From an uncultured Muribaculaceae bacterium (GTDB lineage: Bacteria > Bacteroidota > Bacteroidia > Bacteroidales > Muribaculaceae): 37,119 nt of DNA. The notes below the pieces were generated by a model. The model was not told the origin of the DNA, did not search any database, and saw only the letters and a program-made list of their open reading frames with translations. Each line of letters opens with the position of its first letter. Position 1 is the first letter of the stretch. Below, in pieces: positions 1 to 37,119 of this stretch. A program made the position numbers and the translations under genes. Where the stretch lies: contig CAKUQQ010000018.1 of the NCBI GenBank assembly GCA_934675575.1, positions 1 through 37,119 on the forward strand. The letters are read 5' to 3'.

Positions 1-28
1 TCTTAGCTGCGACTGTCTTTTTTGCCAT
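1..28 (-). CDS. rpsK: 30S ribosomal protein S11, N-terminal fragment
   Basis: Only the first nine codons are in the window. They read MAKKTVAAK on the minus strand, a typical S11 start, and the gene runs off the left edge. S11 sits on the 30S platform. The gene follows rpsM by 9 bases, which is the usual alpha-operon order (rpsM-rpsK-rpsD-rpoA-rplQ). The call rests on this short peptide plus gene order. Confidence 0.85.
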
Positions 29-37
29 ACTTTAAAA

Positions 38-418
38 TTATTTAGTAGCTTTCTTCTTGTTTGCAACTGTTTTCTTGCGACCCTTGCGTGTGCGGGCATT
101 GTTCTTAGTGCTCTGTCCGCGCACTGGCAATCCGTTACGGTGACGGATACCACGGTAGCAACCGATGTCCATCAATCGCTTGATGTTCATCTGCACCTCG
201 CTGCGGAGGTCACCCTCCACCTTGTAATCCGAACCAATCACCTCACGCACCTTGGCTGCTTCGGCATCAGTCCAATCCTTAACACGGGTGTCTTCGCTAA
301 CGCCAGCCTTATTCAGGATTGTTGCAGCTGCACTGCGTCCGATTCCATAAATATAGGTCAGTGCAATAACACCTCTCTTATTCTGGGGGAGGTCAACTCC
401 CACAATTCTAACTGCCAT
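38..418 (-). CDS. rpsM: 30S ribosomal protein S13
   Basis: S13 is a protein of the 30S head that contacts P-site tRNA and forms bridges to the large subunit, including one to L5. The 126-residue product starts [11 protein letters not shown] and has the helix-two-turn-helix core, the conserved [17 protein letters not shown] block near residues 86-102, and a lysine-rich C-terminal tail that reaches towards the tRNAs. Length is normal for the family. It lies 35 bases after rpmJ and 9 bases before rpsK. No Shine-Dalgarno sequence precedes the start. Confidence 0.98.
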
Positions 419-453
419 ATATTATTTAATATTTTTGCAAAATTACTAAAAAT

Positions 454-570
454 TTATCCTTGACGCATCTTCATCTTAGGATTTTTCTTATTAATCACGT
501 ACAAACGACCCTTGCGACGCACGATTTTGCAGTCAGGAGTACGTTTTTTAATTGAGGCTCTAACTTTCAT
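454..570 (-). CDS. rpmJ: 50S ribosomal protein L36, zinc-free form
   Basis: This 38-codon gene is read on minus. The product starts [19 protein letters not shown] and ends PKMKMRQG, the usual L36 frame. Zinc-binding L36 has ligands near C11, C14, C27 and H33. Here positions 11 and 27 are Thr and Asn, the His is Lys, and only C14 remains, so this is the C-minus form that cannot bind zinc. It lies between infA (11 bases) and rpsM (35 bases), as expected in the spc/alpha junction. L36 stabilises 23S rRNA near the peptidyl transferase region. Confidence 0.97.
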
Positions 571-581
571 ATCTGTATTTT

Positions 582-800
582 TTATTTGTATCTAAAAGAT
601 ATTCTGCCCTTCGACAAGTCATAGGGCGACATTTCCACCTTCACCTTGTCACCGGGAAGGATTTTTATATAGTGCATACGCATCTTGCCCGAAATGTGGG
701 CAGTAATCTGATGACCATTCTCAAGCTCAACTCTGAACATCGCGTTCGACAAAGCCTCCACGATTGTTCCGTCTTGCTCTATTGCTGCTTGCTTTGACAT
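582..800 (-). CDS. infA: Translation initiation factor IF-1
   Basis: IF-1 blocks the 30S A site during initiation and helps IF-2 and IF-3. The 72-residue protein is a single OB fold with the family signatures [19 protein letters not shown] and [19 protein letters not shown], ending KGRISFRYK. Length matches the family exactly. It sits between map (57 bases upstream in transcription) and rpmJ (11 bases downstream), the normal place for infA in Bacteroidota. Its product works directly with the ribosomal proteins around it. Confidence 0.98.
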
Positions 801-857
801 AAGTTATAAATGTATGTTTTTTCTCGTTAATAATTAATCTTACTTTCCTAAATTTTG

Positions 858-1643
858 TCAGATGAACTTGTCGCCAAGCACTTCTTCCACATAGTCAAAA
901 GTCGATAAAATGTCCGGTTTCCCGTGATGTATCGCAATCGAGTGCTCAAAATGTGCCGACGGCTTGCGGTCCTTAGTCCTCACAGTCCAGCCGTCACTCT
1001 CAAACACCACATTTTTCGTGCCCATGTTAATCATCGGCTCTATTGCTATGCACATTCCGTTCTTGATAAGAGCGCCAGTGCCCTTGCGGCCGTAGTTCGG
1101 CACCTCAGGGTCTTCGTGAAGCTTGCGCCCCACCCCATGGCCGGTCAGCTCCCTGACCACACCATAACCGTGCTTCTCGCAATAGTCCTGAATGGCATGG
1201 CTGATGTCGCCAATTCTGTTGCCCGGCACCGCCTTGGCGATTCCGGCATAAAGTGCCTCTTTTGTGACACGCAGCAGAGCCTTCACATCGTCGGCCACCT
1301 CGCCCACGCAAAACGTGTAGGTTGAGTCGCCGTTAAAGCCCTCCTTGGTTATCGCTCCGCAATCCACCGACACAATGTCGCCCTCCTCAAGCGCATAGCT
1401 TCCAGGAATGCCATGAACCACATTCTCGTTAACCGACACACACAAAGTGGCAGGATAACCATATAGTCCAAGGAAACCGGGCACGCAACCCTGCGAGCGG
1501 ATATACTCCTCAGCCACCTGGTCAAGCTTGCGGGTGGTGACACCGGGAGCAATCCACTTGGCGACTTCGCCAAGTGTTCTTGCTACAACCAGGTCAGCTT
1601 CTCGCAGAAGCTCTATTTCTTCATCTGTCTTAAGAAAAATCAT
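858..1643 (-). CDS. map: Methionine aminopeptidase, type I
   Basis: This cytosolic metalloenzyme removes the initiator Met from new proteins after deformylation. The 261-residue sequence carries the pita-bread metal ligands: Asp in VSVDCG (about residue 94), Asp in FNGDSTYTF (106), His in LTGHGVG, Glu in IAIEPM and Glu in HFEHSIAI. The loop between the two Asp ligands is one residue longer than in E. coli, a small variation. It lies between secY (43 bases) and infA (57 bases). In many bacteria adk sits between secY and map; it is absent here. Confidence 0.97.
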   Translation of the reverse strand: MIFLKTDEEIELLREADLVVARTLGEVAKWIAPGVTTRKLDQVAEEYIRSQGCVPGFLGLYGYPATLCVSVNENVVHGIPGSYALEEGDIVSVDCGAITKEGFNGDSTYTFCVGEVADDVKALLRVTKEALYAGIAKAVPGNRIGDISHAIQDYCEKHGYGVVRELTGHGVGRKLHEDPEVPNYGRKGTGALIKNGMCIAIEPMINMGTKNVVFESDGWTVRTKDRKPSAHFEHSIAIHHGKPDILSTFDYVEEVLGDKFI

Positions 1644-1686
1644 TATTAATGATAAATCCCCTACAAATTTCTAACTAAAGACTCAA

Positions 1687-3030
1687 TCAGTGAACGCCTG
1701 TGCGGCCTTTCACCTTTCCAGTCTTCATCAAAGTGTCATAATGGTGCTCCATCAACTTAGCCTCAATCTGCTGAAGCGTGTCGAGCGCAACACCCACGAT
1801 AATCAGCAACGAAGTGCCGCCAAAGAATTGCGCGAAACTCTGGTTAACGCCAAAGTATCTTGCAAACGCAGGCAGAATTGCCACGATACCCAAGAAAATT
1901 GAGCCAGGCAACGTGATGCGCGACATGATTGAATCCAAATATTCTGCAGTTTTCTTGCCAGGCTTGATGCCAGGAATGAAACCGCTGTTCTTCTTCATCT
2001 CCTCCGACATCTGAGTGGGACGCACTGTGATGGCGGTGTAGAAATAAGTGAAGGCAACAATCATCAAGAAATAAACCACATTATACCAGAAACCGTTCAT
2101 GTCACCAAAAGTTCTTGCCATGCTGCCCACAAAGCCAGGGGCATCTTGCTTGGCACCGAATCCGGCCAGTGTGATAGGGATAAACATCAATGCCTGGGCA
2201 AAGATGATAGGCATCACGTTGGCAGCATTCACCTTCAGTGGAATGTACTGACGAGCACCGCCATACTGACGGTTGCCGATAATGCGCTTGGCATACTGCA
2301 CCGGCACCTTGCGAGTGCCTTGAGTGAGCAGCACAGCACCAGCAGTAACGGCAAACAAGATGATGATTTCCACCAAGAACATCACCAAACCACCCTGGGC
2401 AGTGGTGAGCCTGTTAGTGAACTCCTCAAATATGGCACCAGGGAAGCGGGCTATGATACCCACCAAGATGATGATGGAAATACCGTTGCCTATACCCTTG
2501 TCAGTAATCTTCTCACCCAGCCACATAATCATCATTGCGCCCGCAGTGAGCACAATTGTCAGGTAGAACATCGTGATGAAGCTGAAGTGAGCATTGCCAC
2601 CAGCCGAGTTAACCTGATATTGCAGGTTAATCAAATAAGCCGGAGCCTGCACAAGCAGAATGAGCACTGTCAAGTAGCGGGTGTACTGGTTCAGCTTCGT
2701 TCTGCCACTCTCGCCCTCACGCTGCATTTTTTGGAATTGCGGCATAACCATGCCCAACAGCTGAATCACAATCGACGCAGTGATGTATGGCATGATACCA
2801 AGGGCAAAAATAGAAGCTTGGGAGAAAGCTCCTCCGGAGAACATGTCGAGCAACTGCATCAAGCCACTGCTTGTGAACTTGCGCAATGCCTCCAAATCCG
2901 AAGGATTGATTCCCGGAAGCACCACAAAACAACCCAGTCTGTAGATAAGCACAAACAGGAATGTAATTGTCAGACGCTTCCGCAAATCCTCAATCTTCCA
3001 AATGTTCTTTATTGTTTCAATAAATTTCAT
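1687..3030 (-). CDS. secY: Protein translocase subunit SecY
   Basis: SecY is the channel of the Sec translocon in the inner membrane and exports the signal-peptide proteins found elsewhere in this window. The 447-residue product starts MKFIETIKNIWKIEDLRKR and shows about ten hydrophobic segments. It has the TM2 plug region (GGAFSQASIFALGIMPYITA), the cytosolic loop RKVPVQYAKR and the C-terminal LMEHHYDTLMKTGKVKGR basic tail. It begins 5 bases after rplO, the conserved spc-operon junction, so SecY output is tied to ribosomal protein output. Confidence 0.98.
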   Translation of the reverse strand: MKFIETIKNIWKIEDLRKRLTITFLFVLIYRLGCFVVLPGINPSDLEALRKFTSSGLMQLLDMFSGGAFSQASIFALGIMPYITASIVIQLLGMVMPQFQKMQREGESGRTKLNQYTRYLTVLILLVQAPAYLINLQYQVNSAGGNAHFSFITMFYLTIVLTAGAMMIMWLGEKITDKGIGNGISIIILVGIIARFPGAIFEEFTNRLTTAQGGLVMFLVEIIILFAVTAGAVLLTQGTRKVPVQYAKRIIGNRQYGGARQYIPLKVNAANVMPIIFAQALMFIPITLAGFGAKQDAPGFVGSMARTFGDMNGFWYNVVYFLMIVAFTYFYTAITVRPTQMSEEMKKNSGFIPGIKPGKKTAEYLDSIMSRITLPGSIFLGIVAILPAFARYFGVNQSFAQFFGGTSLLIIVGVALDTLQQIEAKLMEHHYDTLMKTGKVKGRTGVH

Positions 3031-3035
3031 TGGAC

Positions 3036-3482
3036 TTACGCTTTTTCAATTGTACCTCCGGCAGCTTTGATAAGCTCCTCGGCCTTCTTTGAGAAGGCGT
3101 TGGCAACCACATCAAGCTTCTTAGTCAGAGCACCGTTGCCGAGTATCTTAACCAATTGGTTCTTGCCGATGTAACCGGCAGCACGCAAGTCGGCCACAGT
3201 AATCTTCTCCAGATTCTTGTCGGCAGCGAGCTTCTCAAGCACATCAACATTGATGGCCTTATACTCCACACGGTTGAAATTCTTGAAACCGTATTTCGGC
3301 ACACGACGCTGCAATGGCATCTGACCACCTTCAAATCCAACTTTGTTCTTATATCCAGAGCGCGACTTTGCACCCTTTGTTCCACGAGTAGAAGTTCCAC
3401 CTTTGCCAGAACCTGGTCCACGGCCAATGCGACGTTTCTTCTTGTTGGAACCAACTGCAGGCTGTAAATTACTTAATTCCAT
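3036..3482 (-). CDS. rplO: 50S ribosomal protein L15
   Basis: L15 is a late-assembly 50S protein with an extended N-terminal arm in the rRNA core. The 148-residue sequence starts MELSNLQPAVGSNKKKRRIG and has the Gly/Arg/Lys-rich arm (GRGPGSGKGGTSTRG), followed by the family block GFEGGQMPLQRRVPKYGF. Length is normal. It stands between rpmD (14 bases) and secY (5 bases). Confidence 0.98.
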   Translation of the reverse strand: MELSNLQPAVGSNKKKRRIGRGPGSGKGGTSTRGTKGAKSRSGYKNKVGFEGGQMPLQRRVPKYGFKNFNRVEYKAINVDVLEKLAADKNLEKITVADLRAAGYIGKNQLVKILGNGALTKKLDVVANAFSKKAEELIKAAGGTIEKA

Positions 3483-3496
3483 AATTAATTCTGATT

Positions 3497-3679
3497 TTAT
3501 TCAACGTCCGTAACTTCTACAAGATGACGAACAACTTTTACCATACCTAAAATTTCGGGAGTTGCCTCTTTCACAACTTCGCGATTCAATTTCTTCAATC
3601 CCAGTGCGTCCAGGGTTCTTCTCTGGTGAACCGGACGGTTAATGCGGCTCACTACTTGCTTAATTTTAATCTTTGCCAT
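3497..3679 (-). CDS. rpmD: 50S ribosomal protein L30
   Basis: L30 is a small 50S protein near 5S rRNA. The 60-residue product has the ferredoxin-like beta-alpha-beta-alpha-beta fold and motifs SRINRPVHQRRTLDALGLKKL and MVKVVRHLVEV. In place of the more usual GR..HR it reads NRPVHQRR. Position between rpsE (17 bases) and rplO (14 bases) is canonical for the spc operon. Confidence 0.97.
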   Translation of the reverse strand: MAKIKIKQVVSRINRPVHQRRTLDALGLKKLNREVVKEATPEILGMVKVVRHLVEVTDVE

Positions 3680-3696
3680 TTCTTACAATAGATTTT

Positions 3697-4215
3697 TTAA
3701 CCGTTAAACACTGTTTCAAGACTCACATTGCGATACTTCGCGATAGTTTGCGGACTGCGAAGTTCCTCAAGTGCCTGGAATGTAGCCTTAACAAGGTTGT
3801 GAGGGTTCGACGAGCCTTTCGACTTGCAAATCACGTCGGTGATACCCACACTCTCAAGCACGGCACGCATAGCACCTCCGGCCTTCACTCCCGTACCAGG
3901 AGTAGCTGGCTTCATGATGATGCGCGAACCGCCAAACTTGGCAGTCTGCTCGTGAGGAATAGTGCCCTTGAACACCGGCACCTTGATAAGATTCTTCTTG
4001 GCAACCTCAACTCCCTTGGCAATTGCGGTGGTAACCTCGTTGGCCTTGCCCAGACCATAACCGATGATACCGTTTCCGTCGCCAACAACTACTATTGCAG
4101 CGAAAGTGAATGTGCGGCCTCCCTTTGTAACCTTAGTCGTACGGTTGATGGCCACAAGACGGTCAGTCAATTCTATATCGCTGGTTGATTTAACTCTATT
4201 AATTTTCTTTACCAT
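3697..4215 (-). CDS. rpsE: 30S ribosomal protein S5
   Basis: S5 lies at the mRNA entry side of the 30S subunit and influences decoding accuracy. The 172-residue sequence has an N-terminal double-stranded-RNA-binding-like domain ([20 protein letters not shown]) with the basic loop, and a C-terminal domain containing [13 protein letters not shown] [17 protein letters not shown] and [19 protein letters not shown]. Length is normal. It lies 8 bases after rplR and 17 before rpmD. No mutation linked to spectinomycin resistance can be asserted from the sequence alone. Confidence 0.98.
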
Positions 4216-4223
4216 GATCTTGA

Positions 4224-4565
4224 TTATAATTTAAGTCCGCCTTTACGTGCACCGTCGGCCAGAGATTTCACACGACCGTGATACAGGAAACCGTTACGGT
4301 CAAATACCACTGTATTAATGCCAGCCTCAAGAGCTTTCTTGGCAACTGCCTCGCCCACCTTGGCGGCAATCTCAGTCTTAGTTCCTTCTGTGATGCCCTT
4401 CGACGAAGCCGAAACAAGCGTGTTTCCAGCCACATCGTCAATCACCTGAGCATAAATCTGCTTGTTGCTGCGGAACACACACAGACGGGGACGCTCGGCA
4501 GTTCCCTTATATATACCACGGAAACGTGCCTTGATCTTATTTCTTCTTGCTGTCTTTGATATCAT
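4224..4565 (-). CDS. rplR: 50S ribosomal protein L18
   Basis: L18 binds 5S rRNA together with L5 and L25 and anchors it to the 50S subunit. The 113-residue protein shows the signatures [39 protein letters not shown] and the terminal ARKGGLKL. The N-terminus is shorter and basic ([17 protein letters not shown]). Spacing to rplF is 14 bases and to rpsE 8 bases, so it is well inside the operon. Confidence 0.97.
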
Positions 4566-4579
4566 AACTATCTATTTAA

Positions 4580-5134
4580 TTATTTGGCTGCTGCCGTTTT
4601 ACCTGACTTGCGACGAATAATCTCGCCAACAAACTTAACACCCTTGCCCTTGTATGGTTCAGGCTTGCGGAACGAACGAATCTTGGCGCAAATCTGACCA
4701 AGCAATTGCTTGTCACACGATGTCAAAGTGATCAGAGGGTTCTTGTTACGCTCCGATACAGCATTAACAGCTACCTCCTCTGGCAACTTCATGTAGATTG
4801 CGTGAGAATAACCCAAAGCCAACTCAAGCACCTGGCCCTTGCTGGTAGCGCGGTAACCCACACCCACAATCTCAAGCTGTTTTGTGAAACCTGCGCTCAC
4901 ACCCACAACCATGTTGTGAATCAAAGCACGGTAAAGTCCGTGTTGCGCGCGAGTGTTGCGCTCATCGTTCGGACGAATCACCTTCAGCTCATTATCGGCA
5001 ATCTCAACCGTCAGCTCAGGGTTGATTTTCTGAGAAAGTTCACCCTTCGGACCCTTGACGGTCACTACATTGTTCTCAACCTTTACTGTCACGCCCTGAG
5101 GTAACTCAATTGGCAAATTTCCTATTCTTGACAT
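4580..5134 (-). CDS. rplF: 50S ribosomal protein L6
   Basis: L6 sits near the factor-binding site of the 50S subunit next to the sarcin-ricin loop. The 184-residue product starts MSRIGNLPIELPQGVTVKVE and has two tandem L6 domains, with the C-terminal signature PEPYKGKGVKFVGEIIRRKSGK. Length is normal. The start is supported by an unusually strong Shine-Dalgarno sequence (AAGGAGGT at 5143-5150, 8 bases before the ATG), rare in this operon, where most genes have none. Confidence 0.98.
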   Translation of the reverse strand: MSRIGNLPIELPQGVTVKVENNVVTVKGPKGELSQKINPELTVEIADNELKVIRPNDERNTRAQHGLYRALIHNMVVGVSAGFTKQLEIVGVGYRATSKGQVLELALGYSHAIYMKLPEEVAVNAVSERNKNPLITLTSCDKQLLGQICAKIRSFRKPEPYKGKGVKFVGEIIRRKSGKTAAAK

Positions 5135-5142
5135 ATCTTCTT

Positions 5143-5150
5143 ACCTCCTT
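5143..5150 (-). promoter_or_regulatory. Strong Shine-Dalgarno sequence of rplF
   Basis: The minus strand reads AAGGAGGT 8 bases before the rplF ATG, fully complementary to the usual 16S 3' end. Bacteroidota genes seldom carry such sites, and neighbours such as secY, rpsM, rplB and rpsC have none. It sets the rplF start. Confidence 0.85.
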
Positions 5151-5154
5151 ATCA

Positions 5155-5556
5155 TTAATAAACGTAACACAAAACTTCACCGCCAATCTTTTGGGCCTTA
5201 GCCTCCTTATTGGTCATAACACCCTTTGATGTTGACAAAATAGCAATACCCAGGCCATTCAACACGCGTGGCATGTTCTTGTAGCCAGTGTACTGACGCA
5301 AACCTGGACGCGACACGCGAGTCAGGCACTTGATGGCGTTCACCTTGTCAACACTGTCATACTTGAGCGCAATCTTGATTGTGCCCACTGGGCTATCCTC
5401 GCTCTCCACAAACTTGTAGTTAAGGATATAACCCTGATTAAAAAGGATTTTGGTGATTTCCTTTTTCAACTTCGAAGAAGGGATTTCAACAACACGATGC
5501 TGTGCGTTGATCGCATTCCTCAATCTCGTTAAATAATCTGCTATTGGATCAGTCAT
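5155..5556 (-). CDS. rpsH: 30S ribosomal protein S8
   Basis: S8 binds helix 21 of 16S rRNA early in assembly. In E. coli it also represses spc operon translation by binding an rRNA-like mRNA hairpin near rplE. The 133-residue sequence starts MTDPIADYLTRLRNAINAQH and ends with the family block GIAILSTSKGVMTNKEAKAQ and GGEVLCYVY. It follows rpsN by 84 bases, one of the wider gaps in this operon. I did not identify an S8-like hairpin in the transcript. Confidence 0.98.
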   Translation of the reverse strand: MTDPIADYLTRLRNAINAQHRVVEIPSSKLKKEITKILFNQGYILNYKFVESEDSPVGTIKIALKYDSVDKVNAIKCLTRVSRPGLRQYTGYKNMPRVLNGLGIAILSTSKGVMTNKEAKAQKIGGEVLCYVY

Positions 5557-5640
5557 TTTTTAATTTGTTAAATTGATTCGGAACTTAATCCGAACAATAT
5601 TTAATAAAATCTGTATTTTTTCTTGAAATGTAGCCTCGTG

Positions 5641-5910
5641 TTACCAGCTTGCTTTCTTAACTCCTGGAATCAAACCCGAAGAAGCCATCTCGCGGAAATC
5701 AATACGCGAAATGCCAAACTGACGCATGTAGCCCTTTGGACGTCCCGACATTTTGCAGCGGTTGTGCAGACGCACTGGCGATGCATTGCGCGGAATGGCC
5801 TGCAGACCCTCATAGTCGCCGGCCTTCTTAAGGGCAGCGCGCTTGGCGGCATACTTGGCCACAAGTTTCAGACGCTTAACCTCACGGGCTTTCATTGATT
5901 CTTTTGCCAT
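5641..5910 (-). CDS. rpsN: 30S ribosomal protein S14, zinc-free form
   Basis: S14 is a protein of the 30S head. At 89 residues this is the longer zinc-independent type: only one Cys is present ([17 protein letters not shown], residues 49-65), without the CxxC pairs of the short zinc-binding S14. The start [13 protein letters not shown] and end PGVKKASW match the family. It lies between rplE (34 bases) and rpsH (84 bases). Together with L36 it shows zinc-free versions of two proteins that often bind zinc. Confidence 0.97.
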
Positions 5911-5944
5911 AATCTATAATCTGTTTTTTAAGATTCTAATAAAC

Positions 5945-6484
5945 TTATTTCTTGAAAGGCAAACCAAATTCCTTCAACAAGGCATAACCTTCCTCGTCAG
6001 TCTGGGCAGTAGTCACGAAAGTGATGTTCATACCGCTGATTCTCGGAACAGTGTCAATGTTGATTTCAGGGAAAATAATCTGCTCGGTGATACCGCAAGT
6101 GTAGTTGCCACGGCCATCAAGCTTGCCCTCAATACCCTTGAAGTCGCGGATACGAGGCAAAGCGATGCGAATGAATCTCTCCAAGAACTCATACATGCGG
6201 TCGCGACGCAATGTAACACGCGCACCGATAGGCATCTTCTTACGAACCTTGAAGTTTGCGATATCTTTCTTCGAAACAGTCACCACAGCCTTCTGGCCAG
6301 TGATAGTTGTCAGCTCCGACACAGCAGTCTCAATGATTTTCTTGTCCTCAGTAGCCTTTCCAAGTCCTTCGTTGATAACAATCTTGGTCAGACGTGGAAT
6401 CTGCATCGATGAACTGTAGTTGAACTGCTTCATCAAAGCTGGAGCAATCTGCTCGTCATACTTTTTCTTAAGGGTTGTACTCAT
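5945..6484 (-). CDS. rplE: 50S ribosomal protein L5
   Basis: L5 binds 5S rRNA, forms the intersubunit bridge to S13 and contacts P-site tRNA. The 179-residue sequence contains [21 protein letters not shown], the [17 protein letters not shown] segment and the [19 protein letters not shown] block. Its ATG overlaps the rplX stop by one base (TAATG), so the two genes are probably translationally coupled. Confidence 0.98.
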
Positions 6485-6813
6485 TATTTAATCTCCTCTC
6501 CTGATCTTTTTGAATAACGAACTTTCTTGCCCTCCTCATTCACACGGATACCGATGCGGGTTGGCTTGGCAGTCTTGCCGCTCTTAGGGTCAACCAAGTT
6601 CAAGTTTGACAAATTTATCGGGGCCTCTATCTTGATAATGCCACCTTGCGGATTCTTGGCATTGGGCTTGGTGCTCTTCGACACCATGTTGATACCTTCC
6701 ACAATGGCGCGGTTCTTCTGAGCGTCAACACTCAGCACACGACCGGTCTTACCCTTGTCGTCACCTGCCAAAACAAAAACTGTATCGCCTTTTTTGATAT
6801 GTAACTTAGCCAT
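6484..6813 (-). CDS. rplX: 50S ribosomal protein L24
   Basis: L24 is one of the two assembly initiators of the 50S subunit and lies near the exit tunnel. The 109-residue product has the KOW motif near its N-terminus ([20 protein letters not shown]) and the family block [20 protein letters not shown]. The stop overlaps the rplE start by one base, and rplN lies 24 bases upstream in transcription. Confidence 0.98.
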
Positions 6814-6837
6814 TACTTATTTCTAATTTTTATAAAA

Positions 6838-7203
6838 TTAAAGAACTTCAGGGGCAAGTGAAACAATCTTCATGTTTGTAGCACGCAACTCACGCGCAAC
6901 AGGACCGAAGATACGCGTTCCACGCAATTCGCCCGCGTTAGTCAACAACACACATGCGTTGTCGTCGAAACGGATATAAGAACCGTCGGCACGGCGGATT
7001 TCCTTCTTTGTCCTAACAACAACTGCACGCGACACTGTGCCCTTCTTCACATCTGACGATGGAATGGCACTCTTAACCGTAACCACAATCTGGTCACCCA
7101 CCGAAGCATATCTGCGGCCTGTGCCACCCAATACATGGATACACAGCACCTCGCGGGCGCCACTGTTGTCGGCAACTGTTAATCTGCTTTCTGTCTGTAT
7201 CAT
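6838..7203 (-). CDS. rplN: 50S ribosomal protein L14
   Basis: L14 is a 50S protein at the subunit interface that forms bridges to 16S rRNA and is the docking site of the silencing factor RsfS. The 121-residue sequence starts [20 protein letters not shown] and has the signature [20 protein letters not shown]. Length is the family standard. Spacing is 10 bases after rpsQ and 24 before rplX. Confidence 0.98.
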
Positions 7204-7213
7204 CTCTTCTAAA

Positions 7214-7471
7214 TTACTTCGCTTTTTCGATTATTTCCACTAATCTCCATCTCTTAGTCTTGCTCAACGGACGGGTTTCCATCAAGCGAACAGTGTCGCC
7301 AACGCCACACTCGTTCTTCTCATCGTGAGCATAGAACTTCTTTGTCTTATTGACAAACTTGCCATAAATGGGGTGCTTCTCTTTCCATTTCACTGCAACA
7401 GTAATGGTCTTGTCACCCTTGTTGCTTACCACAACCCCAACTCTCTCTTTTCTTAAGTTTCTTTCTTCCAT
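7214..7471 (-). CDS. rpsQ: 30S ribosomal protein S17
   Basis: S17 is a primary 16S rRNA-binding protein with an OB fold. The 85-residue product reads [20 protein letters not shown] followed by the [20 protein letters not shown] block, which is diagnostic for S17, and the [13 protein letters not shown] end. It lies between rpmC (12 bases) and rplN (10 bases), the standard S10-to-spc junction in fused clusters. Confidence 0.98.
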
Positions 7472-7483
7472 TTTAGCTTGGGA

Positions 7484-7681
7484 TTATTTGATGTTTAACT
7501 CTCTCGCACGAATCTCAGTCTTCATACGTGCAATGTTCTTCCTGTCTGCAGTTATCTTAGCAGGATTGTCAAGAGGACTGATTGAGTGTTGAATTTTTTC
7601 CTGAACGTACTCCTTCTCGGCTGCTGCAAGGCGGTCTTGAAGCTCCTTGTCGCTCAAGTCCTTGAAATTTTCCTTTTTCAT
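7484..7681 (-). CDS. rpmC: 50S ribosomal protein L29
   Basis: L29 is a small helical-hairpin protein at the tunnel exit, near the docking site for trigger factor and SRP. The 65-residue product starts MKKENFKDLSDKELQDRLAA and contains the conserved region NPAKITADRKNIARMKTEIR. A GGAG sequence stands close before the ATG (spacing about 4 bases), a partial ribosome binding site. It lies 15 bases after rplP. Confidence 0.97.
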   Translation of the reverse strand: MKKENFKDLSDKELQDRLAAAEKEYVQEKIQHSISPLDNPAKITADRKNIARMKTEIRARELNIK

Positions 7682-7696
7682 GTTCTCCTTTGTTTA

Positions 7697-8131
7697 TTAC
7701 ACGTTTTGAGTTGGGTCATAATCTCTGCGAATCACAAACTTTGTGCGAACTGGCAACTTTTGGGCTGCAAGACGCAAAGCTTCCTTTGCAATCTCAAGGC
7801 TCACGCCGTCCACCTCAATGATGATTCTTCCTGGGTGCACAGGAGCCACATAACCGGCCACGTCACCTTTTCCCTTACCCATACGCACATCAGCAGGTTT
7901 GCGAGTGAATGGCTTGCCAGGGAATACGCGCATCCAGATGTTTCCTTCACGCTGCATATAGCGGGTCACTGCCACACGGGCAGCCTCAAGCTGCTGAGCT
8001 GTGATCCACTTCGGCTCAAGTGTCTTGATGCCAAATGAACCGAACGACAGCTGGTTGCCACGCTTCGAATATTTACGTGGATGACCGTCGGCAGGTCTTC
8101 TCCATTTTAATCTTCTTGGTTGTTGTAACAT
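7697..8131 (-). CDS. rplP: 50S ribosomal protein L16
   Basis: L16 lies by the A site of the 50S subunit and helps position aminoacyl-tRNA. The 144-residue product starts [20 protein letters not shown] and contains [20 protein letters not shown], the diagnostic L16 loop that approaches the A-site tRNA. Length is normal. It follows rpsC by 18 bases and precedes rpmC by 15. Confidence 0.98.
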
Positions 8132-8149
8132 TTTCTAATCCTCAATTTT

Positions 8150-8872
8150 TTAACGATTGTTCTTCTTGTTTCTGAAACCGCCACGGCGCGAACCATTGCC
8201 GCCACGACGCTCATTGTTGTTGGTGAAGTTAGGAGCCAAGTCCTTCTTGCCATACACCTCGCCACGGCAAATCCAAACCTTGACACCGATGAGTCCAACC
8301 TTTGTCAAGGCAGGAACCAATGCGTAGTCAATGTCGGCACGCAGTGTGTGAAGTGGTGTGCGGCCTTCCTTGAACATCTCCGAACGAGCCATTTCAGCGC
8401 CGTTCAAACGACCGTTCACCTGAACCTTGATACCCTCGGCGCCCAGACGCATTGTCGAAGCAATGGCCATCTTCACGGCACGACGGTAAGCAACCTTGCC
8501 CTCAATCTGGCGGGCAATGTTGTGAGCAACAATCTCTGCGTCCAGTTCCGGACGCTTCACCTCGTAGATGTTGATTTGAACATCTTTGTCGGTGATTTTC
8601 TTCAACTCTTCCTTCAGCTTGTCCACGTCCTGACCGCCTTTGCCGATGATGATACCCGGACGGCTGGTGCAGATTGTGATAGTAACGAGCTTCAGAGTTC
8701 TTTCGATAACAATGCGAGATACGCTTGCATTAGCCAGACGCACACTCAAGTACTTGCGGATTTTGCTGTCCTCAAGTAAAGTATCACCGTAATTGCGGCC
8801 TCCATACCAGTTGGAATCCCAACCACGAATGACACCTAAACGATTGCTTATTGGATTTACTTTCTGTCCCAT
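8150..8872 (-). CDS. rpsC: 30S ribosomal protein S3
   Basis: S3 lines the mRNA entry channel and has helicase-related contacts with S4 and S5. The frame is open up to 8908, but the conserved start [20 protein letters not shown] lies at 8872, giving 240 residues, and the longer version would run into rplV. A KH domain ([19 protein letters not shown]) lies near residues 65-85. The C-terminus has an extra Asn/Arg/Gly-rich tail of about 25 residues after KKDLAPNF, probably disordered and RNA-binding. The ATG is 4 bases after the rplV stop. Confidence 0.97.
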
Positions 8873-8876
8873 AATA

Positions 8877-9293
8877 TTATGCGTCTTTTTTATCTTGTTT
8901 GTTATCAAATGTATCTACGAACAATGTAACATGGTTCGAACGTTTGCGGATTCTATATCCGCGGCCCTGAGGCGCTGGACGCAGACGCTTAAGCATCGGA
9001 GCACAATCCACGAAGATTGTCTTGATGTACAACTCACCGCTCTCAGCCTTCTTGCCATTCTTCTGTTCCCAGTTCGAGATGGCCGACTTCAAGAGCTTCT
9101 CTACATCTGCAGCAGCTTGCTTATTTGAGAAATGGAGAAGACCCAGTGCCTTGAAAACCTCTACGCCGCGTACCATGTCAGCCACCAGACGCATCTTGCG
9201 TGGTGAACTTGGCACATTCTTCAGCTTTGCGAAGCTCTGGTCAGCACGTGCTTCCTTATTCAATTTGGCTGATTCTCTTTTTCTTTTACCCAT
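8877..9293 (-). CDS. rplV: 50S ribosomal protein L22
   Basis: L22 extends a beta-hairpin into the exit tunnel, where macrolide-resistance changes can occur. The 138-residue sequence starts [20 protein letters not shown], a basic lead longer than in E. coli, then has [17 protein letters not shown] and the hairpin block [20 protein letters not shown]. The hairpin sequence looks like the normal family form. It lies 48 bases after rpsS. Confidence 0.98.
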
Positions 9294-9341
9294 TGTATTT
9301 AATTCTTTTTTTTGTCAACAATTATTTCCCGGGCCCTGTTA

Positions 9342-9611
9342 TTACTTTTTGTTGTTGCCGCTGTGACCACGGAACGTACGTGTCGGAGCAAACTCGCCCA
9401 ACTTGTGACCTACCATGTTCTCAGTAACATACACGGGAATGAATTTGTTACCATTGTGCACTGCGAAAGTGTGACCAACGAAATCTGGCGAAATCATCGA
9501 TGCGCGAGACCATGTCTTGATCACCGACTTCTTTCCGCTTTCATTCATAGCGTCAACCTTCTTCTCAAGTTTCACACTGATATAAGGGCCTTTTTTTAAT
9601 GAACGACTCAT
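9342..9611 (-). CDS. rpsS: 30S ribosomal protein S19
   Basis: S19 is a 30S head protein paired with S13, close to the A-site finger bridge. The 89-residue product starts [20 protein letters not shown] and has the diagnostic segment [20 protein letters not shown] with the end [14 protein letters not shown]. Length is normal. It lies between rplB (18 bases) and rplV (48 bases). Confidence 0.98.
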
Positions 9612-9629
9612 AGTTTAACTTTTATCAAA

Positions 9630-10454
9630 TTACTTCTTCCTTCTTTCAATAATGTACTTCGAAGACAACTTCTTCGGTGCACGTGTCTTCAAGCCCTTAG
9701 CATAGAGACCAGTGCGTGAACGTGGGTGACCTCCTGACTGGCGGCCTTCACCACCACCCATTGGGTGATCCACTGGGTTCATAACCACACCACGGTTGTG
9801 TGGGCGACGACCCAACCAGCGTGAACGGCCGGCTTTACCCGACTGCTCCAGAGCGTGGTCAGAGTTGCCAACAACTCCCACGGTTGCCTTGCATGCTGCA
9901 AGCACCTTTCTTGTCTCTCCTGAAGGTAATTTGATGATCGCATAGTCACCTTCGCGCGATGTCAATTGCGCAAATACGCCTGCACTACGAGCCATCGATG
10001 CGCCCTGGCCCGGACGCAACTCAATGTTGTGAATTAATGTACCAATAGGTATGTTCTTCAGTGGAAGCGCGTTTCCCACTTCGGGGGCCACGTTCTCACC
10101 GCTTACAACTGTCGCACCCACCTCAAGTCCGTTAGGAGCGATGATGTAAGCTTTAGCACCATCTACGTAGTAAAGCAATGCAATGCGAGCCGAACGGTTT
10201 GGATCGTATTCAATCGACTTTACGCGAGCTGGCACACCGTCTTTGTTTCTCTTGAAGTCTATCAAACGCAATTTGCGCTTGTGGCCACCGCCAAGATAAC
10301 GCATTGTGCGATGTCCTTCATTGTTGCGACCGCCGCTAACGCGCTTTCCGACAACGAGAGATTTTTCTGGTGTACGAGCAGTGATATTATCAAATACACC
10401 AATAACCTTGTGTCTTTGCCCCGGTGTTGTGGGCTTAAATTTTCTTACTGCCAT
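9630..10454 (-). CDS. rplB: 50S ribosomal protein L2
   Basis: L2 is needed for subunit joining and supports the peptidyl transferase centre. The 274-residue sequence begins [19 protein letters not shown] and contains [20 protein letters not shown]. The C-terminal signature [20 protein letters not shown] contains the functionally important His near residue 229. Length matches the family. It is 8 bases after rplW. Confidence 0.98.
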
Positions 10455-10462
10455 TTCTTTTA

Positions 10463-10750
10463 TTAAATATTACTGTAGAAATCTATAGTTTGACCTTCGG
10501 CAATTGTCACAACAGCTTTCTTGAAAGCTGCTGTCTTGCCGCGCTGCAAACCGCGCTTTGTGTAACGCTGCTTGCGCTTGCCGTCATAATTCATAGTGTT
10601 TACCGCAACCACCTTCACATCATAAAACTTCTCGATGAAGTCCTTGATTTGATATTTGTTTGCATCGGGAGACACCTTGAATGTGAAACGATTGGTCTTC
10701 TCACTGATGTGATTGGCTTTCTCAGTTACAACTGGAATAATCTGTAGCAT
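10463..10750 (-). CDS. rplW: 50S ribosomal protein L23
   Basis: L23 is at the tunnel exit and is the main docking site for trigger factor and SRP. The 95-residue product starts [20 protein letters not shown] and has the family region [20 protein letters not shown]. It is preceded by a strong Shine-Dalgarno sequence (AGGAGGT at 10758-10764, 7 bases before the ATG), the second of two such sites in this operon. It lies 16 bases after rplD. Confidence 0.97.
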
Positions 10751-10757
10751 TTTCTCG

Positions 10758-10764
10758 ACCTCCT
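10758..10764 (-). promoter_or_regulatory. Strong Shine-Dalgarno sequence of rplW
   Basis: The minus strand reads AGGAGGT 7 bases before the rplW ATG, in the short rplD-rplW gap. It matches seven bases of the usual anti-Shine-Dalgarno sequence. Most genes of this operon have nothing comparable. Confidence 0.85.
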
Positions 10765-10766
10765 GA

Positions 10767-11390
10767 TTATAATTGGTTTAATGCGGCAACACTGCCTTCT
10801 GTTATTACTAATGTTGCGTTGTCAAGCACTCTGTAAGTGTTAAGCTCTGTAGAAGTGAATACCTTCACGTTCTTCAAGTTGCGGGCCGACAGGAACACGT
10901 TCTCGTTCTTCTCGTTGAGCACGAGAGTGATTTTCTTGTCTGCAACCTTCAAGCCTTCTGTCAATGCAACAAACTCCTTAGTCTTAGGTGCCTCGAAGTT
11001 GAAATCCTCAACAACCACAATCTGGTTGTTCTGAGCCTTATACGACAGCGCTGTGCGGCGTGCCAAGGCTTTCACCTTCTTGTTCAACTTGAAACCGTAG
11101 TCTCTTGGCTTTGGACCAAACACACGGCCTCCACCCACCATCACCGGAGAGTTGATGTCACCATGACGGGCACCGCCTCCACCTTTCTGACGGCCAAGCT
11201 TGCGGGTTGAACCTGAAATCTCACTTCTTTCCTTTGATTTGCTCGTACCCTGACGCTGATTGGCAAGATACTGCTTAACATCGAGATACACAACATGCTC
11301 GTTGAGCTCCGACAGTCCAAAAACGCCGTCGTTCAACGTCACCTTCTTCCCGGTGTCTTCTCCTTTTATGTTATATACTGCGAGTTCCAT
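10767..11390 (-). CDS. rplD: 50S ribosomal protein L4
   Basis: L4 reaches into the exit-tunnel constriction, and in E. coli it represses the S10 operon. The 207-residue product starts [20 protein letters not shown] and contains the tunnel loop [20 protein letters not shown] and [19 protein letters not shown]. The ATG overlaps the rplC stop by one base (TAATG), implying coupling. Whether the E. coli style of autoregulation applies here cannot be seen. Confidence 0.98.
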
Positions 11391-12007
11391 TATTTTAGAA
11401 TTGATACGATTGAACCTTTACAGCCTGGCACTGAACCCTTCACGATAAGCAAATTGTTCTCAGGCAATATTTTAATAATCTGCAAGTTTTGAACAGTCAC
11501 GCGCTCATTGCCCATTTGGCCGGCCATGCGCATACCCTTGAACACTTTTGCTGGGTAAGAACATGCACCAATTGAACCTGGAGCACGATAACGGTCGTCC
11601 TGACCGTGGGTTGCTTGTCCAACTCCGCCGAATCCGTGGCGCTTCACAACACCTTGGAATCCTTTACCTTTCGACGTGCCCACAACATCTACAAACGACT
11701 CATTGCTGAACAGCTCCACTGTCAGTGTGTCGCCGGCTTTGTGCTCACCGTCAAAATTTTTGAACTCGGCCAAGTATCTTTGTGGCTTTACTCCAGCCTT
11801 CTTGAAGTGACCTCCCTCTGCCTTGGTCGTGTGCTTGTCTTTCTTCTCCACGAATCCAAGTTGCAAAGCCTCATAGCCATCTTTTTCAAGAGTCTTCACC
11901 TGAGTAACTACACAAGGACCTACTTCGATAACAGTGCACGGCACGTTCTTGCCGTCGGCACTGAAAACGGATGTCATTCCGATTTTCTTTCCTAATAATC
12001 CTGGCAT
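11390..12007 (-). CDS. rplC: 50S ribosomal protein L3
   Basis: L3 is an early-assembly 50S protein whose long loop approaches the peptidyl transferase centre. The 205-residue sequence starts [20 protein letters not shown] and holds the block [20 protein letters not shown], followed by [20 protein letters not shown], which includes the Gln modified in E. coli. It follows rpsJ by 55 bases and overlaps rplD by one base. Confidence 0.98.
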
Positions 12008-12062
12008 TTCTCTAATTTTAAAATACTTAATTACTTTAATTTAATTGGTTCTCTCTCGCTTA

Positions 12063-12368
12063 CTATACCTTGATTTCAACCTCAACGCCGCTAGGCAACT
12101 CAAGTTTCATCAAAGCGTCAACCGTCTTAGCCGTAGAGCTGTAGATGTCAATCAAGCGCTTGAATGACGACAGTTGGAACTGCTCACGCGATTTCTTGTT
12201 GACAAATGTCGAACGGTTCACTGTGAAGATGCGCTTGTGTGTTGGCAATGGAATTGGACCATTCACAACAGCGCCAGTCGACTTCACTGTCTTCACAATC
12301 TTCTCGGCTGATTTGTCAACCAGATTGTGATCGTAAGACTTCAATTTGATTCTAATTTTTTGGCTCAT
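12063..12368 (-). CDS. rpsJ: 30S ribosomal protein S10
   Basis: S10 is a 30S head protein and, as NusE, also takes part in transcription antitermination. The 101-residue product contains [20 protein letters not shown] and the diagnostic [20 protein letters not shown]. The loop used by NusB/NusG is conserved in outline. It is 16 bases after fusA, so the S10 cluster continues straight from the str cluster with no tuf gene or visible promoter between them. Confidence 0.98.
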
Positions 12369-12384
12369 ATTTCTAATAAATATA

Positions 12385-14508
12385 TTATTTCAATAAATCA
12401 ACACGGCCTTTGCATTCTGTAAGTACCTTCTCTGCAATCGACTTGCCTACCTCTGCATAGTGAGAGAACGACATTGTTGAAGTGGCGCGACCCGAAGTGA
12501 TTGTACGCAACGCTGTCACATAGCCGAACATCTCGGCAAGTGGTGCAGTGGCTTTCACGATGCGGGCACCGCTGCGGCTTGTCTCCATGCCGAGCACTTG
12601 GCCACGACGCTTGTTCAAGTCGCTGATCACATCACCCATGCTCTCTTCCGGAGTCACAACTTCCACCTTCATGATAGGCTCCAAAAGCACTGGCTTGGCT
12701 TGAGCGCAAGCCTTCTTGAATGCCTGTTGGGCACAAATCTCAAATGAAACTTGGTCAGAGTCCACTGGGTGGAACGAACCGTCGATTACTGTCACCTTGA
12801 GTTGCTCCACAGGATAGCCTGCAAGCACACCGGTCTTCATAGCCTCGGTGAAACCTTTCTGGATAGCTGGCATGAATTCCTTTGGAATGTCACCGCCCTT
12901 CACTTCGTCCACGAATTGCAGACCGCCTTCAAAGCCTTCGTCCACTGGTTCCACGCGGCAGATGATGTCGGCAAACTTACCGCGACCACCAGTCTGCTTC
13001 TTGAACACCTCACGCAGCTCCACTGGCTTAGTGATTGCTTCCTTATATGTAACTTGTGGACGACCTTGGTTACACTCAACCTTGAATTCGCGTTTCAGAC
13101 GGTCGATGATGATGTCGAGGTGAAGCTCACCCATACCGCGAATGATTGTTTGACCGGTCTCCTCGTTAGTCTCCACTTGGAATGTTGGGTCTTCTTCAGC
13201 AAGTTTCTGCAAACCTGTGTCAAGTTTTTCCAGGTCTTTTTGAGTCTTAGGCTCAACTGCCACACCAAGCACTGGATCTGGGAAGTCCATAGCCTCCAAC
13301 ACGATTGGCTTCTCCTCGTCGCACAAAGTGTCTCCTGTGCGCACGTCTTTGAAGCCCACACCAGCACCGATGTCTCCGCAGCCGATGCAATCCATCGGGT
13401 TCTGCTTGTTAGAGAACATTTGGAACAAGCGAGACACACGCTCTTTCTTGCCAGAGCGAGCATTGAACACGTATGTTCCGGCATCAAGTTTACCTGAATA
13501 AACGCGGAAGAACACCAGACGGCCCACATACGGGTCAGTGGCAATCTTGAACACCAATGCGCAAAGTGGCTCTTCAAACAAAGGTTTGCGCACCACCTTC
13601 ACGTCTGGGTCTTTGTAATCGCGGCCCACAACCTCTGGAGTGTCCTCAGGGCTTGGCAAGAATGCGCACACGCTGTCGAGCAGTGGTTGAATACCTTTAT
13701 TCTTGAATGAGCTACCGCAAATCATTGGCACAGCCTCATTCTTCAGAGTGGCAGCACGCAATGCGCGGATAATCTCGTCTTCTGTGATAGTCTCTGGGTC
13801 GTCAAAATACTTGGCCATCAAGTCGTCGTCAAATTCAACCACCGACTCAAGCATCTTGTCACGATACTTGCGGGCTTCCTCAAGCATGTTGTCTGGAATT
13901 TCGTCCACCTCATACTCAGCACCCATAGTCTCGTCGTGCCAGTAGATAGCCTTCATGCGGATAAGGTCAACCACACCCTTGAATGTCTCCTCAGCGCCGA
14001 TTGGCAACTGAATGGGCACAGGGTTGGCACCGAGCATATCGTGAAGCTGGCGCACCACTTCCAGGAAGTTAGCTCCCGAACGGTCCATCTTGTTCACGTA
14101 TGCAATGCGAGGCACGTTATATTTGTCTGACTGACGCCACACGGTTTCCGACTGAGGCTCCACACCGTCCACTGCACTGAATGTTGCCACAGCACCGTCG
14201 AGCACGCGGAGCGAACGCTCCACCTCCACAGTGAAGTCAACGTGTCCTGGGGTGTCAATAAGATTGAACTTATATTTGTGGTCCTTCCACGGCCAGTAGC
14301 AAGTGGTAGCAGCCGAAGTGATAGTGATACCGCGCTCTTGCTCTTGAACCATCCAGTCCATTGTGGCAGCTCCGTCGTGCACCTCGCCAATCTTGTGAGT
14401 CAAACCTGTGTAAAACAGGATACGCTCAGAAGTTGTCGTCTTGCCGGCGTCAATGTGCGCGATAATACCAATGTTACGCGTATATTTCAGTTGTTCGTCT
14501 TGTGTCAT
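12385..14508 (-). CDS. fusA: Translation elongation factor G
   Basis: EF-G is the GTPase that drives translocation and, with RRF, ribosome recycling. The 707-residue protein has the P-loop [15 protein letters not shown] near residues 17-31, the switch II region [20 protein letters not shown], the NKMD guanine-specificity motif, and the domain IV/V parts [11 protein letters not shown] and [16 protein letters not shown]. All five domains appear present and length is normal. It lies between rpsG (21 bases) and rpsJ (16 bases). Confidence 0.98.
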
Positions 14509-14529
14509 TTTCTATTCCCTCTTTCTTGA

Positions 14530-15006
14530 TTAAAATCTGAAGTGTGCAAATGCGCGGTTAGCCTCAGCCATACGGTGCATCTCTTCCATACGCTTGAATG
14601 CGCCGCCTTGTTGGTTGTAGGCGTCCATGATTTCAGCAGCAAGTTTTTCCGCCATGGTCTTGCCGCCACGTTTACGTGCAAAGTTGATTAAGTTTTTCAT
14701 CGATATAGACTCCTTGCGGTCAGGTCTGATTTCCGTTGGCACTTGGAATGTTGCACCACCCACACGGCGCGACTTAACCTCCACTTGAGGTGTCACGTTC
14801 TCCAGGGCGTTCTTCCAGATTTCAAGAGGCGTCTTCTCTTCTTTCGACATTTTGCCGCCCACAATCTCAAGAGCGGTGTAGAAGATCTTGTACGAGGTGT
14901 TCTTCTTGCCGTCGTACATCAGGTGATTCACGAATTTAGAAACTCTAACATCACCGAATTTTGGATCTGGTAAAATGATCCTCTTTTTTGGCTTAGCCTT
15001 TCTCAT
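14530..15006 (-). CDS. rpsG: 30S ribosomal protein S7
   Basis: S7 starts assembly of the 30S head and lies at the E site. The 158-residue sequence reads [20 protein letters not shown] and contains [12 protein letters not shown], the beta-hairpin region [20 protein letters not shown] and the end [18 protein letters not shown]. It is separated from rpsL by 171 bases, the widest gap inside the operon. In E. coli S7 binds its own mRNA in the equivalent rpsL-rpsG gap, so the length of this gap is suggestive. Confidence 0.98.
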
Positions 15007-15177
15007 TTTTTACAATAATTGTAGTTTTAAGTCTGCTTGGTTGTTGCTTCTTTGTTCTTCAACGGCCGACGCTTCGACCATTTACTCAACCCTTTAAAAT
15101 CAATCCAATAAAACCAAAAACTAAGTTTAATTTTTTGTTTTGTAGTAAGTTAATTTCTTGCAGCCGTTGCAGTCAAA
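15007..15177 (-). promoter_or_regulatory. rpsL-rpsG intercistronic region with hairpin, candidate S7 control site
   Basis: This 171-base gap is within the transcript. On the minus strand it holds a hairpin at 15064-15079 (stem GGTCGA/TCGGCC with one U-G pair, four-base loop), surrounded by AT-rich sequence. In E. coli, S7 represses translation by binding the rpsL-rpsG gap. By analogy this may be an S7 target, but no detailed match to the E. coli site was made. Confidence 0.35.
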
Positions 15178-15561
15178 TTATTTCTTTCCTGCCTTCGGGC
15201 GTTTTGCGCCATATTTGCTGCGACGCTGTGTGCGACCCGCAACACCTGCCGTGTCGAGTGTTCCGCGCACGATGTGATAACGCACACCTGGAAGGTCCTT
15301 AACACGACCGCCGCGCACCATCACGATTGAGTGCTCCTGCAGGTTGTGACCCTCTCCAGGGATATAAGAGTTAACCTCTTTTCCGTTAGTCAATCTAACA
15401 CGTGCCACCTTACGCATAGCCGAATTAGGCTTCTTAGGTGTTGTCGTGTACACACGCACACACACGCCACGACGCTGAGGGCATGAGTCCAAAGCTGGCG
15501 ACTTGCTGGTGTAGCTCAGTGCAGTACGGCCTTTTCTTACTAATTGCTGAATTGTAGGCAT
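15178..15561 (-). CDS. rpsL: 30S ribosomal protein S12
   Basis: S12 is at the decoding centre, and its mutations give streptomycin resistance. The 127-residue product starts [20 protein letters not shown] and has [20 protein letters not shown], in which K43-K44 correspond to the E. coli K42-K43 pair, and [17 protein letters not shown] with the other resistance-related Lys. Both sites carry the wild-type Lys, so no streptomycin-resistance change is visible. It is the first gene of the long translation operon; the promoter lies about 140 bases upstream. Confidence 0.98.
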
Positions 15562-15663
15562 CTTAGTTCTGTTTTACTTTAATTAAATTATTAATAATAC
15601 AATACAAATTTTCTTGTTTTTGGACGGCTTCGTGCGCACACCAATCATCACTAAACCAATAGT

Positions 15664-15727
15664 TTAGCCGATTAGTATATACACTTCACCTCAAAAAGCT
15701 CTGCAAAGTTACACACTAATCGGCTAA
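15664..15727. repeat. 13-base perfect inverted repeat flanking the str promoter
   Basis: The arms TTAGCCGATTAGT (15664-15676) and ACTAATCGGCTAA (15715-15727) are perfect complements separated by 38 bases. The upstream arm fills the promoter spacer, and the downstream arm lies about 20-35 bases after the predicted transcription start. Only one arm is transcribed, so the symmetry acts at the DNA level, as for a protein-binding operator pair. Confidence 0.8.
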
Positions 15728-15735
15728 TAACCAAA
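15704..15735 (-). promoter_or_regulatory. Promoter of the str-S10-spc operon
   Basis: The minus strand has TTTG at 15735-15732, a 20-base spacer, and TAACTTTG at 15711-15704. This fits the Bacteroidota housekeeping consensus TTTG-N19-21-TAnnTTTG exactly. Transcription should start near 15697 and read into rpsL. Confidence 0.85.
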
Positions 15736-15836
15736 TGTTTTAAGTCCTTTTTGTTCAAGAACCGCAAAATATTTTCCTTGCCTTTTTCCTGTTGGTGCCT
15801 CAACTGCATTTTATGCAAGCACCGCGCCATGTCACT

Positions 15837-16391
15837 TTAAGATATTTTAAATGGTTTAATATCTTTTAACCACACTCCCAGCTTGTCTTTCGCACTTAGC
15901 AGCATTTCTGCCGGCTTCACTCGCCAATCAATGCCCAGAGCCGGGTCATCAAATTTAAGCGTACATTCACTCTGTGGAGCATACACATTATCCACCTTAT
16001 ATTGAAATTGAGCCACATTGCTCAGCACCACAAATCCATGGGCAAATCCGCGAGGAATATACAGTTGCCGTCCCGACTCTGCCGTGAGTTCCACAGACAC
16101 ATGCTTGCCATAGGTGGCGCTTCCTTCGCGCAAGTCCACTGCCACATCAAGCACATTGCCCATTGACACTCTCACAAGCTTCGCCTGGCTGAACTCTCCT
16201 TTCTGAAAGTGCAGCCCGCGCAGCACTCCGTGGGTCGAAAACGACTCGTTGTCTTGCACAAACTCCACCTTGCCCACATGAGCCTCAAACTCGCTTTTCT
16301 TGAACGTCTCACTAAAATAGCCCCTGGCATCGCCAAAACGCTTAGGAGTTATCACCCACACGCCCTCAATGAACTGTTCTTCAAATTCCAT
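15837..16391 (-). CDS. rfbC: dTDP-4-dehydrorhamnose 3,5-epimerase
   Basis: RfbC makes dTDP-4-dehydro-L-rhamnose in the dTDP-rhamnose pathway for surface polysaccharides. The frame is open to 16442, but the family start MEFEEQFIEGVWVITPKRFG is at 16391 and a GAAAGG sequence precedes it, giving 184 residues. Family motifs seen are GYFSETF, SFSTHGVLRGLHFQ (catalytic His near 61), the cupin block VDLREGSATYG and RGFAHGFVVLS, and a Tyr near 131. No other rfb genes lie nearby, so it is an isolated pathway gene here. Confidence 0.93.
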   Translation of the reverse strand: MEFEEQFIEGVWVITPKRFGDARGYFSETFKKSEFEAHVGKVEFVQDNESFSTHGVLRGLHFQKGEFSQAKLVRVSMGNVLDVAVDLREGSATYGKHVSVELTAESGRQLYIPRGFAHGFVVLSNVAQFQYKVDNVYAPQSECTLKFDDPALGIDWRVKPAEMLLSAKDKLGVWLKDIKPFKIS

Positions 16392-16511
16392 CGCAAAAAC
16401 CTTTCTTTTCACTGGCTGAAAAGCACCGCCATTCAGCCACACATTATTATATATATAACATCTATCAGCCCGAAGCGCCCTTTAGTCTTGTGGCTCCAGC
16501 CTTACATGCCA

Positions 16512-16543
16512 CAAATTTACAACCAATCTCTCTTAATCAGAAA
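16512..16543 (-). promoter_or_regulatory. Candidate promoter of rfbC
   Basis: On minus, TTTC at 16543-16540 is followed after 20 bases by TAAATTTG at 16519-16512, a near-consensus Bacteroidota promoter. The predicted leader to the 16391 ATG is about 115 bases. The rest of the 16392-16727 divergent region shows no gene. Confidence 0.6.
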
Positions 16544-16659
16544 TTTTATTCTACCACATCGCCCACACAGTCGCAAAAGGCTATGTCCACAGGCGTATAC
16601 AACACATCTCACGAGTGTCATTTGCCCCCAAATTGCCATTTTTGACACTCAAAAAGCCT

Positions 16660-16687
16660 ATTGTTCAGCAAAAAAGGAGTAATTTTG
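16660..16687 (+). promoter_or_regulatory. Candidate promoter of the GlmU-like gene and asd
   Basis: TAATTTTG at 16680-16687 matches the -7 consensus TAnnTTTG. The upstream element is weak: ATTG at 16660-16663 with a 16-base spacer, shorter than the usual 19-21. The ATG at 16728 is about 35 bases after the predicted start. Confidence 0.5.
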
Positions 16688-16727
16688 CACATGAGGGATT
16701 AAAGTTCCCGCTTTTTTCAACGAAGTA

Positions 16728-17930
16728 ATGACAAACGTAATCTTATTCGACGACAAAAACGTCAGAGACAACTTGTTGCCTTTCACCTACACTCGACCTG
16801 TGGCACTCATCAGGGTGGGCATCACCAATTTGGATAGCAAGTGGAAAGCCCTGATTGGCGAGGCTCGTCTCTCCTACCTCACAAGCTGCGACTATCTTAG
16901 CACGAAATACTCTTGCAGCGTTGCGCGCGACAACCTGTTTGTGGCAGGCCACATCATTCCATCAGCCGCCATGCTCAAAGCCGTGATGCAGCTTCAGCCA
17001 GGCCAAGCACTCAAGGCCGATTCCGAGGTCATAGCATTCCGAGGTGCGTTGAGCGAGTTCCAGACTGGCAAATTCTCATCGGCCGTGCAATTTCAGCAGC
17101 AATTTCTCGCCATAAGGCAACTCTACGACATCTTTGAGCTAAACGCCCAGGTGCTTGAGCAAGATTTTCGTCTGCTAACCGCCGGCCGCAAGTCTGCGCC
17201 ATTGTCGCCATCAAACCGCATAATCGGCGACATTCAGTTTCCCGACGGCAAGCCCAAGATTTTTGTTGAGCCGGGAGCCTACGTTGAAGGAGCCTGTATC
17301 AATGTCAACGCCGGCCCTGTTTACATAGGCAAAAACGTTGAAATCATGGAGGGCGCATGCATTCGTGCGCCATTTGCCGCATGCCACGACGCCAAGGTTC
17401 GCATGGGTGCAAAAATCTATGGTGCCACCACTCTTGGCCCTTTCTGCAAAGTGGGCGGCGAAATCGAAAATTCCGTGATGTTCGGCTTCAGCAACAAGGC
17501 TCACGACGGCTACATTGGAGATGCCGTCATTGGCGAGTGGTGCAACATTGGTGGTGGCACCACGGCCTCCAATCTGAAGAACGACTACGGAGAAATCCGC
17601 GTCTGGAACTATCCGGCACAACGCTTCCTCAAAACCGGGCGGCAATTTTGCGGACTTTTCATGGGCGACCATAGCAAAACGGGCGTTAACTGCATGATTA
17701 ACACCGGCACTGTACTTGGTGTCGGCGTCAACATTCATGGAGCTGGCTTTCCGCGGAATTTTGTGCCGTCGTTCAGCGAGGGGGGCAGCACCTCCGGCTT
17801 CAAGGATGTCAGCCTTGCCACATTTTTCAGCATAGCCGAGCGCGTAATGCAGCGCCGTGGCGTCACCTTGTCCGACGACGACAAACGCATCTTCACGGCC
17901 ATCTACAATCAAGCCGACAATTACAAATAA
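16728..17930 (+). CDS. GlmU-like sugar-phosphate nucleotidyl/acetyltransferase (Bacteroidota alternative GlmU family)
   Basis: This 400-residue protein resembles the Bacteroidota alternative GlmU family, proposed to serve in UDP-N-acetylglucosamine synthesis. The N-terminus [20 protein letters not shown], then [19 protein letters not shown], is characteristic of the family rather than of classical GlmU, which begins with a GxGTRMxS loop. A left-handed beta-helix of hexapeptide repeats spans about residues 185-350 (for example [20 protein letters not shown] and [20 protein letters not shown]). It is followed 83 bases later by asd, so two routes that feed peptidoglycan are neighbours. Substrate is inferred from the family only. 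Confidence 0.8.
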
Positions 17931-18013
17931 TTTTCACCTGCTATCCTCTCTTCCATGTCTCGCTCCACAACAGTCACACGCAACTAAAAACGACAAAAAA
18001 ACAACACATAGCA

Positions 18014-19018
18014 ATGAATGTAGCAATAGTTGGGGCCAGCGGTGCAGTTGGCCAAGAGTTTATGAGAGTTCTCGACGAGCAGAATTTTCCTGTTGACAAC
18101 CTCACGCTGTTTGGTTCCGAACGCAGTGCCGGACGCATCTTCACATTCCGTGGGCAAGACTATGTTGTGCAACGCCTTCAGCACAACGACGACTTCAAGG
18201 GCATCGACATTGCTTTCGTGTCGGCAGGAGCAGAGACAGCCAAAGAGTTTGCCCCCACCATCACCAAGCATGGCACCATCATGATTGACAACTCAAGCGC
18301 ATTCCGCCTCGACCCCGATGTGCCGCTCGTGGTGCCCGAAGTCAATGCAGCCGACGCCCTCAATGCTCCACGACACATCATCGCCAACCCCAACTGCACC
18401 ACCATTCTCATGGTGGTGGCTCTCAAGCCACTCGACAACATATCGCACATCAAAAATGTGCAGGTTGCCACCTATCAAGCTGCGAGTGGAGCCGGACTTG
18501 AGGCCATGGACGAGCTTGCCCTGCAATTCCAAGAGATTGCCACAGGCAAGCCCGATGTCACAATCCAGCATTTCCAGCACCAGCTTGCCTACAACGTAAT
18601 TCCGCACATCGACAATTTCCAATCCAACGGCTACACGCGCGAAGAAGAAAAAATGTATAACGAAACGCGCAAAATCATGCACTCCGACATTCGTGTCAGC
18701 GCCACCTGTGTGCGAGTGCCTGTTGTCCGTGCCCACAGCGAGGCTATATGGATTGAGGCCGAAAAGCCAATCACGCCCGATGAAGCACGCCGTGCATTCC
18801 AGGGTGCTCCTGGCCTCGTGGTGCTCGACAATCCCGTGCGCAACGAGTACCCCATGCCGCTGTTCGTCAACCGCCGCGACCCTGTTTACGTTGGTCGCAT
18901 ACGCGAAGACCTAAGCAGCGACAACGGACTCACATTCTGGGTTGTAGGTGACCAAATCAAGAAAGGTGCGGCTCTCAACGCCGTGCAAATCGGCCAATAC
19001 CTCGCCGACCACCGCTAA
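18014..19018 (+). CDS. asd: Aspartate-semialdehyde dehydrogenase
   Basis: Asd reduces aspartyl phosphate to aspartate semialdehyde with NADPH, feeding lysine/diaminopimelate, threonine and methionine synthesis. The 334-residue enzyme has the N-terminal nucleotide loop [18 protein letters not shown], the active-site Cys in NPNCTT (near 129) and the His region in [14 protein letters not shown]. Length is normal for the family. It follows the GlmU-like gene and ends before a strong hairpin. Diaminopimelate from this pathway goes to peptidoglycan, matching the preceding gene. Confidence 0.97.
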
Positions 19019-19045
19019 TTTTTCCACAATTAAAACCGCAAAATT

Positions 19046-19087
19046 AAAGTGCCCGGTTCTGCATCAGAGCCAGGCACTTTAGTTTTA
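19046..19087. terminator. Bidirectional terminator between asd and the lipoprotein gene
   Basis: A long hairpin (outer stem AAAGTGCC/GGCACTTT, inner stem GGTTCTG/CAGAGCC) spans 19046-19080 and is followed by AGTTTTATT on plus. On minus it is followed by TTTAATTTTG, so it can serve both converging genes. Confidence 0.85.
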
Positions 19088-19106
19088 TTGCGTCAATTTT
19101 CCGTTT

Positions 19107-20195
19107 CTACAAATACTTTGCAACTATTGTCGGCAGTTGAGTCACATCACCCACTCGCTGTGCCACTTCGCCATTGCGGTCAATGATAAATACCGTCGGA
19201 ACGCCAGTCACGTTATATGCCAGCACATTTTTAGACTGCTGTCCCATTGGGTCATACACCGTTATCCATGGCAAGTTCTTTGCAGCCTGTCTCCATGCCA
19301 CAGGGTCAGAGTCAAGACTAATCTGGAATATGTCCAGACCCTTTGCGTGATATTTCTGATACACGTCGTTAAGCACCTTGTTAAACGCAGGAGAGAAACT
19401 TGCTTGATACACCGTGAAATTCAAAATTATCACCTTGCCTTTTTGCGACTCTTTAAGCAAGTCGTGGTTCACGCCATTGTAGTCTTGAAGCGTGATGTTA
19501 AGCAGTTTTGCCACATGGGCCTGCACAGTGTCCACATCGTTGTGGGCCTCACGGCGGCGGCGCTGTCCATCAAGCAGCAGATTCACAAGATAGTCAGTGC
19601 GAGGGTCATTGGGCTTAAACGTATTATATGAGTTTGCCACAGCCCCTATTATGCGCAGGTCATCATCGTTTAGTGGGTCAAACAGCGGTTTGTCGCCTAT
19701 ATACTTGTTTATTATGTAATAAGCCACAATTCCTGCCGGGTCTGTCACAATCTGCTCTGCCAAGTCATGCTTCCATTTCTTCAGAGCCTCACCCGATGTG
19801 CCACCTTCGGCAAACTTCAAGGCTTCTTTGTCTATCTTCATAATCTTCACGGCATTGTCCGAGCCTTTTATGTCAAAGTCAGTAGCAAAGCCTTTGAGCG
19901 AAGTGTTCACCGTTATGTGGTCAAGACTGTCGATAGGGAAATACACCGATTGTGAGTTGTAACGCAGACGGTATATGTTCGGAAACTCAGGCGCATCTTC
20001 GCTGATTTCAAACTTGCCGTCAGCCTTTGGCGTGATTGTGTCAATTATGAACCAGCGTCCGTTGCTCGATGCCTCCAGCACAAACTTCACGGTGTCGGTA
20101 GCTCCATCTACCTTTCCATCTACTTTAAATTTGTTGCCGCTGCACGATGCGAGCATACCCACAATGGCCAACAATAAGATTATATGTTTCTTCAT
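19107..20195 (-). CDS. DUF4369/thioredoxin-fold lipoprotein without catalytic cysteines
   Basis: The product is 362 residues from the ATG at 20195. Its signal peptide MKKHIILLLAIVGMLASC ends in a lipobox. An N-terminal DUF4369-like domain covers about residues 20-120 and a C-terminal thioredoxin-like (TlpA/AhpC) domain about 230-362. Where TlpA proteins have the WCxxC active site this one reads NFTVYQASFSPAFNKVL, and the lipobox Cys is the only Cys in the protein. The cis-Pro loop (GVPTVFIIDRNG) is kept. It therefore cannot work as a disulfide reductase and may bind a partner or act as a chaperone. The 20195 start is fixed by the promoter: the in-frame ATG at 20234 lies inside the -7 element. 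Confidence 0.85.
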   Translation of the reverse strand: MKKHIILLLAIVGMLASCSGNKFKVDGKVDGATDTVKFVLEASSNGRWFIIDTITPKADGKFEISEDAPEFPNIYRLRYNSQSVYFPIDSLDHITVNTSLKGFATDFDIKGSDNAVKIMKIDKEALKFAEGGTSGEALKKWKHDLAEQIVTDPAGIVAYYIINKYIGDKPLFDPLNDDDLRIIGAVANSYNTFKPNDPRTDYLVNLLLDGQRRRREAHNDVDTVQAHVAKLLNITLQDYNGVNHDLLKESQKGKVIILNFTVYQASFSPAFNKVLNDVYQKYHAKGLDIFQISLDSDPVAWRQAAKNLPWITVYDPMGQQSKNVLAYNVTGVPTVFIIDRNGEVAQRVGDVTQLPTIVAKYL

Positions 20196-20231
20196 TGCAA
20201 AAAATGTTTTTTCATTTTTCAAATAATACTT

Positions 20232-20263
20232 CAAATTTAATCGAATTGTGAAAAATAAACAAA
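20232..20263 (-). promoter_or_regulatory. Promoter of the thioredoxin-fold lipoprotein gene
   Basis: TTTG at 20263-20260, 20 bases, then TAAATTTG at 20239-20232 on minus, a full consensus match. The predicted start near 20225 leaves a leader of about 30 bases to the ATG at 20195 and rules out the ATG at 20234. Confidence 0.8.
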
Positions 20264-20291
20264 TAACTGCCTGAAATTAAATTCCAGACAG
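20246..20291 (-). terminator. Candidate terminator after the first barrel gene
   Basis: On minus, a hairpin with 7-base arms CTGTCTG/CAGGCAG (20291-20285 and 20273-20267, one U-G pair) is followed by a T-rich run. The run overlaps the -33 element of the next gene's promoter, so termination and initiation signals are interleaved. Confidence 0.5.
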
Positions 20292-20331
20292 CATTCGTTG
20301 TTTGTCAACAACCCTTTTGATGTTCAGCCCA

Positions 20332-21213
20332 TTACATTCCTATGATTATGCCCATTGAAATCGACTTAAATTCCGGTCCCCAGCCCGATTTAAACAGGTT
20401 TTGTGGCTGATAGCGCACATACAGTCCGCAGCCCGACCACGACACACCGCCCATCAGGTCACATGTGAAAATGCGCTGGTGTATCTTTCTTATGTTCTCA
20501 TTGTAGTCCCTGTCACCAATGGTGTATTTGTTCTCTATTTTAGCCCAAGGCGAGAGTTTCAACAGCGGCCCGGCAAAAAATTTCACATTTCCAGCCCTCT
20601 GCTCTATCATCAATGGAAATTGAATCGACACAAATGACATTTCCGAACTATGCTTATGCGAGTTTTCAGGGAAACCAATGGCGGTCATTTTGCCGTCATC
20701 GCCTTTTGTGAATTGCATTCCATTGTGTATGCGGTAAGAGCTTGCCTCAAATCCCACGCCAAGCGAAATCGCCTGACCATGCAGCGTCGAGTATCTCACG
20801 CCAAATATGTCAAGTATGCCAAATTGCTTGGTGTGTCCCAAATTGTCCTTTATTTCTGGAGCATTGTCCGATGTGCCGTTATACCAGCCCCAGCCGAAAT
20901 ACAGTCCTCCACACACCAGGCTCCAGTGACTGCGGCGGTCGGTTCCTCCCTTTGCAAATGGGTTGTTCAAGTTCCAGTCAGTGTCCTGCTTGGTTTTCAC
21001 CACATCGTCATCACCATGTTTCACCGAATATGTGTATGCGCTCGATTTGCCCGATGCGCCAACTATGTTCACATGTGAGCCAAGCGAGTCCTCTGTTATT
21101 ATCACCTTAGCGGGGTTGTCTATCACCCTCACCGTGTCGGCATTGGCAGCACTCGCCGTTGTGGCCGACATCAAGCAACTCAATGCTGTTGCCGCAACAA
21201 ATAAATGTTTCAT
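20332..21213 (-). CDS. Exported beta-barrel-like outer membrane protein (paralogue A)
   Basis: I do not recognise a named function. The 293-residue protein has a signal peptide (MKHLFVAATALSCLMSATTA, then SAA), a linker of about 50 residues, and then aromatic-rich alternating strands such as WSLVCGGLYFGWGWYNG, typical of small outer membrane barrels. The C-terminal strands (VSWSGCGLYVRYQPQNLF, then PEFKSISMGIIIGM) match the protein at 22784-23497, so the two are paralogues. It is the last gene of the sigma-factor operon, 11 bases after the small exported protein. Confidence 0.75.
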   Translation of the reverse strand: MKHLFVAATALSCLMSATTASAANADTVRVIDNPAKVIITEDSLGSHVNIVGASGKSSAYTYSVKHGDDDVVKTKQDTDWNLNNPFAKGGTDRRSHWSLVCGGLYFGWGWYNGTSDNAPEIKDNLGHTKQFGILDIFGVRYSTLHGQAISLGVGFEASSYRIHNGMQFTKGDDGKMTAIGFPENSHKHSSEMSFVSIQFPLMIEQRAGNVKFFAGPLLKLSPWAKIENKYTIGDRDYNENIRKIHQRIFTCDLMGGVSWSGCGLYVRYQPQNLFKSGWGPEFKSISMGIIIGM

Positions 21214-21224
21214 ATAGTCGTTAT

Positions 21225-21674
21225 TTATTTTTTGATTAATTTCTTAATTCTCTTGCTCGACACATCACCCTGCATATAGATGAGTGTCACTTTGTTCACC
21301 GGATTTTTACGTGCCAAATTCTGGTTAAGGAAAAACAGAAACCGGTTGCTCCCCGACTTTGTCGGTGCAAGCACATAGTAGCCATAATACAGCTTTCCGC
21401 CTCTGTATTCCACCTCTTTGTCAATAGCTTTCACACCGTCTTTCACTGCGAGCGTCTCTATGAGCGATGCCGCTTTTTTGTCGGTAACCGACAGGCTGTG
21501 ATACACGTCCAGCCCTATTTCCTCAGCCCTGCCGTTAGTCACTATAATTTCGGTCGCGTCGGGGTTGTGCTTAAATCGTCCGTCAAACAATTGGTTCACA
21601 TTAAGCCCTGCTTGTGCCAGTGTCGGCAAGCAGCTCATCACTGCCAAAGCAAACAAAACGAATAACTTTTTCAT
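21225..21674 (-). CDS. Small exported protein of unknown function (DUF6108-like)
   Basis: The 149-residue product has a signal peptide (MKKLFVLFALAVMSCLPTLA, cut near QAG) and a mature domain starting LNVNQLFDGRFKHNPDATEI. From memory it resembles a Bacteroidales family annotated DUF6108; I could not check this. The Cys within the signal is not in a lipobox. It ends with a basic tail (SSKRIKKLIKK). It lies 17 bases after the candidate anti-sigma gene and 11 before barrel A, so it is part of the same operon. Periplasmic location is inferred; function is unknown. Confidence 0.7.
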   Translation of the reverse strand: MKKLFVLFALAVMSCLPTLAQAGLNVNQLFDGRFKHNPDATEIIVTNGRAEEIGLDVYHSLSVTDKKAASLIETLAVKDGVKAIDKEVEYRGGKLYYGYYVLAPTKSGSNRFLFFLNQNLARKNPVNKVTLIYMQGDVSSKRIKKLIKK

Positions 21675-21691
21675 TGTTCTATCTCTCGCTA

Positions 21692-22210
21692 TTAATTGTC
21701 CATTTCTATTGCTGCTCCAAGGCTGCTCAGTTGCTGTTCCAAATTGCCGCCCACAGCGTCAGAAGCGTCGTCAAGACTTTTCAAATCACTGTTCACAAGC
21801 TGCATCACAGCCGCATCGCCGCTCACCTTTTTACCGTTCACGTATGCTATGCACTCGCCTTGACCAGTCATCACCTTCTGGCCGCCGCCCACAAGCACCG
21901 CCACAGCCACAGCTATCACCACGGTCGCCGAGGCTGCAACAGCCGCAATGCGCCACACCGGCGCTGTCTTGGTTGTACGCTTGGCTCGCCTATGCCTGTC
22001 AGCGCCCACGCTAAGCATGCCCATAGTGAACCGCGCCTCATCTATCACGCCGCCATGCCACCGGCAGTGCGCCAGGCTCTGTCTGAGCGTCTGCTCATCT
22101 GCCACCGAGGTTTGCCCGTCAAAATATTTTGATATAAGCTCCTCAAGCTGTTGTTTTGTGATGTCATTTTCTTGTTTCATATCGACTTTGTTTTTTTCCA
22201 TTTCAGACAT
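21692..22210 (-). CDS. Single-pass membrane protein, candidate anti-sigma factor
   Basis: The product is 172 residues from the ATG at 22210, which overlaps the sigma stop by 8 bases; ATGs at 22201 and 22180 are alternatives. The N-terminal cytosolic half (TKQQLEELISKYFDGQTSVA) resembles the start of Bacteroidota anti-sigma/membrane regulators. A single transmembrane segment (about residues 85-107, rich in Ala and Val) follows a basic stretch. A C-terminal periplasmic part of about 65 residues contains GECIAYVNGKKVSGDAAVMQ. Overlap with the sigma gene and topology suggest it holds the sigma factor at the membrane. It lacks the FecR domain of the TonB-linked systems. Confidence 0.7.
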   Translation of the reverse strand: MSEMEKNKVDMKQENDITKQQLEELISKYFDGQTSVADEQTLRQSLAHCRWHGGVIDEARFTMGMLSVGADRHRRAKRTTKTAPVWRIAAVAASATVVIAVAVAVLVGGGQKVMTGQGECIAYVNGKKVSGDAAVMQLVNSDLKSLDDASDAVGGNLEQQLSSLGAAIEMDN

Positions 22211-22694
22211 TTCTGTTTCGATAACACTCGCGTATCTTGCATCGTGCACGACTCAGTTGCATGCGCACAGCCTCTGGCGAAGTTCCCATGTGGTGCGCAA
22301 TCTCGTCAAACTCCCACCCATTCAGTTCCCGGAGCTTCAACACCGTTTGCTGCACAGTGGTGAGTTGCCGTGCCACCATTTCCATCACCTCGTCGTATGC
22401 CTCCTCGCGTTCTTCGTGCGAAGTTTCCACCGGCACATCCACATTTTCTATCGCCATGGCAGGCAGTGCATTGCGATGGCGCACTTTATCCACACTCAAG
22501 TTGCGCACCGTCACTATGCTCGCTCCTGTCAGCGCATCACTCGAAGCCATTGCTCCGCGCCGTGTCCACAGGCGGCAAAATGCGTCTTGCACTGCATCGG
22601 CAGCGTCGTCGCGGTTGCCAACGATGTGTTGCGATATGCCCATAAGGCGCGACCGCAGATTTTCAAAAGCCGATGCAAAGCTGGTGCTGTCCAT
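22203..22694 (-). CDS. ECF-type RNA polymerase sigma factor
   Basis: The protein is 163 residues from the ATG at 22694. An in-frame ATG at 22784 overlaps the stop of the preceding gene (TAATG) and would add 30 residues unlike the family, so I prefer 22694, although coupling makes the longer form possible. Region 2 is seen at about residues 10-60 (NRDDAADAVQDAFCRLW) and region 4 at 105-160 (helix-turn-helix WEFDEIAHHMGTSPEAVRMQ). The long linker is acidic. It is encoded between a barrel protein and the candidate anti-sigma factor, so it likely directs an envelope response. Its target promoters are unknown. Confidence 0.9.
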   Translation of the reverse strand: MDSTSFASAFENLRSRLMGISQHIVGNRDDAADAVQDAFCRLWTRRGAMASSDALTGASIVTVRNLSVDKVRHRNALPAMAIENVDVPVETSHEEREEAYDEVMEMVARQLTTVQQTVLKLRELNGWEFDEIAHHMGTSPEAVRMQLSRARCKIRECYRNRNV

Positions 22695-22783
22695 TAATCT
22701 CTGAAATTTCTTGTCTTCATGATATAATACGAACAAAGCAGGGTTTTGTAACAACAGAACCCCACTTTTTCTTGTTTTTTTCA

Positions 22784-23497
22784 TTAAAGTCCCAAAATCA
22801 CGCCCATCGACAGCGTTTTAAACTCCGAACCATGCCCCTTGCTTATCACGTTGAAAGGCGAATATCTCACATAATAGCCCACGCCCCTGTATTTCACGCC
22901 GGCAAGCACATCAGCAGTCACCACATTCTGGTGCAATCCTTTCGTTCTCGACTCCACCATCTTGTCACCGTTCTGCACCCACACGTTCTCCAGGCTCGCT
23001 CTCACATTAAAGTTTGTTACCACTCCGGCAAACACATCGCAGCGCTTGAATATGCGCTGACGCACAGTCACCGGCAACTCTATGCTGAACACTTTCAGCC
23101 TCGACGACTTGAACTTGACGTCGGCTGCATCAACTTCTGTTGCCATCACATCGCCGTCGGTCACAAAGTGCGTGCCGCCCTCAAGCTTATAGTTGCGCCA
23201 GTCTATGCCAAGCCCCACCGTGAAGCGTTGGCCGTGGCCATTGTTATATTTTGCACCCACCACATTGAGCCACGAGAACTGCCATGAGCCACCCATGTTC
23301 ACATTCACGGCGTCACAGCCCACAGCATTCACAAAGCCGGCAGCCACGCCGCCACTCGTTATGTTCCAGCCCACATTGTCGGTCAGCAGAGGTGACCAGT
23401 CAACCTTTATCACATCATCACTATCTGTCCCCATGGCTGTCACATGCCCTGCGCAGCACACAACCATCAGGCATAAGCAGCGAAACAATCTATTCAT
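22784..23497 (-). CDS. Exported beta-barrel-like outer membrane protein (paralogue B)
   Basis: The 237-residue protein has a signal peptide (MNRLFRCLCLMVVCCAGHVT, cut near AMG) and alternating strands such as GQRFTVGLGIDWRNYKLEG. Its C-terminal third (VLAGVKYRGVGYYVRYSPFN, then EFKTLSMGVILGL) matches barrel A at 20332. It lacks the N-terminal linker of A. It is the first gene of the operon, and its stop overlaps an upstream in-frame ATG of the sigma gene. Function is unknown; being a sensor or target of the sigma factor is an inference from position. Confidence 0.75.
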   Translation of the reverse strand: MNRLFRCLCLMVVCCAGHVTAMGTDSDDVIKVDWSPLLTDNVGWNITSGGVAAGFVNAVGCDAVNVNMGGSWQFSWLNVVGAKYNNGHGQRFTVGLGIDWRNYKLEGGTHFVTDGDVMATEVDAADVKFKSSRLKVFSIELPVTVRQRIFKRCDVFAGVVTNFNVRASLENVWVQNGDKMVESRTKGLHQNVVTADVLAGVKYRGVGYYVRYSPFNVISKGHGSEFKTLSMGVILGL

Positions 23498-23528
23498 ATT
23501 CCCAAACTTATTTTTCTGTTTTTATAAC

Positions 23529-23560
23529 CAAAAGTAATCAAAACATTTATTGTGCGCAAA
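23529..23560 (-). promoter_or_regulatory. Promoter of the barrel-sigma-anti-sigma operon
   Basis: TTTG at 23560-23557, 20 bases, then TACTTTTG at 23536-23529 on minus, a full match to the housekeeping consensus. The start is predicted near 23522, about 25 bases before the ATG at 23497. So the operon has at least one promoter of the ordinary sigma type. Confidence 0.8.
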
Positions 23561-23694
23561 CCGCCCTCATTCCATTTCGCCCACGCCACCACGCTTCTCT
23601 CCGCCACAACCTTTTAAAATGTGTAAAAGATTTCATTATTGTCGGAACAGATGTTAATCTACACGGCGGTGAGTATATAACCAGTTATTTTAAG

Positions 23695-23702
23695 TATCTT
23701 TG
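23695..23702 (+). promoter_or_regulatory. -7 element before the acyl-CoA synthetase gene
   Basis: TATCTTTG matches TAnnTTTG. No clear TTTG is found 19-21 bases upstream. The ATG at 23729 follows by 26 bases. Confidence 0.55.
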
Positions 23703-23728
23703 CAAGCATAATATCAACCAATTAAAAT

Positions 23729-25561
23729 ATGGTAAATGAATTTGTCAGCTTGATTCCTCGTCAAGCCAAGAAATACGGCAACAAGGAGGCTTTGCGGTTT
23801 CGTGACTACAAAACCGGCGAATGGGTCTCTTGGTCGTGGATAGATTTTGAAAAAAACATCGAGGCTGCCGCATTGGCTCTTTGCGCCATGGGCATTGAGG
23901 AACAAGGCATGGTGACTATCTTTAGCCAGAATTGTCCAGAAATACTCACGGTGCATTTCGCATCGTTCCGCAACAGGGCTGCTTCTGTGCCAATCTACGC
24001 CACCAGCAGCAAAGACGAAGCTGCCTACATAATCAACGATTCCTGCGCGTCGGTCATCTTCACCGGCGACCAGCATCAATACGAAATCGCGCTCCAACTG
24101 CTCAAAGAGTGTCCATCACTCAAGCATATCGTTACTTTCGACCCTAAAGTTGTGCGTGTCGAAGGCGACGACGCCACCATTTCATGGCAAGAGTTCATCA
24201 ACCTCGGCATCAATGCCAGCGATGACATACACGCCACCGTGGAGCAACGCTCTACCAACGGTTCGCCCGACGACATCATGTATCTCATCTACACCTCCGG
24301 CACCACAGGTGTGCCAAAAGGCGTTATGCTCACACACAGCAACTGGAATGCGGCCATGAAGGCTCATGCCGCGCGCATTACCAATCTTGACGATGAAACC
24401 GACATCTCGCTCAGTTTCTTGCCATTCAGCCATGTGTTCGAGCTTGGTTGGTCCATGGTTTGCCTGTCACAAGGTGTGAGAGTGGCCATCAACCTCAACC
24501 CCAAAGAAATACAAAAGGCAGTTGCCGAGATTCACCCCACATGCATGTGCAGTGTGCCACGTTTCTGGGAGAAAGTTTACACTGCCGTCAACGACAATCT
24601 GCAACATGCCAAGCCGGTTGTCAAGATGCTCATAAAGCGTGCCATAGCAGTGGGCAAAAAGCGCAATGTTAAATATCTGCGCACAGGCAAGAAAGTTCCG
24701 GCTTTGCTTGAAAAGCAATACCAATATTTCGACAAAAAAGTGTTCAGCAAGCTGCGCAGTGCCATCGGGTTCGACAACCCAAAAATGTTCCCTACCGCAG
24801 GTGCTATGCTGAGCGACAACATCACAGAGTTTCTTCATGCCGTGGGCATCAACATTGTGATTGGCTACGGTTTGAGCGAAACCAACGCCACCGTCACATT
24901 CTATCCCGACACCAACTGGGAGCTTGGGTCTGTGGGCTCCACCATTCCTGATGTCGAAGTCAAAATAGGTGAGAACAACGAAATTCTCGTCAAAGGCCCA
25001 ACCGTAATGAAAGGCTACTACAACAAGCCCAAGGAGACCGCAGCAGCTATCGATGCCGATGGTTGGTTTCACACTGGCGATTGCGGACACATCAGCGAAA
25101 CAGGCCAACTCATTCTCACCGAGCGAATGAAAGACCTCTACAAGACGTCAAACGGCAAATACATTGCCCCACAAGTTCTTGAGACCATGCTCGGACAAGA
25201 CAAATTTGTGGAGCAGGTGGCAATAATAGGCGACGGACGCAAGTACGTCTCTGCCTTGATTGTCCCAAATTTCAACTCACTTGTCGAGTATGCCAACAAA
25301 AAGCACATTGTCCATACCGACAACGCCGAACTGGTCAACAATCCAGAAATACACAAGATGATGGAAGACCGCATCAACAGCTACCAAAGCAAAATGGCTT
25401 CTTATGAGCAAATCAAGCGTTTTGTGCTGCTTCCACGCCCATTCTCCATCGAGGCTGGCGAGCTGACCAACACGCTCAAAATCCGCCGTCCGGTCATCAA
25501 CAAACGCTACGCCAAGCTCATCGATGCCATGTACGCTGTTGACTATCGACCCAAGAAGTGA
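23729..25561 (+). CDS. Long-chain fatty-acid-CoA ligase (AMP-binding)
   Basis: This enzyme activates fatty acids to acyl-CoA through an acyl-adenylate. The 610-residue product has the P-loop-like motif YLIYTSGTTGVPKGVMLTH (about residues 185-203), the GYGLSETNATVTF motif, the ATP-binding part GWFHTGDCGHI with TERMKDLYKTSNGKYIAPQ, and a C-terminal TNTLKIRRP with the expected catalytic Lys. It is a membrane-associated cytosolic protein by family. Substrate chain length cannot be deduced. It precedes prfB by 74 bases and may share a transcript with it. Confidence 0.93.
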   Translation: MVNEFVSLIPRQAKKYGNKEALRFRDYKTGEWVSWSWIDFEKNIEAAALALCAMGIEEQGMVTIFSQNCPEILTVHFASFRNRAASVPIYATSSKDEAAYIINDSCASVIFTGDQHQYEIALQLLKECPSLKHIVTFDPKVVRVEGDDATISWQEFINLGINASDDIHATVEQRSTNGSPDDIMYLIYTSGTTGVPKGVMLTHSNWNAAMKAHAARITNLDDETDISLSFLPFSHVFELGWSMVCLSQGVRVAINLNPKEIQKAVAEIHPTCMCSVPRFWEKVYTAVNDNLQHAKPVVKMLIKRAIAVGKKRNVKYLRTGKKVPALLEKQYQYFDKKVFSKLRSAIGFDNPKMFPTAGAMLSDNITEFLHAVGINIVIGYGLSETNATVTFYPDTNWELGSVGSTIPDVEVKIGENNEILVKGPTVMKGYYNKPKETAAAIDADGWFHTGDCGHISETGQLILTERMKDLYKTSNGKYIAPQVLETMLGQDKFVEQVAIIGDGRKYVSALIVPNFNSLVEYANKKHIVHTDNAELVNNPEIHKMMEDRINSYQSKMASYEQIKRFVLLPRPFSIEAGELTNTLKIRRPVINKRYAKLIDAMYAVDYRPKK

Positions 25562-25635
25562 CATATTGCGCACTAAAACAGAAAAAGAGAGAAACTTACT
25601 ATATTTTATTAACAAACAAATCATTATAGACTCGA

Positions 25636-26749
25636 ATGATTACGCAAGACCAACTAAAAGAGATACAAGAACGCAAGGACGCGTTGAGGAGGTATCTTTG
25701 ACATCGACAACAAGGTAATAGAAGTTGAAGAAGAAGAGCTGCGCACTCATGTGCCCGACTTTTGGCAAGACCAAAAGGCAGCTGAGGCACAAATGCGCAA
25801 AATCAAGAACTTGCACTTTTGGATTGACAGTTGCAAAGATGTTGACAGTGCCGTAGAAGAAGTTGCACTTGGGTTCGACTTCGTTAAAGACGGCCTCATC
25901 GGCGAAGACGACCTCGACAAGCTATATGCCGAGGCTCTCGACAAGATTGAGAAGCTTGAGCTGCGCAACATGCTGCGCCATGAGGAGGACAAAATGGACG
26001 CAATTCTCAAAATCAACTCCGGTGCCGGCGGCACCGAGAGTCAGGATTGGGCTTCCATGCTCATGCGCATGTATCTGCGCTGGTGCGAAAAACATGGCTA
26101 CAAGACCTCTATCGAGCACATGGTCGAGGGCGATGAAGCCGGCATTAAGTCAGTCACAATCGCCATCACCGGCGATTTTGCCTATGGTTATCTCAAGAGC
26201 GAGAATGGCGTGCACCGTCTGGTGCGTGTTTCGCCCTACAACGCCCAAGGCAAGCGCATGACGTCGTTTGCATCGGTGTTTGTGACACCTCTCATCGACG
26301 ACACCATCGAAATCGTGCTCGACCCTGCACGCATCTCCTGGGACACTTTCCGCAGTGGAGGCGCCGGCGGCCAGAACGTGAACAAGGTGGAGTCGGGTGT
26401 GCGTGTGCGCTACCAATACACTGACCCCTACACAGGCGAGGAGGAGGAGATTCTCGTTGAGAACACCGAGACACGCGACCAGCCTAAAAACAGGGAGAAC
26501 GCCCTGCGCAACCTGAAGTCAATTCTCTATAACAAAGAGCTTGAGCACCGTCGCGAGGAGCAACGCAAAGTTGAGGACTCCAAGAAGAAAATCGAATGGG
26601 GCAGCCAAATCAGGAGCTACGTGTTCGACGACCGCCGTGTCAAAGACCACCGCACAGGCTTCCAGACAAGCGACGTGGGCGGCGTGATGGACGGCGACAT
26701 CGATGGTTTCATCAAGGCTTATTTAATGGAATTCAACGATGATGAGTAA
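25636..26749 (+). CDS. prfB: Peptide chain release factor 2, with programmed +1 frameshift
   Basis: RF2 ends translation at UGA and UAA. The gene starts at 25636 and reads 21 codons ending AGG AGG TAT CTT, then an in-frame TGA at 25699-25701. Skipping the T at 25699 continues as D-I-D-N-K to the end at 26749, giving 370 residues, close to the 365 of E. coli RF2. The AGGAGG at 25687-25692 stands 3 bases before CTT, as in E. coli, so low RF2 promotes the shift and autoregulates. The GGQ motif is at about 244-246. The tripeptide anticodon reads SPY (about 199-201), where E. coli has SPF. The frame open from 25751 is only the part after the shift. Confidence 0.97.
25687..25702 (+). promoter_or_regulatory. 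prfB: prfB programmed frameshift site
   Basis: The site is AGGAGG TAT CTT TGA C: an internal Shine-Dalgarno sequence, three bases, the slippery CTT and the UGA stop. The ribosome moves +1 so that CTT-T is followed by GAC. RF2 itself recognises this UGA, which makes the site a sensor of RF2 level. Confidence 0.95.
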
Positions 26750-27536
26750 CGCCAACAAAACCAAAGAGCCACTGCTCATAGTCAAAGTGGGCGGCAAGGT
26801 CGTGGAAAATCCCACAGCACTGCAAAAGCTGATTAAGGATTTCGTGGCCATCAAGTGCAAGAAGTTGCTCGTTCACGGAGGCGGTTCCATGGCTACCAAA
26901 GTAGCCGAAAAACTCGGCGTTAAGACCACTATGGTTGAGGGCCGTCGCGTGACCGACAACAACATGATTGACATAGTGACCATGGTGTATGGCGGTTTGG
27001 TCAACAAACGTCTCGTGGCTCTGCTCCAGTGGCACAAACTCAACGCCATTGGCCTAACCGGAGCCGACATGAACGTCATGCTTAGCGACAAACGCCCCGT
27101 CAAGACTGTGGACTACGGCTGGGTTGGCGATGTGCGCAAAGTCAGCGGCAAAGCCTTGTCCGACCTCATCGACGGCGGCTATCTGCCAGTGCTTGCACCT
27201 CTCACACACGATGGCAAAGGCCACATTCTCAACACCAATGCCGACACCATTGCCGGCGAGGCTGCCAAGGCACTCGCCTCTCGCTATGATGTGACGCTGG
27301 CCTTCTGTTTCGAGAAAAATGGCGTGCTCATGAACGACCAAGACGACGATAGCGTGATTGAAGTGTTGAAGCAAACCCAGTTTGCACAACTCAAAGACAT
27401 GGGCATAATCAAAGGGGGCATGATACCCAAGCTCGACAACGCCTTCGGCACTCTCGACTATGGTGTTAAAGAGGTTATCATCACAAATGCCAATAATCTC
27501 AACGACTTGCGTCTCGGCACACACATTCATCAGTAA
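26739..27536 (+). CDS. argB: Acetylglutamate kinase (or succinylglutamate kinase)
   Basis: ArgB phosphorylates N-acylglutamate in arginine synthesis. The 265-residue enzyme has the amino-acid-kinase motifs LLIVKVGGKVVENP, LLVHGGGSMATKVAEKLGV, VEGRRVTDNNMIDIV and ILNTNADTIAGEAAKAL. Bacteroides fragilis is known to use N-succinylornithine, so the acyl group in this organism could be succinyl. The start overlaps the prfB end by 11 bases (or 8, from the second ATG), suggesting coupling. No other arg genes are in the window. Confidence 0.93.
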   Translation: MMSNANKTKEPLLIVKVGGKVVENPTALQKLIKDFVAIKCKKLLVHGGGSMATKVAEKLGVKTTMVEGRRVTDNNMIDIVTMVYGGLVNKRLVALLQWHKLNAIGLTGADMNVMLSDKRPVKTVDYGWVGDVRKVSGKALSDLIDGGYLPVLAPLTHDGKGHILNTNADTIAGEAAKALASRYDVTLAFCFEKNGVLMNDQDDDSVIEVLKQTQFAQLKDMGIIKGGMIPKLDNAFGTLDYGVKEVIITNANNLNDLRLGTHIHQ

Positions 27537-27563
27537 AGCCACCGGCACAACACATAAAAGCAA

Positions 27564-27602
27564 CAAAAAAACCGCAAGGCTTCAAGTCCTGCGGTTTTTT
27601 GT
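27564..27602. terminator. Bidirectional terminator between argB and the MATE gene
   Basis: The stem ACCGC...GCGGT continues as AGG/CCT with a bulged A, and is flanked by runs of A on the left and T on the right. It ends argB on plus and the MATE transporter gene on minus. Confidence 0.9.
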
Positions 27603-27622
27603 TTCTCTCTACGCACTCCCAG

Positions 27623-28981
27623 TCACTCCACGCTCACGTCGCGCTTCAAGCGGCGATATATCACATAGAAACTCGGTATGAGGAAGCATACGGCAGCCAA
27701 CCATGCGGCTTGGTCAGAGAAACAGATTGCCCAGTAGCCCCACACCGGCACCGCAAGCACACTCATCAGTATTCTGGCTATCATTTCGCTCACGCCCGAC
27801 CCCATTGCAAGCTTTGTGTAGCCCGCGCCCTGTATCGAGTAGCGCAATATGCACAGCACACCAAGCAGTGGGAAAAACGACACCGACACATGCACAAACC
27901 GTGCCGCGTAGTCTATCACCGTGGTCTCTCCGGCGTCAATAAACAGCAACGAGAATTTGTCGGCAAAGGCCCACAGCAGCACATTCATCACAAGCGAATA
28001 CACAAGCATCATCATGGCTGCCGACTTCATTCCGTCCCATATTCTTTTTGGCTTCCTTGCGCCATAGTTCTGACCGCAATAAGTGGCCATTGCCACACCC
28101 AGGCTCTCTATTGGAGTCATGCAAAACATCTTAATGCGCATGGCTGCCGTAAATGCGCTTATGCAGTCGCGTCCGAGCGAGTTGTTAGCGCTCTGCATCA
28201 TTATGCTGCCTATTGCCGTTATCGAGAATTGCAGCCCCATGGGCACACCCACCTGCATCAGCACTTTTGCACATCTGGTGTTAAATTGCTTTTCCACGGC
28301 CTTTTCAGGTTTCAATATGTCAAACTTTTTCACCATATAGCCATAACACAGCACCGCCGACACCGCCTGTGCCGTCACCGTGGCTATTGCAGCACCAGCC
28401 ACTCCAAGCCCCAGCACCATCACGCACACCACATCGAGCACTATGTTGAGCACTGTGGAAAACAGCAGAAACCAGAAAGGCGTTTTGCTGTCGCCCAAGG
28501 CTCTGATTATGCTCGATATAAGGTTATAGTAAAACGTTGCCGGAATTCCTATAAACGTTATCAGCAAATAAGCGTTTGCGTCTTTGAATATCAAGTCAGG
28601 CGTTTGCATCAAGTGCAATATGTGCGGACACAGCACACTCGTAACCACCGCTATTGCCACCGACAAAAAAGCCGTCAGTTTCAAACTTGTGTAAACGAGT
28701 TTGCGCATCGACGCATAGTCGTGGGCACCGAACTTTTGTGCCACAGGTATGGCAAACCCTCCACAACACCCGTTGCAAAAGCCTAAAATCAAGAATATCA
28801 CACTCGTGCTTGCGCCCACCGAAGCCAGCGCGTTTATTCCCAGAAAACGCCCCACTATGGCAGCATCTACAATGTTGTAGGACTGTTGCAGCATGTTGCC
28901 CAGCAGCAGTGGCACTGCAAAATTAAATATCAAGAGCAGGCTTGCGCCCTCAGTCATGTCTTTCACTGCAGCCATATTCAA
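27623..28981 (-). CDS. MATE family efflux transporter
   Basis: This inner membrane protein would export drugs or metabolites in exchange for Na+ or H+. The 452-residue product has about twelve hydrophobic segments, and the N-terminal part (LLLIFNFAVPLLLGNMLQQS, then NIVDAAIVGRFLGINALASV) is typical of MATE/NorM-DinF proteins. The family's second half (ITAIGSIMMQSANNSLGRDC) is also present. The start is at 28981, with an ATG at 28975 as alternative. It follows the S41 protease gene by 105 bases containing a strong hairpin. Substrate is unknown. Confidence 0.92.
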   Translation of the reverse strand: MNMAAVKDMTEGASLLLIFNFAVPLLLGNMLQQSYNIVDAAIVGRFLGINALASVGASTSVIFLILGFCNGCCGGFAIPVAQKFGAHDYASMRKLVYTSLKLTAFLSVAIAVVTSVLCPHILHLMQTPDLIFKDANAYLLITFIGIPATFYYNLISSIIRALGDSKTPFWFLLFSTVLNIVLDVVCVMVLGLGVAGAAIATVTAQAVSAVLCYGYMVKKFDILKPEKAVEKQFNTRCAKVLMQVGVPMGLQFSITAIGSIMMQSANNSLGRDCISAFTAAMRIKMFCMTPIESLGVAMATYCGQNYGARKPKRIWDGMKSAAMMMLVYSLVMNVLLWAFADKFSLLFIDAGETTVIDYAARFVHVSVSFFPLLGVLCILRYSIQGAGYTKLAMGSGVSEMIARILMSVLAVPVWGYWAICFSDQAAWLAAVCFLIPSFYVIYRRLKRDVSVE

Positions 28982-29004
28982 ATCTATGTTTTTTCTTGTT
29001 ACGT

Positions 29005-29038
29005 GCAGAAGCCCTGTTCACACGAACAGAGCTTCTGC
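29005..29038. repeat. Strong 15-base inverted repeat between protease and MATE genes
   Basis: The arms GCAGAAGCcCTGTTC (29005-29019) and GAACAGaGCTTCTGC (29024-29038) pair with one mismatch around a four-base ACAC loop. There is no T-run after it on minus, the strand of both neighbours, so it is not a plain intrinsic terminator. It could stabilise or attenuate the mRNA, or be a protein site. Confidence 0.8.
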
Positions 29039-29086
29039 GCAGCTATTTCCCTTTTTGTAGTGTGTCTTTATGTGTTTGTCACACCG

Positions 29087-30763
29087 TCATTTCTTTGCTT
29101 TGGCAGCCTTGGCCTCTTTCTCAGCCTTATGCTTTGCGGCAAGCTTCTCATACTCGGCATTGCCTTTAGTTAGCAATTCGTTATAGCGTTTGTCGTCGTT
29201 AAGCACCTTCACTGCCTCATCAAGCATCTGGTTGCGGTGATTCACGATTATCGTGTAAGCCGACGGGTCGCTATACACATCACGGCCTATGATGCCTTTC
29301 ATTATCATTTTCAGCACCTGTTTGCTTGTCTCATACTGCTTTTCGTTATATTTCACGCTGTCTTTCTCGCCTGCGGCTATAAAGTCCTTCATCTCGGCGT
29401 CGCTCAACTCAAAGCCTTTGTCAAATGCCTTGATGTCGGCATAGCGTTTTTTGAGCTGCTTGCGGTGCTTGTCCACATAGTTTATGCTGAACTGGTTCAC
29501 TATGCCTTTTGCCACAAGGTCTCTGTAATAAGTGCTGTATTCCGAGGTGTCAACAGGCACAAATATGTCGGGCATTATGCCGCCACCGCCATATATCGGA
29601 CGATGGTTTTTCAGCGTGCTGTATTTCAGCGTGTCGTTGAAGTGTATGCTGTCTATGTTGTAATACTCTCCGTCTTTCGAGCGGTTGAGTATGTCTTCGG
29701 CATAAGCCTTTTTATTTCCTTTCTCGTATGGCTTTTGTATGCAGCGCCCCGATGGCGTGTAGTAGCGGGCTATCGTGAGCCTTATCATCGAGCCGTCGTC
29801 AAACTTAAACGGACGCTGCACCAGTCCTTTGGCAAACGTGCGTCGGCCCACCACCACGGCTCTGTCCCAGTCTTGCATGGCTCCGGTGAAAATCTCGGCT
29901 GCCGAGGCCGAATACTGATTCACCATAACCACCATCTTCAAGTCCTTGTATTTTCCGTCGCCTTGAGCATGAGCCTCGCTGCGCGGCACTTGACGGCCTT
30001 GTGTATAGACAATCATCTGCCCCTTGTCCAAAAACTCGTTGCACATGTCTATCGCCGAGTTCAAGTAGCCTCCGCCGTTGTCGGTCAAGTCTATCACCAC
30101 TTGCTTCATGCCCTGAAGCTTCAGCGTGTCGAGTGCCGACATCATTTCCTGATAGGTCTTGGCCCCGAAGTTCGATATTCTTATGTAGCCAGTTTTGTCG
30201 TCGAGCATATATTTGGCATCTACACTGTAGAGCGGAATTTTGTCACGCGTTATGCGGAATGTTATCAGCTTCTTGTCAGTGCCGCGCTTCACACCCACAT
30301 TCACCTTGGTGCCCTTTTTGCCGCGCAGACGCTTCATGATGTCGGTATTCTTCATCTTCACACCGGCTATCACACTGTCGTTCACAGTCACGATTTTGTC
30401 GCCAGGCAAAATCCCCACGCGTTCCGATGGCCCTCCAGCTATGGTTTGAATCACATATAGGGTGTCCTCCTTCATGTTAAACTGTATGCCTATGCCGCTA
30501 AACTCGCCTTGCAGCGGTTCTTCCATTTCCTTGGTCTCTTTGGCGTCGGTATATGTCGAGTGAGGGTCCAGGTTCTTAAGCATGCCTTCCACGGCATCTT
30601 CCACCAGCTTGTCCTCATTCACCGAGTCCACATAAAAGCTCTTTATGGCATATTCTGCGTTCAGCAGTTTTTGCAGTCCTTGTGGCACATTTCTCTGAGC
30701 TGCCAGCCGGCCGCCCACAAGTGTCAACACCAGCAAAAGCGGCAACAATCCTGTCTTTTTCAT
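29087..30763 (-). CDS. S41 family C-terminal processing peptidase with PDZ domain
   Basis: This protease trims or degrades envelope proteins. The 558-residue product has a signal peptide (MKKTGLLPLLLVLTLVGGRL, AAQ), a PDZ domain at about 85-150 (FSGIGIQFNMKEDTLYVIQT, then GPSERVGILPGDKIVTVND), and the S41 core with catalytic Ser near 287 (NQYSASAAEIF) and Lys near 312 (TFAKGLVQ). A charged helical C-terminus ends in AEKEAKAAKAKK. Export to the periplasm is inferred. It lies 43 bases after coaD and is probably in the parE operon. Confidence 0.93.
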   Translation of the reverse strand: MKKTGLLPLLLVLTLVGGRLAAQRNVPQGLQKLLNAEYAIKSFYVDSVNEDKLVEDAVEGMLKNLDPHSTYTDAKETKEMEEPLQGEFSGIGIQFNMKEDTLYVIQTIAGGPSERVGILPGDKIVTVNDSVIAGVKMKNTDIMKRLRGKKGTKVNVGVKRGTDKKLITFRITRDKIPLYSVDAKYMLDDKTGYIRISNFGAKTYQEMMSALDTLKLQGMKQVVIDLTDNGGGYLNSAIDMCNEFLDKGQMIVYTQGRQVPRSEAHAQGDGKYKDLKMVVMVNQYSASAAEIFTGAMQDWDRAVVVGRRTFAKGLVQRPFKFDDGSMIRLTIARYYTPSGRCIQKPYEKGNKKAYAEDILNRSKDGEYYNIDSIHFNDTLKYSTLKNHRPIYGGGGIMPDIFVPVDTSEYSTYYRDLVAKGIVNQFSINYVDKHRKQLKKRYADIKAFDKGFELSDAEMKDFIAAGEKDSVKYNEKQYETSKQVLKMIMKGIIGRDVYSDPSAYTIIVNHRNQMLDEAVKVLNDDKRYNELLTKGNAEYEKLAAKHKAEKEAKAAKAKK

Positions 30764-30806
30764 CTTTCTATATCTGCTTGCTTATTTCAAAAAAATCTTC
30801 TTTTCA

Positions 30807-31340
30807 TCACATCTCGCCTCTATTGCCGTCCAAGCCTTTCTGCCGTAGCTTCTCCACGAGCCGTGGCTCAAGCTCTTCGGGCAGCAGATGCGCTATTTCT
30901 TGTCCATACTTCACCATTTCGCGCACTATGGTCGAGCTTATGTAGCTATACTGCGGCAGCGTGTAGAGCAGCACCGTCTCCAGCCCCGAAAGCTCTCGGT
31001 TCACCTCGGCTATGTTCATCTCATACTCAAAGTCCTTGACCATTCTCACACCGCGCAAAATGCAGCTTGCGCCCACATTTGCGGCCAGCGTCGCGGTCAG
31101 TCCAGAGAACACGGTCACCTTCACTCGCGGCTCGTTGCGAAACGCCGATTCTATCATCTCCCGGCGTTCCTCGGCGGTGAGCATGCTGTGCTTCTCGCTG
31201 TTTGCCACTATGGCCACCACTATTTTGTCAAACACGCTCAAGGCACGCCTCACTATCGACTCATGACCGCGCGTAAATGGGTCAAACGACCCAGGAAACA
31301 AGGCCACACGGCCAGTGTCAGTGCACTGTGATGTCTTCAT
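30807..31340 (-). CDS. coaD: Phosphopantetheine adenylyltransferase
   Basis: CoaD makes dephospho-CoA from 4'-phosphopantetheine and ATP in coenzyme A synthesis. The 177-residue enzyme has the nucleotidyltransferase motif [20 protein letters not shown] (T-x-GH type), the [20 protein letters not shown] block and the ISSTIVREM motif. It starts 23 bases inside the end of parE, the only ATG before the motif, so translation is probably coupled. It has a short N-terminal extra ([10 protein letters not shown]). Confidence 0.95.
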
Positions 31341-33288
31341 CGTCTTCTATAACCAGATTATCCACAATAAACTCCTGGCGCTCCATAGTGTTTTTGCCCA
31401 TGAAAAATGCCAGCATATCGTTCACCGCGTCTTCTTTGCGCAACTGCACACGGTCAAGCCTCATATCCGGCCCTATAAACTCGGCAAACTCTTCAGGCGA
31501 GATTTCTCCCAAACCTTTGAATCGTGTGATTTCGGCATTGTCGCCAAGCTTGTTGATTGCCTCAATGCGCTCCTCGTCGGTGTAGCAATAATACGTTTCC
31601 ACATCCTGTTTCTTGGCTTCCTTGTGCGAGCCTCGGCTTTTGCGCTTGGCGTCGCTCCGGTTTATCACCCTGAAAAGCGGTGTCTGCAAAATGTACAGAT
31701 GCCCGGTTTTAACAAGTTCCGGATAGAATTGCAGAAAGTATGTGAGCAGCAGCAGCCTGATGTGCATGCCATCAACATCGGCATCGGTTGCCACAATCAC
31801 CTTGTTGTAGCGCAGTCCGTCTATGCCGTCGTCTATGTTGAGCGCGGCTTGAAGCAAGCTAAACTCCTCGTTGGCATACACCTTTTTCGGGTCAAGCCCA
31901 TAGGTGTTGAGCGGCTTGCCTCGCAGCGAGAACACGCCCTGTGTCTCCACGTCTCTTATCTTGGTGATTGAGCCGCTTGCCGACAAACCCTCGGTTATAA
32001 ACAGCGACGACTCCTCTCTGCGGTCATTGTCCTTTGGCGCACGCACATCGTTCAAGTGTACGCGGCAGTCTCTCAGCTTGCTGTTGTGCAGAGAGATTTT
32101 CTTTGCCATTTCGCGCGATTTCTTGGTCACACCGGCTATTGCCTTGCGTTCACGCTCGCTTTCCTGTATCTTTTTCAGCAGGATGTCGGCCGTGGCGGCA
32201 TCTTTGTGCAGATAGTCGTCAAGCTCCTTTTTTATGAAGTCGTTGATATACTTATATATCGTCGGGCCGTCTTTCCACATCACGTTGCTGCCCAGCCTGA
32301 TTTTGGTCTGCGACTCAAACACAGGCTCCTCCACCTTTATGCTTATGGCAGCCACAATGCCGTTGCGAATGTCGCTGTACTCAAAGTTTTTGCCATAAAA
32401 CTCCTTGATTGTGCGCGACAATGCCTCTCTAAACGCACTTTGGTGCGTGCCGCCCTGTGTGGTGTGCTGACCATTGACAAACGAGTAAAACTCCTCGCCT
32501 ATCTGCGGTGCGTGCGTAATCACCACCTCTATGTCGTCGCCCTTGAAATGTATGGGCGCATATAGCGGCTCGCTGGTCATGTTTTCGTTCAACAAGTCAA
32601 GCAGACCGTTGCGTGAGTGGTAGCGGCGTCCGTTGTAGTAGAGACTCAAACCCGTGTTCAGAAACGAGTAATTCTTTATCATCGTCTCCACTATGTCGTC
32701 GCGGTAGGCAAAGTTCTTGAATATGGTCGCATCGGGCTTGAAGCGCACCATGGTGCCGTTGTCCTCTCCGGGCTCGGCAGCCACCACACCGCTTTCTTCC
32801 ACCACGAGTCCTTCCTTATAGGCCACCGACGCGCTCTGTCCGTCACGCACCGAGCGTATGAAGAATTCACTCGACAAGGCATTCACGGCTTTTATACCCA
32901 CGCCGTTCAGTCCCACCGACCGCTTGTAGTTCTTTGTGTCATACTTTGCTCCGGTGTTCATCTTGCTCGACGCGTCCTTCACTTGGTCAAGAGGAATTCC
33001 GCGGCCATAGTCGCGTATGCTCACCACGCCGTCCTCAATGTCAATTCTTATTTCAGGCTTCACGGAATATCCGGTGTTAAACTCATCTATTGAGTTATCT
33101 ATCACCTCTTTAATGAGCACATATATACCGTCGTCGCTATGTGAGCCGTCGCCAAGTTTGCCTATATACATTCCTGGGCGAAGCCTGATGTGCTCACGCG
33201 GTGTGAGGGTCACAAGCTTCGTGTATCCGCCGTTGTCTCGCGGTTGTTCAGTAGTCACAGATTGTCCTTGTTCCAATTCTTCTGCCAT
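31318..33288 (-). CDS. parE: DNA topoisomerase IV subunit B
   Basis: ParE is the ATPase subunit that, with ParC, decatenates chromosomes. From the ATG at 33288 it is 656 residues; an ATG at 33306 would add MKNRHC. It has the GHKL ATPase motifs [11 protein letters not shown] and [12 protein letters not shown], and the TOPRIM region [13 protein letters not shown] with [19 protein letters not shown]. The shorter TOPRIM motif (EGLSASGS rather than EGDSAGGS) and length favour ParE over GyrB. The partner parC is not in the window. The hairpin directly before 33306 makes initiation there less likely. Confidence 0.88.
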
Positions 33289-33306
33289 ACAGTGTCGATT
33301 CTTCAT

Positions 33307-33335
33307 GCGGCACTATGCCGCTAACTGCAAAGTTA
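33307..33335 (-). promoter_or_regulatory. parE -7 element and 5' leader hairpin
   Basis: TAACTTTG at 33335-33328 on minus fits the -7 consensus, with no good -33 element. The transcript would begin near 33321, at the first base of a perfect hairpin (GCGGCA-tag-TGCCGC, 33321-33307) that ends directly before the ATG at 33306. This favours the ATG at 33288 as the start. Confidence 0.55.
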
Positions 33336-33418
33336 CAGATTTTCATCGAAAAAGCACACCCGCTATCCCCAAAACTCACCCAAAACAGCTTTCGCACACC
33401 CACGCACACAATCCCCCC

Positions 33419-34588
33419 TCAATACAACATTCCAAACAACCACAATGGTATTATATTGCCATATCCAGTTTCTATGTCATCTTTCACTACAAAACCATCT
33501 TCTATGCCTTGCAGCTGACGCTGTTTTTTCTTCTTGCCACCAACCTCAAATGTATATTTTCCGTCTATCAAGAAATCCGAAATTGGAGAAGCAGACACAT
33601 GGCACAAAGAGCGTGTCTGATTAAAAAAGAACGTTTCTCTCACAGTACCAATCTCCACATTCTGGTTGCCCAGAGCGTAAATTAGAGGCGTGTTGTCAAG
33701 ATACACCTTATCCACCTTTCCAAGCCCTTGTATTCCGCCTGTCGAAGTGCGAAGTTGCCCAATTAGGCCAGCCTTTTCCAGATAAACACACAAGTCAGCC
33801 ACGTTGTTCCTCGACACTTCCAATTGCCCGCCTATCTGCGACATATTAGGTTTAAATGGTGCACTCTGCGCTATTATAGCAAGCAGACGTTTCAACTTTC
33901 TCGCGGTCGCAACAGACATATCTGCATATTGGGGAATATCTGTTTCTATTGTCGTATTCACCATTTGTTGTATGTATTGGTTAATGTCTCCATTGGCAAA
34001 CGGATAATATCCTCTTTGCAAATAGTCCGCAAAATGCTGCAAAGGCAAAAATCCAGATGGTATATTCACCTCCTGATTAACAAGTTGTTGCAGTGTGCAA
34101 AGTGGAAAATGTATATCGTGAAACAACTCCAGATATTCACGGTAAGAAAGCCCCTGCATTTCATACATAAGGGCACGCCGGCTCAAGTCAGATGCGCCTT
34201 TGGCTATGTCAAGCACCGACGAACCGGTAAACACCACATGCAATTCCGCATGATAATCATATATCAGTTTTAATTCTCTTGACCAGTCCTTATACTTGTG
34301 AATTTCGTCTATAAACAAATATTTACCACCTATTTTTGCAAACGCATCTGCAAGTTCAGTGAGTCTGTGGCTGGCAAAATAAAAATCTTCGACTTGCACA
34401 TATAGCGACTCTTTGCGAGGCAGTTGCTCTTTAATATGCTGCAGCACAAGAGTCGTTTTGCCCACACCTCTTGGTCCCATTAACCCTATCATGCGAGCAT
34501 TCCAGTTAATGCGCCCATACATGTAGCGATGAAATGTGGTGGTTATTTCACCCAGCAATTTATGAAATGTAGCTTGTAATTGTTCCAT
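33419..34588 (-). CDS. AAA ATPase of the AAA_14/DUF4143 type
   Basis: The 389-residue protein has a Walker A motif GPRGVGKTT (38-46), Walker B YLFIDEIHK (90-98) and the TGSS sensor region (121-124), with an AAA_14 ATPase layout. A winged-helix-like segment lies at about 245-285 (NMSQIGGQLEVSRNNVADLC). A C-terminal DUF4143 part has a possible PD-(D/E)xK nuclease trace (FLIDG and FEVGGKKK; D342, E348, K352). These genes are common and often multi-copy in Bacteroidales and their role is unknown; defence or mobile-element functions have been suggested only loosely. The upstream dyads suggest autoregulation (inference). It is transcribed towards parE. Confidence 0.88.
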   Translation of the reverse strand: MEQLQATFHKLLGEITTTFHRYMYGRINWNARMIGLMGPRGVGKTTLVLQHIKEQLPRKESLYVQVEDFYFASHRLTELADAFAKIGGKYLFIDEIHKYKDWSRELKLIYDYHAELHVVFTGSSVLDIAKGASDLSRRALMYEMQGLSYREYLELFHDIHFPLCTLQQLVNQEVNIPSGFLPLQHFADYLQRGYYPFANGDINQYIQQMVNTTIETDIPQYADMSVATARKLKRLLAIIAQSAPFKPNMSQIGGQLEVSRNNVADLCVYLEKAGLIGQLRTSTGGIQGLGKVDKVYLDNTPLIYALGNQNVEIGTVRETFFFNQTRSLCHVSASPISDFLIDGKYTFEVGGKKKKQRQLQGIEDGFVVKDDIETGYGNIIPLWLFGMLY

Positions 34589-34620
34589 GATGCTTAACTA
34601 TCTTGCAATTTATTTTGATG

Positions 34621-34628
34621 CAAAATTA
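34621..34628 (-). promoter_or_regulatory. -7 element of the AAA/DUF4143 gene
   Basis: TAATTTTG on minus, 33 bases before the ATG at 34588. A -33 element at the usual distance would fall at about 34648-34652, inside the first dyad, and is not TTTG, so an activator or repressor at the dyads is plausible. Confidence 0.6.
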
Positions 34629-34646
34629 CAACGCTTTTCTCAAAAA

Positions 34647-34730
34647 TGCACTCACTTCAGTGCAGTTTTGTACTGATTTTGCACTCTAATAAGTGCATTT
34701 TTGTCGTTTTTTTACACTCACCACAGTACA
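34647..34730. repeat. Three dyads at exact 33-base period
   Basis: TGCACT-N6-AGTGCA occurs at 34647-34664 and 34680-34697, both perfect. A degenerate copy TACACT-N6-AGTACA is at 34713-34730. The starts are exactly 33 bases apart (about three helical turns), so all three face the same side of the DNA. They stand directly upstream of the ATPase promoter and look like a cooperative operator array. Confidence 0.8.
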
Positions 34731-34820
34731 AAACCACATCAAAACGTATGCGAATCGGAGTTATGCGTTGGACTGAAGTATGCCTGGAATGGAGCATAAG
34801 TGCTCCTAAAGTGAGACTGC

Positions 34821-34903
34821 GGTATGCCAAAGTTAAGGCAAGAGTGTGCCGGAAGTTAGGTTGAGGTGCGCCAGAGTTAAAGCAAGAGTGTGCCGGAGGT
34901 ACA
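34821..34903 (+). repeat. Two imperfect 44-base tandem repeats
   Basis: Copies start at 34821 and 34865. They share the core GTTAA(G/A)GCAAGAGTGTGCCGGA and similar starts (GGTATGCC, GGTGCGCC). The second is cut short or diverged after about 39 bases. Confidence 0.75.
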
Positions 34904-34916
34904 CGTGTGTTTTTAA

Positions 34917-34950
34917 CCCTCGACTGAGGAGCGACAGCGACGGTCGGGGG
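34917..34950 (+). ncRNA. Hairpin CCCTCGACTG/CGGTCGGGGG, possible RNA element
   Basis: The ten-base arms at 34917-34926 and 34941-34950 pair fully only with two U-G pairs, possible in the plus-strand RNA but mismatched (A-C) in the minus RNA. That points to a plus-strand transcript or a decayed DNA palindrome. The loop is AGGAGCGACAGCGA. No promoter was identified. Confidence 0.3.
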
Positions 34951-35263
34951 ATATTGCAGAAAGTATAATGATGCGTGCCAAAGGTACGCGTATAAGGACA
35001 TTGTGCAGTATTTGAAATTGCATAGGTTTATATGTGCATCTCAATCATGGCTAACTTTTATATTTGGCATAATAAAAAATCATTGAGCGCAACGTTAAAC
35101 AACAAAATAAATATAATCTCCAGTTGCAAATTATGCCTAACCTATAATTATTACTGCCCATAAAGACTTTCTAACAAAGAAAACAGGCCACGTCATAATT
35201 ACAACGCAGCCCATAGTCTCTTATTTGCTCCAAAACACCTAACAGCAACCAACGGCAAAGACA

Positions 35264-35884
35264 TTACATTTTTCCATCGTCCTTCCTAAATTTTGCAGTA
35301 AAAACAGGAGATTCATAATCAACTTCTTTAGTTCGTCTATCTTTTATATCTTTATACTTATAACCAAAAATCTTATATGATAACAACATCTCATTTCCAG
35401 AGACTTGCACTGTTCCTATAAGATGGCCTTCTGAATATTTATAACCAATTTCCATACCGTATCTATTATATTTGAACAAATCCAATTTACCTTTATCAAA
35501 GGTATACATAAAATGAGAGTTCATAATTATTCCATCAGAAGAAGTGCACGTCCACTTATCAAGATTCCACCCTTCCCCTTTATATGGGTAAGAGTCTTTT
35601 CCTCCACAAAAAGTAACCAATGCTTTATATCCTCCTGGACGAATAGAATCGCTCGGGCGGAACATCCTATCGGAAAGAAACAATCTATCCCCATCTTGAA
35701 AATAGAAATGGTCATCTTTTCCAGCCTCAACTCCACCATCTATACATATCCAAACTGTTCGAACAAAATCATTTAAAGAAACATTCTCTCCTTTTTTCGA
35801 TTCTATGTCTTGCTCCTTTGAGCAGCTATTAGCACCCACCATTGCCAATATGGCAATAAAACAAACAATAAATTTAAATTTCAT
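35264..35884 (-). CDS. Lipoprotein of unknown function
   Basis: I do not recognise the family. The 206-residue product has a lipoprotein signal peptide (MKFKFIVCFIAILAMVGANS, then C) and a mature part rich in aromatic and charged residues such as DDHFYFQDGDRLFLSD and SYKIFGYKYKDIKDRR. It may be a beta-rich surface lipoprotein. It is 30 bases after the DUF2971 gene, with no -7 element between them, so the two are probably one operon. Base composition is visibly more AT-rich than the conserved genes, in line with transfer. Confidence 0.7.
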   Translation of the reverse strand: MKFKFIVCFIAILAMVGANSCSKEQDIESKKGENVSLNDFVRTVWICIDGGVEAGKDDHFYFQDGDRLFLSDRMFRPSDSIRPGGYKALVTFCGGKDSYPYKGEGWNLDKWTCTSSDGIIMNSHFMYTFDKGKLDLFKYNRYGMEIGYKYSEGHLIGTVQVSGNEMLLSYKIFGYKYKDIKDRRTKEVDYESPVFTAKFRKDDGKM

Positions 35885-35914
35885 AATTACATATATTAAA
35901 TGGTTAATAAAAAA

Positions 35915-36673
35915 TTACATCATAGGCACTTGAGATTGGTTAAATTCCAATCTACTTACAGTATCACAAGAACAGCAGGTCCGCAACAACCTGCAAATAG
36001 AAAACTCATTTCTATCAAAATCACATTTGGGTCCAAAAGTTATTGATGCCAATGCTGTCACTGGCAATTCCAGTTCCACAAACGGAATCATCATGTTTTG
36101 CTTTTCCTTAAATTTTGATGGTATTTCATTCTTGACTATTCGCCATTCATGTTCTGACTCAAAAGTTTTATGCTTAAAAAATAGCGCCCCATTTAATTCT
36201 TTTGCCAATGGTAGGCAATTTCCACTATTAGCAACACTATCTGGATTTAGTTTTGTCATGTTCAACGTTTCAGTCAAATCGTTTTCTGTAACATATTTGC
36301 ACTTTTGCAAATCATTTCCAAATTTTTTCTTGATTTCATCGCAATTAAATCCCAAAGCCACTCCATAGCCATTAGCGCCATAGCAACGCCACATGTTCAA
36401 GTCATCATACAAATCTGATAAAGAAAAAACAAATGGCCAACCAGACTCGTTTTTCAAACGGTCAATCAGAATTTCTTTAATTCCGCATTTCCTCAATGCG
36501 TCGGGCAACATTGCACCTTCTTTTAAATCATTCAACCACGCAGCATGAGTTGCGTGTAACACAAAGGTTTGAGTTTCTTTGTTTATTCCACTAACTATTG
36601 AGTGTAAAGCACTAATTGTAGTGTAATGATAGAGTGTCGCAGGGTATTCTATTTTGTCAGCCGACATCATCAT
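35915..36673 (-). CDS. DUF2971 family protein
   Basis: The 252-residue protein matches DUF2971 by its blocks LYHYTTISALHSIV (14-27), HATHAAWLNDLKEG (40-53), FVFSLSDLYDDLNMWRCYGA (81-100) with NGYGVALGF, and FKHKTFESEHEWRIV (166-180). The role of the family is not established; members are often reported in accessory and defence-rich regions. The conserved His, Ser and Glu would be compatible with an enzyme, but no reaction can be named. Three ATGs in a row (36673, 36670, 36667) are possible starts. It is the upstream partner of the lipoprotein gene and is AT-rich. Confidence 0.8.
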   Translation of the reverse strand: MMMSADKIEYPATLYHYTTISALHSIVSGINKETQTFVLHATHAAWLNDLKEGAMLPDALRKCGIKEILIDRLKNESGWPFVFSLSDLYDDLNMWRCYGANGYGVALGFNCDEIKKKFGNDLQKCKYVTENDLTETLNMTKLNPDSVANSGNCLPLAKELNGALFFKHKTFESEHEWRIVKNEIPSKFKEKQNMMIPFVELELPVTALASITFGPKCDFDRNEFSICRLLRTCCSCDTVSRLEFNQSQVPMM

Positions 36674-36680
36674 TTATGCT

Positions 36681-36709
36681 CAAAAATATTATTGTCGTCG
36701 GCCCACAAA
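36681..36709 (-). promoter_or_regulatory. Candidate promoter of the DUF2971-lipoprotein pair
   Basis: TTTG at 36709-36706, 17 bases, TATTTTTG at 36688-36681 on minus. It would start transcription almost at the ATG (36673), implying a very short leader or a later start codon. The rest of 36674-36936 shows no gene. Confidence 0.45.
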
Positions 36710-36903
36710 ACAACAGTTTAACAATAAAAAAAGCATGGAGCCTGTATATACTAAAACAACAATGATTCGACGTGATAAATTTTGACGATAACACCTGCAA
36801 ATAACTGATAATAAGGAAAGAAAGTACAAAAACCAAATCATAAATAGATTTAAACGAATCAAAGTTTATTGGGGATATATGGGAACATTTACGGGAAAGA
36901 TAT

Positions 36904-36911
36904 TACCTTTG
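36904..36911 (+). promoter_or_regulatory. -7 element before the recombinase gene
   Basis: TACCTTTG matches TAnnTTTG, 26 bases before the ATG at 36937. The -33 element is weak. Confidence 0.5.
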
Positions 36912-36936
36912 TGGCAGAAATAAAAAACATAGGAAC

Positions 36937-37119
36937 ATGAAGATTACCATTATCACAAAGGAATGCAAAACCAAGGATAAAAATGCTACTACAAAAGCCA
37001 ATCTTTGTTTTCGACTCCGAGATAAGGATGTTGACCTCAAAGTCCGTTCCGACATTGAGGTTATGCTTGACTATTGGGACAATGATGCACTTTCCTATCG
37101 AAGGACAAAGAAACTACCA
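36937..37119 (+). CDS. Tyrosine-type site-specific recombinase, N-terminal fragment
   Basis: The reading frame runs from the ATG at 36937 to the right edge (61 codons). It begins MKITIITKECKTKDKNATTK, continues ANLCFRLRDKDVDLKVRSDI, and then reads LDYWDNDALSYRRTKKLP. This resembles the arm-DNA-binding start of Bacteroidota phage-type integrases; the catalytic domain with R-H-R-Y lies outside the window. Such genes usually stand at the end of an integrative element, so the DUF2971 pair may belong to it. An AGGA sequence is near the start. The call is good for the family but the gene is incomplete. Confidence 0.75.
   Translation, partial: MKITIITKECKTKDKNATTKANLCFRLRDKDVDLKVRSDIEVMLDYWDNDALSYRRTKKLP

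Follow-up and report, generated by a model that had tools for sequence, protein, structure and literature searches.

An ECF sigma factor operon carrying DUF6108 and dedicated predicted barrels, a variant of the PG0214-type ECF/DUF4252 system

Described ECF systems and the class of the locus

FecI/FecR/FecA and SusCD-type ECF systems keep a sigma factor, a membrane regulator and an outer-membrane barrel together. The locus analyzed here lies in the window (the whole 37,119-nt stretch of DNA under analysis, probably from a Muribaculaceae bacterium) and differs from these systems in its small barrels, in the lack of any FecR match (E 0.1) across the window and 25 relatives, and in the score of its sigma factor against TIGR02985 (SusCD-type ECF), 70.6 bits compared to a cut-off of 126.4. 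The missing FecR match and the low TIGR02985 score rule out membership in the FecR/SusCD group and agree with the initial annotation, which had assigned the circuit to neither type. The sigma factor is of the ECF kind, as sigma-70 regions 2 and 4 scored over their Pfam cut-offs and region 3 reached only 13.4 bits (cut-off 25.3).

A second system for comparison is EcfO/Reo of Bacteroides/Phocaeicola, which, like the window, pairs an ECF sigma factor with a cognate anti-sigma factor and is tied to envelope stress in the available part of PMC13114119. According to the same excerpt, Reo spans five compartments and the regulon includes nigD genes, whereas in the window the membrane protein is short and single-pass and the operon carries barrels.

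The nearest kin are the DUF4252 operons, exemplified by PG_0214-PG_0218 of Porphyromonas gingivalis, which share with the window a sigma factor and a membrane protein, usually followed by a small exported protein. In the passages available from PMC10101095, PG_0215, located directly after the sigma gene PG_0214, is named a putative anti-sigma factor and PG_0216 is a DUF4252 protein. The same passages report that PG_0214-PG_0218 rose together in FLL361 compared to W83, 2.4- to 3-fold under anaerobic conditions and 5- to 11-fold under peroxide; from the title of that paper we infer that FLL361 is the PG_0686 mutant. In Prevotella bivia, a sigma gene, its neighbor and three DUF4252 genes went down together (excerpt of PMC11410844). 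P. gingivalis SigCH (PGN_0319) is reported to regulate cdhR and hmuYR (excerpt of PMC5607195) and is probably the PG0214 product, judging from gene numbering and strain equivalents in the portions available of PMC5607195 and PMC9862357. Sigma/anti-sigma/DUF4252 operons recur in Bacteroidales, and the literature passages on DUF4252, PG_0216 or PG0214 gave no mechanism, leaving the signal and the role of the small exported protein unexplained in those passages.

We compared the locus with this group at the level of each gene. Against NF058625 (PG0214/GFO_1088 type sigma) the window sigma factor scored 125 bits, under the cut-off of 130, and the sigma factors of DUF6108 loci from five relatives scored 122 to 144.5, two of the five exceeding the cut-off. 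Among 30 fetched DUF4252 loci (19 genomes, some places represented twice), 22 had a related sigma factor and 21 a homologous membrane protein. In its N-terminal and membrane region, the single-pass protein of the window shows homology to the proteins encoded directly after sigma in DUF4252 operons (hhalign probability 98.4, E 7e-15, 84 columns), although the 16 templates were chosen by a same-family profile and the score is therefore not independent. It has a hydrophobic stretch at residues 88-106 with 66 residues beyond, and is richer in K/R before the stretch; no Pfam family matched it at cut-off, and zf-HC2 appeared weakly in 4 of 26 members. From its homology and the layout around the hydrophobic stretch, it is likely an anti-sigma factor.

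The window differs from the DUF4252 operons in having DUF6108 in the place of DUF4252, and in its barrels, which were matched in none of the 30 DUF4252 loci (1.5 kb flanks). The DUF6108 protein scored 84.7 bits against PF19603 (cut-off 23.9) and its model had a pLDDT of 87.7. Compared with DUF4252 (PF14060), hhalign gave 96.6 with signal peptides included; the mature parts gave 38.2 (E 3e-4) in one direction and 21.0 (26 columns) in the other, compared to 0 to 1.9 for controls (other families, reversed, shuffled). DUF6108 occupies the usual position of DUF4252 and, from these alignments, may be its distant relative. Sequence comparison of DUF6108 and DUF4252 with solved structures gave best E values of 1.1 and 0.7, respectively, a Foldseek search with the DUF6108 model returned nothing at E 0.001 (the VIA rows were middling), a DcrB/Mog1/PsbP fold is no more than a candidate for DUF6108, and our literature search found no paper on DUF6108. 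The locus is a variant of the PG0214-type ECF/DUF4252 system and the kind of regulation is itself not new; DUF6108 and the dedicated barrels set the variant apart, and it is unusually compact.

Layout of the operon and its conservation in relatives

The initial annotation had described five genes in one minus-strand run, and every open reading frame (23497 to 20332) and gap was confirmed. In the order of transcription (23560 to 20266) the locus reads housekeeping-type promoter, barrel B, sigma, single-pass protein, DUF6108, barrel A and hairpin (Table 1). The gaps are 89 bases between barrel B and sigma (start 22694), 17 between the candidate anti-sigma gene and DUF6108, and 11 between DUF6108 and barrel A. 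The 22694 start of sigma is likely since homologous sigma frames are mostly about 165-171 aa, in agreement with the 163 aa it gives, and since the ECF-type promoter lies between 22784 and 22694; the same two points led us to reject a start at 22784. The closing hairpin is a consensus match only, one of 7 such matches in the window compared to 4.8 in shuffles.

Table 1. Features of the operon in the window
Feature	Position	Strand	Remarks
Housekeeping-type promoter	23529..23560	-	before barrel B; exact pattern match
Barrel B, 237 aa	22784..23497	-	barrel A paralogue without N-terminal segment
ECF-type promoter TGTTAC-N16-CGT	22729..22753	-	between barrel B and sigma
ECF sigma factor, 163 aa	22203..22694 (start 22694)	-	Pfam Sigma70_r2 and r4_2 over cut-off
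Single-pass protein, up to 172 aa	21692..22210	-	candidate anti-sigma factor; ATG options 22210, 22201, 22180
DUF6108 protein, exported, 149 aa	21225..21674	-	PF19603 match
Barrel A, 293 aa, with N-terminal segment	20332..21213	-	predicted outer-membrane barrel
Terminator-like hairpin closing the unit	20266..20292	-	12 pairs, then T-rich tail

Gene order was compared in two sets of relatives. A DUF6108 alignment search led to 51 loci. Of 149 genomes screened across the family, 51 had DUF6108 at E 0.001 (49 of these exceeding the cut-off) and the other 98 had none; from this screen, loci were fetched at 30 places and larger regions at 20. Some places are shared with the first set (L094 with L012; L110 and L170 with L032; L087 and L159 with L034). 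The combined 71 DUF6108 loci are made up of the window, the 20 larger regions and 50 of the first 51 (L050 left out), with a few places doubled. Sigma, anti-sigma, DUF6108 and barrel followed one another on one strand in 67 of the 71, window included, and the expectation that genes of the run are kept together in relatives was borne out for these four. In three loci (L040, L041 and L048) about 0.6 kb separates DUF6108 from the barrel match. The four exceptions comprise L038 and L049, which begin at DUF6108, and L026, which ends there (contig ends), in addition to L174, which differs. The sigma gene of L174 is split into two frames and no anti-sigma gene was recognized, with DUF6108 and both barrels present.

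A second barrel preceded sigma in 32 loci, and one followed the first barrel in 20 (19 full-size). The 20 wider family loci gave no match to an upstream barrel; one of them covers little DNA on that side. Separately, at L122, L123 and L124 relatives of the window have a second sigma/membrane-protein pair, and behind it come an exported protein (331-467 aa) and an outer-membrane-type protein (about 900 aa).

Promoters of sigma and of barrel B

We searched from 250 bases before to 110 bases after the first start of each sigma frame for the core TGT[TAC][AG]CA, 14 to 16 bases, CGT. All 49 loci had the core in this region, 48 of them at one spacing, compared to 28 of 4900 shuffles. It was also found, again at one spacing, in 25 of the 28 family loci that reach sigma, some of them from the same genomes as the first set; it was absent from the other three, and the two of the 20 wider regions that lack it represent two of those places. 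The position of this conserved motif suggests that 22729-22753 is probably an autoregulatory promoter of sigma.

The sigma genes of DUF4252 operons mostly had another sequence. In a set of 25 rows, which also takes in three paralogues and repeats of one place, 4 had the core before sigma (the DUF4252 loci L134 and L144 and the paralogues L125 and L126), and in L148, L149, L152 and L155 it was found elsewhere in the locus. By eye, several of L127-L156 have TTGTAAT then CGTC before sigma, unlike the promoter of DUF6108 operons. Promoter and sigma may have changed together, as far as these sequences indicate.

To estimate the reach of the sigma factor, we considered the window site in its exact form, TGTTACAAA-N13-CGT, of which it is the sole perfect match in the window. 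Across 14 genomes drawn from those behind the 51 loci, the exact form gave 12 matches, one apiece in 12 genomes, compared to 2 for the reversed control. All 12 adjoin the sigma gene of the DUF6108 operon, their sequences being equal to the sites listed before sigma, and the two remaining genomes have one-letter variants at the same place. With one mismatch allowed, the 14 genomes gave 123 sites compared to 158 for the reversed pattern, so weaker sigma targets are beyond judging at this level, and no wider regulon stands out. In G013, one of the one-mismatch sites precedes a paralogous sigma gene at a distance of about 250 bases. Its own operon appears to be the main target of the sigma factor.

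Barrel B has a different predicted promoter. The sequence at 23529-23560 fits TTTG-N20-TAnnTTTG exactly, one of 3 such sites in the window compared to 0.17 expected; we take TTTG/TAnnTTTG to be the Bacteroidota housekeeping promoter consensus. The other two patterns lie at 20232-20263 and 15704-15735 (minus strand), the former at the start of a DUF4369/thioredoxin-like gene. Counting the window, 32 loci have an upstream barrel; the strict housekeeping pattern precedes this barrel in 24 of them and TAnnTTTG in 29 (sites scored without a shuffle control), and the ECF core precedes it in none. In 30 of 31 relatives, barrel B and the ECF promoter are separated by a terminator-like hairpin before a T-run (-14 to -22 kcal/mol); a strict stem search had found hairpins in 5 of the 32 loci, and folding the 36 bases before each T-run then found them in 30 of 32, again without a shuffle control. 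No hairpin with a T-run was found between barrel B and sigma in L030 or the window, and in the window the barrel B transcript may read through into sigma. A 9-pair inverted repeat at 22741-22762 (listed for the plus strand) overlaps the -35 part of the window's ECF promoter, and may be a remnant of the hairpin of relatives or a product of chance.

The housekeeping sites, the missing ECF core and the hairpin before sigma point to barrel B as probably a separate transcription unit in most of these relatives, and its proposed inclusion in the sigma-run unit found no support in relatives. The initial annotation had also derived the whole set from one housekeeping-type promoter, a claim that fails since a conserved ECF-type promoter precedes sigma and the later genes. 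The core in 49 of 49 loci and the hairpin in relatives led us to reject a single promoter for all five genes. That one operon is transcribed solely from the housekeeping promoter before barrel B we regard as very improbable: the promoter is there and the window lacks the intervening hairpin, but such a reading conflicts with the conserved ECF promoter, with the hairpin in 30 of 31 relatives and with the 20 wider loci in which no upstream barrel was matched.

Barrels and the proposed envelope response

Barrels A and B align with 32% identity over 227 columns (E 4e-34, single comparison) and, by this measure, are paralogues over most of their length. They had been described as sharing their C-terminal strands; the sharing is real but was understated, and similarity restricted to the C-terminus is ruled out by the extent of the alignment. 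The barrel A model (pLDDT 78.4, N-terminal segment of low confidence) matched OmpA best in Foldseek (E 3.6e-5), and all 5 matches at E 0.001 or better were OmpA/Ail, with TM-scores of 0.26 to 0.45; barrel A is a candidate for the OmpA-like group, whose barrels are small and closed with eight strands. Compared by sequence with solved structures, barrel A had no match at E 1, and a protein search with it picked out 2 of 570 candidate proteins. A barrel profile run on 8 genomes gave 15 strong matches, all at the DUF6108 locus, and 3 weak ones elsewhere. Among downstream barrels, the N-terminal segment was found in 57 of the 70 in first place and in 16 of the 19 in second place, compared to 1 of 32 upstream barrels; the segment profile used had 23 rows, among them two upstream barrels admitted by a loose name filter.

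On the evidence of these comparisons, sigma, the putative anti-sigma factor, DUF6108 and a dedicated barrel are a conserved unit behind a predicted ECF-type promoter, and we consider it probable that the locus works as an autoregulated module for envelope responses. In the resting state, sigma would be held by the N-terminal, cytoplasmic half of the single-pass protein. A change in the outer membrane or periplasm would reach the periplasmic tail of that protein, about 60 residues long, and free sigma, which would then transcribe its own operon from 22729-22753; levels of DUF6108 and barrel A would rise, and the added anti-sigma factor would end the response. Barrel B would be supplied from its own housekeeping promoter. 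Of the envelope-sensing circuit proposed earlier, the part upheld is an ECF circuit that has barrels of its own and stays together in 67 of 71 loci; the inclusion of barrel B is not upheld, as it probably lies outside the unit in relatives. The accompanying suggestion that barrels are the target of sigma likely applies to barrel A, which sits behind the ECF promoter. A point against the autoregulated module is that SigCH, probably the PG0214 product, is reported to act on other promoters (excerpt of PMC5607195).

The part played by the barrels may be explained in more than one way. There is about an even chance that the barrels and DUF6108 are outputs only, serving protection or repair, with the anti-sigma factor sensing damage as proposed for EcfO/Reo. 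The location of barrel A behind the ECF promoter fits outputs, as does the rise of the kin cluster under peroxide in the P. gingivalis mutant (passages of PMC10101095); yet Reo spans all five compartments (excerpt of PMC13114119), and a tail as short as about 60 residues suggests that the signal from the outer membrane is probably relayed by another component. We hold it possible, but rather doubtful, that sensing falls to the barrels themselves, with barrel A through its N-terminal segment (or else DUF6108) touching the anti-sigma tail to report the state or ligand of the barrel, as in cell-surface signaling but without FecR. The dedication of the barrels to the operon in 8 genomes, and a segment kept in downstream barrels and mostly missing upstream, would favor sensing, but the segment is modeled with low confidence and an output protein would give equal linkage.

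A stricter version of the autoregulated module, which we find unlikely, is a regulon of one: sigma would have its own operon as its sole strong target, and the operon would act as a closed homeostat of the outer membrane, the barrel's N-terminal segment silencing the anti-sigma signal and a housekeeping barrel, placed upstream independently in two lineages, setting the baseline. If true, sigma would make a dedicated barrel and its periplasmic partner until the barrel silences the signal. The variant brings together, in little space, barrels of its own, a defined promoter and what is probably a regulon with one target, which makes the question of outer-membrane-to-sigma signaling testable.

We examined the origin of the upstream barrels with 54 of 121 barrels, remote rows excluded. 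One clade uniting the upstream barrels (window, L001-L036), defined as window barrel B and 11 others and named after viewing an 82-barrel tree, was rejected (p-AU 2e-5), so a second barrel seems to have arrived upstream of sigma on two occasions. In the tree, barrel B sits on a long branch and is unusual in its letter composition. A group joining it to 16 of the 19 downstream barrels in second place was not rejected (p 0.32), and barrel B may be an old second barrel that moved.
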